Origin: Afipia sp. 1NLS2
GTDB taxonomy: Bacteria > Pseudomonadota > Alphaproteobacteria > Rhizobiales > Xanthobacteraceae
DNA: 64,000 bases
Assembly: GCF_000178995.1 (NCBI RefSeq)
Contig: NZ_ADVZ01000001.1
Location: forward strand, 248,001-312,000
Reading direction: 5' to 3'
Below the pieces are notes generated by a model, which searched no databases, was not told the origin of the DNA, and saw only the letters and a list, made by a program, of their open reading frames with translations. Below are positions 1 to 64,000 of the stretch, piece after piece (the first letter of the stretch is position 1; each line of letters starts with the position of its first letter). A program made the position numbers and the translations under genes.

Positions 1-43
1 TACCGACGAAGTGAATGGGTCCGATTTCGCGCGGCAGTCTCAT
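1..43 (-). CDS. murC: UDP-N-acetylmuramate-L-alanine ligase, N-terminal fragment
   Basis: Only the first 14 codons are in the window. They read MRLPREIGPIHFVG, which is the usual alphaproteobacterial MurC N-terminus just before its glycine-rich nucleotide-binding loop. The ATG at 43-41 is preceded by AAGGA about 8 bases upstream. It follows murG on the same strand, the expected dcw order. MurC adds L-alanine to UDP-MurNAc in the cytoplasm. The identification rests on 14 residues plus synteny, so it is good but not independent. Confidence 0.8.
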   Translation of the reverse strand, partial: MRLPREIGPIHFVG

Positions 44-119
44 GCAAATATCCTTGTCATGCCCTATTGGATGCCTCGCTTCGGCGGTCCCTGACAAGGG
101 CTAAATCAGTCTCAAGACG

Positions 120-1220
120 TTAGATTCCGGCGACTTTCACGACCAGATCGGCCAGCCGGTCGGCGGCATCGAGCCTCCCCGCCTTGCGGGCATTCGCGGC
201 CATGTCCGCGAGCCGCTGCGGCTCGGCCGCCAAGGCGGAAATCTCAGATGCCAGCCGATGCGGCGTGAATTCGGATTGCGGAATCCGGATCGCGCCGCCC
301 GCATCCACCAGCACGCCCGCATTGGCGAACTGGTCCTGATCGATGGCGCCCGGCAGCGGCACCAGGATCGAAGGCCGCCCGATGGCAGCGAGTTCAGCCA
401 CGGTGCCCGCGCCCGAGCGCGACACGACAAGATGGCTCGCAGCAAGCCGCGCCGGAAGATCGCTGAAGAACGGCGCCAGTTCAGCATGAACCTTGAGGCG
501 CTCATAAATCGCGCGAACGCGCGGCATGTCTTCCTCGCGTACCTGCTGGATCAGCGACAGCCTGTTCCACAGCGCAGGCTCCAATTGTTCGATGGCTCCG
601 GGCACGATATCCGACATCACGCGCGCACCCTGGCTCCCACCGACCACCAGCAGACGGAACGGCCCCGCCGCCTCCGGTGCCTTGAACGGAACAGCAGCCG
701 CGGCCAGAATATTCGAGCGCATCGGCGTGCCGGTAGTCGTCGCTTTGGACGCGAGCGCAGGATCGCGATCCAGCACGCCCGGCAGCGAGGTCGCAATCGC
801 ATTGACGCGCGACGATAACAGCCGATTGGCGCGGCCGAGCACCGCGTTGGAATCGTGAATGAGGGAGGGCACGCCGAGCAGCTTGGCCGCCATTAACGGC
901 GGCAGCGTCGGGTAGCCGCCGAAGCCGACCACCACGGCAGGTTTCAACCTGCGAATCAACAGCACCGCCTTGGCGGCACCTGACGACAGCATCGCCGCGG
1001 TGCGCGCCAGCGACAGCGGATTACGGCCGCGCACGGTTTCGCTTGGCACCACGTCGATCATGTCGTTGGAAAACAGGCCACTGTAGCGCACGGCGCGGTC
1101 GTCGGTGACGAGCCGCACGCGATAGCCGCGCTTCATCAGCACAGCGCCAAGCGCCTCGGCAGGAAACAGGTGTCCGCCGGTACCGCCAGCCGCCAACAAT
1201 ACGAGGGGAGCGTCCGTCAT
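120..1220 (-). CDS. murG: UDP-N-acetylglucosamine transferase MurG
   Basis: MurG transfers GlcNAc from UDP-GlcNAc to lipid I, making lipid II on the inner face of the cytoplasmic membrane. The product is 366 residues, normal for the family. The N-terminal GGTGGH loop (about residues 12-17), HDSNAVLG near 122, GGSQGAR near 195 and the donor-binding SRSGAGT stretch near 268 are all present. A GTG codon sits directly before the ATG at 1220; I prefer the ATG. The gene lies 25 bases after ftsW and 76 bases before murC, inside the dcw operon. Confidence 0.96.
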   Translation of the reverse strand: MTDAPLVLLAAGGTGGHLFPAEALGAVLMKRGYRVRLVTDDRAVRYSGLFSNDMIDVVPSETVRGRNPLSLARTAAMLSSGAAKAVLLIRRLKPAVVVGFGGYPTLPPLMAAKLLGVPSLIHDSNAVLGRANRLLSSRVNAIATSLPGVLDRDPALASKATTTGTPMRSNILAAAAVPFKAPEAAGPFRLLVVGGSQGARVMSDIVPGAIEQLEPALWNRLSLIQQVREEDMPRVRAIYERLKVHAELAPFFSDLPARLAASHLVVSRSGAGTVAELAAIGRPSILVPLPGAIDQDQFANAGVLVDAGGAIRIPQSEFTPHRLASEISALAAEPQRLADMAANARKAGRLDAADRLADLVVKVAGI

Positions 1221-1245
1221 CACACCATCATATCATATCGTGCGC

Positions 1246-2397
1246 TCAGGCGTAGGCGCGCGCCGCGTTGGCAGCACCCATTGAATCCATTTCGACGCTC
1301 GGCCGCTGCCGCGTCAGCGCCAGCAGCATGCCGATGCCGTAGGCCAGCGATACCATCGACGAACCGCCATAGGAGATGAACGGCAACGTCATACCCTTGG
1401 CGGGCATCAGGTGCAGGTTCACCGCCATGTTGATGCAGGCCTGAGTGCCGAACATGATGGCGAGGCCGGAGGCCGCAAAGCGCGTGAACAGGTCCTCGCT
1501 CGCATAGGCGCGTGACAGCGAGCGCAGCACGATGAAGGCGAACAGCGCGAGCAGCGCGAGGCACAGCACGATGCCGAATTCTTCCGCACCGACCGCAAAC
1601 ACAAAATCGGTGTGGCTGTCAGGCAGCAACCGTTTCACGGTGCCCTCGCCCGGCCCCTGCCCGAACCATCCGCCCCGCATGAAAGAATCGGCGGCGAGAT
1701 CGACCTGGAAAGTGTCGCCAGACGCTGGGTTCATGAATCGCTGAATACGCGCCGCCACATGCGGCACCGTGAGATAGGCCGTGAACAGCCCGACCGCCGA
1801 TACGCCCGCGAGGCCGAACACCCACACCATTCGCATGCCCGCGATGAAGAACAGCGCACCCCAGACGGTGAGCATCAACATGGTCTGGCCGAAATCCGGC
1901 TCAAGCACCAGCAACGTGATCAGCATGCCGAGGAGAACAAGCGCCATCGAGGTCGCGGGCATTTCCGGACGCCGCGTCGATTCCGCGAACAGCCACGACA
2001 CCACCACGACGAACGCGGGCTTGGCGGCTTCCGAGGCCTGAATGTTGACGCCGATGATGGTGATCCAGCGTCTTGCACCCTTCACCTCCGGGCCGAACAG
2101 AAGCGTCGCCACAATCAGCGCCATGCTGATCGCCAGCACAATCAGGGCGCTGCGGCGAACATGCTTTGGCGACAAAAACGATGTCCCGATCATCACGATG
2201 ATCGATGGCACCAGAAACAGCACGTGGCGATTGAAGAAATGAAACGGATCGAGCCCGATGCGGGTCGCGACCGGCGGGCTCGCCGCCAGCGACAGGATCA
2301 CGCCCGCCAGGATCAACGCCATGATCGCCGCAAGCAGGAGCTTGTCGACGGTCCACCACCACTCGCTCAGCGGCGTGCGTTGTTCGCGTGACATCAT
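1246..2397 (-). CDS. ftsW: lipid II polymerase FtsW (SEDS family)
   Basis: FtsW is the divisome glycosyltransferase that works with FtsI to make septal peptidoglycan. The 383-residue product is a polytopic membrane protein with about ten hydrophobic segments. It has the SEDS C-terminal signature PFISYGGSS just before the last helix. It begins with two consecutive ATG codons, so the start is uncertain by one residue. It lies between murD and murG on the same strand, the standard dcw position, which favours FtsW over RodA. Confidence 0.95.
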   Translation of the reverse strand: MMSREQRTPLSEWWWTVDKLLLAAIMALILAGVILSLAASPPVATRIGLDPFHFFNRHVLFLVPSIIVMIGTSFLSPKHVRRSALIVLAISMALIVATLLFGPEVKGARRWITIIGVNIQASEAAKPAFVVVVSWLFAESTRRPEMPATSMALVLLGMLITLLVLEPDFGQTMLMLTVWGALFFIAGMRMVWVFGLAGVSAVGLFTAYLTVPHVAARIQRFMNPASGDTFQVDLAADSFMRGGWFGQGPGEGTVKRLLPDSHTDFVFAVGAEEFGIVLCLALLALFAFIVLRSLSRAYASEDLFTRFAASGLAIMFGTQACINMAVNLHLMPAKGMTLPFISYGGSSMVSLAYGIGMLLALTRQRPSVEMDSMGAANAARAYA

Positions 2398-2476
2398 GGC
2401 GGCGGTCCTTCAGGCGGCTATCCGCCATTGGTCGCCGATCATGGTTTCGGGAGAGTTAACGAGATGTAAAAAACTT

Positions 2477-3874
2477 TTACGGCTTCACCGGCGCGACGCC
2501 CGGAAGCGCCATCACCAGCTTGCGGAAATGATCGCCCCGCACCTCGAAATTCGGGAACTGGTCGAACGAGGCGCAAGCCGGCGACAGCAGCACCACGGCC
2601 TGCCCGCCCGCCGCCTCCGCGTCACGCGCCGCATGCGGCACGGCGACGTCGAGCGTGCCGGACATTTCCTGCGGCACACCTTCGAGGGTCTTGGAGAACT
2701 CCTCCGCCGCCTCGCCGATCAGATAAGCCTTGCGGATGCGCGGGAAGAACTCACGCAACGATTCAATGCCGCCGCTTTTCGGCTTGCCGCCCGCGATCCA
2801 GTAGATATCGCTGAAGGACGACAGCGCGCGGCCCGCCGCATCGGCATTGGTGCCCTTGGAGTCGTTGACGAACAGCACCTCACCCTTGCGCCCGACCTGC
2901 TCCATCCGATGCGCCAGCCCCGGAAAGCTGCGCAGGCCCCGCTGCACCACGTCGAACGGCACACCGAGCGCAAGTGCCGCGCTCGCGGCACAAGCCGCGT
3001 TTTGTGCGTTGTGACGGCCGCGTAGCGAACCGATGCCGCGCAGATCAACCAGCTTCGCAGTGCCGCCAGCCGCGCCGCGCACGATGGTTTCGCCTTCGAG
3101 AAACACGCCATTGTCCAGCCGGCGCTGCACCGAAACCGTGACGACATGCTTGCCCGCCAGTTCCGCATTGCGCGCCGCCTTGGCGCTGAAATCGTCGTCG
3201 ACGCCAACGATCGCCGTGCCGCCACGCTGCACGCCGACCACAAGGCGCTCCTTCACCTCGGCATAATTCTCGATGCTGCCATGACGATCGATGTGATCTT
3301 CCGTGACATTGAGCAGAATGCCGACGCTGGGATCGAGCGATGGTGTCAGATCGATCTGGTAGGACGACATCTCGATGACGTGCACGCGCCGCGCGGCAGG
3401 CGGCTCCAGCGACAGGATGGCGGTACCGATATTGCCGCCCATCTGCACATCGAAGCCTGCCTGACGCATCAGATGCGCGGTCAGTGCGGTGGTGGTGGAC
3501 TTGCCATTGGTGCCGGTGATGGCGACGAACGGCGCGCTCGGCGCATGCCGCCGCCGCTCGCGGCAGAACAACTCGACATCGCCGATGACTTCGATGCCAG
3601 CCTTGTGCGCCATCTCGACGCTCCAGTGCGGCGCCGGATGGGTCAGCGGCACGCCCGGCGTAAGAATAAGCGCCGCGAAATTCTCCCACGACACGGTACG
3701 CAGGTCGGCGGTGATGAAACCCGCCTTCGCGGCCTGCGCCAACCGCTCGGCGCTGTCATCGCCGGCGATGACTTCCGCGCCGCCCGCTTTCAGTGCATGG
3801 CAACTGGCCAGACCAGAGCCACCGAGACCGAATACGGCGACGGTCTGTCCTTCGAAACAGGTGACGGGAATCAT
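2477..3874 (-). CDS. murD: UDP-N-acetylmuramoylalanine-D-glutamate ligase
   Basis: MurD adds D-glutamate to UDP-MurNAc-L-Ala in the cytoplasm. The product is 465 residues. It shows the N-terminal Rossmann-like GLGGSGLAS, the ATP-binding GTNGKST loop (residues 121-127) and the later [10 protein letters not shown] motif typical of MurD. It starts four bases after mraY ends, so the two are probably cotranscribed. An 80-base gap separates it from ftsW and I see no terminator there. Confidence 0.96.
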
Positions 3875-3878
3875 AGGC

Positions 3879-4964
3879 TCACCGCAATTTCAGTGTCGAC
3901 AAACCGGCGAGCGCCAGCATCACCGCGATGATCCAGAAGCGGATCACGATCTGCGGTTCGGTCCAGCCCTTCTGTTCGTAATGATGATGGATCGGCGCCA
4001 TGCGGAAGATGCGCTTGCCGGTCAGCTTGAAGGACGCGACCTGCACGATCACCGACAGCGCCTCGAACACGAACAGCCCGCCGATCACCGCCAGCACGAT
4101 CTCGTGCTTCACCGCAACCGCGATGCTGCCGATCATGCCGCCCAGCGCGAGCGAGCCGGTGTCGCCCATGAAGATCGAAGCGGGCGGCGCATTGAACCAC
4201 AGAAAGCCAAGGCCAGCGCCGAGCACTGCGCCGCACAGCACCGCAAGTTCGCCGGTGCCCGCGACGTAGCGGATCTGCAGATATTCGGAGAACACCGCGT
4301 TGCCGACGAGATAGGAGATCATGCCGAAGCTCGCGGCGGCGATCATCACCGGGACGATGGCCAAGCCGTCGAGGCCGTCGGTCAGGTTCACCGCATTGCC
4401 CGCGCCGACGATGATAAAGCCGCCGAAGATCACGTAGAACCAGCCGAGGTTGATGGCAAAATCCTTGACGAAGGGAATGCCGAGTTGAGTCACGGCAGAA
4501 TCGCGCGCCGACCAGACAATCGCCGCACAGGCAAGCAGCGCGATCAGCCCCTCGACCGCGAGCCGCGACTTTCCCGAGAATCCGGCATGGGTCTGCTTGG
4601 TGACTTTCAGATAGTCGTCATAGAAGCCGACGAAACCGAAACCGAGCGTGACCATCAGCACGACCCACACATAGGGGTTGCGCAGGTTGGCCCACAACAG
4701 CGTCGCCACCACGAGGCCGGACAGGATCATCAGCCCGCCCATGGTGGGCGTGCCCTTCTTGGTGACGAGATGCGTCGGCGGCCCATCAGCGCGGATCGGC
4801 TGGCCCTTGCCTTGCGCGAGTCGCAGATGGTCGATGATCCAGGGTCCAAACATGAACACGAACAACGCACCCGTCACCATCGCGCCGCCGGTGCGGAAGG
4901 TGATGTAGCGAAAGACGTTGATGCCCGGAATCGTACCTGCGAGATCGGTCAACCAATAAAACAT
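3879..4964 (-). CDS. mraY: phospho-N-acetylmuramoyl-pentapeptide transferase
   Basis: MraY transfers phospho-MurNAc-pentapeptide to undecaprenyl phosphate, making lipid I at the membrane. The 361-residue product has about ten membrane segments and the family motifs [25 protein letters not shown] and HHHYE. Those include the magnesium-binding aspartates and the histidine cluster. It lies 9 bases after murF and 4 bases before murD. Confidence 0.97.
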
Positions 4965-4973
4965 GCAAACCGC

Positions 4974-6410
4974 CTATACCGTGAGATCGTCCGCATCCGC
5001 GCCGCTCGGAAAATTCTTCTCAAGCGCGGTTACAATCAATTTCATGCGCGAGCCGAGCGATCCCTTGACCATGATCGCATCGCCCGCGCGAATTCCCGCG
5101 ACGAGCTGTGATTCCAGCTTTGCCGAGTCTTCGGCATAGCCCCCCTTCTTCGCCGAGGGAAGGGCATCCCACAACGCACGCATTAAAGGACCGCAACAAA
5201 ATACCAGATCGATTTTATTGGCCGCAACCGAGGCGGCCAGACCGCCATGAAGCTCCCGCCCCTTCGGGCCAAGCTCGAGCATATCGCCCAGAACCGCGAT
5301 ACGGCGGCCCCGCGGGCCGATCGCGGTCTGGCCCAGCACGTTCATGGCCGCCGTCATGGAAGCCGGATTGGCATTATAGCTTTCGTCGATCAGCGTCACC
5401 GCTCCGCCCGGAAGTTCGAGCATCTGGCGGACGCCCCGCCCCGCGGCGGGCCGAAATTCCGCGAGCGCCAGCGCCGACAGCGCGAGGTCGGCTCCCGCCA
5501 ATGTCGTTGCCGCAAGTACCGCGAGCGAATTCATCGCCATGTGCCGCCCCGGCACACCAACCTTGTACGTCACATCATGATGGAGCAGGTCGGCATGGAC
5601 GGCGGAGCATTCGCCATGCAGCGCGACGTCAAGCAGGCGCGCATCCGCCTTCGCATTCTCCCCGAACGTCACGATACGGGAGACGCCACTAGCCTTCGCT
5701 TTGTCCCGCAGGCGCGCGAACTGCGAATTGTCGATATTGAGGATCGCCGCGCCATCCGGCTCGAGCCCGGTGAAGATTTCCGCCTTGGCATCGGCAATCG
5801 CCTCGATGCCGGAGAAGAATTCGAGATGCACCGGCTCCACCGTGGTGATGATCGCCAGATGCGGACGCACCAGTTTCACCAGCGGTTCGATCTCGCCCGC
5901 ATGGTTCATGCCGATCTCGAAGATCGCGAACCGCGCACTCGAAGGGCAGCGCGCGAGCGACAGCGGCACGCCCCAGTGATTGTTGAAGGACGCCGCCGAT
6001 GCATGGGTCTTGCCCTGCGCCTGCAACACCGTACGCAGCGCCTCCTTGGTCGAGGTCTTGCCGACCGATCCCGTCACCGCGATGATTTTCGCATGCGCGC
6101 GCGCGCGCGAGGCTTTTGCGAGATCGACAAGACCCGCGAGCACGTCCGGCACCACCAACAGCGGCAGATCATCGGGGAATTCTGCGCGATGCGACTGCGC
6201 GATCACGGCGACACCGCCGCCGTTCTTCAGCGCCGCCTCGACAAAGGCGTGGCCGTCGTGCACGTCACCCTTGATCGCGAAATACGCCTCGCCCGGCGCG
6301 ATGGTGCGGCTGTCGATGGAGATGCCGGTCACGCCTTCGGGCAACGCGCCGACGCGTTCCGCGCTCATCGCTTCCGCCATCGCGGCGATCGTCCAGAGCT
6401 GTCCGGTCAT
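4974..6410 (-). CDS. murF: UDP-MurNAc-tripeptide D-alanyl-D-alanine ligase
   Basis: MurF adds the D-Ala-D-Ala dipeptide, completing the cytoplasmic pentapeptide precursor. The product is 478 residues with the Mur-ligase ATP loop GSVGKTS at residues 114-120 and the DESYNANP motif near residue 348 that marks MurF. Its ATG overlaps the murE stop by four bases (ATGA), indicating translational coupling. Confidence 0.96.
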   Translation of the reverse strand: MTGQLWTIAAMAEAMSAERVGALPEGVTGISIDSRTIAPGEAYFAIKGDVHDGHAFVEAALKNGGGVAVIAQSHRAEFPDDLPLLVVPDVLAGLVDLAKASRARAHAKIIAVTGSVGKTSTKEALRTVLQAQGKTHASAASFNNHWGVPLSLARCPSSARFAIFEIGMNHAGEIEPLVKLVRPHLAIITTVEPVHLEFFSGIEAIADAKAEIFTGLEPDGAAILNIDNSQFARLRDKAKASGVSRIVTFGENAKADARLLDVALHGECSAVHADLLHHDVTYKVGVPGRHMAMNSLAVLAATTLAGADLALSALALAEFRPAAGRGVRQMLELPGGAVTLIDESYNANPASMTAAMNVLGQTAIGPRGRRIAVLGDMLELGPKGRELHGGLAASVAANKIDLVFCCGPLMRALWDALPSAKKGGYAEDSAKLESQLVAGIRAGDAIMVKGSLGSRMKLIVTALEKNFPSGADADDLTV

Positions 6411-7849
6411 GCGGCATGCTCCGCAAGCGCGGCCGATGCGGCCTCGTGATCGCTGAACGGCAACACTTTATCTCCGACGATTTGCCCAGTCTCATGACCC
6501 TTGCCCGCGATCAGGAGCACATCGCCGGGTTGAAGGGAGGCCACAGCGGAACGGATCGCTTCCGCCCGGTCGCCAATTTCTTTTGCCCCTTTTGCCGCCG
6601 CCAGAATTTCTGCGCGGATCGTGGCAGGCCTTTCGCTGCGCGGGTTGTCGTCGGTAACGATCACCGCATCGGCGTACCGCATGGCGATGGCGCCCATCAG
6701 AGGCCGCTTGCCCGCATCGCGGTCGCCGCCCGCGCCGAACACCACGACCAGTCGCCCCTTCGCGTAAGGCCGCAGCGCCTCGAGCGCCTTCATCAGCGCA
6801 TCAGGCTTGTGCGCGTAATCGACAAACACCGGCGCGCCGCGGCAATCGCCGATCAGTTCGAGACGCCCCTTGGCGCCTTCGAGTTGTTCCAGCGCTGAAA
6901 ATGTTTTCGTCGCATCGCCCCCCGTGGCGATCACAAGACCTGCTGCAACCAGCGCGTTCTCGATCTGGAATTCGCCGACCAGCGGCAGGCGCAACCGATG
7001 GGTCTGCCCGCGATGTTGGATCGTCATCTTCTGCCCGAACCCGTCAATCGTGGCATCGACAAGCCGAATGCCCTCACCCTTCCGTCCAATCGTGATGACA
7101 TCCAGCTTGCGCGCACGGGCCGCGGCGATCACCGCGGCGGAATGCTCATGATCGGCGGCGATCACCGCGGGCGCGCCTTCGGGCGCAAGGTCGGTGAACA
7201 GCCGCAGCTTGGCCGCGAGATAATGTTCGACGGTCGGATGATAATCCATGTGGTCGCGCGAGAGATTGGTGAAAGCCGCCGCCGCGATCCGCACGCCATC
7301 GAGCCGGTGCTGGTCGAGGCCATGCGAGGATGCTTCCAGCGCGAGATGCGTTACGCCATCGCCCGCCAGTTCATCGAGCGCACGATGCAGCGCGACGGGA
7401 TCTGGCGTCGTCAGGGAGCCGTAGACGTTACGGTGACGCGAGACGATGCCGATGGTGCCCAGACTCGCCGCGTCATAACCGAGACTGTCCCACAATTGCC
7501 GCGTGAACGCCGCGACCGAGGTCTTGCCGCTGGTGCCGGTGACGGCGGCGATGGTCTGCGGCTGGCGCGGATAGAAGGCGGCGGCGGCAAGCGCCAGCGC
7601 CCGGCGCGGATTCGACGTGACGATGACAGGCACAGAGACGGAATGAGCGTGATCCGCGACGACCGCCACGGCGCCCGCCTCAATGGCCGCGCCGATGAAG
7701 CGTGCGCCATCGGTCTTGCTGCCGCCAAGCGCAAAGAACACGTCGCCCGGTTTCACCGCACGGCTGTCCACGGCAAGTCCCGCCACCGCAAGCTCACTCG
7801 TTTGCGGGTCGAAAGTGGCATCACCGCTGAAAAGTTCGCGTAGATTCAT
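6407..7849 (-). CDS. murE: UDP-MurNAc-L-Ala-D-Glu meso-diaminopimelate ligase
   Basis: MurE adds the third amino acid of the stem peptide. The 480-residue product carries the ATP loop GTSGKTS (residues 105-111) and DNPR at 401-404. The DNPR motif is the known signature for meso-diaminopimelate rather than lysine specificity, so the organism should have ordinary Gram-negative peptidoglycan. It is separated from ftsI by 76 bases and overlaps murF by four. Confidence 0.97.
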
Positions 7850-7925
7850 GGGGTCCTGGTGGTCCGAGGGTCGCGGATGTCCAAATCCACTTCCCTAGCC
7901 GAAGGCGGGCGGCAACCCGTTGCGC

Positions 7926-9665
7926 TTACCGATTCTCCCTCGATGTCGCAAGAATAAGGCGCTCGGACGGCGGCAAATCGAAGCGCGGTTTGATCCCCAG
8001 AAGCGGCGCGATCCGCGCGATCACCTTGCCACCGGTCGGCACGGCGTTCCAGCCCGAAGTGATGAACCCATGGGTTTCCGGCAGCGCCTGCGGCTCATCC
8101 AGCATGACAAGCAACTGATATTGCGGATTATCGGCGGGCATGATCGCCGTGAAGGCGTTCAGCACCTTCTTCTTGGCATAGCGGCCGTTGATGACCTTCT
8201 CGGCGGTGCCGGTCTTGCCGCCGATATAATAGCCCGGCACGTCTGCCTTGCGGGCGGTTCCGACCTCGGCATTCAGCCGCATCAGGAAACGCATCTTGTC
8301 GCTGGTTTCCGGCTTGATGACGCGCTTAGCGAGTTTCATCGCATCCGCCTCGCTGCGCTTGAGGAAGGTCGGCGGAATGAGGTAGCCCCCATTCACCAGC
8401 GCGTCGATGCCCATCACCGCCTGCAAGGGCGCCACCGCGATGCCGTGTCCGAAGGCAATGGTCACGGTGTTCAGTTCACCCCAGTGCCGCGGCAGGATCG
8501 GCGAGGCGCTTTCCGGCAGTTCGGTACGCAGCCGCGTCAACTGCCCCATTTTGGCAAGAAACGCCTTGTGCGCCTCGATGCCCTGCGACAGAGCAATGCG
8601 CGCCGCACCGATGTTGGAGGAATAGGTAAAGACCTCCTTGGTGTTGATCGCGCGGCCGAGCGGGTGATCGTCGTGAATCCGGAAGCGGCCATATTGCAGC
8701 GGCGTGCGCACATCCCACATCGAATTCAGCGTGGTCTTGCCGGAATCCAGCGCCATCGCCAGCGTGAACGCCTTGAAGGTCGAACCCATTTCATAGACGC
8801 CGGTGGTCAGGCGGTTGATGCGGTCGGGATCGTTGGCTTCCTTCGGGTTGTTCGGATCGAAATCGGGCAGCGACACCATCGCGACGATTTCGCCGGTATG
8901 GACGTTGCTGACGATGCCGGACGCCGCCTTGGCGTGGAATTTCTCCTTGGCCTTCACCAATTCGTCGCGCAGCGCGTGCTCGACACGCAGATCGACGGCC
9001 AGCTCGATCGGTTCCTGCTGGCGGTCGGTGGCGAAGCCCGCCCGATGCAGATCGGCGAGGCCGTTGCCGTCGAGCCACTTCTCCATGCCGGCGATGCCCT
9101 GATTGTCGATATTGACGAGACCGATCAGGTGAGAGACGTCGCGGCCGGTCGGGTAGACGCGCTTGTTCTCGCGCAGGAAGCCCACGCCCGGCAGGCCGAG
9201 CTTGAACACGTCGCGCTGCTGCTTCGGCGTCAGTTCGCGCTTGAGCCAGACGAAGCCCTTGCGAGACGACAGCCGGTCGCGCACTTCGCCGGGATCGAGA
9301 TCGGGCAGCGTCGCCGTCAGAAGCTCGATCGCCTCATCCTTGTCGATGAGCTTGCGCGGTTCGGCATAAAGCGAGGCCGCTTTGATGTCCGTCGCGAGGA
9401 TTTCGCCGTTGCGATCCAGAATATCGGGTCGCGCGGTCGCGACCGCGTCCTGCGCACCGCCACGGCGCCCGTTATGGGTATCACCCATCACCCCGTACAT
9501 CACGAGCCGCAGCGCGATGACCGCAAAGACCGCCGAGAACGCCAGCATCGCAAGCCCGACGCGCGCGCGCGCCTTGGCGGCGCGGTCGACATTGCCATAC
9601 AGCAACTTACGGATCAGCCGCTGACGCAGCGGCTCAGCCGGGGTCACGGAAACGCCGTCGCTCAT
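7926..9665 (-). CDS. ftsI: septal transpeptidase FtsI (penicillin-binding protein 3)
   Basis: FtsI is the class B penicillin-binding protein that cross-links septal peptidoglycan. The 579-residue product has a short cytoplasmic N-terminus, one membrane segment (about residues 36-58), a dimerisation domain and a transpeptidase domain. The active-site motifs are complete: STFK at 295-298, SSN at 349-351 and KTGT at 484-487. Its start overlaps the ftsL stop by four bases, so the two divisome genes are coupled. Confidence 0.96.
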
Positions 9666-10072
9666 TGCGCGCCTCCCGTGACTGCGGATGAAGATGGCGC
9701 CGGTGCAGGCGCAGGAATCGAGCCAGTCGCTTCATCCGGGCTGACGACATCGATCATCGCACCGATCGGATCGGGGTCGTTCGGCTTGATGTAGCTCGGC
9801 GGTCGCGACGGCAGGTTCTTCAGGGAGTCAAACTGGTTGGCATCGATCGGCCGAAGCTGGAGATGGCGCTCCACCAGCCCCTGCAACCGCGCGGGCGAGG
9901 ACAGCTTGGCCCATTCCGCACGCAACGCCGCAATCTTATTGCGCTCCTCGCGAATATCGGCACGCAGCCGCAACACGCGCTCGGTGCGCACCGTCGAGTC
10001 CATCTTGATGCGATAGACATAGGCCGCCGAGATCACCAGCGCGCAGATGACAAGGAAATGGATGATCCTCAA
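9662..10072 (-). CDS. ftsL: cell division protein FtsL
   Basis: A 136-residue bitopic protein. It has a membrane segment at about residues 4-20, a charged coiled-coil-like stretch at about 30-60 and a proline/alanine-rich periplasmic tail. FtsL proteins are poorly conserved in sequence. The call therefore rests on topology, size and position between rsmH and ftsI, both of which it overlaps by four bases. It is expected to join FtsB/FtsQ and regulate FtsWI. Confidence 0.85.
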
Positions 10073-11070
10073 GACCGTCCCCCCTTCATCACCGAACGCA
10101 GGGTCGGCCAGTCAAAGCTCATGTCTTCATGATGCGAGGGGTTGGCGGTGCGCTGTGCCGCGCGCAGCTTGGCGGAACGCGCGCGCGGATTGACAGCCGT
10201 CTCGTTGTCATTGGCCACCACGGGGCGCTTGGTCAGGATCTCGAAGCTCGGCGCGATCTGCTCGACCTCCGGCAGATGGCGCGAACCGCCACCCTGCTTC
10301 GCGCGGCTAGCGAGGAAATTCTTGACGATGCGGTCCTCCAGCGAGTGGAACGACACGACCACCAGCCTGCCGCCCGGCTTGAGCGCACGCTCGGAGGCGT
10401 GCAGCGCGGTCTGCAATTCGTCGAGTTCTTCGTTGATGAAAATCCGCAGCGCCTGAAACGTGCGGGTCGCAGGATGAATCTCGTTGGGGCGCGCCCGCAC
10501 GACGCTCGACACGATGTCGGCCAGCGCCTTGGTGGTGACGATCGGATTGTCCTGCCGCGCCTTGACGATGGCGCGCGCCACGGCGCGGGAGTGCCGCTCC
10601 TCGCCGAAAATGTAGATGATGTTGGCGAGATCCTTCTCCGAGGCCACCGCGACCACATCGGCGGCACTCGCACCCTCCTGCCCCATGCGCATGTCGAGTG
10701 CCCCGTCATGGCGGAACGAAAAGCCGCGCTCCGCCCGGTCGAGCTGCATCGACGACACGCCGATATCCATTACGATGCCATCGACCTGCGGTGCCCCTTC
10801 CGCCGCGCAAACCTCGGCGAGATTGGAAAACCTGTCCTGCACCACCGTCAGGCGGCCCTCTGCGCGCTCGACCAGATCGAACGCCTCCGCCACAGCGGTG
10901 CGGTCGCGGTCGATGCCGATGACGCGGGTGCCGGCGACTTCGAGAATACGTTTGCTGTAGCCGCCCGCGCCGAAGGTCGCGTCGACGTAGATGCCGCCCG
11001 CGTGCGGTGCGAGAAACTCCACCGCCTCGCGGCCGAGAACGGAGATATGGCGGGAAGAGGCTGTGCTCAT
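10069..11070 (-). CDS. rsmH: 16S rRNA (cytosine(1402)-N4)-methyltransferase
   Basis: RsmH (MraW) N4-methylates C1402 of 16S rRNA. The product is 333 residues with an HISVL start, the SAM-binding loop [10 protein letters not shown] near residue 31 and the family motif FHSLEDR. The frame is open a further 75 codons upstream. I chose the ATG at 11070 because it has AGGAG at the right distance and matches the usual family N-terminus, whereas the extension has no recognisable sequence. It heads the dcw operon here. No mraZ gene lies upstream. Confidence 0.95.
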
Positions 11071-11394
11071 GCCGCACTCCTCACCCGGAACCCTTTGGCT
11101 CCTCCATAATAACAGTCGTGCCCACCACGCGTTTCCATGCGCACACGCGATGGCTTGCCTGCCGGAAGCCCGCGCAGGCAAATTGTCGTCATGAGCGGAG
11201 TTCCGTCTGTATGGCGAGGGTCTGCCAAGAGTCTTGCCATGGGTCGAGCGCACCGGGGAACCGCGATTGGGTACAAATCGGGCGCGGTTCTTCACCCTTC
11301 AGTAGCGGTAATTATCGTTAAGGAATGGTTGATGACCGCCGGGATGGCCCTCAATCAGTGCCCGGCCACCGATTCAGACCGGATGTGGATAAAG
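11071..11394. other. intergenic region upstream of rsmH
   Basis: This stretch must contain the promoter of the whole minus-strand dcw operon. I find no convincing coding sequence, no mraZ remnant and no clear hairpin. The open frames here are short or run on from rsmH without a recognisable protein. Confidence 0.5.
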
Positions 11395-11420
11395 GGAACC
11401 TGCTGATTGCGCCGCGCGTT
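11395..11420 (+). promoter_or_regulatory. EcfG-type stress promoter, GGAAC-N17-CGTT
   Basis: GGAAC at 11395-11399 and CGTT at 11417-11420 are 17 bases apart. This matches the published alphaproteobacterial EcfG consensus GGAAC-N16/17-CGTT exactly. It lies 63 bases before the first candidate start of the amidase gene and points towards it. The match is seen in sequence; sigma-factor dependence is inferred. Confidence 0.6.
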
Positions 11421-11483
11421 CCGGGAGCGCGATACTGACGGTACCGTTGAGTACGTCGTGGTCTTGCCTCGTTTGGTTGTCAC

Positions 11484-12338
11484 ATGTCGTTTGAGTCGTT
11501 CGCATCTGCTGGATTCGCCGCACACCGCGAACGGTTGGCATCCCCCCTCGGATCGCAAGACGACATGGTGAGCTTTACTCCGGATTCGTCCGTCGTCTTC
11601 GACGTACGACCGTCTCCGAACTTCAATGAGCGCAAGGCCGGGCGCCAGCCCGACATGATCGTGCTGCATTACACGGGCATGTCCGATGCTTCGAGCGCGC
11701 TGAAGCGCCTGTGCACCGCCGGCACCGAAGTCTCCGCGCATTATGTCGTGATGGAAGACGGCAACATCATCCAGTGCGTCCGGGAATCCCACCGCGCCTG
11801 GCATGCCGGCACATCGTCATGGGACGGCGACAGTGACGTCAATTCCGCCTCGATCGGCATTGAGATCGTCAATCCCGGCCACGATCTGGGCTATCCGGAT
11901 TTTCCCTTACGCCAGGTCGCAGCGGTGATCGCGCTGTGCAAAGGCATCATGCTACGGCGGAAAGTGCCGAAGCATCGCGTGCTGGCGCACTCCGATGTCG
12001 CCCCCGCGCGCAAGAAGGATCCGGGCGAGAAATTTCCCTGGCGGCTTCTGGCCGATTCCGGCGTCGGGCACTGGGTCGAGCCTGCCCCGCTTACGCATAG
12101 CGACCGCAAGTTTCTGGGAACCACCAGCGACGAGATCATGGCGCTGCAGCGCGCACTGGTCCGTTACGGCTACCCTGTCCTGCCGAGCGGCCAGTATGAC
12201 GGCGTGACGATGGACGCGGTGGCGGCATTCCAGCGTCATTTCCGCCCCGAGCGGGTCGACGGCATCGCGGACCAGTCGACGCTGACGACGCTCACGAGCC
12301 TGCTCGAAACCCTGCCAGACGCCTCCAAAGTCGCCTGA
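11484..12338 (+). CDS. N-acetylmuramoyl-L-alanine amidase, AmiD type, with peptidoglycan-binding domain
   Basis: The enzyme should cleave the MurNAc-L-Ala bond of peptidoglycan fragments. The N-terminal half is an Amidase_2 domain with the zinc-ligand regions VLHYTG and LAHSDVAP and a DPGEKFPW motif. The C-terminal part (about residues 210-275) is a PG_binding_1 repeat with ALQRALVRYGY and AAFQRHF. No signal peptide is obvious from the first ATG. A second ATG 27 codons in (11565) is also plausible, so the start is open. It is divergent from the dcw cluster and sits behind an EcfG-like promoter. Confidence 0.88.
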   Translation: MSFESFASAGFAAHRERLASPLGSQDDMVSFTPDSSVVFDVRPSPNFNERKAGRQPDMIVLHYTGMSDASSALKRLCTAGTEVSAHYVVMEDGNIIQCVRESHRAWHAGTSSWDGDSDVNSASIGIEIVNPGHDLGYPDFPLRQVAAVIALCKGIMLRRKVPKHRVLAHSDVAPARKKDPGEKFPWRLLADSGVGHWVEPAPLTHSDRKFLGTTSDEIMALQRALVRYGYPVLPSGQYDGVTMDAVAAFQRHFRPERVDGIADQSTLTTLTSLLETLPDASKVA

Positions 12339-12433
12339 TCTGGCCTTCGCACCTCCTAACCTCTCCCATCGGTCGGATCGCGATAGCCCTCGCTCGGCTT
12401 GACGCCGGGAAGCGAAACCGCCATGTGGTCAGC

Positions 12434-12856
12434 GTCAGTCGGCCGGACGGCCGCTCTTGCAGGATCGAAAGGTCGCAAGGGAGGAAAGTCCGGGCTCCAT
12501 CGACATACGGTGCCGGATAACGTCCGGCGAAGGCGACTTCAGGGAAAGTGCCACAGAGAACGAACCGCCTCGCCTCCGCAAGGAGCGCGCGGTAAGGGTG
12601 AAAAGGTGCGGTAAGAGCGCACCGCGTTTCCGGCAACGGCGACGGCATGGCAAACCCCACCGGGAGCAAGACCGAATAGGGATGGCACAGTGGAAAGTTC
12701 GCCTCAGGGCGATAACTCCGCGGGGCGATGTCGAGCCCGCCATCCGGGTAGGTTGCTAGAGGCGCGGAGCAATCCACGTCCCAGAGGAATGGCCGTCACG
12801 TCTGCGTGGTGCAAACCATTCAGGCCCTACAGAACCCGGCTTACAGGCTGGCTGAC
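12434..12856 (+). ncRNA. rnpB: RNase P RNA, bacterial type A
   Basis: The catalytic RNA of RNase P, which matures tRNA 5' ends. Conserved blocks are visible in order: GAGGAAAGTCCGGGCTCC near the 5' end, then GCAAACCCCACCGGGAGCAAG, then AGAGGAATGGCCGTCACG, and ACAGAACCCGGCTTACAGGC at the 3' end. The GTCAG at the 5' end pairs with CTGAC at the 3' end, which sets the borders to within a few bases. It lies between the amidase gene and the efflux operon. Short open frames across it are not genes. Confidence 0.95.
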
Positions 12857-12884
12857 ATCCGCATCGCGACAAGCGATGGTCTAT

Positions 12885-12916
12885 GAAGGGTCCGGCGCAA
12901 CCGCACCGGGCCCTTC
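12885..12916. terminator. inverted repeat between rnpB and the convergent emrB-like gene
   Basis: GAAGGGTCCGG and CCGGGCCCTTC form an 11-bp stem with one G-U pair around a short loop. It lies 28 bases past rnpB and 7 bases past the stop of the convergent transporter gene. No U-tract follows on either strand, so it may be a bidirectional terminator or an RNA end-stabilising hairpin. Confidence 0.45.
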
Positions 12917-12922
12917 ACCACA

Positions 12923-14509
12923 TCAATGCCCCGCGCCGGCTCCGGCCCCGGGTTTCGGCCGCTTCACCACGACAACGAGCAGGCTGAGGCCGATATAAAA
13001 CACTGTCAGCAGATAGAAGGCGTCCGCGTATCCCATCACAGCCGCCTGCTGATGCACCCGCTGCCATAGCACCTTCAATGCCATCAACTGCGCATCGCCC
13101 TGCCCCTGAAAACGCTGCGTCAACGTATTCAGCATCTCGACCGCGCTCGCGTTACCCCAATTCACCACGTCATGAAGACGGGAGATGTGAAGATCGGTGC
13201 GATCGTTCAGAACCGTATTGATGAGCGCAAGCCCGACTGCGCCACCCATGTTGCGGGTCAGGTTGAACAGTCCGGAGGCGTTCTTCATCCGCTCCGGCGC
13301 CAGCGTACCGAGCGCGATGTTGTTGACCGGGATCATCGCCAGCATGATGCCGAGCCCGCGGAAAATCTGCGGCCACAACAATTCATAGAAATCATACTGC
13401 GACGTGATCCACGTCATCTGCCACGTACTGATCGCGAACACGATCAGGCCGATGCCGATCATGTAGCGCGGATCGACCTTGTTCATCAGGCGGCCGACGA
13501 GCGGGGCCGTCATGAACATCGCAAGACCGGAGACGAACATCGTCTCGCCGATCATTAGCGGGTTATAGCCGCGTATCTCGGCAAGATAGCGCGGATAAAT
13601 ATACGTCATGCCATAAAGGCCGATACCGACGCAGAAAGAGAAGATGCTGCCGATCGCAAAATTACGATCGGTAAAGGCGCGGATGTCGACGATCGGCTCT
13701 TTCGCTGTGAGCACCCGATAGAAGAATGCCACGGTCGAGATGGCGCAGACGACGCCCATGATCGCGACCGACTCGTCTTCGAACCACTGGTATTGCGGCC
13801 CCTCTTCCAGGACGTATTCGAGCGAGCCGAGAAAGCCCGCCATCGCTGCGAAACCGAACCAGTCGAAATGATCCAGCAAGGCGAAGTTCGGCTGATCGAA
13901 ATCGACCAGCGCCAGCACGCCGAGCGTCACAAGGATGCCCGGCACCACGTTGATGAAGAACAGCCAGTGCCACGACGCGGCATCCGTGATGTAGCCGCCC
14001 ACCGTAGGACCGATCGTCGGCGCAAGGGTTGCGACAAGGCCGATCGCGGGCGTGACGATCGACAGCTTGCTGCGCGGAAACACGGTGTAGGCAGAAGCAA
14101 ACACCGTGGGGATCATGCCCGCGCCGAGAAAGCCCTGCACCGCGCGCCACAGGATCATCTCGTCGATGGTCGAGGTCAGGCCGCACATGAAGCTCGATAT
14201 GGTGAAGCCCGCCGCGGAGATCGCGAACAACAGCCTCGTGCCGAATGCGCGCGACAGGAAGCCCGAGAGCGGGATCGCGATCACTTCCGCGATCAGATAC
14301 GCGGTCTGCACCCACGATACTTCGGTCGCGGACGCCGACAGGCCGGCCTGAATTTCGGACAGTGACGCCGACACGATCTGGATGTCCAGGATCGACATGA
14401 ACATGCCGAAGATCATGATCAGGAACGCGATCATGCGGCGCGGCGCCACGCTCTCCGAAGCAGGCGTGGCGGCTGGTATCGATCCTATGGTGCCGGATGC
14501 TGCGCTCAT
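12923..14509 (-). CDS. DHA2-family multidrug efflux MFS transporter (EmrB-like)
   Basis: A 528-residue inner-membrane proton-driven exporter with about 14 hydrophobic segments, the usual DHA2 count. The family motif region LSGFLSRAFGTR follows helix 2, and GPTVGGYI matches the drug-exporter motif C. With the HlyD-type partner immediately upstream it should form an EmrAB-style pump that moves hydrophobic compounds across both membranes with an outer-membrane channel. No such channel gene is next to it. The substrate is unknown. Confidence 0.9.
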   Translation of the reverse strand: MSAASGTIGSIPAATPASESVAPRRMIAFLIMIFGMFMSILDIQIVSASLSEIQAGLSASATEVSWVQTAYLIAEVIAIPLSGFLSRAFGTRLLFAISAAGFTISSFMCGLTSTIDEMILWRAVQGFLGAGMIPTVFASAYTVFPRSKLSIVTPAIGLVATLAPTIGPTVGGYITDAASWHWLFFINVVPGILVTLGVLALVDFDQPNFALLDHFDWFGFAAMAGFLGSLEYVLEEGPQYQWFEDESVAIMGVVCAISTVAFFYRVLTAKEPIVDIRAFTDRNFAIGSIFSFCVGIGLYGMTYIYPRYLAEIRGYNPLMIGETMFVSGLAMFMTAPLVGRLMNKVDPRYMIGIGLIVFAISTWQMTWITSQYDFYELLWPQIFRGLGIMLAMIPVNNIALGTLAPERMKNASGLFNLTRNMGGAVGLALINTVLNDRTDLHISRLHDVVNWGNASAVEMLNTLTQRFQGQGDAQLMALKVLWQRVHQQAAVMGYADAFYLLTVFYIGLSLLVVVVKRPKPGAGAGAGH

Positions 14510-14527
14510 GCGCGAACTCCGCGAGTG

Positions 14528-15766
14528 CTACTCTGCTTTGGCAAGAGCTTGTTTGGAGGACTTCCGCGTATCGACTTCAACCTCGACCGACATGCCCGCG
14601 CGGAGAAGATTCTCATGCGCGACGGCTTTCGGTACGCGCACGCGAACCGGCAGGCGCTGCACGATCTTGGTGAAGTTGCCGGTGGCGTTGTCCGGCGGCA
14701 GCAGCGTGAACACCGAACCCGACGCGGGCGACAGGCTCTCGACGGTGCCGACGATGTCGCGGCCCTTCACAGCGTCAACGCTGATGTAAACCGGCTGGCC
14801 GGGACGAATGCGTGCGAGCTGGGTTTCCTTGAAATTGGCGTCGATGAACACGTCATCCAGCGGCACGACATTGGCGAGACGCTGGCCCACTGAAATATTG
14901 TCGCCTTCGTTGACGAGGCGATTGGAGAACACGCCGTCGATCGGCGCGCGAATGGTGGTGAAGGACAGGTCGCGCTCGGCCTTGGCAAGCGCAGTCTTCA
15001 ATTCGCCGAGCTGTCCTTCGGCTTCAGTCTGCTGCGCCTTGATGACGTCGATCTGCGCCTGCGCGGCGTCGAGATTGGCCTGGGCCCCCTGCACCGAGGC
15101 ATTGCTCTGGTCGCGGGTCGCCTGCGACTGGTCGAAGGTCGCCTTCGAGGCAAAACCCTTCTCGCTTAACTGGCTCTGGCGGACGAAATCAGCTTCGGCG
15201 CGCTTGGCCGCAGCCTGCGCGGACTCGAGTTGCGCTTGCGCCTGCTCGACCGCACTTTCCTGCGCTTTCGCCTGACGGCCAATGCGTTGGATGGTGGCTT
15301 CCTGTGTCGCGATCTTGGCGCGAGCGTTGTCGACCGCGATCTTGTAATCACCATCGTCGATCTGGAACAAAAGATCGCCCGCCTTCACCTCGGTGTTGTC
15401 ACCGACCGCGATCTTCGCGAGATAGCCGGAGGCGCGCGCGCCAAGCATTGTGTTGTTGGCGCGGACATAGGCGTCGTCGGTCGACACCATGTAGCGGCCG
15501 ACCAGAAAATAGTGGATGCCGAACACGGCCAGCGCGATCGCGGCCACCGCTCCGAGCCCGGCGAAAATTTTCTGGCGGCGGCCAAGCCGCGCCCAGCGGG
15601 AGCCCCCCGCAGCCGGGGCATCGGCTACGGTGTCGGGGCTTTCCGTTGTGCGGCGTGCGGTCACATCCTCCAGCCGGGGGCGCAGCGGAGAACCGGAAGG
15701 CGACGAAACATCGCCATTTTCGTCAACATCAGCCTTGCGGACGGCAGATTGCTCACGCGGGGCCAT
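14528..15766 (-). CDS. HlyD/EmrA-family membrane fusion protein
   Basis: The periplasmic adaptor of the efflux pair, 412 residues. It has a charged N-terminus of about 75 residues, one membrane anchor (about 78-98), a biotinyl-lipoyl-like region near YVRANNTMLGARASGY, a long alpha-helical coiled coil (about 145-250) and a beta-barrel C-terminal part. It starts 19 bases before the transporter gene. Its promoter region carries the two dyads that probably bind the divergent TetR protein. Confidence 0.9.
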   Translation of the reverse strand: MAPREQSAVRKADVDENGDVSSPSGSPLRPRLEDVTARRTTESPDTVADAPAAGGSRWARLGRRQKIFAGLGAVAAIALAVFGIHYFLVGRYMVSTDDAYVRANNTMLGARASGYLAKIAVGDNTEVKAGDLLFQIDDGDYKIAVDNARAKIATQEATIQRIGRQAKAQESAVEQAQAQLESAQAAAKRAEADFVRQSQLSEKGFASKATFDQSQATRDQSNASVQGAQANLDAAQAQIDVIKAQQTEAEGQLGELKTALAKAERDLSFTTIRAPIDGVFSNRLVNEGDNISVGQRLANVVPLDDVFIDANFKETQLARIRPGQPVYISVDAVKGRDIVGTVESLSPASGSVFTLLPPDNATGNFTKIVQRLPVRVRVPKAVAHENLLRAGMSVEVEVDTRKSSKQALAKAE

Positions 15767-15781
15767 CGGAGGAGCCTTTCA

Positions 15782-15839
15782 TTGACCAAACGGTTCGGTC
15801 AACGCTATTTACTATTGACCGAACCGTTCGGTCAATAGT
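15782..15839. promoter_or_regulatory. two operator dyads for the divergent TetR-type regulator
   Basis: The first dyad is at 15782-15802, with half-sites TTGACCAAAC and GTTCGGTCAA around one base. The second at 15811-15839 is a perfect 14+1+14 palindrome with arms ACTATTGACCGAAC and GTTCGGTCAATAGT. Their centres are 33 bp apart, about three helical turns, so two repressor dimers could sit on one face. They lie between the start codons of the emrA-like and tetR-like genes, suggesting control of both. Confidence 0.8.
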
Positions 15840-15885
15840 AGGAAAGGCACAGGGGAACAAATTTTTGCGAGCGAAATCCCCCTTG

Positions 15886-16533
15886 ATGGATCAAACTGCA
15901 CCTATGATTCCTACCCAGCCCCTTCCCGCCAATGACGAGGACAGCGCCAAGCGCCGCCAGATCGTCGAGGGTGCGCGCAAGGTATTCCGGGAACTCGGTT
16001 TTGACGCCGCCAGCATGGGCGAGATCGCCAAGGCGGCCGGCGTCTCCAAGGGCACGCTCTACGTCTATTTCGCGGACAAGCTCGCGCTGTTCGGCGCCAT
16101 CGTCACCTGCGAGCTGCGCGATCAGGGCATCAACAAACTCGTCATTGATCCGACCGAGGACGTTGAAACGACCCTCAGAAAGTTCGGCCAGAGCTACATG
16201 GAAATGCTGTGCCGCCCGACCGGCGGCTCCACCATCCGCACCATGATGGCGATCGCCGAACGTATGCCTGAGCTTGGCCGGCGCTATTATGAGCATGTCC
16301 CCGCGTCGTGGCTCGGCAAGCTGGCGGAATACCTGAAGACGCGGGTGGCGAATGGGACGCTCGTCATCGAGGATTGCGATCTGGCGGCCGCGCAATTCAT
16401 GCTGTCCTGCCAGGCCAGCCTGTTTCTGCCATTCATCTTTCAGGTGACGCCCGCGCCGAGCAGCGAGCGGATCGCCGAGGTGGTGGCCAGCGGGACCCGG
16501 ATGTTCCTCGCCGCCTACCGCCGGCAATCCTGA
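15886..16533 (+). CDS. TetR/AcrR-family transcriptional regulator
   Basis: A 215-residue predicted repressor of the divergent efflux pair and of itself. The N-terminal helix-turn-helix is clear: FDAASMGEIAKAAGVSKGTL followed by YVYFADK. The C-terminal ligand/dimer domain is about residues 75-215. The frame is open far upstream through the operator region. I take the ATG at 15886, with 15904 as an alternative; neither has a strong ribosome-binding site. Confidence 0.88.
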   Translation: MDQTAPMIPTQPLPANDEDSAKRRQIVEGARKVFRELGFDAASMGEIAKAAGVSKGTLYVYFADKLALFGAIVTCELRDQGINKLVIDPTEDVETTLRKFGQSYMEMLCRPTGGSTIRTMMAIAERMPELGRRYYEHVPASWLGKLAEYLKTRVANGTLVIEDCDLAAAQFMLSCQASLFLPFIFQVTPAPSSERIAEVVASGTRMFLAAYRRQS

Positions 16534-16670
16534 GCCGCCCTGCTCCGCTCGTCTATTTCTGATCTGGTTCCAGAAATTTTCAAAAATTCTCGCGCGCGAC
16601 CGCCTGCAAACGGCTGTGAAATTGGATTAGTCTTGTGTGCGGCTCACAGACCTTCGCAAGGAGATCGGGG

Positions 16671-16838
16671 ATGAAACCGCTGACATGGTCCGAATTCCTG
16701 GCGATCTTCGTGGCTGCGTTCGTCACCGCCGTCTCGCTCAACCTGCTGTGGGGAAGCTACTCACAGGCGCGAATGGCGCATAACGAGCCACTGTTTGCGC
16801 CCATCATGCTCGACAAGACCACACAGCTCGGCCCCTGA
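16671..16838 (+). CDS. small single-pass membrane protein, function unknown
   Basis: A 55-residue protein preceded by a strong AAGGAGA ribosome-binding site 8 bases before the ATG. It has one hydrophobic segment (about residues 7-26, around LAIFVAAFVTAVSLNLLWG), then a polar tail. I do not recognise a family. The good ribosome-binding site and clean helix make it likely real. The frame upstream of this ATG has no recognisable content. Confidence 0.6.
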   Translation: MKPLTWSEFLAIFVAAFVTAVSLNLLWGSYSQARMAHNEPLFAPIMLDKTTQLGP

Positions 16839-16844
16839 GAGCCG

Positions 16845-18053
16845 CTACCGAATGCGGCTTTCGTCCTCGATCGAGTCGCGATCTTCTTTCGACAGCGGCC
16901 CATGGGCGAACGCGCGGCGCACCTTCTGTCCAATGGATCCCGTAATTCCAGGATCGCGATTGGCATAGCTGCGCCCCCCCGCGCGCGCAGCAACCTCCTC
17001 GCCCGACACGGCCGCCGGCTTGCAGATGATGCGCCCGCTCGCGCGGCGCATCAGATCGACGTGAATGTGATTGTAGTGATAGACGTTGGCGCCCGGCGCG
17101 AGCACGGTGTTGAACCGCTGACAGGCGGCGCCCTCAACGTCGCGCAGAAAGCCCTGCTCCTCCGGCAATCCCTTCCAGCCATGCTGCACCGAGATATAGC
17201 GTCCATCAGCCAGCGTGAATCCCGCGACATCGAGCGCGTTGCCGAACGCATGTTCCGAAATGTGCGCGTTGGGATTCCCGTTCATGCCGCGGCATGAATA
17301 GGCCGAGATCTGCTTGATCTCCACGACACGCGCGCCGAACCAGCGCATCGCCGCAGGCTGGATGGCTTCCGTTATCCAGCGATCGAGCGCGGAGACAATG
17401 GGACATGCGAGCGTCGCAGTCGGCTTCAAAGTGACAGATCCGAAAGACGACACCGGATTGCCAACAGGGCCAAGCCGTTGCTGCGAATACGGCGGCGGTT
17501 GCTGCGCCCCCTGCTGGTACGGCGCATTTCGATAAGGCGCGCTTTGATAAGGTGCGGGCGAACCACCCGGTCGGCTTTGCACGGCTTCTTCATGCGCCAT
17601 GTCGTCTTCACCATCGGCCGGTGATGTTGCCTGAATATTCAATGGCACCGGCTCGCCGGACGGCACATAACCAGTAGGCGCGGATGAATAGGCCGGGCGC
17701 TGATACGAAGACGGCTGCTGATACGACGGTGAAGGCTGGGCAACCGGCCAGCGCGGCTGGCCCGCGATCGAGCCCGGCGGCCGCAGATCATCGGCATAAC
17801 CCAGCGAACTGTTGCTTTCACCGAGCGCGCTGACCTTCAGCGGAAATTCCGCGCCGCAAACCCCCGGCCCGGAAATCGGACTGATGCGCACAACCTCGGC
17901 GCTTTCCTTGACCTCTCCGGTCTTCAGGCATGCCTGTTCCGCCTCGGCTCGCCAGGGTTCGCGCTCTGCGGTTTGGAAAAAACCGCGACCGCAACCCGCC
18001 AGGGAGACAAGGGCAAGGGAGCCGACGAGATACAAACTCACTCCACGCGCCAT
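16845..18053 (-). CDS. extensin-like lipoprotein
   Basis: A 402-residue predicted lipoprotein whose signal peptide ends in the lipobox LAGC (residues 18-21). The middle (about 90-200) is a low-complexity Pro/Tyr/Gln/Ser region with YQQP- and YRNAP-like repeats. The last ~180 residues are the extensin-like C-terminal domain, with cysteines and the HISEHAFGNALDVAGF motif. That motif resembles metal-binding LAS peptidases, so a cell-wall role is plausible but unproven. Its stop lies 7 bases from the stop of the convergent small membrane protein, across a short hairpin (16840-16859). Confidence 0.85.
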   Translation of the reverse strand: MARGVSLYLVGSLALVSLAGCGRGFFQTAEREPWRAEAEQACLKTGEVKESAEVVRISPISGPGVCGAEFPLKVSALGESNSSLGYADDLRPPGSIAGQPRWPVAQPSPSYQQPSSYQRPAYSSAPTGYVPSGEPVPLNIQATSPADGEDDMAHEEAVQSRPGGSPAPYQSAPYRNAPYQQGAQQPPPYSQQRLGPVGNPVSSFGSVTLKPTATLACPIVSALDRWITEAIQPAAMRWFGARVVEIKQISAYSCRGMNGNPNAHISEHAFGNALDVAGFTLADGRYISVQHGWKGLPEEQGFLRDVEGAACQRFNTVLAPGANVYHYNHIHVDLMRRASGRIICKPAAVSGEEVAARAGGRSYANRDPGITGSIGQKVRRAFAHGPLSKEDRDSIEDESRIR

Positions 18054-18177
18054 GCGCGGGAGAGTCCGCGAATAAACTTAAAGACTTATCAACGACTTGC
18101 TTTTCAGATTCTTTTAACCACGATGGGCGCGTTCGGGCCCCGTTGCGGGCAAATCATCTCAATCAACAACGGACATT

Positions 18178-19728
18178 ATGCGCTTCAAACCCCTCGCGGC
18201 TGCGATCCTGATCCTGGCCGGTTCTTTCTTCATCAGCCTCGAGGTGATGGACTGGATATGGCCGCCGCGCGCGTCGAAGCCTGCGCTCGTCAAGCTGCCG
18301 CCGCTGCCATCTGCAACTCGCAAATCCGAATTCGTGGCGCCGATCACCATTCCGCTTGGTGTGATCGCTTCGGCGCTCGATCGTGCCGCGCCGCGCGACT
18401 TCAGCGGCAAGGCCGACAATCCGGCCAGCCAGATTCTGACCGATGCCGACCTCAACTGGCACATCACGCGCGGCAGCATCACCGCAAGCGGCGAACAGAA
18501 CGCGCTGACCGTATCCACCCCGCTCAATGGAAAGCTCACCGTAACCGGATCACTCTCCACCGCCGCAGGCTCGCCACTCAACAACACGCTCGGCAATCTG
18601 TTCGGCGCGAAAACCGCGCAGAAGCTCGGCAACATTTCCATCAAGTCGCTGAACGCAAGCGCCGCGATCAACGGCACCGCGACCGCGACCGCGCGCCCCC
18701 GCCTCACACCCGATTGGCATGTCGATCCGCAACTGACCGCGCAGGTGGCCCTGGCCAACAACAGCCTCTCTGTTGCCGGCGCAAAGGTCGCCGTCCCCGC
18801 CCAGATCAAGCCGGTCATCGACAAGACCGTGAACGAACAAGTGGTGCGCCTGCAACAGCGGCTACGCAACGACGAGGGTTTCCGCCGCGCAATGCAGCAG
18901 CAATGGGCACGCGCCTGCAAATCGATCGCGCTGCCTTCGCCCGCGCCGGGCGCGCCGCCGCTGTTCCTGGAAATGCGGCCGATCAAGGCCATGGCGGCGC
19001 AACCGCAGATCGATAGCGCCGCAGTCAAACTCGCGGTCGGCCTGCAGGCCGAAACACGGATCGTCGACAAGCCGACAACCCCGCAATGCCCCTTCCCGCA
19101 AACACTCGACATCCAGCCAGCGCTCAATGAGGGGCACGTCAACATCGGCGTTCCAATCGATATCCCATTCGTCCAACTCGGCAAGATCGCCGAGGCCGGA
19201 CTCAAGGGCCGCACCTTTCCGGAAGATGGCAGCGGCGCAATCGCTGCCCGCATCAAGAGCGTCGACATCGATGCCAGCGGCAACCGCCTTCTGGTGTCGC
19301 TGCTGGTTCATGCGAAGGAAAAGGCAAGCTGGTTCGGGCTTGGCGCCGACGCCACCGTACGAATCTGGTGCCGTCCCGTGCTCGATGCCGACGCTCAAGT
19401 TCTTCGCCTGACCGATTTGTCGGTCGCCGTCACATCCGATGCCGCCTTCGGCCTGTTCGGTGCGCTCGCGCAACGCGCCGCGCCTTATCTGCAGCAGGCA
19501 TTGCAGGAGCATGCGACGATCGATCTAAAACAGATATCATCCGGCGCACAGCAAAAGCTCGCCGGTATCATCGACGGCCTCAAGACCGAGCAGAACGGCG
19601 CCAGGGTCAACGCCAGCGTGACCAGTGTGAGACTCGGTGCAGTCTCGTTCGACTCCTCGACGCTGCGCGTGATCGCCGAGGCGACAGGAACGCTCAACGT
19701 CACCGTGACCCAATTACCCTCGCTGTAA
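18178..19728 (+). CDS. DUF4403 family protein
   Basis: A 516-residue protein with an N-terminal hydrophobic segment (about residues 4-22) and a long soluble part. The length and features such as the repeated amphipathic beta pattern and RLTDLSVAVTSD fit the DUF4403 family, whose function is unknown. It probably sits in the periplasm, anchored or exported. It stands alone between the extensin-like and transglycosylase genes, both envelope-related. Confidence 0.7.
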   Translation: MRFKPLAAAILILAGSFFISLEVMDWIWPPRASKPALVKLPPLPSATRKSEFVAPITIPLGVIASALDRAAPRDFSGKADNPASQILTDADLNWHITRGSITASGEQNALTVSTPLNGKLTVTGSLSTAAGSPLNNTLGNLFGAKTAQKLGNISIKSLNASAAINGTATATARPRLTPDWHVDPQLTAQVALANNSLSVAGAKVAVPAQIKPVIDKTVNEQVVRLQQRLRNDEGFRRAMQQQWARACKSIALPSPAPGAPPLFLEMRPIKAMAAQPQIDSAAVKLAVGLQAETRIVDKPTTPQCPFPQTLDIQPALNEGHVNIGVPIDIPFVQLGKIAEAGLKGRTFPEDGSGAIAARIKSVDIDASGNRLLVSLLVHAKEKASWFGLGADATVRIWCRPVLDADAQVLRLTDLSVAVTSDAAFGLFGALAQRAAPYLQQALQEHATIDLKQISSGAQQKLAGIIDGLKTEQNGARVNASVTSVRLGAVSFDSSTLRVIAEATGTLNVTVTQLPSL

Positions 19729-19924
19729 GCGCCTTCCTGTGCGGGTTCCATTGTGATGGATGGGCCAAATGACTGGTTCCGCAGCCATCTTTCGATGACA
19801 TGATATCTCCACATTATCGGAGCAATCAGGCCGCATCCGCGCGTCGCCCCTGAGGGACGCAATCGTTCGCGCATCTGGCCATGGGCCTGCCGAACCAAAT
19901 TCATCGAACCCAAGGATTTTTGAC

Positions 19925-20446
19925 ATGAAAAGATTTGCGCTCGCCGCGGTTGCGGCGTTGTCGGCGATTCCGTTTGCTCATGCCGAAGGCGAATCCTATC
20001 GCGCCATGGTGGAAAGCCATGCCGCCGCCGAGGGTGTTCCGGCAGAACTCGTTCATCGGGTCATTATGCGCGAGAGCCGATACAATCCCCGCGCCGTTCA
20101 TGCGGGAAATTACGGCATGATGCAGATCAAGCTGCAGACTGCACGCGGCCTCGGCTACACCGGAACGGCGCAAGGCCTGCTCGATCCTGAAACAAACCTC
20201 ACTTATGCGGTGAAATATCTCGCCGGCGCCTATCGCGCCGCGCATGGCAACCACAACCGCGCCGTCGCCTACTATGCCGGCGGATATTATTATGCCGCCA
20301 AGCGTCAGCGCTTGATGGAAGCGAACGCAGCCATGCTACCGAATTCCGGGCTTGCGCCTGCGCTGGACATTACACCGCCGCAATACGCTACGCCGGTGCG
20401 GTACGTTGATCACCGGCGTCATCGCCATCACCGTCACCATCGCTGA
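19925..20446 (+). CDS. lytic transglycosylase (SLT domain) with histidine-rich tail
   Basis: A 173-residue exported murein hydrolase. It has a signal peptide (about 1-20), then an SLT domain with the catalytic glutamate in MRESRYNP and the GMMQIK and NLTYAVKYLAG motifs of family 1 enzymes. The C-terminal 15 residues are a run of His and Arg, which could bind metal or simply be surface charge. AAGGA lies about 9 bases before the ATG. Confidence 0.88.
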   Translation: MKRFALAAVAALSAIPFAHAEGESYRAMVESHAAAEGVPAELVHRVIMRESRYNPRAVHAGNYGMMQIKLQTARGLGYTGTAQGLLDPETNLTYAVKYLAGAYRAAHGNHNRAVAYYAGGYYYAAKRQRLMEANAAMLPNSGLAPALDITPPQYATPVRYVDHRRHRHHRHHR

Positions 20447-20479
20447 CCGACAACAGCCGGTCAGCATAACCGGACTGTT

Positions 20480-20917
20480 TCAAACAGGCTTATGCCGCGC
20501 GATCGGCTGCGGCTGTCCCTTTTCGTCAATGGCGACGTAGGTGAAATTGCCATCGGTCACCAGAATGATGCCCATCTCGTTGCGCCGCTGCACCCATGCT
20601 TCGATGTGCACGGTGATCGAAGTGCGCCCTACGCGGACCTGCGTGCCGTACACCGACACCAGATCTCCCACAAACACCGGCTTGCGGAACGTCATCGCCT
20701 CAATGGCGACCGTGACATTGCGCGCCAGCGTCGTCTTGTAGGCGAACACGCTGCCTGCAAGGTCCATCTGGCTCAACAGCCAGCCACCGAAAATATCACC
20801 GTTCTGGTTGGTGTCGGCCGGCATCGCGATGGTGCGGACACACAGTTCACCTTGTGGCGCCGAGTCGTCCAATACGATCGATCTGGTTTCATGACCCGTC
20901 ACAGGGGTTTCTGTCAT
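20480..20917 (-). CDS. yciA: acyl-CoA thioesterase, YciA-type hotdog fold
   Basis: The enzyme should hydrolyse acyl-CoA to free acid and CoA. The 145-residue hotdog domain has the NGDIFGGWL signature carrying the catalytic aspartate, the MTFRKPVFVGD strand and a closely YciA-like layout. The frame runs 43 codons further upstream into fadJ. I chose the ATG at 20917 because it gives the normal N-terminus. It is the last gene of the fadE-fadI-fadJ set, 22 bases after fadJ, so it may release acyl-CoA overflow during beta-oxidation. Confidence 0.88.
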   Translation of the reverse strand: MTETPVTGHETRSIVLDDSAPQGELCVRTIAMPADTNQNGDIFGGWLLSQMDLAGSVFAYKTTLARNVTVAIEAMTFRKPVFVGDLVSVYGTQVRVGRTSITVHIEAWVQRRNEMGIILVTDGNFTYVAIDEKGQPQPIARHKPV

Positions 20918-20939
20918 GTGATACTCTGTTCCTTGAAGA

Positions 20940-23021
20940 TCAGCGGAATGTTGCCCAGCCGGCATCCGGCTTGAAGCGTTCTCCATATTTCGCCGCCAAT
21001 GCCGAAAGCGCATTGGCGACATTCTCCGGACCCCGCTCACGCGCATAATTCAGCGGTCCGCCGCGGAACGGCGCATAGCCGGTGCCGAAGATCATCGCGC
21101 CGTCCACGGTGTCTGGATTATCGACGATGCCTTCGCGCAGGCACGCAACGCAGACATTCGACATCGGCAGCACCAGACGGTCGATCATGTCCGGCGTCGC
21201 ATGCACATGGGCATGGCCCTTCTGCACGCGGCCATCCTTCCACTCATAGAAGCCACGGCCGGTCTTGCGGCCAAGCTCGCCCTTGGCGACCTTTTCACGC
21301 AGCCATTCCGGGGCGGACGGAATGGAATCGCCGAGCTTGGCGCGCAACTCGTCGCCGACCGCAAGGCAGATGTCGAGACCGACCTGATCGGCGAGCTCGA
21401 TAGGTCCCATCGGCATGCCGAACTTTTCTGCCGCCTCGTCGATGGTGAGCTTGTCGATCTTCTCGTCGAGCATCAGCAGCGCTTCCATCAGGTATGGCAT
21501 CAGCGCCCGGTTGACGAGGAAGCCGGGCGAGCTTTTCACCGGCAGCGGCAGACGATCGATGCCACCGACAAACTTCATCGCGTTCGCAAGCGCTTCACGG
21601 TCCACCTGATCGTGGCTGATCACCTCGACAAGTTGCAGCCGCGAGACCGGATTGAAGAAGTGAATGCCGAGCAGCCGTTCGGGCCGCTGCAACGACGTAC
21701 GCAATTCTTCCAGTGGAATGCTGGAGGTGTTGGTCGCCAGAATGGCCTCCGGCTTCATCACCTTCTCGAGTCCGGCGTAGATCGACTGCTTGAGCTGCAG
21801 CTTTTCCGGCACCGCCTCGATAATGAGATCGGCGTGTTTGGCACCCTCACCTGTCATATCCGGGATCAGGCGATCCAGTTCGTCACGTTGGCCGATACGG
21901 CTGCGGGTGATTTTTGAGAACAGATCGGACGCGCGCTTCATCGCGCCAGCGATTGCCGCCGACTCCATGTCGGCCAGCGTAACGCGCAGTCCCTGATGTG
22001 CGCACCACGACGCGATGTCACCACCCATCGCGCCGGCGCCGATCACATGGACATGCTTGATCTCGCTCTTGCCGCCCGCAAGCTTCTTCATCTCGTCGCG
22101 CAGGAAGAACACGCGGATGAGGTTCTGCGCGGTCGGCGTTACCATCAATTTCGCAAAAGACGGCTTTTCGGCCTCCAGCATGCCTGCGCGGCTGCCACCG
22201 TGCTTTTCCCACAGATCGATCAGCGCATAGGGCGCGGGATAATTCTCCTGCGGCGCTTTCTTGCGGGTCTCGGAACGCATCCGCGACGCCAGCAGGCCAC
22301 GAACCGGGCCGAAGTTCATCACCTTGGGCAGCATCGAACGGTTGCGCTTCAGGCGGCCGAAGATCGCATCCTTCACCGCACCACGCACATGGCGCTCTTG
22401 CGTCACTGCATCGACAAGACCGAGCGATTTCGCCTTGCGCGCCTCGACTGTCTTGCCCGTTAGCATCATGGTCATCGCTTCAAGCGGATTGAACAGGTGC
22501 GTCGAACGTGCCGTACCGCCGAACCCTGGATGCAGACCAAGCAACACTTCGGGGAAACCGAAGCGCGCGCCGTCGATCGCGATTCGCATGTTGCAGGCGA
22601 GGACGACTTCCAGACCGCCGCCGAGACAGAAACCGTGGATGACCGCGACCGTCGGCAGCTTGATGTTTTCAAGCCGGTTCAGGATGTCGTGGCCCCGCCC
22701 GAGTTGCTGTTCGACGAGAGCCGGATCGGACAGACCGCGAAATTCAGTGATATCCGCACCCGCGATGAAGCCGGAACGCTTCGCCGAGCGGATGACGAGT
22801 CCGGCGGGACGCTCGCTCTCCAGCGCGGTGAGAATTTGCGAGAATTCCTCCAGCACTTCGGTCGACAGCGTATTCGCGCTCGCTCCTTCGCGGTCGAACA
22901 ACAGCCACGCAATGCCGTCTTCGTCGCGTGTCAGCTTGAAATGACGATAGGGCCCGGATGACGGCTGAGGGCCGAGTTCGAGGACGTGGTCCTTCATCAC
23001 ATTGAGGATTTTGCTGTCCAT
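20940..23021 (-). CDS. fadJ: enoyl-CoA hydratase / 3-hydroxyacyl-CoA dehydrogenase
   Basis: The bifunctional beta-oxidation alpha subunit, 693 residues. An N-terminal crotonase domain (about 25-220, with HGFCLGGGLE) is followed by the NAD-binding loop VIGAGAMGGDIA near residue 325 and the C-terminal dehydrogenase domains with FFNPVSRLQLVE. It lies 9 bases after the thiolase gene, its usual partner. I cannot distinguish FadB from FadJ with certainty; size and thiolase type favour the FadJ side. Confidence 0.9.
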   Translation of the reverse strand: MDSKILNVMKDHVLELGPQPSSGPYRHFKLTRDEDGIAWLLFDREGASANTLSTEVLEEFSQILTALESERPAGLVIRSAKRSGFIAGADITEFRGLSDPALVEQQLGRGHDILNRLENIKLPTVAVIHGFCLGGGLEVVLACNMRIAIDGARFGFPEVLLGLHPGFGGTARSTHLFNPLEAMTMMLTGKTVEARKAKSLGLVDAVTQERHVRGAVKDAIFGRLKRNRSMLPKVMNFGPVRGLLASRMRSETRKKAPQENYPAPYALIDLWEKHGGSRAGMLEAEKPSFAKLMVTPTAQNLIRVFFLRDEMKKLAGGKSEIKHVHVIGAGAMGGDIASWCAHQGLRVTLADMESAAIAGAMKRASDLFSKITRSRIGQRDELDRLIPDMTGEGAKHADLIIEAVPEKLQLKQSIYAGLEKVMKPEAILATNTSSIPLEELRTSLQRPERLLGIHFFNPVSRLQLVEVISHDQVDREALANAMKFVGGIDRLPLPVKSSPGFLVNRALMPYLMEALLMLDEKIDKLTIDEAAEKFGMPMGPIELADQVGLDICLAVGDELRAKLGDSIPSAPEWLREKVAKGELGRKTGRGFYEWKDGRVQKGHAHVHATPDMIDRLVLPMSNVCVACLREGIVDNPDTVDGAMIFGTGYAPFRGGPLNYARERGPENVANALSALAAKYGERFKPDAGWATFR

Positions 23022-23030
23022 CGCCGTTTC

Positions 23031-24314
23031 CTAAACCGTCTCGATCAACATGGCGCCGCCGAGGCCGCCACCGATGCATTCCGTCGCAACGCCCCGTTTG
23101 GTACCAAGACGATGCATCGCATTGACCAGATGCAGCACGATGCGATTGCCGCTGGTGCCGACCGGATGGCCGAGGCTGATTGCGCCCCCATCCACATTGA
23201 GCTTTGCCTGATCGATTTCGCCCGCGGCACCGTCGAGGCCGAGGATGTCGCGGCAGAATTTGTCGTCCTTCCAGGCCGCGAGACAGGCGAGCACCTGCGA
23301 AGCGAACGCCTCGTTGATCTCCCAAGTCTCGACGTCCTGAATCGTCATGTTGTTACGCTTGAGCAGCCGGTTTGACGACAGCACCGGGCCGAAGCCCATC
23401 ACGGTTGGATCGAGCCCCGACCATGCGCTGTCGACGATGCGCGCTTTCGGCTTCAGCCCGTATTTATTGACCGCATCTTCCGAAGCCAGAATGGTCCAGC
23501 AAGCGCCGTCGGTGATCTGCGAGGAGTTACCCGCCGTCACCTGTCCCCACGGCCGCTCGAATGCAGGCTTCAGCTTGGCGAGCTTCTCCACCGAGGAATC
23601 GGGCCGCACGCCATCGTCGTGATCGTAGAACTTGCCCTTGCGGTCAAAGGCGGTTTCGACTTCGCCCTTGAGATAACCCTGCGCCTGCGCGTTGGCGAGC
23701 CGCTTATGGCTTTCCACCGCATAGGCATCGGCCTGCTGGCGGGTGATGCCCATCAGATGCGCGATCACTTCCGCAGTCTGCCCCATGTTGAGGTCGGTTA
23801 CCGGATCGGTCAGCCCGCGCTCAAGGCCAATGATCGGCCTGAAGTAAGACGGCCGCAATTTGAAGAACGCCGCGAGCTTCGCAAGCGTCGTGCGCGCCGA
23901 AGCCATGCCTGCGAACCAGCGCACGCCTGACTGCGGAAACACCAGCGGCGAATAGCTCAACGCTTCCGTGCCACCCGTAAGAATCATGTCGGCCTGCCCG
24001 GCCTGAATATAGCGGTAGGCGGTGTCGATCGACTGCATGCCGGAGCCGCAATTGATCTGCACGCCGAAGGCGACCATGTCTTCGCCCATGCCGAGCCGCA
24101 ACGCCGCGACACGCGCCGGATTGACCTCGTCGGCGATGGGGCTGACGCAGCCGACAATGACCTGATCGAACTCGGAGGACTTGAACGGCTGCCGCGCGAG
24201 CAGCGGGCGCCCGGCCTGAACCGCCAGATCGACCGGCGTGAACGGACCCGGACCGCCCTGCGCCTTCAAGAACGGCGTACGGCTGCCATCGATAATATAG
24301 ACAGGACGGGACAT
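23031..24314 (-). CDS. fadI: acetyl-CoA C-acyltransferase (thiolase)
   Basis: A 427-residue thiolase that cleaves 3-ketoacyl-CoA to acetyl-CoA and shortened acyl-CoA. It has the acylated cysteine in NCGSGMQS, the catalytic histidine in SLGHPVG and the second cysteine in ECIGGGLGG. Its start codon shares a base with the fadE stop (TGATG), showing coupling to the dehydrogenase. Confidence 0.92.
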   Translation of the reverse strand: MSRPVYIIDGSRTPFLKAQGGPGPFTPVDLAVQAGRPLLARQPFKSSEFDQVIVGCVSPIADEVNPARVAALRLGMGEDMVAFGVQINCGSGMQSIDTAYRYIQAGQADMILTGGTEALSYSPLVFPQSGVRWFAGMASARTTLAKLAAFFKLRPSYFRPIIGLERGLTDPVTDLNMGQTAEVIAHLMGITRQQADAYAVESHKRLANAQAQGYLKGEVETAFDRKGKFYDHDDGVRPDSSVEKLAKLKPAFERPWGQVTAGNSSQITDGACWTILASEDAVNKYGLKPKARIVDSAWSGLDPTVMGFGPVLSSNRLLKRNNMTIQDVETWEINEAFASQVLACLAAWKDDKFCRDILGLDGAAGEIDQAKLNVDGGAISLGHPVGTSGNRIVLHLVNAMHRLGTKRGVATECIGGGLGGAMLIETV

Positions 24315-26578
24315 CAGCTTGCGGCCCTTTCCGCCGTTGCGGTGGCAGGATGGTTCTGACGGTAGATCGGAGACAGGGCTTCCGGCGCGAAGTCATCGAC
24401 CTCGATCACCTTCGCCACTGCTTCTTGCGCTGTCTTGATTGCTTCCACATCCGCCGCCGTGATGATGCCGCGCGAAGCGGCCTCCTGCCAGTCGCGAATA
24501 TGAGCGGCACGCATTTTCTTTTCAATTGGCTCATTGGCGGTGACGAGCAGGAAAGCGCGCTCCAGCCGTGCCAGCGGCCCGTCGTCGTTCGCGCCAGCAT
24601 GATAAAGGCCCGCCGTGAGGCGATCGCGCTCCGGCGAGGGCGACAGGATCATCTGCGCGCACTGATGCACGACCTTGTCGGACGGGCCCAACGCGTTCGA
24701 TCCGAGCGGCTGCACAACAAATTTCAAGAGCCACGCCACGGGCCGGTTCGGCAGGTTCGCCAGCACTTCGGCGAAACGCAGCTCCATGGTGCGGATGCCG
24801 TTCGCCATTACCCAGCGCAGCGCGGGCAGATCGGCGTCCTGACGCCCTTCGTCTTCCCAGCGCTTCAGGGCGGCCGACAACAGATAAAGCTCGGAGAGAA
24901 TGTCGCCGAACCGCGCCGACAGCATTTCCTTGCGCTTCAGCGCGCCGCCGAGCGTGAGAAGAGCCATATCAGCGCACAGCGCGAACGCGGAGGAATAGCG
25001 CGAGAGCTGGCGATAATAACCGGTCGCGGCTCCTGCATCGGGTGCCGGCGCGAACAGGCCGCCGGTCCAGCTTCGGCCCCAGGCCCGGAACAGGTTGGTG
25101 AAGGCGTGGCCGACATGCTTCCAGAACGATTGATCGAACGCGTCCAGTCCCGCATCTTTATCCGGGTTGCCGATCGCATTGATCTCGGCCAACAGATAGG
25201 GATGCGCGCGCGTCGCGCCCTGCCCAAACACGATCAGATTCCGCGTGAGAATATTCGCACCCTCCACCGTAATCGCCACCGGCACCGAACGGTAAAGGTT
25301 GCCCATGTAGTTCTGCGGGCCTTCAATGATCGCCTTGCCGCCATGAATGTCCATCGCGTCATCGACGACGATCCGCAGCCGCTCGGTCGCATGCAGCTTC
25401 ATGATGCCGGAAATGACGGCGGGATGCTTACCCTGATTGAGCGCCGCGCAGGTCAGCCGCCGCGCGGCATCAAGCTGATAGGCCGTGCCCGCGATACGCG
25501 CGAGCGGCTCCTCGATGCCCTCGAACTTGCCGATCGGCACCTTGAACTGTTCGCGGACGCGCGCGTAGGCGCCCGCATTGCGTGCGCAGTAAGCCGCCCC
25601 CGAAGCCGACTGCGATGGCAACGAAATGCCGCGCCCCGCCGCCAGCGCGCTCATCAGCATCTTCCAGCCCTGGCCGATCCGCGCCTGCCCGCCGATGACG
25701 TAGTCCATCGGAATGAAAACGTCCTTGCCCCAGTTCGGGCCATTCTGAAACACCTGCATCGCAGGCAGATGACGATGGCCGATGGTGACGCCGGGCAAAT
25801 TCGTCGGGATCAGCGCGACGGTGATGCCAAGGTCCTCCGCTCCGCCCAGAAGGTGGTCGGGATCGCGCGCTTTGAAAGCAAGACCGAGCAGCGTCGAGAC
25901 GGGGCCCAGCGTAATGTAGCGCTTGTGCCAGTTGAGCCGAAGGCCGATCACCTCCTGTCCCTCGAACGTGCCCTTGCACACGACGCCGGTGTCGGTCATC
26001 GACGCGGCATCCGAACCCGCCTCCGGGCTGGTGAGGCCGAAGCAGGGAATTTCGCGGCCAGCCGCCAAGCCCGGCAACCATTTATCCTGCTGCGCGCGGG
26101 TGCCGAATTTCATCAGCAATTCGCCCGGCCCGAGCGAATTCGGCACCATCACGGTGACGGCGGCGGCAATGGAACGCGAGGAGATTTTCCGGATCACTTC
26201 CGAATGCGCGAAGGGCGAGAAGCCCAACCCTCCGAATTCCTTCGGGATGATCATGCCGAGAAACTTGTTGGCCTTGATGAAGGCCCAGACTTCGGGCGGC
26301 AGATCGCGCCATTCCCCGTTGACCTTCCAGTCGTCCACCATGGCGCAGAGTTCTTCGACCGGACCCGCGAGAAACGCCTGCTCCTCATCCGTCAATTTCG
26401 CCGGTGCATTGGCCAGGAGCTTCGACCAGTCCGGGTTGCCGGTGAACAGGTCCGCATCCCACCATACATCGCCCGCTTCCAGAGCCTCGCGCTCGGTGTC
26501 GGACATCGCCGGAAGAACTTTGTGAGCCCACGCAAAGATCGGACGCGTCAGAACATCGCGGCGGAAGGAGAAGCTCAT
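24314..26578 (-). CDS. fadE: acyl-CoA dehydrogenase, FadE type
   Basis: The first enzyme of the beta-oxidation cycle, a FAD-dependent acyl-CoA dehydrogenase of the long FadE class. From the ATG at 26578 it has 754 residues; AAGGA lies about 10 bases upstream. The acyl-CoA dehydrogenase core includes FGLTSPEAGSDAAS and IHGGKAIIEGPQNY. The extended C-terminal region is typical of FadE. The frame is open 12 codons further upstream. It leads the fadE-fadI-fadJ-thioesterase operon; no FadR or TetR regulator gene is next to it. Confidence 0.92.
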   Translation of the reverse strand: MSFSFRRDVLTRPIFAWAHKVLPAMSDTEREALEAGDVWWDADLFTGNPDWSKLLANAPAKLTDEEQAFLAGPVEELCAMVDDWKVNGEWRDLPPEVWAFIKANKFLGMIIPKEFGGLGFSPFAHSEVIRKISSRSIAAAVTVMVPNSLGPGELLMKFGTRAQQDKWLPGLAAGREIPCFGLTSPEAGSDAASMTDTGVVCKGTFEGQEVIGLRLNWHKRYITLGPVSTLLGLAFKARDPDHLLGGAEDLGITVALIPTNLPGVTIGHRHLPAMQVFQNGPNWGKDVFIPMDYVIGGQARIGQGWKMLMSALAAGRGISLPSQSASGAAYCARNAGAYARVREQFKVPIGKFEGIEEPLARIAGTAYQLDAARRLTCAALNQGKHPAVISGIMKLHATERLRIVVDDAMDIHGGKAIIEGPQNYMGNLYRSVPVAITVEGANILTRNLIVFGQGATRAHPYLLAEINAIGNPDKDAGLDAFDQSFWKHVGHAFTNLFRAWGRSWTGGLFAPAPDAGAATGYYRQLSRYSSAFALCADMALLTLGGALKRKEMLSARFGDILSELYLLSAALKRWEDEGRQDADLPALRWVMANGIRTMELRFAEVLANLPNRPVAWLLKFVVQPLGSNALGPSDKVVHQCAQMILSPSPERDRLTAGLYHAGANDDGPLARLERAFLLVTANEPIEKKMRAAHIRDWQEAASRGIITAADVEAIKTAQEAVAKVIEVDDFAPEALSPIYRQNHPATATAERAAS

Positions 26579-26896
26579 GGAGGCGTCCTTTTCGGTACGG
26601 GCAGAATAGCCCATCGGCGGACAAGAAGGCGGGACTTTGAAATATCAACAATATGAGCCTGGACTGCACTCTCCTTACAAATTCTCACCATCGATCCTGA
26701 ATTGATCCCCGCGCGGCATCGAATCTCAACATCGTGAATGAGATTATACGAAGTCGGAGATGCTTTCAGGTGATCTTCCCCACCTGCAGTAGAGGTACGT
26801 TTTCTGCCGGCCCACCCGTCCTATACCGTGCATGCAAAATTCGGCCATTGCTTTTCATGTTCCCCCGATTTTTCATTTATTTCAGATTGTTAGGCA
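26579..26896. other. intergenic region between fadE and csbD
   Basis: It should hold the fadE promoter on the minus strand. The part from about 26640 is relatively AT-rich. I see no convincing gene, repeat or hairpin. Confidence 0.5.
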
Positions 26897-26921
26897 GGAA
26901 CGTGCACGGCGCCCCGGTGTT
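26897..26921 (+). promoter_or_regulatory. EcfG-type stress promoter, GGAAC-N16-TGTT
   Basis: GGAAC at 26897-26901 and TGTT at 26918-26921 are 16 bases apart. This matches the GGAAC-N16/17-cGTT consensus except for the weakly conserved first base of the second box. It lies 31 bases before the csbD start codon. CsbD proteins are general-stress proteins, so the context supports the call. Confidence 0.6.
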
Positions 26922-26952
26922 TCCCCCGCGAACCTCAAGCAAGGAGTTTGCA

Positions 26953-27168
26953 ATGGGTAGCACCACCGACAAGATCAAGGGCAACGCCAACGAAGCCATC
27001 GGCAAGGCCAAGCAGGGAATCGGCGAAGCCACCGGCTCGGATCGCCTGCAGGGCGAAGGCGCGATGCAGGAAGCCAAGGGCCACGTCCAGAAAGCGGTCG
27101 GCGATGCGAAGGACGCTGCCAAGGAGGCCGTGGACAAGGCCGCCGCCGCGGCCAAGCGCAACCTCTGA
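26953..27168 (+). CDS. CsbD-family stress protein
   Basis: A 71-residue, very hydrophilic helical protein rich in Ala, Lys and Glu/Gln with repeated [18 protein letters not shown] segments, the CsbD signature. Members are induced by general stress but their biochemical role is unknown. A strong AAGGAG sits before the ATG at 26953. The upstream in-frame extension to 26734 has no recognisable protein. A Rho-independent terminator follows 21 bases after the stop. Confidence 0.88.
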
Positions 27169-27189
27169 TCGCGCGATCAACCTGACGAT

Positions 27190-27218
27190 AAAGCCGGCCT
27201 TCGGGCCGGCTTTATTTT
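27190..27218 (+). terminator. Rho-independent terminator of csbD
   Basis: AAAGCCGGCC, a TTCG tetraloop and GGCCGGCTTT form a perfect 10-bp stem followed by ATTTT. It lies between csbD and the convergent decarboxylase-like gene and, with A-runs on the left side, could serve both strands. Confidence 0.9.
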
Positions 27219-27226
27219 GCTCGTTG

Positions 27227-27628
27227 TTATTTCCCCTCGCCTGACGGCAGCGCACCTGTTTCTTTCAGCACCTCGTGCGCCGTCTTGAAGGCCTCAAGGC
27301 CCGCCGGCACGCCGCAATAGGTGGTGGCGTGGATCAGGATTTCCTTGATCTCATCCACCGTTACGCCATTGTTGAGCGCGCCTTTGACATGCAGCCGCAA
27401 CTCGGCCGGCTTGTTCAACGCCGTCAGCATCGCGATGTTGATCATACTGCGCGTTTTGCGCGACAGGCCAGGGCGGGCCCAGGCATGACCCCAGCACCAT
27501 TCAGTCGTAATGGTCTGGAAGGCCATCATGAAATCGTCGGCACGCGCGAGGCTGCCATCGACATAATCGGCGCCCAGCACCTCGCGCCGGACCTTTAGCC
27601 CGCGTTCGAACTTCTCACTCCGTGCCAT
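27227..27628 (-). CDS. carboxymuconolactone decarboxylase family protein (PcaC-like)
   Basis: A 133-residue CMD-fold protein. It has PAELRLHVKGALNNGV and the C-terminal HATTYCGVPAG motif, close to PcaC, which decarboxylates 4-carboxymuconolactone in the protocatechuate branch. No other pca gene is nearby, and many relatives are peroxidase-like or uncharacterised, so the substrate is uncertain. It is 18 bases after pabC and on the same strand. Confidence 0.8.
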   Translation of the reverse strand: MARSEKFERGLKVRREVLGADYVDGSLARADDFMMAFQTITTEWCWGHAWARPGLSRKTRSMINIAMLTALNKPAELRLHVKGALNNGVTVDEIKEILIHATTYCGVPAGLEAFKTAHEVLKETGALPSGEGK

Positions 27629-27646
27629 TCCTCATCTCCCGATTAA

Positions 27647-28453
27647 TTATGGTGTCTCATAAAGTGCAGCGACGGGCTCTTCATCGATGCATGGCGGAAG
27701 CTTTCTGCCTTCGATCTCGATGATGTCGTAACATCCAAGACTGTTGCTGATGAACGCAGCATCGACAGAACGCAGATCGGCCTCTGTAAGCGAGGCCTCC
27801 CTTGCGCTTATCTGCCCGAGAATTTTTGCGCGCGCGATACCGGGAAGAATTCCATCGTTCACAGGCGGCGTGACCCACTCGCCTGCAACCCGCGCAAACA
27901 GGTTTCCGACCGTGGCGCAAACGGCGTGGCTACGCGTGTTTAGCATCAACGCATCGGTTGCACCGCGCACCAAAGCCTCACGCCGCGCCAGAATATTGTC
28001 CCCGTAATTAAGTGACTTGATCTGTGATAGCGGTGAGTATTCGTTACGCTTGGTCGATCGCGCAATCACTACCCGTTGCGGCACTCCGAGCGTAGCTGTG
28101 GGGGCGCAGGTCATCAGCAGCGTCGGCATCACCTTCTCTGCAACCCAGAGCCCGCGCTTTATCGCCGGGCCCCGGGTCAGAGTGATGCGAACTGCACTTC
28201 GTGGAAATCTGTTTTCGCGCAACAGCCCGGTGACGGCTGATTCAAGCGCCCGATCATCAAAGTCCACAGAGAGAGCAAGCACGGACGCACCTTCGCGCAG
28301 ACGACGTAGATGCTCAGGAAGCCAGACAGGTTTTTCACCGACCCCGAGCAGCGTCTCGAAAATGCCATCCGCCAGCGTGAAACCACGATCCGCAATCGAC
28401 AGCCACGCATCCTTCTCGTCGAGAAATGCTCCGTTGAGCCAGACCTGCGTCAC
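27647..28453 (-). CDS. pabC: class IV aminotransferase, probable aminodeoxychorismate lyase
   Basis: A 268-residue PLP enzyme of the branched-chain aminotransferase/lyase fold. The likely PLP lysine lies in IKSLNYGDN. Aminodeoxychorismate lyase releases 4-aminobenzoate for folate. The assignment leans on context: its start overlaps the stop of the pabAB fusion by four bases. D-amino-acid or branched-chain aminotransferase activity cannot be excluded from sequence alone. Confidence 0.78.
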   Translation of the reverse strand: MTQVWLNGAFLDEKDAWLSIADRGFTLADGIFETLLGVGEKPVWLPEHLRRLREGASVLALSVDFDDRALESAVTGLLRENRFPRSAVRITLTRGPAIKRGLWVAEKVMPTLLMTCAPTATLGVPQRVVIARSTKRNEYSPLSQIKSLNYGDNILARREALVRGATDALMLNTRSHAVCATVGNLFARVAGEWVTPPVNDGILPGIARAKILGQISAREASLTEADLRSVDAAFISNSLGCYDIIEIEGRKLPPCIDEEPVAALYETP

Positions 28454-30552
28454 GAGGCGTGCTCCTCGATCCGGGCCTGTGCGCGATCCGAGAGCCGATA
28501 CAGGCCTTCATCAAACCGGCCGAACGCGGCCACGACCAGTGCCTTGATCGATGCCTGCGCTTTCAGCAGCATTTCGGCGTATTCCGCCTGCGGTATTGAT
28601 GCCGCCACGACACCGCCGCCAACACCGATGGTGAAGCGGCCTTGCTCCACAACGATGGTTCGGATGACGATGGACAAGTCGGCTGCACCATCGTCACCAA
28701 TCCATCCCAGCGCGCCCGAATAAATTCCGCGCGCGCGCCTTTCCAGCCGGTCGATGATCTCCAGTGTCCGCAGTTTCGGTGCACCCGTCATCGATCCACC
28801 GGGGAAAGCCGCCTGCAACAGATCGACCACTGCGCAATCGGGCCGCAACGTACCGCGCACCGTACTGACAAGCTGATGAACGGTTTCATAGCTTTCCACA
28901 CCGAACAATTCACTGACGTGCACGGTGCCGGGCTCACAACAGCGCGACAAATCATTGCGCAGGAGGTCGACGATCATCGCATTCTCGGCGCGGTCCTTGC
29001 GGCTCTGGCGCAGGCCCTCGCGCAATTCATGATCGCGGCGCGGATCAGGATCGCGCCGCGCCGTGCCCTTGATCGGCTTGGTTTCGACCTCGCCTTTTGT
29101 ATCGGCCGACAAAAACCGTTCCGGCGAGGCACTTAGCACCGCGCCACCCGGCCAGCGTACAAACGCTGCGAATGGCGCCGGGTTGATCCTGCGCATCACG
29201 CGATAGACATCAAGCGGATCAAGGTCGGCCTCGCATGACAGTTCGTTGGTCAGGCAGACCTGATAGCTCTCGCCTTCCCGGATCGCATGCAGGCATTCCT
29301 CGACGCTGGCGCGATAGTCTCGCTCGCCTTTCGCCATGACGACATCGAGCGGCCTCGTGCCATGAGGGACGACGGAAGGCGGCGCTTGCAAACGCGCGAT
29401 GACGGATTCCATCTCATCCAGCCATTGCCGCGCGCGAAGTTCGTGCTCCGGCGCATCGATAGCAATCAGATAACTTTTGCCGTCAACGTGATCGACTGCA
29501 ATGAAGCGATCGGCGCGGATCAGCAGGCTGTCGGGCGTCGGCGCATGGCGACGAACCCGAGATCCGCAATCCTGCTGTAATTCATAACCGAACCAGCCTA
29601 CATACCCGCCCGTGAACGGGCACGGCGGCGGCGTTTGCGGCAACGCCTGTGGCTGCATTTTCAGATAATCGAAAATGTTGCCGCCATGACGGAAGCGTTC
29701 GCCGCCACGCTCCACCTCAACAAACCCATCCGCGCAATCATAGCTGACGATTTCCGCGTTCGGCCCCGATGCGTCGCCAAGATACGACCATCGCGACAGG
29801 CCGGGCTCAACAAGGCTGCTGTCGAGCCAGAAAGCATGGGGCGACGTGGCGAACAACGAGCAGAACGCCGCCTCCGTATCGAGCGCGCGCGGCAGTTCGC
29901 GCCAGAAGGCCTTCCACGTGCTGGAAGGCTGTGGCACGTCGCGAGGTCGTCTCGCCGAACGCCGCACAACACCCGCACTGCCGGACAAATCCCGGAAATT
30001 TTTCAGCAAGCGCCGCCCATGCTCGGTCAGAATCGATTCGGGATGAAACTGCACACCCCATTGCGGCTTCTCGCGATGCGCGATTGCCATCAGCAGACCG
30101 TCCTCGGTCCATGCGATCTCTTTCAGATGCGACGGCAACGGTCGCTCGATCATGAAGGAATGATAGCGTCCCGCCGCGAAAGGTGATGGCACGCCCGCAA
30201 ATATCGGATCGCCATCATGGCGCACCAGCGACGCCTCACCATGCACCAGCGACGGCGCATACGCGAGTCTTCCGCCTGCCTCCATCGCCAATCCCTGAAA
30301 GCCGAGACACACGCCGAGCACCGGAACATTCGCCTTCAGTAACGCATCGCGCGACAGGCCAAAATCAGAGGCGCGATCCGGACGGCCGGGACCCGGCGAG
30401 ATCACGATATTGCCGAACGGCTCTCTCGAAATTTCGTCCCACGTCGTGGCGTCATTCTTCACCACCACCGGCGCGGACTGATTTATGTCCGCAATCAGGT
30501 CGGCGAGGTTATAGGTGAAAGAGTCGTAGTTATCGATGATGAGGGTTTTCAT
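28450..30552 (-). CDS. pabB: aminodeoxychorismate synthase, fused glutaminase (PabA) and synthase (PabB)
   Basis: The enzyme converts chorismate and glutamine to 4-amino-4-deoxychorismate for folate. From the ATG at 30552 it has 700 residues. The N-terminal class I glutaminase domain (about 1-195) has the nucleophile in GVCLGFQG and a later HPESI. The chorismate-binding domain follows with GGSMTGAPK. PIKGT, rather than the PIAGT of anthranilate synthase, marks it as PabB. The frame extends 18 codons upstream without an obvious benefit. It is coupled to pabC. Confidence 0.88.
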   Translation of the reverse strand: MKTLIIDNYDSFTYNLADLIADINQSAPVVVKNDATTWDEISREPFGNIVISPGPGRPDRASDFGLSRDALLKANVPVLGVCLGFQGLAMEAGGRLAYAPSLVHGEASLVRHDGDPIFAGVPSPFAAGRYHSFMIERPLPSHLKEIAWTEDGLLMAIAHREKPQWGVQFHPESILTEHGRRLLKNFRDLSGSAGVVRRSARRPRDVPQPSSTWKAFWRELPRALDTEAAFCSLFATSPHAFWLDSSLVEPGLSRWSYLGDASGPNAEIVSYDCADGFVEVERGGERFRHGGNIFDYLKMQPQALPQTPPPCPFTGGYVGWFGYELQQDCGSRVRRHAPTPDSLLIRADRFIAVDHVDGKSYLIAIDAPEHELRARQWLDEMESVIARLQAPPSVVPHGTRPLDVVMAKGERDYRASVEECLHAIREGESYQVCLTNELSCEADLDPLDVYRVMRRINPAPFAAFVRWPGGAVLSASPERFLSADTKGEVETKPIKGTARRDPDPRRDHELREGLRQSRKDRAENAMIVDLLRNDLSRCCEPGTVHVSELFGVESYETVHQLVSTVRGTLRPDCAVVDLLQAAFPGGSMTGAPKLRTLEIIDRLERRARGIYSGALGWIGDDGAADLSIVIRTIVVEQGRFTIGVGGGVVAASIPQAEYAEMLLKAQASIKALVVAAFGRFDEGLYRLSDRAQARIEEHAS

Positions 30553-30771
30553 CGCCGCCGAGGCAAAACTGCCATTGTGGTTTCCGCCGCACCCGATCCT
30601 GACCATGGCTTATATAATGGTCGGATCAGCTATCTCCGGCAGGCCGGCGCGGCATCATGACCGCCGGAAAGACCACCCAAGATCGCGGCAATTATGCGCC
30701 AAATCCGCAAGCCTCCGCAACACGGCGGTAGGCCTGCTCCCATGGGACGCGGCCCATTTCCTGTCATGTCC
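30553..30771. other. intergenic region between pabAB and flbD
   Basis: It probably contains the pabAB promoter, reading on the minus strand. I see no gene here; the flbD terminator lies just beyond. Confidence 0.4.
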
Positions 30772-30804
30772 ATAAGAAAAATGGCGGCCCACGGCCGCCA
30801 TTTT
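30772..30804 (-). terminator. Rho-independent terminator of the fliF-flbD operon
   Basis: On the minus strand AAAATGGCGGCC, a 3-base loop and GGCCGCCATTTT form a perfect 12-bp stem that runs into TTCTT. It lies 30 bases past the flbD stop. Confidence 0.85.
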
Positions 30805-30833
30805 GAACCGGTTGAGAATATCGGGAGCGGCGT

Positions 30834-32210
30834 TCAGGCCGCAGCCACGCCGCGCATTTCGCCATTCCCCGGTGGCGGGATCGGCTGCCCCTCGTCGGCA
30901 TATTCGTTGAGCTTGTTGCGCAACGTGCGGATCGAGATGCCAAGAATGTTCGCCGCATGGGTGCGGTTGCCAAGGCAATGCTTGAGCGTCTCAAGAATAA
31001 GGTCGCGTTCGACATCGGCCACGGTGCGCCCGACTAGCGCACGCGTCACCTGCTCGGCGGCGAACGTCGCATGCGCGACCACGGGCGCGGTCTTGGCAAG
31101 ATCGAGCCGGTCTCCATCCGGCGACAGGATCGCCTCGGCGCCGATCTCGTCGCCCTGCGCCATCAACACCGAACGATGGATGGTGTTCTCAAGCTCGCGC
31201 ACGTTACCTTGCCAGCGGTTCGCCGTAAGCACGTTCTTCGCCTCGGCCGACAGCGGGCGCACCGGCACGCCGTTGGCATTGGCGTATTTCTGCGCGAAAT
31301 GCTGCGACAGTTCCAGAATATCCGCCGGTCGCTCGCGCAGCGCCGGGATTTTCAGGTTCACGACGTTGAGCCGGAACAGCAGGTCTTCGCGGAACGTACC
31401 CTCCTTCACCGCATCCGCGAGGTTGCGGTTCGAGGTGGCGATGATGCGGATATCGACCGGCACCGGCTTGGTGCCGCCGACGCGATCGATCACGCGCTCC
31501 TGGATCGCGCGCAGCAGCTTCGATTGCAGCCGCACGTCCATTTCCGAGATTTCATCGAGCAGCAGCGTGCCGCCGGTCGCTTCCTCGAACTTGCCGATGC
31601 GGCGTGCGATGGCGCCGGTGAACGACCCCTTTTCGTGCCCGAACAATTCGGATTCCAGAAGATGCTCCGGAATGGCCGCGCAGTTGATCGAGATGAACGG
31701 CTTCTTCGCCCGTGCCGAACGGCTGTGGACATACCGCGCCAGCACCTCCTTGCCGGTGCCGGACTCGCCGGTAATCATCACCGAGGCATCGGAGCCCGCG
31801 ATCTGCTGCGCGAGCTTGACCACTCTCACCATCGCATCGTCGCGATAGATCAGATCGCGCGAGTCGTTGGCCACCGCGGCCAGCACCGCCGCAATGAGCT
31901 CCGGCTCCGGCGGCAGCGGGATGTATTCCTTCGCACCGGCATGGATCGCGGCAACCGCGGCGCGGGCATCATTGGTGATGCCGCAAGCGACGATCGGCAC
32001 ATGGATGTGTTCGGCCTCGAGCCGCATCACCAAATCCCGGATGTCAATGGCCACATCCACCAGCAGCAGGTCAGCGCCCTTGCCGCCGCGCACCACCCGC
32101 ATCGCCAGTTCGATATCCTCGGCGTGCGTCACGGTCGCGCCGTTGTCCATCGCGATCTTGGTTGCGGTTGTCAGTTGCCCCTTCAGGGTTCCGACGATGA
32201 GAAGCCGCAT
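30834..32210 (-). CDS. flbD: sigma-54-dependent flagellar regulator FlbD
   Basis: A 458-residue sigma-54 activator that in Caulobacter switches on late flagellar genes and represses fliF. It has an N-terminal receiver-like domain (about 1-120) and an AAA+ domain with Walker A GESGTGKE and Walker B-like LLLDEIS. The C-terminal Fis-type helix-turn-helix has THAANILGISIRTLRNKL. The sigma-54 contact loop reads GSFTGA instead of the common GAFTGA. It is the last gene of the fliF operon and ends 30 bases before a strong terminator. Confidence 0.92.
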   Translation of the reverse strand: MRLLIVGTLKGQLTTATKIAMDNGATVTHAEDIELAMRVVRGGKGADLLLVDVAIDIRDLVMRLEAEHIHVPIVACGITNDARAAVAAIHAGAKEYIPLPPEPELIAAVLAAVANDSRDLIYRDDAMVRVVKLAQQIAGSDASVMITGESGTGKEVLARYVHSRSARAKKPFISINCAAIPEHLLESELFGHEKGSFTGAIARRIGKFEEATGGTLLLDEISEMDVRLQSKLLRAIQERVIDRVGGTKPVPVDIRIIATSNRNLADAVKEGTFREDLLFRLNVVNLKIPALRERPADILELSQHFAQKYANANGVPVRPLSAEAKNVLTANRWQGNVRELENTIHRSVLMAQGDEIGAEAILSPDGDRLDLAKTAPVVAHATFAAEQVTRALVGRTVADVERDLILETLKHCLGNRTHAANILGISIRTLRNKLNEYADEGQPIPPPGNGEMRGVAAA

Positions 32211-32268
32211 GATTTGCTCCTGTCAGTATCGCGCCATTTGCGGCGTTCGGTTTGATTTTCCGCGCGGT

Positions 32269-32628
32269 CTACGCGCGTTCCGCCTTGATGATTTCCGTCA
32301 TGGTTACGCCGAGCTTGTCTTCCACGAGAACCACTTCGCCACGCGCCACCAGACGGTTGTTGACGTAAATATCGATCGCCTCGCCGACGCGGCGATCCAA
32401 TTCGAGCACCGTGCCCGGACCGAGCTTCAGAAGATCGCTGACATCCATTTTCGAGCGGCCAAGCACCGCCGACACCTGCACCGGAACATCAAATACCGCT
32501 TCCAGATCGGAGGCGATGCGTGCGCTGCGCTCTTCCTCCTCCGAATAGGCCGCCTGATCGAGCGGCGGAGCTTCGGTCTCGTTCAGGTCCGGCAACGGCA
32601 CCTGCCCCTGTCCATCAGTATCACTCAT
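32269..32628 (-). CDS. fliN: flagellar motor switch protein FliN
   Basis: A 119-residue C-ring protein. The acidic N-terminus is followed by a SpoA domain (about 40-115) with VPVQVSAVLGRSKMDVSDLLKLGPG, the canonical FliN motif. The C-ring of FliG, FliM and FliN sets rotation direction. Its ATG overlaps the fliH stop by four bases; a 58-base gap precedes flbD. Confidence 0.95.
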   Translation of the reverse strand: MSDTDGQGQVPLPDLNETEAPPLDQAAYSEEEERSARIASDLEAVFDVPVQVSAVLGRSKMDVSDLLKLGPGTVLELDRRVGEAIDIYVNNRLVARGEVVLVEDKLGVTMTEIIKAERA

Positions 32629-33266
32629 GAGTTTCTCCCGGCCGTATCTTCGGCCTGATTGCGAGCCGCCATGTAGCGCTCCACCAATTCACCGATCCTG
32701 GTATCCGTCGCGGCACGATCGAGCGTGCAACCACCGTCCGCCCATTCGATCTTGCAGTCCGAAATATCGATGTCCGGCTCCGCCAGAATCACCAGCCGCC
32801 CCTCGAACCCGCTGCGGCGCGCCAGATCCTCGATCCGTGTACGCGCGCGATCGTACAGCGCGTCGTTCACCCGGATCGCGATATGAGGCGTCGACGTCAG
32901 GTGCCGCAGGCAATCAGTAATCAGCGCCGTCATCTCCGCAAGCGGTTCGGCTGCGACAAGCTCGCTGCACAGTTTACGCGCCACCGCCACCGCCACATCC
33001 ACGGCCTCGGTCTCGACCCGCCCTTCGACTCTCTTGAAATTCCCGGCAAGCGAACGCATGGCGATGGCAATTTCCTCCATGGCCAACGCCGAACGGCGGT
33101 CGCTCTCCACGCTCGCCTCTTTCTGCGCGGCCTGAAATCCATCGCGGAAAGCGCGCGCCTCGGCATCGGCGACCAGTTGGGCAATTTCCGCGCGCGAGGC
33201 CTGCCGCTCGGTATTCGCCGGAGCGGCAAAGTCCATGTCGAACAGGAATTTCGCGGGCGCGCTCAT
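32625..33266 (-). CDS. fliH: flagellar assembly protein FliH-like
   Basis: A 213-residue protein with a central alanine/glutamate-rich helical region (about 25-110). Its C-terminal part includes CKIEWADGGCTLD, resembling the FliH/YscL stator of the export ATPase. The family is weakly conserved. Position between fliG and fliN, with one- and four-base overlaps on either side, is the stronger evidence. Confidence 0.82.
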   Translation of the reverse strand: MSAPAKFLFDMDFAAPANTERQASRAEIAQLVADAEARAFRDGFQAAQKEASVESDRRSALAMEEIAIAMRSLAGNFKRVEGRVETEAVDVAVAVARKLCSELVAAEPLAEMTALITDCLRHLTSTPHIAIRVNDALYDRARTRIEDLARRSGFEGRLVILAEPDIDISDCKIEWADGGCTLDRAATDTRIGELVERYMAARNQAEDTAGRNS

Positions 33267-34357
33267 CAGTACACCAATTCATCGTCGGCACGATTCTTTT
33301 GCAGCATGATCTCACCCTTGGCGGCGAGATCCTTGGCAAGATTCACCAGAAGCGCCTGGGCTTCATCCACGTCACGCAACCGTACCGGGCCGGCAGCAGC
33401 CATGTCGTCCTGCAGCATCTTCGCCGCGCGGCTCGACATGTTGCCCATGAAGAATTCGCGCACGGCATCGTTGGCCCCCTTCAGCGCGACGCCGAGCTTG
33501 TCCTTGTCGACATGGCGCATCAGTGTTTGCGCAGAACCCGCATCGAGCTTGACGAGGTCGTCGAACGTGAACATCAGCGACTTGATACGCTCGGCCGCCT
33601 CGCGGCTTTCCTCCTCCAACGCGGTGAGGAAGCGGGTTTCGGTCTGGCGGTCGAAATTGTTGAAGATTTCAGCCATCACCTCATGGGCGTCACGGCGGCG
33701 AGTCTGCGACAGATTGGACATGAATTCGGTACGCAGCGTACTTTCGACACGCTCGATAACTTCCTTCTGCACCGCTTCCATGCGCAGCATCCGGTTAACG
33801 ACATCGAGCGCCATGTCTTCGGGCAGGATCGCCAGCACGCGCGCGGCATGTTCCGGTTTAAGCTTCGACAGCACCACCGCGACCGTCTGCGGATATTCGT
33901 TCTTGAGATAGTTGGCGAGAACCTCTTCCTGCACGTTGGAGAGTTTCTCCCACATGTTACGGCCGGCCGGGCCGCGGATTTCATCCATGATGCCGGTGAC
34001 GCGTTCGGACGGCAGGTATTGCTGCAACAGGCGTTCTGTCGCATCGAAATTGCCCATCAGCGCGCCCGAAGCGGACATCCGCGAGACGAATTCGAGCAGC
34101 AAATCCTCGACCACATTGGCCTCGATGGTCCCGAGCGAAGACATCACCGCGGAGAGTTCACGCACTTCATCATCGTCCAGCAGCGACCAGACCTTGCTGC
34201 CATATTGCTCGCCCAGCGCCAGCATCATGATCGCCGCGCGCTTGGGACCGCTCAACGGCGCCGCTGCCGGCCCCGTACGCCCGCTCTGACGGCTCGCAAG
34301 CGTCGCGACGACACTGGCGATATCTTCTGGTTTCTGTTGAGCCGGAAGGGATGCCAT
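33266..34357 (-). CDS. fliG: flagellar motor switch protein FliG
   Basis: A 363-residue rotor protein linking the MS ring to the C-ring and to the stators. The [19 protein letters not shown] opening, the [14 protein letters not shown] middle region and the [10 protein letters not shown] stretch in the torque-generating C-terminal domain are typical. The stop shares a base with the fliH start (TGATG). It follows fliF by three bases. Confidence 0.95.
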
Positions 34358-34360
34358 GTT

Positions 34361-35992
34361 TTATGCCGGTTGCTCTGTCAGCCATTGACGGATGATGGAA
34401 ACAGTCTCGTTTGGATTGCGGTCAGCCAGTTCGCCAACACGATGAACGGATTGCGCGTGGACCTGTCCCTGCACTTGCGCGACATCGATCATCTGCGCGG
34501 TGGCGGCGGTATGAACGGGCCCTGCGACGGCGGCGGGCTCGGCTTCGGGCAGCGCCGGCACCGAAGCGGGTGGCGGGTCTTCGGCCAACACGCGCTTGAC
34601 GAGCGGGCGAACAACCATGAACACGACCACGATGGCGAGCAGCGACATCACGCCGAGCTCGATGAAATACATCACATCGTCCTTGGTGAACTGGAATACG
34701 CTCAGCCAGCCGGTCGGCTCCGGCAGCGGCACGGCCGCAGGCGCCTCGGCGAAGCGCAGATTGACGACATCGACCTGATCGCCGCGATTCTTTTCAAAGC
34801 CGATCGCCGAGCGCACCAGTGTAGCGATGCGCTCGAGGTCTTCCTTGCTGCGCGGCGCATAGACCATGTCGCCTTTTTCGTTCTTGGAATAAGTGCCGTC
34901 CACCAGCACGGCGACCGACACGCGCTGCACGCGCCCTGCTTCGGTCACTTCCGTCTTGGTGGTGCGGGAAATCTCGTAATTGTTGATTTCCTCGCTCTTC
35001 TTGCTCTGGTCCTTGCCCGCATTGGCTGCATTCTGCTGCTGGTTGCCGGGCATTTCGTTATTGACGGTGACCTGACCGTTCTGCCCGTTCGACGTCGCGG
35101 ACGATTCCTCGCGCGTCTGGCTGGAGCGCAGCACGCGCCCTTCGGGGTCGAACTTGTCGGATGTCTCGGTGACCTTGTTGTAATCGAAATCAGCCGAGAG
35201 CTGGACACGCGCGCGGCCGGCGCCAACCACCGAGGTAACGATGCTTTCGATCTGCTTGCGTAGCCGGTTCTCATAGGCGATACGCCGCTCGTCCGCGCCG
35301 ACATCGCCCATCCCGTTGGCATCACCCGACCCGTCCGCGAGCAATTGGCCATTCTCGTCGACGATCGAGACGCGCTGCGGCTTCAGGCCATTGACGGACG
35401 ATGCGACGAGATGGCGGATGGCGCGAACCTGCTGCGGCTCGAGCGCCCCGCGGACACGAACCACGATCGCCGCTGAAGGCTCCGGTTTCTCGCGCGAGAA
35501 CAGGGGCCGGTCCGGCAGCACCAGATGCACCCGCACCGCCTGGATGCGGTCGATGGACTTGATGGTGCGGGCAAGCTCGCCTTCGAGCGCGCGCAGATGA
35601 TTGACGTTCTGGACGAAACTGGTCGACCCCAGCGTATCGGACTTGTCGAAGATCTCGTAGCCGACGCCGCCGCCCTTCGGCAGGCCGCCTTCGGCGAGCT
35701 TCATCCGCAGACGGGTGACCTTGTCTTTCGGCACCATGATGATGGCGCCGTCGTTCTTCAGCTCGTAAGGGATGCCCTGCCGGTCGAGCTCCTTCATGAC
35801 GCCGGACGCGTCGTCGTAGCTCAGATCGGTATAAAGGGTGACCATCTGCGGAGCCGTCACCCGCAGGATGACGAACCCAAAAAAGCCAAGCAAGGCCATG
35901 GTCACGGCCAACATCGCCGCGAGCCGCCCTGCACCCATACCCCGAAGGAATGAAACCAGCCCTTGCAAAGACCACCCCAAAGATTCGGCCAA
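34361..35992 (-). CDS. fliF: flagellar M-ring protein FliF
   Basis: The MS-ring subunit, 543 residues. It has two membrane segments (about residues 25-45 and 440-460) around a large periplasmic part with YscJ/FliF ring domains (for example LRALEGELARTI and VHLVLPDRPLF). A C-terminal cytoplasmic tail binds FliG. It is the first gene of the fliF-fliG-fliH-fliN-flbD operon. A CtrA-like TTAA pair lies about 50 bases upstream of the start. Confidence 0.95.
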   Translation of the reverse strand: MAESLGWSLQGLVSFLRGMGAGRLAAMLAVTMALLGFFGFVILRVTAPQMVTLYTDLSYDDASGVMKELDRQGIPYELKNDGAIIMVPKDKVTRLRMKLAEGGLPKGGGVGYEIFDKSDTLGSTSFVQNVNHLRALEGELARTIKSIDRIQAVRVHLVLPDRPLFSREKPEPSAAIVVRVRGALEPQQVRAIRHLVASSVNGLKPQRVSIVDENGQLLADGSGDANGMGDVGADERRIAYENRLRKQIESIVTSVVGAGRARVQLSADFDYNKVTETSDKFDPEGRVLRSSQTREESSATSNGQNGQVTVNNEMPGNQQQNAANAGKDQSKKSEEINNYEISRTTKTEVTEAGRVQRVSVAVLVDGTYSKNEKGDMVYAPRSKEDLERIATLVRSAIGFEKNRGDQVDVVNLRFAEAPAAVPLPEPTGWLSVFQFTKDDVMYFIELGVMSLLAIVVVFMVVRPLVKRVLAEDPPPASVPALPEAEPAAVAGPVHTAATAQMIDVAQVQGQVHAQSVHRVGELADRNPNETVSIIRQWLTEQPA

Positions 35993-36036
35993 ATCGGACC
36001 GACTGGGCAGAATTTGCCTAGGGATGGTTTCTAGAT

Positions 36037-36053
36037 GGTTAACGCCGGTTAAC
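36037..36053. promoter_or_regulatory. candidate CtrA box upstream of fliF
   Basis: The direct repeat GGTTAAC-GCC-GGTTAAC holds two TTAA half-sites with 6 bases between them. The usual CtrA site is TTAA-N7-TTAA, so the spacing is one base short. It lies 47-60 bases before fliF, the position where CtrA acts in Caulobacter, and next to sciP, which encodes a CtrA inhibitor. Confidence 0.45.
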
Positions 36054-36139
36054 AGCCTGGCAGAAATTGAGACATCCTCAAGCTCCGCTTCATGGAATGA
36101 AGCGGATTTTCGGAAAATCCCGGCTGCGGGCCGTTGGTG

Positions 36140-36415
36140 TTATTGGCGATATTGCTGGATTCGGGTGGTGCGCAGCCCGGCCAGACCGTGCTGGTCGATC
36201 GAAAACTGCCAGGACAGGAATTCGTCCACCGTCAGCGTATAGCGGCTGCAGGCTTCTTCCAGGGAAAGAAGGCCGCCACGGACGGCTGCGACAACTTCGG
36301 CCTTGCGGCGGATAACCCACCGTTTGGTACCAGGAGCCGGAAGATCAGCAATCGTCAACGGGCTACCATCAGGCCCGATGACATACTTTACCCTCGGGCG
36401 GTGGGGTTCTGTCAT
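36140..36415 (-). CDS. sciP: CtrA inhibitor SciP
   Basis: A 91-residue DNA-binding protein that in Caulobacter binds CtrA-controlled promoters and blocks CtrA activation after replication begins. The sequence is almost invariant across alphaproteobacteria: HRPRVKYVIGPDGSPLTIAD, then WVIRRKAEVVAAVRGGLLS, then FLSWQ and the GLAGLRTTR end, with its helix-turn-helix (DUF1153). It sits beside the fliF operon. Confidence 0.95.
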   Translation of the reverse strand: MTEPHRPRVKYVIGPDGSPLTIADLPAPGTKRWVIRRKAEVVAAVRGGLLSLEEACSRYTLTVDEFLSWQFSIDQHGLAGLRTTRIQQYRQ

Positions 36416-36533
36416 GGCGTACTCACAAACTCAAACTGCACTCGTGGGAACAAGGTACCCCGCGCCGCTTAAAATTTGCCTAAGCCTAAGCGTCGAATGC
36501 AGTTCTCCTGAAACCCGCCTCTCTCAACGACTA

Positions 36534-36557
36534 ACCCCGCCTCCTGAGAGACGGGGT
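36534..36557 (-). terminator. hairpin downstream of flgD
   Basis: ACCCCGCCTC and GAGACGGGGT form a 10-bp stem with one mismatch and a 4-base loop, 31 bases past the flgD stop. There is no long U-tract, so it is a probable rather than certain terminator. Confidence 0.5.
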
Positions 36558-36587
36558 AGGAATTCTTAAACAATCAGATAACGGTAC

Positions 36588-37325
36588 TTAGGTGCTGCTG
36601 TCGCCCGTGCCGCTTCCGGTGTCGGACGTGCCGCTGCGAACCACCCGCTTGATCTGGTCGATCGTGTAATTGTTGCCACCCATCGAGAGCAGCGCCGGGC
36701 TCGCCGTCATGTCCACGGAATCCACCACGCCCTGCACTTCGGTCGTCACCGTAACATCCTTGCCCGAAGTGTCCTTGCCGGTCACCGTCAGCTTGTAATT
36801 GTCGGCCGGCCATTGCGTCCCGTCATTGCCCTTGCCGTCCCACACAAAGCTCGCATTGCCCGCCGTCAACGAATAGCTGCCGGTATAGGCGGTTTCGCCA
36901 TTCGGAGCTGAAATCGTCACGACGGCGTTGCAGTTGGCCGCCGCATTGAAATTCCAAGTCGCCGACCCATTAAAGGCGGCGGTCGAACCATCAACCGAGA
37001 TGGTCTGGCCGACGAAGCTCAGCGCTTGCGTCGATTGCGCCGTCTTCTGTAGCGCCACCAGCGAACTCAATTGATCGTTGGCCTTCAACTGCTGCTCGAC
37101 CTGGGCGAACTGCACAAGCTGCGCGGTGAACTGGTTGGTATCGAGCGGGTCGAGTGGATTTTGATTCTGCAACTGCGTGGTCAGCAGCGTCAGAAACGTC
37201 TGGAAGTTATCCGCGATGCCCGTGGAGCTTGAACTCGAACTGCTGCTGCTCGACGACGAACTTGTATTCGTCGTCGACGCGGGGGCCGATGTCACCGGTG
37301 TTGCTGTTGTCGCGTCAACCGACAT
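36588..37325 (-). CDS. flgD: flagellar hook assembly protein FlgD
   Basis: The hook cap scaffold, 245 residues. The N-terminus has a run of about 13 serines (residues 23-35). Next comes the conserved FLTLLTTQLQNQNPLDPLDT export/scaffold region and Q-rich helices, then a tudor/Fn-III-like C-terminal domain with VWDGKGNDG. It is 9 bases after the fliK-like gene, a usual pairing since FliK stops hook growth. Confidence 0.93.
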   Translation of the reverse strand: MSVDATTATPVTSAPASTTNTSSSSSSSSSSSSSTGIADNFQTFLTLLTTQLQNQNPLDPLDTNQFTAQLVQFAQVEQQLKANDQLSSLVALQKTAQSTQALSFVGQTISVDGSTAAFNGSATWNFNAAANCNAVVTISAPNGETAYTGSYSLTAGNASFVWDGKGNDGTQWPADNYKLTVTGKDTSGKDVTVTTEVQGVVDSVDMTASPALLSMGGNNYTIDQIKRVVRSGTSDTGSGTGDSST

Positions 37326-37334
37326 GGCTTGTCC

Positions 37335-38960
37335 TCAAATGCTGATATCGACGCCGGAGCTCGAACCGGAAGGCCGGCCGTAGCTCGCGCCCGCAGCCTG
37401 CGGCGTGGTTGAAACCTCTTCGGAGACGATCAGGCGTTGCGAATGGCGCCCCTGCCCGTTGTCGCCCTGACCTCCTTGCGGCGATTGATCGCGCAGGCTG
37501 AACTGCAACCCGCCATCGCCCGTCTTGAGGCCGGCATCCTCCAGCGCGCGCTGCAATTGCGGCGCATCCTTGCGCAGCATGTCGAGCGTCGCGGGTTGAT
37601 CCACCGTGAGGTGCGATGTCACCCGGCCGTGCTTGTCGACGTCGAGCCGCACATCGATGCGGCCAAGATCGGCGGGATCGAGACGGATCTGGAAGCTAGT
37701 ATTGCCCGCTGCCGCGCGCGTCGCGATGTCGACCGCGAGCCCATTGACCGGCACAGGAACGCTGGCAGCCTGCGCGGAGGCCGTTGGCCCCGCCGCCGTC
37801 ACCGTGAATTGCTGTTGGGTTTGAGTCTGTTGTGTGGCGGGCGCTTGCAGATCGAGGGCTGCCTGGAAGCTGACATCCGGCTTCGAACTCTGGATATCGG
37901 CGCCGTGCCGATCATGCACGGTAGCGGCAGGCGCAGTCCCATTGTCCGCTTTCGTCGAAGCGGCATTACTCTTGCCATTATCCGCATTCGTGTCATCGGA
38001 GGAAGAAGCGGCAGGCTTATCGCCGGAAGGCTTGGCCTCGGCTCCGGTTTTTGTGCCGACCTCATCCGCATCGGCTGTTTTGGCCTGTGCTTTCGCCGAC
38101 TTGCCATTCCCGATGCCCGCGACGGCATCCGTCTTCACGACACCGGTGGAAGTTGGCGTAGCACCTGCTGTCGTAACCTGCTGCGACATGACGATACCGG
38201 TGGACAGCGCTGTTGCATCCGCGCCATCACCGGTCGCTGCCGGCGCAGCACCATCGGCAGATGCCTGCGCGTGATCGGTCTTCGCTTTCTCGGAAAACGA
38301 ATGTCCGGCCACGGGCTCGGTGCCCGGCTTGGCTGCGGTTGTCGTTGCGACTGCCTTTGCATCCGTACCGGCAGCGGCGTCTTTGGCCGAAGTTGCTGCA
38401 GCGGCGGCGACCGCCGAGACACCTGTGGCAGGTGTCTCAGTCTCACCCGACGCATCGGATGATTTGCCATCCGGCTTGATAGCCGCCTCCGGCGTCGTCG
38501 CGGGAATCGCGACCGCAACCGCATTCGGATTTGTCAGATCGGCCGCCGTCTCCTGGGTCTTGCTTGTGTCCGCCGATGTCTCGTCAGCTGCACCATCTTT
38601 CAGCTTGGGCTTGGATTTTCCCTCGATCAGACCGGTTTTCGCCGTAGCCGACCCGGCATGAGTAGACGGCTTCTTTCCTTTTTGATTGGAAACGCCGGTG
38701 CGCGGCGTGGCCTGCTGCGTATCCGCTGCATTGCCAGCATCGCTCCTGTCATCGCGCTTGGCAGGGCGATCGTTGCCACTTGCCTGCTGAGCTGCATTGT
38801 CCTGGGAAGACGGCGCGGGAGGATCACGATCGGCCGCCGATGTATTGCTATCGACCAGGGAACCGAAATCGTCCGCGGACCCGCCCTGATCCTGCCTGGG
38901 CGGGGTACGGTGGCTGTAAACTTGGGAATTGACGGCTGGATCGTGCGCAACGTTCAACAC
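37335..38960 (-). CDS. fliK: flagellar hook-length control protein, FliK-like
   Basis: A long protein dominated by an Ala/Thr/Lys/Asp/Ser-rich unstructured region, ending in a Flg_hook domain. That domain has FQIRLDPADLGRIDVRLDVDKHGRVTSH-type sequence near the C-terminus, the recognisable FliK part. FliK measures the hook and triggers the export switch. The start is unclear: the frame is open to an ATG-like start at 39143 but runs through AT-rich, non-protein-like DNA. I propose the GTG at 38960 without a strong ribosome-binding site. Confidence 0.8.
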   Translation of the reverse strand: MLNVAHDPAVNSQVYSHRTPPRQDQGGSADDFGSLVDSNTSAADRDPPAPSSQDNAAQQASGNDRPAKRDDRSDAGNAADTQQATPRTGVSNQKGKKPSTHAGSATAKTGLIEGKSKPKLKDGAADETSADTSKTQETAADLTNPNAVAVAIPATTPEAAIKPDGKSSDASGETETPATGVSAVAAAAATSAKDAAAGTDAKAVATTTAAKPGTEPVAGHSFSEKAKTDHAQASADGAAPAATGDGADATALSTGIVMSQQVTTAGATPTSTGVVKTDAVAGIGNGKSAKAQAKTADADEVGTKTGAEAKPSGDKPAASSSDDTNADNGKSNAASTKADNGTAPAATVHDRHGADIQSSKPDVSFQAALDLQAPATQQTQTQQQFTVTAAGPTASAQAASVPVPVNGLAVDIATRAAAGNTSFQIRLDPADLGRIDVRLDVDKHGRVTSHLTVDQPATLDMLRKDAPQLQRALEDAGLKTGDGGLQFSLRDQSPQGGQGDNGQGRHSQRLIVSEEVSTTPQAAGASYGRPSGSSSGVDISI

Positions 38961-39209
38961 GGGACTGGTTCTCGCAAAGGTACCTACAGCTTTCTCAGCA
39001 AGGACCGGGCCAGCCTTGATTTCTTGATATATGTAATAAAAACAATATCTTAAATGGAATGACAGTCTCCCGTCGGAGCCTTTGCAGGCTGCTTTTTCTG
39101 CCTTCCGGCAAGTTTTGCCGGACGAAACCGTTCTAATTGCCACCCATCGTCCCCAACTATAATAAAGTAACTAGATAGGACGCGGCCTTCGCGCCCTTGG
39201 ATCAATGCG

Positions 39210-40391
39210 ATGCTCAACAGTCTCGACCTCGAAGGACCGCCGTCCGGCACGCGCGTGGTCGTCGCCATGTCCGGTGGCGTCGACTCCTCGACCACGGCTG
39301 CCTTGCTGAAGGCCGAGGGCTATGACGTCATCGGCATCACGCTGCAACTTTACGATCATGGCGCCGCGACCCACCGCAAAGGCGCCTGCTGCGCGGGACA
39401 GGACATTCACGACGCGCGCGATGTCGCCGAACGCATTGGCATTCCACATTATGTGCTCGACTATGAGAGCCGCTTCCGTGAATCGGTGATCGACCGCTTC
39501 GCGGAGAGCTACGTCCTCGGCGAAACGCCAGTGCCGTGCATCGAGTGCAACCGTTCCGTCAAATTCCGCGATCTGCTCACCACCGCGCGAGAACTCGGCG
39601 CCAAGGCGCTGGCCACCGGCCATTACGTCGCCTCGCGGCGTCAGGCTGACGGCTCGCGCGCCATGGTCTGCGCCGCCGATGCCGACCGCGACCAGAGTTA
39701 TTTCCTGTTTGCGACGACGCAGGACCAGCTCAACGATCTGCGTTTCCCGCTCGGCGACATGACCAAGACCCAGACCCGCGAATTGGCGCGCCGTTTCGAT
39801 CTGCCGGTCGCCGAGAAACACGACAGTCAGGACATCTGCTTCGTGCCGACCGGCCGCTATACCGACGTGATCGAGCGCATGAAGCCAAATGCGCTGCAGC
39901 CGGGCGACATCGTCGATCTGCGCGGCCGCGTTCTCGGCCATCATCAGGGCATCGTGAACTTCACGATCGGCCAGCGCCGCGGCATTGGCATTGCAGCCGC
40001 CGAGCCACTTTACGTCGTTGCGCTCGACGCCGCAGCGCGCAGAGTCATCGTCGGCCCGCGCGCCGCGCTGCGCAAAAGCGTCATCACCCTGCGCGATATC
40101 AACTGGATCGGCGACGGCTCATTCGAGCGCGCGGCAACCGAAGGTCGCGATCTCTACATCAAGGTGCGCTCGACCCGTCCGCCTCAGGCGGCCCATCTGC
40201 GGATGAATGGCGATCATTGCGAAGTCGAACTTCTCGCCGGAGAGGAAGGCATCTCGCCCGGACAGGCTTGCGTGTTCTACGATGCACCGGCAGGGCAGGC
40301 GCGCGTGCTCGGCGGCGGGTTCATCACGCACGCTTTCAATCACGGCGACAAAACGGATTTCCAGCACCTTGCGGCCTCCGCCGCGATCTAG
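39210..40391 (+). CDS. mnmA: tRNA-specific 2-thiouridylase MnmA
   Basis: MnmA thiolates U34 of the Lys, Glu and Gln tRNAs. The product is 393 residues with the PP-loop SGGVDSS near residue 20, the catalytic cysteine in [10 protein letters not shown] and the second cysteine in SQDICFVP. It is divergent from the fliK-like gene; hairpins at 39077-39090 and 39105-39121 lie between them. It precedes the methyltransferase by 15 bases. Confidence 0.96.
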
Positions 40392-40406
40392 AGGTTTCGA
40401 ACCATC

Positions 40407-41045
40407 GTGGGTAACGACATCGATCGCGCCGGAGTGGCGAAGGCTTATGCCGCTTGGGCCCCGATCTACGATCTCGTCTTCGGGCAAGTCTTCGATGCCG
40501 GACGCAAAGCCACGATCGCACTGGCCGACCAGATCGGCGGACGTATCCTCGATGTCGGTATCGGCACCGGCCTGTCGCTGACCGACTATTCGCGCACCAC
40601 GAAAATCTGCGGCGTCGACATTTCGGAGCCTATGCTCCGCAAAGCTCGCGAACGCGCCCGGACGCTCAACCTGACCAACGTGGAAGCCCTGTCGGTGATG
40701 GACGCCAAGCATCTGGCATTCGCGGACGGCACCTTCGACGCCGTGGTCGCGCAATATGTCGTCACCGCCGTGCCCGAGCCCGAAGCCACGCTCGATGATT
40801 TCGTGCGCGTGCTGAAGCCTGGCGGCGAGCTCATTCTCGTCAACCACATCGGCGCGGAAGGCGGCCCTCGCAAACTTTTCGAGTTGGCCTTCGCGCCGCT
40901 GGCGCGGCGGCTGGGCTGGCGGCCCGAGTTCCCCTGGGCACGCCTCGTCAACTGGGCAGCCCGCCACGGCGGCATCGATCTGATCGAGCGGCGACCAATG
41001 CCGCCGATGGGGCATTTTTCCCTGATCCGTTACCGCAAGCTCTGA
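40407..41045 (+). CDS. class I SAM methyltransferase, Rhodobacter-type PmtA-like
   Basis: A 212-residue methyltransferase starting at GTG. YAAWAPIYDLVFG, the SAM loop ILDVGIGTGLSL and the late VNHIGAEGG and GHFSLIRYRK motifs resemble the Rhodobacter-type phosphatidylethanolamine N-methyltransferases that feed phosphatidylcholine synthesis. Such enzymes occur in multiple versions in Bradyrhizobium. A ubiquinone-type UbiE methyltransferase is the main alternative. Confidence 0.7.
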   Translation: MGNDIDRAGVAKAYAAWAPIYDLVFGQVFDAGRKATIALADQIGGRILDVGIGTGLSLTDYSRTTKICGVDISEPMLRKARERARTLNLTNVEALSVMDAKHLAFADGTFDAVVAQYVVTAVPEPEATLDDFVRVLKPGGELILVNHIGAEGGPRKLFELAFAPLARRLGWRPEFPWARLVNWAARHGGIDLIERRPMPPMGHFSLIRYRKL

Positions 41046-41087
41046 CTTCGCGCCGGAACATCCGCGGGCCGGAATCGTTCAGCCGTC

Positions 41088-41462
41088 ATGCGGATATCCA
41101 TGACTTTTGCTGCGATGATCTGTGTGCTGGCGGCCATGCCTGCACGCATGTTTGCCCAGGCCGCACCTGCACCCGCGACACCGCCGGCGCAGACGGCACC
41201 GCCCCATCCTAATCGTGCAACGACCGGCTGCGCACCTACTCAGATTTCGCCGAAAGAAGGCCGTGTCCAGCCGTCGAATCCGAAGAGCGAAACTGGCAGA
41301 CCGCTCGGCGACACGCTCGCCCAATCAGACGGGGTGCTGTGCCCTCCTGCTGGCGTCGACCCCGAGATGCACGCGCCGACTCCAAACCCACCCAGCAGTT
41401 CCATGCCGGTGATCCCTCCGCCCGGCAGTCCGGGCGGCAATCCGAACGTGCGGCCGAAATGA
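41088..41462 (+). CDS. small secreted proline-rich protein, function unknown
   Basis: A 124-residue protein with a clear signal peptide (about residues 1-24, ending ARMFAQA). The mature part is rich in Pro, Ala and Thr with a PPPGSPGGNP tail. Two cysteines (in TGCAPT and LCPPAG) could form one disulfide in the periplasm. I recognise no domain. Confidence 0.6.
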   Translation: MRISMTFAAMICVLAAMPARMFAQAAPAPATPPAQTAPPHPNRATTGCAPTQISPKEGRVQPSNPKSETGRPLGDTLAQSDGVLCPPAGVDPEMHAPTPNPPSSSMPVIPPPGSPGGNPNVRPK

Positions 41463-41558
41463 TGCGTTTTCGGAGCTTTCTCTTGCTTGACAGCCATTTG
41501 CCTCCCTCTTTATATGCGCCATTCGCGGGTGGCCGGTCACATCGGCCATGCGGATTTT

Positions 41559-41635
41559 GGCGAGGTAGCTCAGCTGGTTAGAGCACGGGAATCATAATCC
41601 TGGGGTCGGGGGTTCGAGTCCCTCTCTCGCTACCA
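41559..41635 (+). tRNA. tRNA-Met (CAT), elongator
   Basis: A 77-nt cloverleaf with 3' CCA encoded. The acceptor GGCGAGG pairs with TCTCGCT (two G-U pairs). The D-arm has AGCTCAGCTGGTTAGAGC, the anticodon loop ATCATAA carries CAT, and the T-arm is GGGGGTTCGAGTCCCTC. The overall sequence fits elongator Met rather than initiator or Ile2 tRNA. Confidence 0.93.
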
Positions 41636-41937
41636 CCTTCTCGTGACAATTTTCCAGCATTCAGCTCCTTCGCGACGAACCTTACGTTCGCGGCGAACCT
41701 CACGCGCTTTTCCATATTGTGCAACTTCACACACGCACTGCACACGTCGTCGTCCGCGCCGCTGCGAACATGCGGTCTGGAAATTGGCATTACCGTGCCG
41801 AAAGTGCCGCCCCGCGCGCATTTGCATCCGGCGGTCGACCGGGCATATGATCTTCAGACGTTTTGTCACTCTCCGCTCCGCGTAGTGCGCGGAATGCAGG
41901 TGAGGCTGCCGCTGTGCGGCGCAATCCCAGGAGACCT
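41636..41937. other. intergenic region between tRNA-Met and selD
   Basis: I see no gene, repeat or hairpin strong enough to name. It presumably carries the selD promoter. Confidence 0.4.
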
Positions 41938-42993
41938 ATGACAATGAATGCCCCCATCGTGCGTCTGACGAGTCTTGCTCATGGTGGCGGATGCGGCTGC
42001 AAGCTCGCACCCGCCATGCTGCAGGAATTGCTCGCTAACCAGCCCGCCGCTGCACCGTTCCGTCAACTGCTGGTCGGTGTCGAAACCGGCGACGACGCCG
42101 CGGTATGGAAAGTCGACGACTCCACCTGTGTGGTTGCCACCACGGATTTCTTCATGCCGGTCGTGGATGATCCCTTTGACTTTGGCCGGATTGCCGCGAC
42201 CAACGCGATCTCCGACATTTACGCCATGGGCGCGAAGCCGATCATGGCGCTCGCGATCCTCGGCATGCCACTCAACAAGATCACGGTCGATGACGTACGC
42301 AAGATCATCGCGGGCGGCAACGCCGTCTGTGCGACAGCTGGAATTCCCGTCGCGGGCGGCCACTCGATCGACGCGCCGGAGCCGATCTACGGTCTTGCCG
42401 TCATCGGTCTCTGCCGCCCCGATCAGGTACGCCGCAACGCCGACGCCAAACCTGGTGATGCGCTGATCCTGACCAAGGCCATTGGTGTCGGTATTTATTC
42501 CGCCGCTATTAAGAAGGCCGAACTCTCCGGTCAGGGTTATGCCGAAATGGTTGCTTCAACCACACAGCTTAATCGCATTGGCGGCGAGCTTGCCGACGAC
42601 AAGACCGTTCATGCCATCACCGACGTCACAGGTTTCGGCCTGCTCGGCCACGCGCTGGAGCTTGCACGCGGCTCGAAACTCACCGTCACGCTGAAGGCCG
42701 GCGACGTGCCGCTGTTCACGCAAGCCGCACATCTTGCGCAGCAGGGTTACGTCACCGGCGCATCCACGCGAAACTGGGCAAGCTATGGCGATGCAATCCG
42801 CTTGCCCGAAGGTCTGCCCGACTGGCAGCGCAACCTGCTGGTCGATCCGCAGACGTCGGGTGGACTGCTGATCTCTTGCGCCGCCGATCGGGCGCAAGAA
42901 ATCCTCACAACGATTCAGCGTGCGGGATATGATGCCGCGCGGATCGTCGGCCACACCGAAGCGGGCCCCGCCGAGGTGCGCGTCATAGCGTAA
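41938..42993 (+). CDS. selD: selenide, water dikinase (selenophosphate synthase)
   Basis: SelD makes selenophosphate from selenide and ATP, the selenium donor for Sec-tRNA. From the ATG at 41938 (AGGAGA upstream) it has 351 residues. The active-site motif reads HGGGCGCK, with cysteine rather than selenocysteine, and [10 protein letters not shown] and DPQTSGGLL are present. The frame is open 25 codons further upstream without family similarity. It lies tail-to-tail with the minus-strand sel/fdh block, so all Sec-specific genes are within about 12 kb. Confidence 0.95.
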
Positions 42994-43044
42994 ATCGCGG
43001 CATCTCCGGGCCGATCCACGCAGTCGTCTTGCAAAAACAAATGG

Positions 43045-43067
43045 ATTGCCGGGTCAAGCCCGGCAAT
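43045..43067. repeat. REP-like palindrome at the selD/orf convergence
   Basis: ATTGCCGGG, loop TCAAG and CCCGGCAAT form a perfect 9-bp stem. This is the core of a palindrome common in intergenic DNA of rhizobiales. It lies between two convergent genes and may help transcription end. Confidence 0.65.
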
Positions 43068-43085
43068 GACGGATCGATCCATCCG

Positions 43086-43496
43086 TCAATTCGCCGTCGC
43101 AGGCTCGACCTTCATGCGGCGGCCCCAATTATCGAAGAAGTGCCCTTCATTGACCACCATGCGGTCCTCATTGACGCGATCCTCCAGCGCGCGCAGCTCC
43201 TCTGCCGCGCGGCGATCCTCGATTGGGCCTCCATCTTCGTCACTGACCGGCATGATCAGAACGCCGTCCCACGCGACACCAGCGCCTCGCATCAGCATGC
43301 TGAACTGATGCCAGTCAAGTTCATCCCCGATCATATGCGTAAATGTCGAGCGCAACGGCAACACGCTGAGATTTGCCGTCGAAACCAGCAGGATCAGTGC
43401 GGTGAAGCCATTCCTGCGCCGATATTCCTTGACGATCCAGTCGTCGAACAAGGCATCGTCGAGCTTCTCCCGGTGCCCCCTAGCAGATTTCGACAA
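43086..43496 (-). CDS. hypothetical protein, last gene of the sel operon
   Basis: A predicted 136-residue protein of unknown function. The most ORF-like start is a TTG at 43496 with GGAG 9 bases upstream, which overlaps the previous gene by 17 bases. The frame is open to 43553 but that part is antisense-like filler. Recognisable features are a KLDDALFDDWIVKEYRRRNG opening, a hydrophobic stretch around GFTALILLVSTANLS and an acidic, charged C-terminal half. No transmembrane segment is certain. It is coupled to a second unknown gene and to selB/selC, so a selenium-linked role is possible by association only. Confidence 0.6.
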   Translation of the reverse strand: MSKSARGHREKLDDALFDDWIVKEYRRRNGFTALILLVSTANLSVLPLRSTFTHMIGDELDWHQFSMLMRGAGVAWDGVLIMPVSDEDGGPIEDRRAAEELRALEDRVNEDRMVVNEGHFFDNWGRRMKVEPATAN

Positions 43497-43974
43497 GCGG
43501 CAGCTCCACGATTTCTCGCTCAAGCACGCTGAGGAAGGGGCCATTGCGTGCATTGCCGAACCAATTCTCGAACTCGCTCAACTGCTTTCCGATGTCGGCC
43601 GGCTTCTCTTCCGGCTTCGCATCGTCGCTCGCTTCATCTCCGGTCCCGGCCTGTTTCATTTGCCAGCAGGCACGAATGACCGGCTGGAATTTCTCCAGCG
43701 ATTCCTGTTGGGATTCGTTTTCCGCCGACCAGCCGACCTCCCGCAGGAAGGCCGCCGAGCCTCTGACGACAGCATCATCCTCGGTCTCGCAATCCTGAAT
43801 CGCCGCGACGACCGTCCGCATGAGATTTAGCCTGCGAAAACCGAAAGCGCGTTCGTTTGCAAGCTCCTTGAGGCGAACAGCAATTTCGCGGCGATAATTT
43901 TCCTCGTTCACGCTCGCCTCGTGCGCGGAGCGCTCGAAATCATCGAGAAATGCGGAAAGCTGCTGCGTCGTCAT
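43480..43974 (-). CDS. hypothetical protein coupled to selB
   Basis: A 164-residue, mostly helical, acidic protein without a domain I recognise. Its ATG overlaps the selB stop by four bases (ATGA). A Glu/Asp/Lys-rich segment lies near residues 112-126 (GDEASDDAKPEEKP). In the primary transcript its translation start lies only about 30 bases past the 3' end of tRNA-Sec. RNase processing of the tRNA would therefore separate it from its upstream coupling partner. Confidence 0.65.
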   Translation of the reverse strand: MTTQQLSAFLDDFERSAHEASVNEENYRREIAVRLKELANERAFGFRRLNLMRTVVAAIQDCETEDDAVVRGSAAFLREVGWSAENESQQESLEKFQPVIRACWQMKQAGTGDEASDDAKPEEKPADIGKQLSEFENWFGNARNGPFLSVLEREIVELPLVEIC

Positions 43975-46070
43975 CGCACACCCAATTTCGGTGAGAGAGG
44001 ATTTGGCGGAAGAGAATGGGAGTCGAACCCACCAAGAACCGTCTCGCGGCCCTTCCCGGATTTGAAGTCCGGACGCCCCACCGGGAACGATGCTCTTCCG
44101 TTAAGGTCTATCTTCGCAACCTTCGCTGACGCTGGCAATTCATCAAACGATCTGCCGAAAAGGTCAAGCCGGTACTTATTGACGCGGCGTAAATCGCCAT
44201 GACGAATGGTGACACCGTGCCGGTCGAAGAATTCGAGAATCTGTATTGCAACCTTGCGGCCATTGTCGAGGCGATCGCGTAGCTGTGCCGCGGTGAAATA
44301 GCCATCTGGCGCTACGGCGGCCACGGACGTCATGATCTGGACAATCTCGGCGACAGTCCCGCGCAGGAAAAAATGATCGTGAGCGACCTCGTCGACCTTG
44401 CCCATGCGGCCAATCAACTTGAAAACCCGCCTCACCTCGGGCTCGGAGATGCCCGTAAAACCCGCGATATCGCGCACGCGCGGCGGCCGGAAGCGTGCTT
44501 CGCCGCCAATATAATGGGCTACCTTGGCCCACACCGCCTCATCGGCCGACGACAATCGCACCTCATGACCCGGCAGGCGAACCCATGCGCCATCGAGTGC
44601 CACCTCCTTATTGCGCGCGAGTCCCTGCAATAATGCGACGACGACTGGCGTCGCGAGCCGTGGCTCGAGTTGCAGCCGCAACCGTTCAAGCCCCATGCCG
44701 GGGAGGTTGGGATGGTCCGCGTGAAAAGCCGTGAGCGTCGCGTTGATCGCATTCTTCAGGCGAAGCCATGCCGCCGGCGCGATCACATACTCTGCTTTCG
44801 GAGTTGGCAGCCGCAGCAGGCTGAGGCGCTGGATCATCGCCTCGCGCTCGCTTGCCGACAGCGCATGGTCGCGCACGAAAGCGGTGAAATCGATATAGCC
44901 GGTGACCGCGAGCATCGCCCACAGACTTTTATCGGCGTCGGCAATCGCTCCCGCTTCGAGCTGGGCGATCCGCTCCGGTGTCCGCCGCTTGCGCGCGGGG
45001 GCGCGTAAATCCACGAGAACGCCACCGCCGATTGTGCGTTGTGCCGTGGTGTCGCGAAGCACGAACCGGTCTCCCGCCACAGCAGCAATCGGCCGATCCA
45101 TCACGAGTTGGACAAAAGCTTCACCGCCCGGCGGCACCGGATCGTCGCCCAGCAGCACCACCCGCGCACCAATCTCAGACGCTGCGTGATGCAGCCGTAC
45201 CGGCATCCATTGGGTGACAGACCGCGTTTCCGAGGAAAGCACCTGCAATTTTGCATCGATCCGATTGGCCGGCGCATGCAGTACGGGATCGAGCACGACG
45301 TCGCCGCGACTGATCGCATCCTTACTGATCTGATCGCCCGCAAGATTGAGCGCACAGCGATCCCCCGCCTGCCCATGCTCCGCAGTACGATTTTGCACAT
45401 GAATGGCACGCACACGTGCCATTCGCCCCGACGGGCTGATGACGACCTGATCACCTACCGTAACGCTGCCAGAGAGCACGGTCCCCGTCACCACGGTGCC
45501 CGTGCCGGACAATGTGAACGAACGGTCAACTGCGAGACGGAAACGTCCCTGCGCCGAGCGGCCGGACCACGCTGTCGCCGCCGCGAAAAGGTGCGCGCGC
45601 AATTCCGCGACACCTGCCCCCGTCGCGCTGGATACCGCAAACATCGGCGCATCGTGCAGCGCCGTTGGCGCCAGAAAATTCGAAATCTCAACCCGAGCCT
45701 CCGCGAGGCGCTCGGCGTCCACCATATCCGACTTCGTAATCGCGACCGCACCAGCATGGATGCCGAGTAGATTGACTATCGCAAGATGCTCGATGGTCTG
45801 CGGCATGACGCCGTCGTCGGCAGCGATCACCAGGAGAACGAAATCGATTCCGGTCGCGCCTGCGAGCATGTTGTGAACAAAACGCTCATGCCCCGGCACG
45901 TCGACGAAACCGAGAATGCCGCCCTCCGGCATCGCCAGATAGGCAAAGCCTAGGTCGACAGAGATGCCGCGCGCCTTCTCCTCCTTCAGGCGATCGGTAT
46001 CGACGCCGGTCAGCGCTCGCACCAGCGAGGTCTTGCCATGGTCGATATGTCCTGCGGTGCCGACAATCAT
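43971..46070 (-). CDS. selB: selenocysteine-specific elongation factor SelB
   Basis: SelB is the GTPase that delivers Sec-tRNA to UGA by binding the SECIS hairpin. The ATG at 46070 gives 699 residues. The GTPase motifs are [14 protein letters not shown] and TKSD, followed by the EF-Tu-like beta barrels and C-terminal winged helices ([28 protein letters not shown]). The similarity to E. coli SelB (614 aa) ends near residue 640. The remaining ~60 residues include residues 658-689, which are exactly the tRNA-Sec gene read in frame. TAATG couples it to the Sel1-repeat gene. Confidence 0.93.
44004..44099 (-). tRNA. selC: tRNA-Sec (TCA)
   Basis: A 96-nt tRNA including encoded CCA (44006-44004). 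The acceptor GGAAGAG pairs with CTCTTCC; the eighth pair expected in bacterial tRNA-Sec is a C-U mismatch as I read it. The anticodon loop CTTCAAA carries TCA. The long variable arm is AAGGGCCG / CGGTTCTT with two G-U pairs. The T-arm is GTGGG-TTCGACT-CCCAT. It decodes UGA in fdoG with SelB. The whole gene lies inside the selB reading frame on the same strand. Confidence 0.95.
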
Positions 46071-46891
46071 TATGCAGGCTCCGGCAATGGGAGATTCGCA
46101 AGCTTTTTGGCGCGTTCGATCTCCGCAACCGACAATGCCGCGAATGTCGGATGAATGAACGATTCCGCAAGCGGGCTCGCACCGGCCTGCGCCCGCAGCA
46201 GCCACATCAACGCCGCGACGCCGTCACGCGGCACCCCCGCGCCGAGTTGATAGGCCGCGCCGAGCATCGCCTGCGCATCGGCATCGCCGAGCGCCGCCGC
46301 CTTGTCCCACCAGCGCGCGGCTGCGGCAGCATCACGTTCGACGCCAAGCGCGTTGTGATACATCATGCCGAGCCGCGTCATTGCGGGCACGATGCCCTGC
46401 GCGGCTGCAGCTTCCGCCCAGCGCTTCGCATCCGAAATGTCGCCGGGGATCATCTCGCCCTCGACCAGCATCCACGACAGCATGTCTTGCGCCGGCCCGT
46501 CACCTGCTTCCGCTGCCATCCGGTAGAGTTCGGCGGCCCGGACCGCATTGGCCTGGACGCCTTCACCCTTAAAGTAGATTTCGGCAAGGTTGCGTTGGCC
46601 GACCGGATCGCCGCCTTCGGCCGCAAGCGTCAGCCATCGCAAGGCGAGCGCGCTGTCGCGATCGACCCCAAGCCCGTCGCTGAAACACTTGCCGATATTG
46701 TTCTGGGCGCGCGCAACACCTTGATGCGCCAACGGCCCCCAAATCGCCAGTGCGGATTCGTAATCATTTGCCTCAGCGGCTTCATAGGCCAGCGCCATCC
46801 GTTCGGCGACCAGCGCTTCGCCCGCAGCTTCGCCCGGCGCATCCGCCCCGCGCTGTTGACGCAAATCCTCAAAGAATTTGCGCAGGCCCAT
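46070..46891 (-). CDS. Sel1-repeat (TPR-like) protein between selA and selB
   Basis: A 273-residue soluble protein made of about six Sel1-like repeats (for example [17 protein letters not shown] and [21 protein letters not shown]). Such repeats form helical scaffolds for protein-protein contacts. There is no signal peptide, so it should be cytosolic. It is coupled on both sides: its ATG overlaps the selA stop (TGATG) and its stop overlaps the selB start (TAATG). The name Sel1 is coincidental (from a nematode gene). A scaffold role in Sec synthesis or delivery is inferred from position only. Confidence 0.85.
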
Positions 46892-48306
46892 CAGCGCCGC
46901 TCCTCTACATGTAACGTCGCAAGATTACGCACGAACGCTGCCTCATCTTCGAGGCAGCGGAGATCCAGCACGAGAGCATCATTCTCGACGCGGCCGATGA
47001 CCGGCTGGTCCAGCGTGCGGAGCGCAGCCGCCAGCGCCGTCAGCGCGCGACCTTTTCCACGTGTTGCTGTCGCGCTTAGCGCAATTCCCGCGCTTGGAAT
47101 CACCTCGGACGGCAATGATCCCGAACCGATTTGGCTTGCGCAGGCAATCACGACAGCGGTGAAGTGCGAACCGGCGGCGGCTGCGACGACAGGCCTGAGG
47201 CGCGCTGCCGCGGCTTCGATATCGGCAAGTGGGCGCGCCATCATGCGCAATGTCGGCAACCGTTCGGCCAGACGATCCGGGTCGCGATAGAGCCGCAACG
47301 TCGCCTCGATCGCCGCAAGGCGAATCTTGTCGATACGCAGCGCACGCTTCATTGGATTGCGGTTCAGCCGCGCAATCAATTCCCGCTTACCGACGATGAA
47401 CCCGGCCTGCGGGCCGCCAAGGAGCTTATCGCCAGAAAATGTCACGAGGTCCGCGCCCTCAGCCACGGCCTCCACTACGGTCTGCTCGTGCGTCAGCCCA
47501 TAGCGCGCCAGATCGACCAGTGTGCCGGACCCAAGATCGTTCAGGAGCGGTACGTGACTCGCGTGCGCCAATGCCGAGATGGCCTTGCCGGATACCGATT
47601 TGGTGAAGCCCTCGATGCGGTAGTTTGACGTGTGCACCTTGAGGATCAGCCCGGTCTTCGGACTGATCGCCGCCGCATAATCCTTTTCATGCGTGCGATT
47701 GGTGGTACCGACTTCAAGCAGCTTGGCGCCAGCGCGCGCCATGATCTCCGGCATGCGGAAGGCGCCGCCGATCTCGATCAACTCACCGCGCGAAACGATC
47801 GCCTCTTTACCCTTGGCCAGTGTATTGAGCGCGAGCAGAACGGCGGCGGCATTGTTGTTCACAACCGTTGCATCTTCGGCGCCGGTCAATTCGCACAACA
47901 GGCCACGAACCAGGCTGTCGCGCTCGCCGCGCTTGCCCTGCGCAAGATCGAATTCCAACGCCAGAGCTTCGCGCATCGCGACCGTCGCCGCGTCAATCGC
48001 CGCTTCCGCAAGAATGGCGCGTCCGAGATTGGTATGCAGCACGGTACCGGTGAGGTTGAACACCGGCCGTGCATTCGGGCGCGCATCCGTCTCAAGCCAT
48101 AAAACAGCATCGGCGGCGATGGCTTCGGCACTGGCCGCAGGCGCCTCGCCCGCGCCAATTCCGCGCCGCACGGCAGCGGTCGCCTGACGTATCGCTTCCA
48201 CGGCGCGCGTTCGCCCAAAGCGGGCAACCGCCTGCTGCGCCGGCGGCGTTTTCAGAATTTCATCGACGGACGGAATTCGGCTGGGGGTGGAAATTCCTGT
48301 ATCCAT
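46891..48306 (-). CDS. selA: L-seryl-tRNA(Sec) selenium transferase
   Basis: SelA converts Ser-tRNA-Sec to Sec-tRNA-Sec with selenophosphate. The 471-residue PLP enzyme has NLTGTVLHTNLGRA, VNNNAAAVLL and the PLP lysine in SGDKLLGGPQAG. An AAGGAGG ribosome-binding site precedes the ATG. It is 10 bases after fdhE and starts the coupled series selA-Sel1 protein-selB. Confidence 0.96.
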   Translation of the reverse strand: MDTGISTPSRIPSVDEILKTPPAQQAVARFGRTRAVEAIRQATAAVRRGIGAGEAPAASAEAIAADAVLWLETDARPNARPVFNLTGTVLHTNLGRAILAEAAIDAATVAMREALALEFDLAQGKRGERDSLVRGLLCELTGAEDATVVNNNAAAVLLALNTLAKGKEAIVSRGELIEIGGAFRMPEIMARAGAKLLEVGTTNRTHEKDYAAAISPKTGLILKVHTSNYRIEGFTKSVSGKAISALAHASHVPLLNDLGSGTLVDLARYGLTHEQTVVEAVAEGADLVTFSGDKLLGGPQAGFIVGKRELIARLNRNPMKRALRIDKIRLAAIEATLRLYRDPDRLAERLPTLRMMARPLADIEAAAARLRPVVAAAAGSHFTAVVIACASQIGSGSLPSEVIPSAGIALSATATRGKGRALTALAAALRTLDQPVIGRVENDALVLDLRCLEDEAAFVRNLATLHVEERR

Positions 48307-48316
48307 ATCGGCCTCC

Positions 48317-49234
48317 TTAGTAGCCGATCAGAAACGGATTGACGCCACCGCGGCGGAAGCCGAGCTCGCGCACCAGAAGATCAAGCCCAAGCGTCGCGAC
48401 ATCGTCGGCGACCGGATCGAGGCGATCATCCTTCTGGTGATTAAGCACTTTCATATAACCGTGACAATCATCGCAGGTTTCAGCCTTGATGTTGCCGGCC
48501 CCTTCGATTTCCTGAAACAAAATTTTGCGGGTCGAACCGCAGAGCGTGCATTTGGAGCGAACGTAGTTCCAAAGCGTTCCGCAGAGCGAGCAAGAACAAT
48601 AACGCGCACCCGGCGTATGCGGCGAATTGATCAGCACCGTCGCTGTCGGAGCACCGCCGCAGGACGGGCATGCACCGTCACCGACCGATTGCAGGCTCTT
48701 GGGATCGAGCCGCGCGGCGAGACGAGCAAAATGCACCTGGAGGGCCGCAGCGAGAAAGATGTGCTCGGCGAGTGCTTCGACCGGAATGGCTTCTGCCAGC
48801 ACATTCTCGACCATGCGCGTACGCCCGTCGGCATCCGCTTTCGTAACCTTCTCAAGCGCGATACGTGCCTGTGCCGGCATATCGAGGTCGGCCGCCGCAA
48901 CAAGCAGCCGGTCCAGCGTCGCAGTAAAGGCGGCGTCGGCCGTGAAATGTCCCCGATCGAGCGGCGGCATGGTGTGCTGGCGCGCGCGCTCCAGTGTTTC
49001 CAATGCAATGGCGTCCGGCTCCGGCAGTCCCTCCTGAATGGCCGCCTGCACCCGGCACAAACCGGACAGGAACCTCAAATAGGGCGCAAGTTCATGGCCT
49101 TCGGCGAGTGAGCTAAAACGCGCCGCGCGAACCGAAAACAACTGGTTTGGGTCGGGGAGCCGCACAAACGGCGGCGTCGGAATATTGCTGACAACGGATG
49201 GATCAGGCGCAGTCGAATCGACGCTGGACATCAT
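48317..49234 (-). CDS. fdhE: formate dehydrogenase accessory protein FdhE
   Basis: FdhE is a cytoplasmic chaperone needed to assemble Tat-exported respiratory formate dehydrogenases. The 305-residue product contains the paired zinc-binding-like motifs CPSCGGAPT, YCSCSLCGTLWN, CTLCGS and CDDCHGYMK that define the family. It lies between the fdo structural genes and selA, joining enzyme assembly and Sec synthesis in one gene block. Confidence 0.93.
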   Translation of the reverse strand: MMSSVDSTAPDPSVVSNIPTPPFVRLPDPNQLFSVRAARFSSLAEGHELAPYLRFLSGLCRVQAAIQEGLPEPDAIALETLERARQHTMPPLDRGHFTADAAFTATLDRLLVAAADLDMPAQARIALEKVTKADADGRTRMVENVLAEAIPVEALAEHIFLAAALQVHFARLAARLDPKSLQSVGDGACPSCGGAPTATVLINSPHTPGARYCSCSLCGTLWNYVRSKCTLCGSTRKILFQEIEGAGNIKAETCDDCHGYMKVLNHQKDDRLDPVADDVATLGLDLLVRELGFRRGGVNPFLIGY

Positions 49235-49329
49235 TTATCCTCACGAACCTCACGGGTCACGTGGTTTCACCAAAACGTGGCGCGAGATATATACCCCGCC
49301 TGGCTGAGCACTTCAACACAACCTCCTTA

Positions 49330-49362
49330 ACGACGCCGGCATGCTCATCATGCCGGCGTCGT
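49330..49362 (-). terminator. long hairpin after fdoI
   Basis: ACGACGCCGGCATG, a 5-base loop and CATGCCGGCGTCGT form a perfect 14-bp stem 8 bases past the fdoI stop. Only a short TT run follows on the minus strand, so it may be a terminator or an mRNA-stabilising hairpin that separates fdo from fdhE-sel expression. Confidence 0.6.
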
Positions 49363-49370
49363 TTGCACTC

Positions 49371-50042
49371 TCAGTGCTTTGTTGTCGTGACCAGATCTTT
49401 CAGCCACTTGCGATGGTGCCGCCAGGCCCAGCCACCCGTCACCTGACCACGCGTCATCGCTCCGATCGTGCCGCGCACCCAAATGCCCGCATAAACGTGA
49501 ACGATCCAGACACAGATCGCCACAATCGCAGCCCCCGAATGCACCAGCACAGCAATCCGCCGCTGTTCGATCGTGAAGTAGCTCGCGAAATACTCATCCC
49601 AACTGATAAGTCCGGAGACGATCAGAACGAGGATCAGGAGCGACATCGACCAGAACACCACCTTCTGTCCGGCATTGTACTTGCCGACTTCGGGCAACTT
49701 GTTCTCGTCGCCAGCCAGCACATCACGCAACCGGCCCAGCCAGACGCTGTCGTTTTTCTTCCAGAGATTGAGCCGGAAGAAACGGAAGAACAACCCCATG
49801 AAGCTGAAGAACAGCACCACGCCGATCCACGGGTGGATCGCCCGCGTCAACTGCCCACCACCGAACAGGCCTGTCAGGAAATACAGACTCGGGCTGTACA
49901 ACGCGAGGCCGGACAAGGCGAGCAGCACGAGGCTGACCGCCGTGATCCAGTGGTTGATGCGCGCACCGACGGTGTAGCGGTCGACGATGACCGGTTTACC
50001 GGGATGAACGCTGTCGCCCGTATCGACTTCCAACTCGCTCAT
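49371..50042 (-). CDS. fdoI: formate dehydrogenase gamma subunit, cytochrome b556
   Basis: The 223-residue membrane subunit passes electrons from the beta subunit to quinone. It has four hydrophobic helices and histidines for haem b ([39 protein letters not shown]). Its start overlaps the fdoH stop by four bases. I cannot tell the FdnI and FdoI paralogues apart. Confidence 0.92.
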
Positions 50043-50977
50043 GACCGTCCCTCCGTCAATCGCTCGGCGTTCTTCTCATCCTCCTCCGACACCCTGTTGG
50101 GGCCGGCGATGGCATGATGCAGGAAGCCGATGGCGGCAAAGGCACCGATGGCGGCGAGACCGGCGTATTTGGTCACGCCCTTCCAGACTTCAACGATCGG
50201 ACTGATCGATGGGTTGTTCGGCAGGTTGGCATAGATCTGCGGCTTATCGAGATGCTGCAACACGTACATGACGTGCGTGCCACCCACGCCCGGAGGATCG
50301 TAGAGGCCGGCATTGGTAAAGCCGCGCGACTTGAGATCCTTGATGCGGTGGTCGGCCCACTGCTTCATCTCGTCCTTGGTGCCGAATACGATCGCCTGTG
50401 TCGGGCAGGCCTTCTGGCACGCAGGTCCCTGCCCAACCGCGACGCGGTCGACACAGAGTGTGCACTTGTAGACCTTGGAGTCCGCCTTCGACAGACGCGG
50501 GATGTTGAACGGGCATCCCTTGATGCAGTAGCCGCAGCCGATGCACTTGTCGTGGACGAAATCCACGATGCCGTTGGAGTACTGCACGATGGCGCCAGGC
50601 GCCGGGCAAGCCTTGAGGCAGCCCGGATCCTCGCAATGCATGCAGCCGTCCTTGCGGATCAGCCACTCGAGATTGCCGGTTTCGGCATTCTCGTACTCGG
50701 TGTAGCGCATCAACGTCCAGGTGTTTTCCGTCAGATCGTGCGGGTTGTCATAGACACCCGTGTTGATACCGACTTCCTCGGTGAGGTTATTCCACTCGAG
50801 GCACGCCACCTGGCAGGCCTTGCAGCCGATGCACTTCGATACGTCGATCAGCTTCGCCACCTCCGTCTGCCGCTTGGCAGGCGGAGTGACGGTGGAAGCC
50901 GAACGGCGGATCAGATCCTGGTCACCGAACTTCGCGGGAGCCGGATTGGTGGTCGGGTTAGGAACAGGTGTAAACAT
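50039..50977 (-). CDS. fdoH: formate dehydrogenase beta subunit, 4Fe-4S
   Basis: A 312-residue electron-transfer subunit with four ferredoxin-type cluster motifs: [35 protein letters not shown] and CTLCVDRV with a later CQKAC. A C-terminal membrane helix (about 268-290) anchors it from the periplasmic side. It lies 15 bases after fdoG and couples to fdoI. Confidence 0.95.
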
Positions 50978-50992
50978 GTCTTTGCCCTCCCT

Positions 50993-53900
50993 TTAAGCCA
51001 CCGGACCCGTGATGGGTTCGATATTGACAAGGAACGCCTTGTATTCCGGCGTCTGCGAATTCGCGTCGCCGATCGCGGACGTGAGCCCGTTGATCGGAGA
51101 AGCCTTCTTGGTCTCGCCGATGAAGCCGAAGTTGAGCGGAAGCCCCACTTCGTGCACCGGCTTGCCGTCGATCATGAACGGCTTGAGGCGTTTGGTGACG
51201 ACCGCCTTGCCCTTAACCTCGCCGCGCTTGGATCGAACCCGGACCATCTGTCCGTGCTTGATCCCCTTCTCCTTCGCGAGTTGCTCGGAGATTTCCACGA
51301 AGAACTCGGGCTGCATCACCGCGTTGGCATGCACGCTCTTTGTCCAATAATGGAAATGCTCAGTGAGGCGATAGGTCGTACCGACGATCGGGAAGTCCTT
51401 GGACGTGCCAAGCGCCTCCAGATCGTTCTTGAACGCCCGCGCCACCGGATTGCCCTTGAGTTTCGGGAACACAAGGTTGCCCACCGGCGATTCGAACGGC
51501 TCCATATGCACCGGGAACGGACCATCGGCCATCAAGCCACGAACCCAGAGGCGTGACACGCCTTCCGCATTCATGATGAAGGGTCCGACTGCCCGGCTCG
51601 GCGGAATGGTCGGCACATAGTCCGGCACATCCGGTCCGGTCCAGCGTTCGCCGTTCCAGTACATGTACTTCTTGGCTTCGCTCCACGGCTTGCCGTCAAC
51701 GTCAGCAGAAGCACGGTTGTACTGAATGCGGCGGTTGGCCGGCCACGCGAAGCCCCAGCTACCGTACACACCGAGCCCCGAGGGGTCGCTGTTGTCGCGG
51801 CGCTGGGCATTGTTGCCGGTCGGACCGTAGACGCCGGTGTAGATCCACATGCAGCCGTCAGTCGAACCATCGTCCCGCATCTCGCCGAACGAAGCGAGGC
51901 GCTGGCCGGCGGCACGAACCACCTTGCCGTCTGCATCCTTGAGATCGACAAGAGCCTTACCGTTGAGCTCGGTTAGAAGCTCCTCGACCGTCGGATGGAG
52001 CGGATCCTTGTAGCTCCAATCAACCGCGAGGATCGCATCCTTACCCTTGCCGCCATCCTTCTCGTACATCTTGCGCATGCGCACAAAGAGATCCGACAGG
52101 ATTTCGATATCAGTCCGCGACTCGAAGTACGGATCGGCGGCCTTCCACTTCCACTGGATCACGCGACTCGAGTTGGTGACGCTGCCCTCCTCTTCCGCGA
52201 AGGAAGTGACGGGCAACATGAACACCTCGGTCTGGACCTTGGCGGGGTCGATATTATTGAACTCGCCATGATTTTCCCAGAACCGGACGGTATCCGTCTC
52301 GATTGGATCCATGCTGACCAGGAACTTCAGCTTCGACAGCGCTTCCCGGCTCTTGTTCGAGTTGGGAATTGCCATCAGCGGATTGAAGCCCTGACAGAGA
52401 AGACCGTTGGTCTTACCCTGGTGCATCACATCAAACATCTTGATGCAGTCATAGATGCCGTCGAGCTTCGGCAGGTAGTTGTAGCCGAATTCGTTCTCCT
52501 TGGTGGCATTGGCGCCGAACTGCGATTTCAGGAAGCTGACATAGAACTTGCGATAGTTCTGCCAGTAGCTGGTCTGGTTCGGCGTCAGCGGCTTGAAGGT
52601 GCGCTTCGCAAGATGCGACTCCAGTGTCGGCTCCTGCTCGGTTGGCAATGCCAGATAGCCCGGAATTGCCGCCGTCAGGGTGCCGACATCGGTGATGCCC
52701 TGCACGTTGGAGTGACCGCGCAATGCGTTCACGCCGCCGCCGGGAATACCGATGTTGCCGCACAGAAGCTGAATCATCGCCGCACAGCGGATGTTCTGAG
52801 CACCATGGCTGTGCTGCGTCCATCCGAGCGCATACATGATCGTCATCGCGCGTTCGCCATTGGCGGTTGACGAAACCCACTCGGCCACCTTCAGGAACTT
52901 GTCCTTTGGCGTGCCCGAGACACGTTCCACCAGCTCCGGCGTATACTGCGCGAAGTGCTTCTTCATGAGTTGGAACACGCAGCGCGGATCCTGCAACGTC
53001 ATATCGCGTATCGCGAAGCCGTCAGGACCGAACTTGTATTCCCACGTGCTGCGATCATACGAACGCTTGCCCTCGTCGTAACCGGAGAACAGGCCTTCGT
53101 TGAACTCGAAATCGTCGCGAACGATGAACGCCGCGTTCGTGTAGTTGCGCACGTACTCTTTATGGATCTTGTCGTTGGTGAGCAGGTAGTTGATCACACC
53201 CGACAGGAACGTGATGTCCGATCCGGAACGGATCGGAGCATAGTGATCCGCCATGGCTGCCGACCGGTTGAACCGGGGGTCAACCACCATCAGCTTGGCG
53301 CCACGCTCGGCTTTCGCCTCGGTGACCCACTTGAATCCGCAGGGATGTGCTTCCGCTGCGTTACCACCCATAATCCAGACGAGATCAGCGTTCTTGATGT
53401 CCGTCCAGGAATTCGTCATTGCACCGCGACCAAATGTGGGGCCCAAACTGGCCACCGTCGGTCCGTGTCAAATTCTCGCCTGGTTTTCGATCTGCAACAG
53501 ACCAAGGCCACGCGAGACCTTGAACGTCGCCCATCCGCCTTCGTTGGCCACCGAACTGCCGGCAAGGAACGCGGTCGTCATCCACCGATTGACGGTGATG
53601 CCGTCGCGATTCTTCTCGACCCAGTTGGCGTCGCGATCTTCCTTCATCAATTTCGCGATGCGCTCCATCGCGAAATCCCAGCTCACCCGCTCGAAGCCAT
53701 TGCTGCCGGGCTTGCGGTACATCGGGTACTTCACCCGCGTCTTTGATTTGATGTAATCAAGTGCGCCTGCACCCTTGGGGCAGAGCGTACCGCGATTGAC
53801 CGGATGATCCACGTCACCCTCGATGTGGGTGACTTCCATTTTGCCTTTTTCTTCCTTGCTCTCAGCAGAGAAGATCAGCATTCCGCAGCAAACCGCACAG

Positions 53901-54067
53901 TACGGACACTGGCTGCGAACTTCCTTGGTCTGCGCAAGCTTGAAAGGCCGGATTGAGAGTGCATGGGCCGCTTCGATTTCACCAAATCCAAGAGCGCCAA
54001 GACTTGTTCCGACCAAACCCGCGCCGGCCCCGAGCATAAACGAGCGCCGCGAGAGTTCCATGTTCAT
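50993..54067 (-). CDS. fdoG: formate dehydrogenase alpha subunit, selenocysteine-containing
   Basis: The molybdopterin catalytic subunit that oxidises formate to CO2 in the periplasm, 1024 residues counting Sec. The N-terminus is a Tat signal (SRRSFML, residues 6-12). A 4Fe-4S motif CPYCAVCCG leads into the molybdopterin domain. The frame is interrupted only by a UGA at 53470-53468, which is residue 200 in the context ARI-Sec-HGPTVASLGPTFGRGAM, matching the Sec site of E. coli FdnG/FdoG. It should therefore be read through, not called two genes. It heads fdoG-fdoH-fdoI. Confidence 0.96.
53425..53470 (-). promoter_or_regulatory. Sec UGA codon and SECIS element of fdoG
   Basis: The UGA is at 53470-53468. 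Eleven bases after it, the hairpin region GGTGGCCAGTTTGGGCCC (53456-53439) folds with a bulged U after two G-C pairs and an AGUUU loop. This aligns position for position with the E. coli fdnG SECIS (GGTAGCAAGTCTTGCTCC). One G-G mismatch lies in the upper stem. SelB should bind the bulged U and loop GU. Confidence 0.75.
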
Positions 54068-54424
54068 GGAACGTTTCCTCCGAGTTGGCCCCCGCCGGGG
54101 GACAGCCGACTTTAGAGTTAGTCAAAATAAAAGCTATGCTCAGTTCAAGTTACTGTCAAAGCTACGTTTTTGTCGCAGTTCATCTGACACTTGCGCGCAT
54201 CACTGGCTTTCCTGCCTTGCTGCAAAGCGGCATCTCTTTGCGCCTGTTCATTTATCCATGCAGATGAAATGCACATTTAAAGCGCGCTCAGTGACAACAA
54301 ACTCGCGTGAAGTCATTTCGTCGCAGCACAACGCTTGACGACAGACTCAACGAGTCGCAAAAGAAATGCGTGGCGACACAGGCTGCTCCCGCGGGTCGGG
54401 GCTTTCGAATCGGATGGTACAGAC
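54068..54424. other. divergent region upstream of fdoG
   Basis: It should contain the minus-strand fdo promoter. I see no gene. CCCCCGCCGGGGG (near 54091) is a small GC-rich palindrome close to the fdoG start. I found no convincing FNR box. Confidence 0.4.
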
Positions 54425-54497
54425 GCGATATATTCGCGAATCGCGGAGCCGCATTCCGCAAGTATGCGATATATTCAAGTTATTCTACGATATATCC
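54425..54497. repeat. three CGATATAT elements upstream of the tlpA-like gene
   Basis: GCGATATATTC occurs at 54425-54435 and again at 54466-54476; ACGATATATCC follows at 54487-54497. The steps are 41 and 21 bases, close to four and two helical turns, so a protein could bind all three on one face. Position just before the proposed start of the TlpA-like gene suggests operators. Confidence 0.6.
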
Positions 54498-54531
54498 GAT
54501 ACATCGCATCTTCCAATCCCTCAGCAGATTC

Positions 54532-55101
54532 TTGGCCGTATCCCTTGGCGCCACCTATGTGCTGGTCTGCCTTGCCACGTCCGCCGTGGCCGGCCCCTCA
54601 GAGACACCGCAAAGCTCTCCTCCAGCCACGCTAAGAAATTGGTCCGGACCAGAAAAACCACTGTTTTTACTGGACGATCTGCATGGCAATCCGCGCGATC
54701 TGCGCGCCTTCGCTGGAAAAGTCGTCCTAGTGCACTTCTTCGCAACATGGTGTGAGCCATGTGTGAGCGAAATGACGTCGCTGCAGCGGCTGGCCACGGC
54801 GACTCGCGGAAAGCCGCTCGTCATCACCGCCGTCGACGTCGCCGAAGTTGATCTTCGTGTTCGGGCGTTCTTCGAAAAACGTCCTGTCGACTTCGCCGTC
54901 CTGCTCGACCGCGATCGCGCCGTCAGCAAATCCTGGGACGTCACTGCGCTGCCGACCACGTTCGTGCTCGACTCCAATCTCACACCACGGTTCTTCATCG
55001 AAGGCGATCTTGACTGGTCGCGCTCCGATGTTCTGACCGCGCTTGAATCTCTCTATCCCGCTGCGGATCGACCGCAACGCGCAACAGCCAACCGCAAATA
55101 A
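54532..55101 (+). CDS. TlpA-like thioredoxin-fold protein
   Basis: A membrane-anchored or exported thiol-disulfide protein. The thioredoxin fold has the redox motif WCEPC, followed by a TALPTTFVLD cis-proline region. A hydrophobic segment precedes it. No ATG is available: the frame is open from a GTG at 54307, which has no ribosome-binding site. I propose the TTG at 54532, which gives a short signal-like N-terminus but without a charged start. The transglutaminase-like gene follows 26 bases later, so the two are probably coexpressed. Confidence 0.8.
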   Translation: MAVSLGATYVLVCLATSAVAGPSETPQSSPPATLRNWSGPEKPLFLLDDLHGNPRDLRAFAGKVVLVHFFATWCEPCVSEMTSLQRLATATRGKPLVITAVDVAEVDLRVRAFFEKRPVDFAVLLDRDRAVSKSWDVTALPTTFVLDSNLTPRFFIEGDLDWSRSDVLTALESLYPAADRPQRATANRK

Positions 55102-55127
55102 CCCAAGCATTCCAAGAGGAGGAGAAT

Positions 55128-56234
55128 ATGCAACGGCGAGAATTCCTGAAGGCTACGGCAGCACTGTCATTTGCAACCATACTGCCTGACACAGCCCGCT
55201 CAGAGGTCGTATTCGCACCGCAGCCAGGCGCATGGCGGAGCGTCGATCTTGTCACCAAGATCGAGATCGACAGACCGACAGGCAAAATGCAGGCATGGAT
55301 ACCCCTCCCCTCCGTTAACGAGAGCGCGTGGATGCGGCCCGGCGAATCCACATGGAGCAGCAACGCTGCCAGCGTCACGCGCGTGCGTGATGCGAAATAC
55401 GGCGCCGAGATGCTGCATGCGATTTGGAAAGACGACGAATTCATACCGTCAATCGAGGTCACCAGCCGCGTCGCGATGCGCGACCGCGCAATCGATCTCA
55501 GCAAGCCCGGCAACGCCGCGTCGCTCAGCGATGCCGAACGCAAGCTGAACCTGGAAGGCACCGAACTCATTCCGATCGACGGCATCGTCAAGCAGACTTC
55601 GGACAAGATCGTGACGACCGCCAACGCCAAGACCGATCTCGAGAAAGCCCGCGCGATCTACGAGTGGGTCGTCGAGAACACCGTCCGCGTCGCATCCACG
55701 CGTGGCTGCGGCGTCGGCGATGTCGCAGCAATGCTCAAGAGCGGCAATCTCGGCGGCAAATGCGCCGATCTCAACGCACTTTATGTCGGGCTGGCACGCG
55801 CAGCCGGGGTGCCGGCGCGCGATGTCTACGGCGTTCGCGTCATCCCTTCACAATTCGGCTACAAGAGCCTCGGCGCCGGATCGGCCAACGTGACCAAGGC
55901 ACAGCATTGCCGTGCCGAGGTTTTCCTCGAAGGCTTTGGCTGGGTTCCGGTCGATCCCGCCGATGTCCGCAAGGTGATGCTTGAAGAACCGCCGACAAAT
56001 CTCGCACTTACCGATCCGAAGGTCGTCGCGGCACGCAAGACGCTGTTCGGAGCATGGGAAGGCAACTGGGTTGCTTACAACACCGCGCATGACCTCACGC
56101 TACCGGGGAGTAAGCATACCAAACTGAGCTTCCTGATGTATCCGCAGGCAGAACGTGCGTCGCTTCTGCTCGACTGCCTCGATCCGGACAACTTCAGATA
56201 CACCCTGATGGTGAAGGAAGTGAAGGCGAGCTAG
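55128..56234 (+). CDS. Tat-exported transglutaminase-like protein
   Basis: A 368-residue protein with a Tat-type signal (RREFLKA at residues 3-9) and a transglutaminase/protease-like domain in the second half. The catalytic triad is visible: cysteine in GGKCADLNALY, histidine in QHCRAEVFLEGFGWVPVD, and the aspartate in the same segment. Family members are often proteases or peptide cyclases of the envelope; the substrate is unknown. AGAGGAGGA precedes the ATG. Confidence 0.82.
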   Translation: MQRREFLKATAALSFATILPDTARSEVVFAPQPGAWRSVDLVTKIEIDRPTGKMQAWIPLPSVNESAWMRPGESTWSSNAASVTRVRDAKYGAEMLHAIWKDDEFIPSIEVTSRVAMRDRAIDLSKPGNAASLSDAERKLNLEGTELIPIDGIVKQTSDKIVTTANAKTDLEKARAIYEWVVENTVRVASTRGCGVGDVAAMLKSGNLGGKCADLNALYVGLARAAGVPARDVYGVRVIPSQFGYKSLGAGSANVTKAQHCRAEVFLEGFGWVPVDPADVRKVMLEEPPTNLALTDPKVVAARKTLFGAWEGNWVAYNTAHDLTLPGSKHTKLSFLMYPQAERASLLLDCLDPDNFRYTLMVKEVKAS

Positions 56235-56269
56235 ACGCGCTTGACCGTGCGTATTACGCCAAAATAATC

Positions 56270-56301
56270 CCGGCAATGGCGACGGCCACCGCCATTGCCG
56301 G
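56270..56301. terminator. bidirectional hairpin between convergent genes
   Basis: CCGGCAATGGCG and CGCCATTGCCGG form a perfect 12-bp stem with an 8-base loop, between the transglutaminase-like gene and the convergent ThDP enzyme gene. Its CGGCAATG core resembles the palindrome at 43045. Confidence 0.6.
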
Positions 56302-56321
56302 CTTAGTCCAACTCGATGAGA

Positions 56322-57926
56322 TCAATGCCCGGCGGGCGCCGGCGCGCCATCGATCATCACATTGACGCAGGCCACCTTGCCACTCGCCACCGCGCGCGAC
56401 AAAGCCGCATCGAGTTCGTCCAGACGAGTGACATACTCACCATGGCCACCCATCGCCTCAGTTGCCAGGTCGTAACGCGCGCCGCTTAGTTGGCAACCGA
56501 TCAATCGATTGGGGCCATATTCTCGCAATTGAATCTGATGCTCGGCATTCCAGCGCATGTCATTGCCGATGACGATCACGTACGAGGCACCATGGCGTGC
56601 AGCGGTTTCCACCTCCGCGAAATGGAAACCAACTGTTCCGTCTCCCATCATGGCAAATACCTTATGACCGGGCTTCGCCAGCGCCGCCGCCAGCCCGTAG
56701 CATAACCCGCCACCAATCACGCCGGAAACGCCGTTGATAATCCGATGGTCGGCTGCGGTGAGAGCCTGCGCCCATTGCCCGATTTCTCCGCCATCGCAAA
56801 CGGCTACGGAATTCGAAGCTAACTTGATCTGACGTTGCACGGCCTCGCACAATTGTGCGGACGTAATCGTCTCTCCTCCCGCGCCGGCTACGGAATTGCG
56901 TGTTGCCAAACGCTCCGCGGCCTGCGAGCGCCACTTGGCATGATCCTGCGCATGTGACGCCTTGCCAAGCTCGATCAACTGCATGGCTGCATCAACAGCG
57001 GTGGCAGCGGCAGTCATCTTCAGCCGAGAGCCGAGATTCAGATGAGCGCGATCGAATTCACTATTCTCGGCATCGACAACGATCCAGCCCGCATTCGCGT
57101 CGAATGAGTTGGCGCCGCCGAACGCCAGCGTAAAGTCGACCCTCTTTCCGAGACTGACGATCAGGTCGGCCTGTGCCAGTACCTTGCCGATTTCGCCTAG
57201 GGAAGGATCCCTCAATCCCCGTGGACTTTCCATCACGATCACTGGCACATCGAGCGCTGCCGCCAGACGTTCGGTCAAATTCCCATTGCGCGTACGGTTC
57301 AGCGCCGGGCCACAAACCAGAACCGGCCGTTGCGCGGTGGCGATAGCTTGCGCGATACGCTTCGTATCTTCATTGCCGAGCCATTGCGGCACGCGCTCGA
57401 AAGCAGACGGCGCCGCTGTCGCTCCCGCATCCGCTTCGAGCACATCGAAAGCCAAAGCGACATGAACCGGGCCGGGGCGGCCCGAGCGCGCGGTGCGTAT
57501 CGCACGCGCCGTCTCATGCCCAAGATCGGAAGCCTTCGTCGGGCGCACCGACAGCTTGGTCAATGGTGCCGTCACTGCACATTGACTCATCTCCTGAAAT
57601 GCTCCGCGTCCATCCTGCGCGACAGGCGAGTCACCACTCAACAACAGGACAGGCGTTTCGGATTCACCGACCGAGAACAGCGGCCCAACCGCATTCCCCA
57701 ATCCACCACCCGCGGTCACCAGCGCCACACCGACCTCTCCGGTCAGTTGCGCGTGAGCTTCCGCCATGAAGACAGCAGCGGCTTCGTGCCGCGTGTGGAC
57801 GATCTCGATGCCAAGTTCGAAGCAGGCATCGTAGACCGGCATGATCTGATTTCCCGACAGGGAAAAAATCCGGCTCGTCCCGGCCGCTTTGAGCGTTTGT
57901 GCAAGAAGATCCGCGCCGCGCATCAC
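56322..57926 (-). CDS. thiamine diphosphate-dependent enzyme, acetolactate-synthase-like
   Basis: A 534-residue ThDP enzyme of the decarboxylase/lyase superfamily. The catalytic glutamate lies in THRHEAAAVFMAEAHA, GEIGKVLAQADLIVSLGKR marks the middle domain, and the cofactor motif is GDGTVGFHFAEVE with IGND about 25 residues on. The substrate cannot be named; oxalyl-CoA decarboxylase, 2-hydroxyacyl-CoA lyase and acetolactate-type enzymes share this layout. It follows lhgO on the same strand after 96 bases, so it may act on a related 2-hydroxy or 2-oxo acid. Confidence 0.8.
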   Translation of the reverse strand: MMRGADLLAQTLKAAGTSRIFSLSGNQIMPVYDACFELGIEIVHTRHEAAAVFMAEAHAQLTGEVGVALVTAGGGLGNAVGPLFSVGESETPVLLLSGDSPVAQDGRGAFQEMSQCAVTAPLTKLSVRPTKASDLGHETARAIRTARSGRPGPVHVALAFDVLEADAGATAAPSAFERVPQWLGNEDTKRIAQAIATAQRPVLVCGPALNRTRNGNLTERLAAALDVPVIVMESPRGLRDPSLGEIGKVLAQADLIVSLGKRVDFTLAFGGANSFDANAGWIVVDAENSEFDRAHLNLGSRLKMTAAATAVDAAMQLIELGKASHAQDHAKWRSQAAERLATRNSVAGAGGETITSAQLCEAVQRQIKLASNSVAVCDGGEIGQWAQALTAADHRIINGVSGVIGGGLCYGLAAALAKPGHKVFAMMGDGTVGFHFAEVETAARHGASYVIVIGNDMRWNAEHQIQLREYGPNRLIGCQLSGARYDLATEAMGGHGEYVTRLDELDAALSRAVASGKVACVNVMIDGAPAPAGH

Positions 57927-58022
57927 AAAGTCCCTTTCATGATTTTTCTTGTACGAGCCGAGAACTCGATCGTGTTCTTGACAGTGTTCAGATTATGGAC
58001 TGCAACCCCTGCCCTGTGATTG

Positions 58023-59231
58023 CTATGCGGAGGCACCGATCGCGTGATCAAGCTGATCAACGATCTTTCTCGCAATAGGAATAGCCGATGTCGCCGCTGG
58101 CGACGGAGCGTTGCAGACATGCACTTGACGGCTGGTGTTCAGAAACAGGAAATCCTGCAGCAACGAGCCATCAGCCATGACGGCCTGCGCCCGAATTCCT
58201 GCCCCGGGCTGCCCCATGTCCGCGAGCGTCAGCCCTGGACAGTACTTTCTGCACAGGTCCAAATAGCGTCGTCGCGAAATGGAATTTCCGAACTCGCTCA
58301 GCGCCGCACGAGAGTGCTGCAAGATCAACTTCCAGAACCCGCCGAAGCTTGCCATGCTGATGATGTCGGGTAGGTTCATGCTTCCCTTGTCATAACCCTC
58401 GCGATGAAATCCCAGCACTGCATTCGGTCCGATGGTAATGCGGCCATCGATCATCCGGGTCAGATGAATTCCGAGAAATTGCAGATCGGGATCCGGAACG
58501 GGATAGATCAAATGCTTGACGATCGACGAGCGCGACGGCGGAAGCGTGAAATACTCCCCTCGGAACGGCACGATCCGATGCGTTGGCTTGAGGCCACCCA
58601 TCCGGGCGATGCGATCCGATTGCAAGCCAGCACAGGCGATCAGCCGATCTGCCGTCAATCGCTCTCCGCTGTCGAGCATGACGGATACGCCTCGCTCGCT
58701 CTCCTCGATTTGCGTGACGGCAGTTCCGGTCACAACTCGCGCACCATTTTGACGGAGTTCTTCCGCCATCGCCGCGCAGATCTGGCGATAATCGACAATA
58801 CCAGTCGCATGCACAAGAATGGCGCCGTCGCCGGTAATGTTCGGCTCAAGCTGCCGGAGGCGCGTGGCTGAGATTTCCTCGATCGAAATGTTGTTCTGCT
58901 CAGCACGGCCGATCAAGGCCTGCATCCTCTCCATTTCGGCAGCATCTGTCGCGACGATCAGCTTGCCGCACGTCTCGAAAGGAATGTTACGCGCGGTGCA
59001 AAATTCCTTGGTCGCCATCTCCCCTTCGCGGCAAAGCTGAGCCTTCATCGACCCGGGTGCATAATAAATACCTGCGTGGATGACGCCGCTATTGTGACCC
59101 GTCTGGTGAAACGCGAAGCCGTTTTCCTTTTCGACCAGCACGACCCGCGCCTTGGAATCCCTGCGCATGATTTCGGTTGCAGTGGCAAGCCCGACAATGC
59201 CGCCGCCGATGACGCAATGGGTATAGGACAT
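58023..59231 (-). CDS. lhgO: L-2-hydroxyglutarate oxidase
   Basis: A 402-residue FAD enzyme of the DAO/LhgO (YgaF) type that oxidises L-2-hydroxyglutarate to 2-oxoglutarate, often with quinone as acceptor. The dinucleotide-binding GGGIVGLATA, NSGVIHAGIYY and RGEYFTLPP are characteristic; the PSPAATSAIPIA end fits the family. It lies between the substrate-binding protein gene (74-base gap) and the ThDP enzyme gene. Confidence 0.85.
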   Translation of the reverse strand: MSYTHCVIGGGIVGLATATEIMRRDSKARVVLVEKENGFAFHQTGHNSGVIHAGIYYAPGSMKAQLCREGEMATKEFCTARNIPFETCGKLIVATDAAEMERMQALIGRAEQNNISIEEISATRLRQLEPNITGDGAILVHATGIVDYRQICAAMAEELRQNGARVVTGTAVTQIEESERGVSVMLDSGERLTADRLIACAGLQSDRIARMGGLKPTHRIVPFRGEYFTLPPSRSSIVKHLIYPVPDPDLQFLGIHLTRMIDGRITIGPNAVLGFHREGYDKGSMNLPDIISMASFGGFWKLILQHSRAALSEFGNSISRRRYLDLCRKYCPGLTLADMGQPGAGIRAQAVMADGSLLQDFLFLNTSRQVHVCNAPSPAATSAIPIARKIVDQLDHAIGASA

Positions 59232-59305
59232 CCAGCCAAATCCGACGTTTCTGCAACTTCAAGGACTAGGCGCCGCATCGCCCTGGCGATGCGGCGCTCC
59301 GGAAA

Positions 59306-60298
59306 TCAGGATCCGTTAAGATCGTAGATTGCGGGGAAATAAACGTCCTTCCAGTTGGTCGTCGTTCGCTCGACCAATCCCACCTTGTTCATGTGCTTCA
59401 GAAAGGTGAGCGTATTTTGGGGTGCCGCATCCCAAATCATTTTCGGATTCTTCAGGATCGCGAGGGCGTCGTCCATGCTGAATTTCTTGACGTCCATCTC
59501 GATCCAGACTTTCGCAGCATAGTTGATGTCCGAACGGATCATGCCCTGCGCTTCCTTCAGCGCATCGACGAAAGCCTTCAGCAGTTTGGGATTTTGCTGA
59601 ATGAAGCGATCGGTCGCATAGGCCACCGCGATCGGATAAGGCCCGCCGACGGCATCGTAGCTGTTCAGCACCACATGAACCCGTGGGTCCTTCAGCTCGA
59701 TATCCTGGAATGGCGACTGGCCAAAGTGTGCGTCGATGCTGCCGCCGAGCATAGCCGCCATTGCATCGCCGTGCCCCATGGAGATCGTATAAGGATCGAC
59801 GGAAAACGCCTTGGCTTCGCCCATCTGCTTTATGGCTGCCATCTGGATCATGACCGCCTGGTTTGAAATCTTGACGGCAGGCAGCGCGATCTTGTCAACC
59901 GAGGAGAAATCGGCCAGCGTTTTCACCTTGGGATTTGTCGTCACAAGAAACTGCGGATGCGAAGAGATCGAGGCAATCCCCTTCACTTTGTAATTGTTCT
60001 GGGTCTTCGACCAGATGGTTAGCAGCGGCGGAATGCCGCCCGTCGCGATATCGAGATTGCCGGAAAGAAGCGCCTCGTTCATCGCCGCACCGCCGGTGAA
60101 TTTCAGCCATTCTGTCGTGATGTCGACGCCAGCCTTTTTCGCATATTTCTCAAACAGCTTCTCGTGCTCCATCACCATCAGCGGCAGATAGCCAACGCCC
60201 GGCTGCTTGGCGATGCGCACGTTAACGGGCGCAGCAAAGGCAGGCGCCGCCATGAGAGAGACAAGACCTGCAGCAAATACCTGACGGATCCATTTCAT
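59306..60298 (-). CDS. ABC transporter substrate-binding protein, NrtA/SsuA/TauA type
   Basis: A 330-residue periplasmic binding protein with a signal peptide ending AAPAFAA. It has the NMT1/SsuA-like fold features (RIAKQPGVGYLPLMVMEHEKLFE, GGAAMNEALLSGNLDIATGGIPPLLT). The ligand class is sulfonates, nitrate, taurine or pyrimidine-like compounds. No permease or ATPase gene lies beside it, so it is an orphan here and must use a transporter elsewhere. It heads a same-strand set with lhgO and the ThDP enzyme. Confidence 0.83.
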   Translation of the reverse strand: MKWIRQVFAAGLVSLMAAPAFAAPVNVRIAKQPGVGYLPLMVMEHEKLFEKYAKKAGVDITTEWLKFTGGAAMNEALLSGNLDIATGGIPPLLTIWSKTQNNYKVKGIASISSHPQFLVTTNPKVKTLADFSSVDKIALPAVKISNQAVMIQMAAIKQMGEAKAFSVDPYTISMGHGDAMAAMLGGSIDAHFGQSPFQDIELKDPRVHVVLNSYDAVGGPYPIAVAYATDRFIQQNPKLLKAFVDALKEAQGMIRSDINYAAKVWIEMDVKKFSMDDALAILKNPKMIWDAAPQNTLTFLKHMNKVGLVERTTTNWKDVYFPAIYDLNGS

Positions 60299-60315
60299 GA
60301 TATCTCGACCTCACT

Positions 60316-60339
60316 TTTGATGATTGGTTCTCGATCAAA
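60316..60339. promoter_or_regulatory. dyad upstream of the substrate-binding protein gene
   Basis: TTTGAT and ATCAAA lie 12 bases apart, a symmetric operator-like pair 17-41 bases before the start codon. The regulator is unknown. Confidence 0.35.
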
Positions 60340-60817
60340 CTGTTCGGATTGCGCGTGACTGAAAATCCTTATCCAGCAGCCAAAATCGCAGCCTCCGCTT
60401 CGCGAAGCTGCAACCATTTTCGGGAGGGTTTGGAAAAGAGAAGATGTCGCAGGACCACGTCCTGCATGACGAGCAGCACCATGTCACTGCACCCTCCCCA
60501 GGTTTCGACACAGTTCTTTGCGGAATCTGCGCCACGTTCTGAGCTTTTCTTTTGCACGATTCATGCGGATTGTTAGCTCCGCCACTCCGTGCAGAAGTCG
60601 CCAGAATTCTTATTCGATGATCCTAACGAAGAAATCGCTGAGTAGCACAGAATAAATTTCTAATACTTACGATATAAATAGAATTACCCGCTCGGCGCGT
60701 ATCGACATCATCAAATATCAATAAAGAAAGCGCTGCCGCACCGCGAATATGCAATCGCAGCATGCGACGTTTTGGCTTTTGATCGATCGTCTCAGAACGA
60801 TCGATCCATGAAATCCA
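60340..60817. other. intergenic region between the binding-protein gene and the DmsC-like gene
   Basis: About 480 bases without a convincing gene. It contains a GCAGGAC-CAC-GTCCTGC hairpin (60449-60465), an AT-rich stretch (about 60640-60730) and the inverted repeat GATCGATCGT / ACGATCGATC at 60781-60806, 11 bases beyond the DmsC-like stop. No U-tract marks these as certain terminators. Confidence 0.5.
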
Positions 60818-61765
60818 TCATGCCGCGCGTGCGCCGTAGAACAGCGTCACGACATGGCGCGCTTCCGCGAAAAACAGCCAGCGCTCAACCAGTACACCCA
60901 CCGCGGCAAGCAGAACCGCGATCATCAACGGGATCGTGGCCGCAACGCCACTCACCAGAATGGCGATCAACACCAGAACAAACGGCGCCGCGAACAGCGC
61001 AAGCAGCGACATCCTACGCAGCTTATCGGCGTGCTTACGGGCAATGGTGAAGCCCATCTCGCGCATCAGATAGTTTTCTTCGGTGTGAGGCGCCTCGAAC
61101 AGGCGCACCTTGCCGATGTTGCCGAGGCCGGTCGCGCTTTCAGGGCTGCTCGGATGCCGGGTCGTTGCGATGAAGCGCCAATAGCTCAGCTTGGCGATCA
61201 GCGCGGCAACACCCGCCACCAGCACGACAATATCGACGCCCTGCGAACCCTGACCGAACAGGTGCAGGATCGTGGCTAGCAACAGCGCGCCGCTGTAAAG
61301 ACCGAGCGCCAGATAGTTCGGCACAACATAGGCGTTGTGCCACTGGTGGATCGTTTTCAGCGACGCATAGATCATCGCGGTGCAATAGATCGTCACAAGC
61401 GAGGCGACCGCCGTGATGAGCCCAAGCGCCACCGCGGCGGCGCCCGGCGCAGGCGAGACGATCCAGGCCAACAGCAAGAGTCCGGCCGGAACATACGTCA
61501 CGAACGAGCAGATGCCTTCACGCGATAACCATGAGGTGCGCCATTGCGAGAACGCGCGCCACGCGCGCTCAGGTCGGCCGAGATGGAATGTCGAGGACAA
61601 CAGTCCAACTGTCACCAGCGTAAGCGCAAGTGGCAACACGACGAGCGCGACCATTCGATCTCCCGGCGCACCGGAGAATGCCGACATCAGGCCATACCAG
61701 ACGAGCAGGCCGTAGCCTGCGCCCGATGCCGTGGTGAAAATGATAACCGAGAGTGCGGGATGCAT
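60818..61765 (-). CDS. soeC: DmsC-like membrane anchor of a molybdopterin oxidoreductase (SoeC-like)
   Basis: A 315-residue membrane protein with about eight hydrophobic helices, of the DmsC anchor family. It has an early GYGLLVWYGLM and HLGRPERAWRAFSQWRTSWLS with the conserved charged loop. It carries electrons to or from quinone for the two soluble subunits encoded upstream. Membership of SoeABC, the cytoplasmic sulfite dehydrogenase, is inferred from the set of three subunits. Confidence 0.75.
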   Translation of the reverse strand: MHPALSVIIFTTASGAGYGLLVWYGLMSAFSGAPGDRMVALVVLPLALTLVTVGLLSSTFHLGRPERAWRAFSQWRTSWLSREGICSFVTYVPAGLLLLAWIVSPAPGAAAVALGLITAVASLVTIYCTAMIYASLKTIHQWHNAYVVPNYLALGLYSGALLLATILHLFGQGSQGVDIVVLVAGVAALIAKLSYWRFIATTRHPSSPESATGLGNIGKVRLFEAPHTEENYLMREMGFTIARKHADKLRRMSLLALFAAPFVLVLIAILVSGVAATIPLMIAVLLAAVGVLVERWLFFAEARHVVTLFYGARAA

Positions 61766-61774
61766 CGTTTCACC

Positions 61775-62533
61775 TCAGCGCGACAGGACGCGATCGGCCC
61801 AGCGGAGCAAGGCAGCGCCCTTGCCCTCCGAGGCCGATTTCTTCGCCACGATATCGACCAGCGAAATGTCGTTCTGCGAACTGCACGAGCCGTTCTTGCG
61901 CGGCCGCGGCGGCAGATAGCGGTTGACCGGCTTGTAGCCGAGTTCCGGCATCAACTCATAACCGCCACGCTCCGCGACAAGGCGCGAGACATCGGAGTCC
62001 GGATCGCCGAGATCGCCGAAATGGCGGGCGCTCGCAGGACAGGTCGCGACGCAAGCCGGAACACGATCCGCCTCAGGCAGATTCTCGTTGTAGATTTTGT
62101 CAACGCACAACGTGCACTTCTTCATCACGCCGTCGTCTTCATCGAATTCGCGCGCGCCGTAAGGGCACGCCCATGAGCAGAGCTTGCAGCCGATGCAGGT
62201 GTCGGCATTAACCAGAACAATGCCGTCTTCGGTGCGCTTGTAGGACGCGCCGGTCGGGCACACGGTGACACAAGCCGGCTCCTCGCAATGCAGGCAGGAA
62301 CGCGGGAAGTTGACAGTTCGCGACGCCTCACCTTGCCCTGCTTCGTAGGTGTGCACGCGATTGAACCAGACGCCGTCGGACTTCTTCTGGAAATCGCTCA
62401 GCGGCCCGGAATGACCGCTCGCGTTCCACTCCTTGCAGTTCACCGCGCAAGCATGGCAGCCGACACAGGTGTCGAGATCGATGACAAGGCCGAGCTTCTT
62501 CTGGCCGGGCACGGGTGTGGGAAGCGACGTCAC
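61775..62533 (-). CDS. soeB: 4Fe-4S ferredoxin subunit of the oxidoreductase (SoeB-like)
   Basis: The 252-residue electron-transfer subunit with four cluster motifs: CVGCHACAVNCKEWN, CLHCEEPACVTVC, CIGCKLCSWACPYG and CTLCVDK plus CVATC. The true start is a GTG at 62533 that overlaps the upstream stop (GTGA). The longer open frame to 62884 is antisense-like and lacks domain content. The pattern and C-terminal NRYLPPRPRK resemble SoeB rather than DmsB. Confidence 0.85.
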   Translation of the reverse strand: MTSLPTPVPGQKKLGLVIDLDTCVGCHACAVNCKEWNASGHSGPLSDFQKKSDGVWFNRVHTYEAGQGEASRTVNFPRSCLHCEEPACVTVCPTGASYKRTEDGIVLVNADTCIGCKLCSWACPYGAREFDEDDGVMKKCTLCVDKIYNENLPEADRVPACVATCPASARHFGDLGDPDSDVSRLVAERGGYELMPELGYKPVNRYLPPRPRKNGSCSSQNDISLVDIVAKKSASEGKGAALLRWADRVLSR

Positions 62534-64000
62534 TTTGCGGCTCCTGTTGATTTGCGGGCCGGAAGCGGATCCCACGGATTCTTGCGGCCTTCGGCGTCGA
62601 AGCGCAGCACGTCGGGACGCTGCGGCATGTGCGGTGGACGCTTGAGCACCGGGAATTCCGGCAATGGCGTACGTTCGTTCATCGCCGCCTTCTCGATACG
62701 CACGCGAACGTCGTACCAGGCCGCCTGTCCGGTCACCGGATCGGAATTGGAATAACGATAGCCGTCCTTCTCGGGCAGTTGCTCTGAAATGACGTGGTTC
62801 AACAGGAAACCCTCGGTGCCCTCCGGCGCGTCGGACGGCAGATTCCATGCGCCCTTGCGCTTGCCGATCGCATTCCACGTCCACACCGTGTCTGGATTCA
62901 CACCCTCCATGGTGCGTACCGGCACACGAATGCGTCCGTGATAGCTCGTCACCCAGACGTAATCGTCGTCAGCAAGGCCAAGTTTCTCCGCCGTCTCGCG
63001 ATTCATATAGAGGAAGTTTTTCGAGAATATCTGGCGCAGCCAGGCATTCTGCGAGTGCCACGAATGGTACATCGCCATCGGGCGCTGGGTGATAGCGGAA
63101 AGCGGAAATTCGGTTGCCGACACCGCCTGCTCTTCCAGCGGCTGATACCAGATCGGCAACGGATCGAAATAGGTCTTCACCCGCTCGCGATCGCGCTCCG
63201 GCGGCTGGATCGGGCCGTGGCCTTCCGCCGCCAGCTTAAACTTCTGCAACGGCTCGCTGTAGAGATGCAGCACAATCTGATCGGCCTTGTCGATCATGCC
63301 GAGTTTCACGGCATGCTCGAGATAGTTCTTATTGCCGTGCTTGAAGTAGACCTCGTCATGCGGCAGTTCGAGCCGCCAGAAGCTCTTGTTCTCGATGTAG
63401 CGATCGAGCTGGTTCTTGTTCGGCGCGCCCTTACCGGACGCCTCGCCATCCTCACCACGAAAACCGGCGAGTGGGCCGATACCCGGCTTGCGCTGGTGGT
63501 TGACGATGTAATCAGGATAGCCGCCGGGATATTTCGGCGTACCGTCGTCGTTGACGAAACCCGGCAGCTTGAGACGTGCGCCGAGTTCAATCAGCACATC
63601 CTGGAACGGCCGCACGTCGCGGTCGGGCTTCAGCACCGGGCGGCGGATCGCGTCCGCAGGACCATGCGCGCTGCCGATCGGACGATCGAGCAACGAAATG
63701 CAATCCCAGCGCTCGAGATATGTCGTGTCCGGCAGCACGAGGTCGGAATAGGACACCATCTCGGACGCATAGGCATCCGAATAGATGATCTTCGGAATCT
63801 TGTAGCTGCCGTCTTCATTCTTGTCGGTCAGCATCTTCATGGTACCGGCCGTGTTCATGGACGAATTCCACGCCATGTTGGCCATGTACATGAACAGCAC
63901 ATCGACCGGATAAGGATCGGCCGCCCACGCATTGTGGATCGCCATGTGCATCAGCCCGTGCGACGACAGCGGCGCTTCCCACGAATAAGCCTTGTCAAGG
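62530..64000 (-). CDS. soeA: molybdopterin oxidoreductase subunit (SoeA-like), N-terminus outside the window
   Basis: The catalytic subunit of the DMSO reductase family, with the frame open to the window edge. Only the C-terminal ~490 residues are seen: a molybdopterin-binding part with SDLVLPDTTYLERWD and the C-terminal dinucleotide-binding barrel (NRETAEKLGLADDDYVWV, GKRKGAWNLP). With the FeS and DmsC-like subunits it best matches SoeABC sulfite dehydrogenase. Polysulfide or thiosulfate reductases are the alternatives. No Sec or Cys ligand can be judged because the N-terminal half is missing. Confidence 0.78.
   Translation of the reverse strand, partial: LDKAYSWEAPLSSHGLMHMAIHNAWAADPYPVDVLFMYMANMAWNSSMNTAGTMKMLTDKNEDGSYKIPKIIYSDAYASEMVSYSDLVLPDTTYLERWDCISLLDRPIGSAHGPADAIRRPVLKPDRDVRPFQDVLIELGARLKLPGFVNDDGTPKYPGGYPDYIVNHQRKPGIGPLAGFRGEDGEASGKGAPNKNQLDRYIENKSFWRLELPHDEVYFKHGNKNYLEHAVKLGMIDKADQIVLHLYSEPLQKFKLAAEGHGPIQPPERDRERVKTYFDPLPIWYQPLEEQAVSATEFPLSAITQRPMAMYHSWHSQNAWLRQIFSKNFLYMNRETAEKLGLADDDYVWVTSYHGRIRVPVRTMEGVNPDTVWTWNAIGKRKGAWNLPSDAPEGTEGFLLNHVISEQLPEKDGYRYSNSDPVTGQAAWYDVRVRIEKAAMNERTPLPEFPVLKRPPHMPQRPDVLRFDAEGRKNPWDPLPARKSTGAAK

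Follow-up and report, generated by a model that had tools for sequence, protein, structure and literature searches.

An in-frame tRNA-Sec gene within selB of Afipia sp. 1NLS2 and its likely translation as the tail of SelB

Can one stretch of RNA serve both as the end of a message and as a tRNA precursor, and is the tRNA then read as protein? The question is raised by a locus in the 64,000-nucleotide stretch of DNA analysed here (the window), in which the selB frame passes through the whole of selC. Entire tRNA-Sec genes within selB have already been described in diverse Alphaproteobacteria, together with a model in which tRNA processing yields a nonstop selB mRNA (Mukai 2021, Int J Mol Sci 22:4605, PMC8124441). 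A 2026 review (PMC13188914) restates the nesting and the nonstop-mRNA proposal, and the available part of a 2020 review of unusual tRNAs (PMC7609411) makes no mention of nested selB-selC. A search of the open-licence literature found no experimental test of the idea that nesting balances tRNA-Sec against SelB. The nested arrangement is already published, and the present analysis adds a quantitative test of phase and stop.

Anatomy of the nested selB-selC locus

ARAGORN analysis of the 64-kb window revealed a tRNA-Sec gene with the anticodon TCA on the minus strand (Table 1), and the Rfam model RF01852 matches positions 44008-44099 with 75.6 bits against a curated cut-off of 47. The first base of the tRNA (44099) is the first base of selB codon 658 and its CCA (44006-44004) is codon 689; exactly 32 selB codons, read from G658 (GGA) to P689 (CCA), coincide with the tRNA. 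The original prediction that tRNA-Sec is embedded in the selB frame proved right to the base, and the stop-free passage that it described through the whole 96-nt tRNA was borne out, with 699 codons down to the TGA. In-frame nesting of tRNA-Sec in selB is confirmed as genuine.

The model TIGR00475 covers SelB residues 1-629 with 413.1 bits against an equivalog cut-off of 242.25, and the Pfam wing domain of SelB comprises residues 589-629. As the SelB models end at residue 629, the last 59 residues (641 onward) correspond to spacer (17), tRNA (32) and tail (10). The TGA lies 30 nt past the CCA, where the motif ATGA joins the stop to the ATG of ORF2. Among the best 120 of 8000 hits, the closest SelB of a named species, that of Afipia carboxidovorans, shares 86% identity and likewise has 699 residues. 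The locus is a predicted dual-coding overlap, in which the last 42 selB codons take in the whole tRNA-Sec gene. The sense strand of the tRNA at this locus is open in all three frames, so that an open frame across it is unremarkable taken alone; judged from the sequences compared below, the excess over chance is the phase lock across many species and not the open frame as such.

Table 1. Features of the selB-selC locus and the surrounding selenium and formate dehydrogenase cluster (positions in the window)
Feature	Position	Strand	Evidence or remark
ORF2, 164 aa	43480..43974	-	ORF, ATG within ATGA
ATGA, overlap of selB stop and downstream ATG	43971..43974	-	sequence
Tail, 10 codons past CCA, then TGA	43971..44003	-	sequence
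selB ORF, 699 codons	43971..46070	-	ATG 46070, TGA 43971-43973; TIGR00475
selC, tRNA-Sec(UCA), 96 nt, CCA encoded, SelB codons 658-689	44004..44099	-	ARAGORN, RF01852, fold
Spacer, 17 codons, from conserved SelB end (residue 640) to tRNA base 1	44100..44150	-	selB frame
Sel1-repeat protein	46070..46891	-	one base in common with selA and one with selB
selA, selenocysteine synthase	46891..48306	-	Pfam SelA, 544 bits
fdhE	48317..49234	-	TIGR01562, 289.9 bits (cut-off 187.65)
Formate dehydrogenase gamma	49371-50042	-	TIGR01583, 177.4 bits, over cut-off
Formate dehydrogenase beta	50039-50977	-	TIGR01582, 468 bits, over cut-off
Formate dehydrogenase alpha, part after the Sec region (model positions 201-1008)	50993..53455	-	TIGR01553, 1140 bits (cut-off 814.2)
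SECIS_3 element at the start of the alpha-subunit ORF	53415..53473	-	RF01989, 71.4 bits (cut-off 63)

Genes upstream of selB are packed as tightly as at its 3′ end, with one-base overlaps. ORF2 has no Pfam match at 1e-3 and no NCBIfam match at 0.01. The 64-kb window that holds the nested tRNA also carries a class A RNase P RNA gene (12435-12859, 299 bits).

Comparison with the published nested loci (PMC8124441) revealed no anatomical difference. Both have an entire sense-strand selC in the selB ORF, the window tRNA of 96 nt agrees with the published nested tRNAs of 96 or 93 nt that run from GGA/Gly to CCA/Pro, and the formate dehydrogenase-selA-sel1-selB cluster is likewise present. The selB stop, reported to overlap the next ORF “in many cases” (PMC8124441), does so here as ATGA, and the downstream ORF may or may not correspond to ORF1 or ORF2 of that paper. 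The window genome also has an un-nested second and a divergent third selB-selC pair. The same paper reports partial overlaps elsewhere, remnants in Sinorhizobium meliloti and instances in which the overlap was lost. In the partial overlaps of Dyella/Luteibacter and Nitrospirae, selB also enters selC but stops inside the tRNA (at tRNA positions 46-48 in the Dyella locus L132 examined here), whereas the window frame passes completely. The tRNA of the reverse overlap in Shewanella is antisense, compared to sense in the window. A tRNA-Lys in cox1 of Armadillidium vulgare mitochondria, as far as PMC8124441 cites it, also lies in a coding region in direct orientation, but in a compact mitochondrial genome and within a protein not dedicated to that tRNA.

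Phase and termination across SelB loci

SelB loci were collected from genus, family and order relatives, from genome contigs (best 80 of 572), and from order, class and phylum samples. The query of the contig set included the SelB tail, which biases this set toward nested loci; the order, class and phylum queries were the tail-less residues 1-640, and these samples include the window genome itself. A SelB match was found in 26 of 397 genomes for the order (at 1e-80), 52 of 385 for the class (1e-80) and 51 of 398 for the phylum (1e-65), with the class rows G741 and G656 and 21 phylum rows that had no locus left out. A downstream selC on the same strand, sought to ~1.5 kb or less where the locus ended, was present in 11 of 12 loci from relatives, 76 of the best 80 (of 572) contig loci, and 20/28, 27/49 and 20/24 loci of the order, class and phylum samples, respectively. 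Those in which selB stops after or inside the tRNA number 11, 61 (again among the best 80 of 572), 10, 3 and 0 in the same order. Nesting is frequent in loci related closely to that of the window and scarce in the broader phylum sample.

The tRNA ends were set by one rule for nested and un-nested loci alike, moving the ARAGORN start to GGA and the end to the G before CCA, which leaves a few un-nested ends odd (e.g., 104 nt in L147). Loci of different sets may belong to the same species, and exact duplicates were dropped for the codon-position, tree, close-locus and ORF2 counts only; L166 and L168 are two hits to one locus, and L166 was excluded from the tree. A length of 96 nt is found in 83/85 nested versus 51/69 un-nested tRNAs, kinship ignored, an excess in nested loci as suggested before (PMC8124441). 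Two nested loci on plasmid records, from Terrarubrum (L258) and Phyllobacterium (L251), have an open selB ORF, yet no selB CDS is listed and the locus tags skip; the overlap may defeat automatic annotation there, the gene table being one that omits pseudogenes.

In every one of the 85 loci whose selB has no stop ahead of selC, the first base of the tRNA is the first base of a codon, as against phases of 21/26/22 in the 69 loci with such a stop (both counted over overlapping sets with duplicates kept), and the spacer length is a multiple of three in 73/73 distinct read-through loci. Of the 61 distinct nested tRNAs, 46 lack a stop in every frame, and the spacer before a nested selC has no stop in frame 1 in 59/77 loci and none in frame 2 in 47/77. 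Since tRNAs and spacers are mostly open in the other frames, nesting in another phase would be possible.

The same pattern holds on a FastTree phylogeny of 146 partial SelBs (79 nested and 67 un-nested, seven duplicates dropped), on which changes were counted by parsimony. Switches between the nested and the un-nested state number at least 12, against a mean of 48 in 200 shuffles, the direction of change being unpolarised. Among the 79 nested tips the spacer has become longer or shorter at least 41 times, every time by a multiple of three, compared to a minimum of 52 length changes and 26 phase changes among the 67 un-nested tips. With independence assumed and an even chance for each change to fall in frame, 41 in-frame changes out of 41 would be expected with a probability of ~5e-13; the phase lock could partly stem from one origin with slow turnover. 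A distant SelB of 40% identity (L213) enters selC in phase 0 and stops at tRNA positions 46-48, and the peptide read from its tRNA is a different one. Its neighbours in the tip order of the tree are un-nested SelBs, and the overlap may have arisen there independently.

Termination is as regular as the phase. The frame stops within 36 nt past the CCA in 69 of 73 distinct read-through loci, compared to 19/72 and 9/71 for the two remaining frames and 15/63 for frame 0 of un-nested selC. The tree requires at least 35 changes of tail length. The stop is prompt in 34 of the 37 loci with a start codon at -4 to +5 of it and in 35 of the 36 without one, and in these 36 loci alone the spacer has changed in length at least 18 times, each time in frame. 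Phase lock and prompt stop are most simply explained if ribosomes pass the tRNA and terminate, and translation through the tRNA is likely on these comparative data.

Explanations for the conserved frame

Differences per codon position were counted in 11 independent close pairs. They amount to.070/.048/.274 for the 200 codons of SelB that precede residue 638, to.174/.180/.198 for the spacer and to.233/.150/.183 for the tail (equal-length tails only, 180 nt in total), and in these pairs they reveal no amino-acid-level selection in spacer or tail. As the frame is kept without a codon-position signature in the spacer, it is the passage that seems to be selected and not the sequence of the tail. 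Many un-nested SelBs terminate a few residues beyond the conserved domain, and the two S. meliloti remnants are two amino acids apart in their tRNA-derived part. The tail as a conserved peptide was rejected by the codon-position counts and the tails of un-nested loci; all of this agrees with the earlier suggestion that the last ~60 residues may be dispensable. A similar remnant is present in Microvirga calopogonii (L124:5917-6068), where the selB frame holds ~66 nt of tRNA-Sec followed by unrelated sequence and ARAGORN found no tRNA in the locus.

At the RNA level, a cloverleaf with an 8-bp acceptor stem is present in the minimum-energy fold of a 220-nt transcript, and the 220-nt stretch overall is no more stable than its shuffles (z 0.19). 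Fourfold-site divergence dips near the selB 3′ end in 15 pairs; an embedded selC promoter as its cause was rejected, the dip being equally present in 15 pairs in which selB stops before selC and, non-significantly, in six pairs without selC. Excision of the tRNA with re-joining of the frame was also rejected, with nothing in its support and one nested tRNA of 95 nt. That maturation of the tRNA conflicts with translating the last 42 codons, as originally proposed, follows from the anatomy. The claim that one RNA cannot give both products is too strong, because one mRNA may be translated several times and processed afterwards; exclusivity would hold for one moment of the RNA and not for its lifetime.

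Nesting is not required. The close loci, defined by at least 55% identity and a selC no more than 150 nt away, number 97 once duplicates are removed; selB reads through the tRNA in 72 of them, stops inside it in five and stops before it in 20. The window genome has a second selC outside selB. Comparing selB ends and selC positions among relatives, as the original prediction advised, upheld the shared phase and prompt stop of nested loci but also brought out these 20 un-nested ones. The second set (L242, G000 C10:1286926-1288959) is an un-nested selA-selB-selC array with adjoining selD, whose SelB is 53% identical and whose selB stop lies one base before its tRNA. In the third pair (L243, G000 C6:212497-213715) the tRNA lies just upstream of a divergent SelB, which is 37% identical over residues 2-365. 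Near this pair is a formate dehydrogenase whose Sec site is an in-frame TGA (L243:4168), preceded by an open frame of 91 aa (92 and 135 aa in relatives). The tRNA of the pair (L243:10621-10716) has the anticodon UCG in the window genome and UCA in two relatives (L245, L248), with the dehydrogenase codon staying TGA; the third pair is possibly a decaying locus or a case of altered decoding. G016, a genome in one contig, has no tRNA-Sec match above 50 bits besides the nested tRNA, the next match (48.3 bits, over the 47-bit cut-off) being a tRNA-Ser by ARAGORN; RF01852 exceeds its cut-off in 5/14 control genomes. The nested cluster of G016 carries a SECIS, and with no other match above 50 bits any insertion of Sec in this genome must depend on tRNA from the nested gene.

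Several explanations might account for a frame so regularly kept. The one proposed with the first description (PMC8124441) holds that folding and excision of tRNA-Sec turn selB into a nonstop mRNA, that the alternation of the two products holds the tRNA:SelB ratio, and that nesting was selected for it. It draws on the wide conservation of the arrangement (PMC8124441, and the survey and tree above), the cloverleaf predicted to form within the mRNA, and the sequestering of Sec-tRNA by excess SelB (PMC8124441). However, it requires just the lack of a stop before the first tRNA base, in any phase, and homeostasis alone does not explain the phase-0 lock and prompt stop. Among the close loci the spacer lacks a stop in frame 0 in 77/97, barely more often than in frame 1 (67/97, Fisher p 0.14) and frame 2 (62/97, p 0.025), which gives no clear sign of resistance to un-nesting. 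With the repeated switches of the nested state on the unpolarised tree, the close un-nested loci and the un-nested second pair also against it, this balancing model appears less compelling than its wide conservation suggests, and we regard it as possible but doubtful. Nor does the tRNA-encoded peptide look like a working part of SelB, a reading that we consider improbable. It would fit the six loci that stop inside the tRNA, all beyond its first 15 codons and all in phase 0 despite six different spacer lengths (from residue 638), and the S. meliloti remnants, which retain the 5′ part of the tRNA (see also PMC8124441). Against these stand the lack of amino-acid-level constraint, the un-nested SelBs without the peptide and the divergence of the two remnants, and peptide conservation inside the tRNA is accounted for by the tRNA itself.

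Two further explanations we hold to be very improbable. The frame past residue 640 might be untranslated, the selB mRNA ending earlier and selC having its own promoter; SelB homology does stop at 629-640, and tRNA-Sec genes are often open anyway (frame 0 in 39/55 distinct un-nested loci). The phase lock and prompt stop argue against this, the lower divergence at fourfold sites recurs in un-nested loci, and a sigma-70 scan of 43850-44500 gave no promoter match, which says little as shuffles average only 0.2. Alternatively, the overlap might serve only translational coupling to the downstream ORF, as suggested by the ATGA in the window, by a start codon at -4 to +5 of the stop in 37/73 read-through loci (downstream ORF of at least 60 aa, or at least 40 aa if open at a contig end) and in 3/6 stop-inside loci, there within the tRNA, and by ORF2, which lies beside 40/74 nested but only 3/18 un-nested close loci with enough downstream sequence. 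The ORF that follows ORF2 (the two spanning window positions 43086-43974) has a like distribution (39/74 versus 3/18) and no Pfam or NCBIfam match. Yet the remaining 36/73 loci keep the frame and the prompt stop, a profile search left 31 read-through loci without ORF2, and none of the five stop-inside loci tested yielded ORF2. In some of those 36 loci ORF2 starts 9 to 46 nt later, and coupling there may be looser. Coupling as the sole cause was rejected, as about half of the read-through loci have no start codon at the stop.

A proposed dual-coding overlap and its meaning

We lean somewhat towards a dual-coding overlap in which the tRNA is translated as the SelB tail, the same transcript is also the tRNA precursor, and the competition between the two is probably tolerated. 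Ribosomes on the selA-sel1-selB transcript would translate the tRNA as protein, and the product would be a SelB whose last 59 residues form a loose tail without sequence-specific function. The same transcript, when free of ribosomes, would fold the cloverleaf, from which RNase P and 3′ nucleases would release tRNA-Sec. Once cut, it would leave a nonstop selB message and a severed downstream ORF. A promoter of its own might also serve selC. Given how common un-nested relatives are, and that the window genome itself carries a second copy outside selB, competition between translation and maturation would probably be a tolerated consequence that contributes modest tuning at most.

A further reading, which we consider unlikely, is that the passage of the ribosome is itself selected, such that a ribosome terminating just past the CCA in a fixed phase times or assists the release and folding of tRNA-Sec. 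If true, the tRNA would mature only from selB messages translated to the end, and the phase lock and prompt stop would be explained without constraint on the peptide or the downstream gene.

Under the dual-coding overlap that we favour, a whole tRNA in a bacterial coding frame would make one stretch of RNA both message and tRNA precursor, a sharing that involves both partners of selenocysteine insertion, SelB and tRNA-Sec. The published case rested on anatomy; the statistics of phase and stop now make translation of the tRNA likely. The question is narrowed to what maintains the frame when neither the peptide nor nesting as such seems indispensable.
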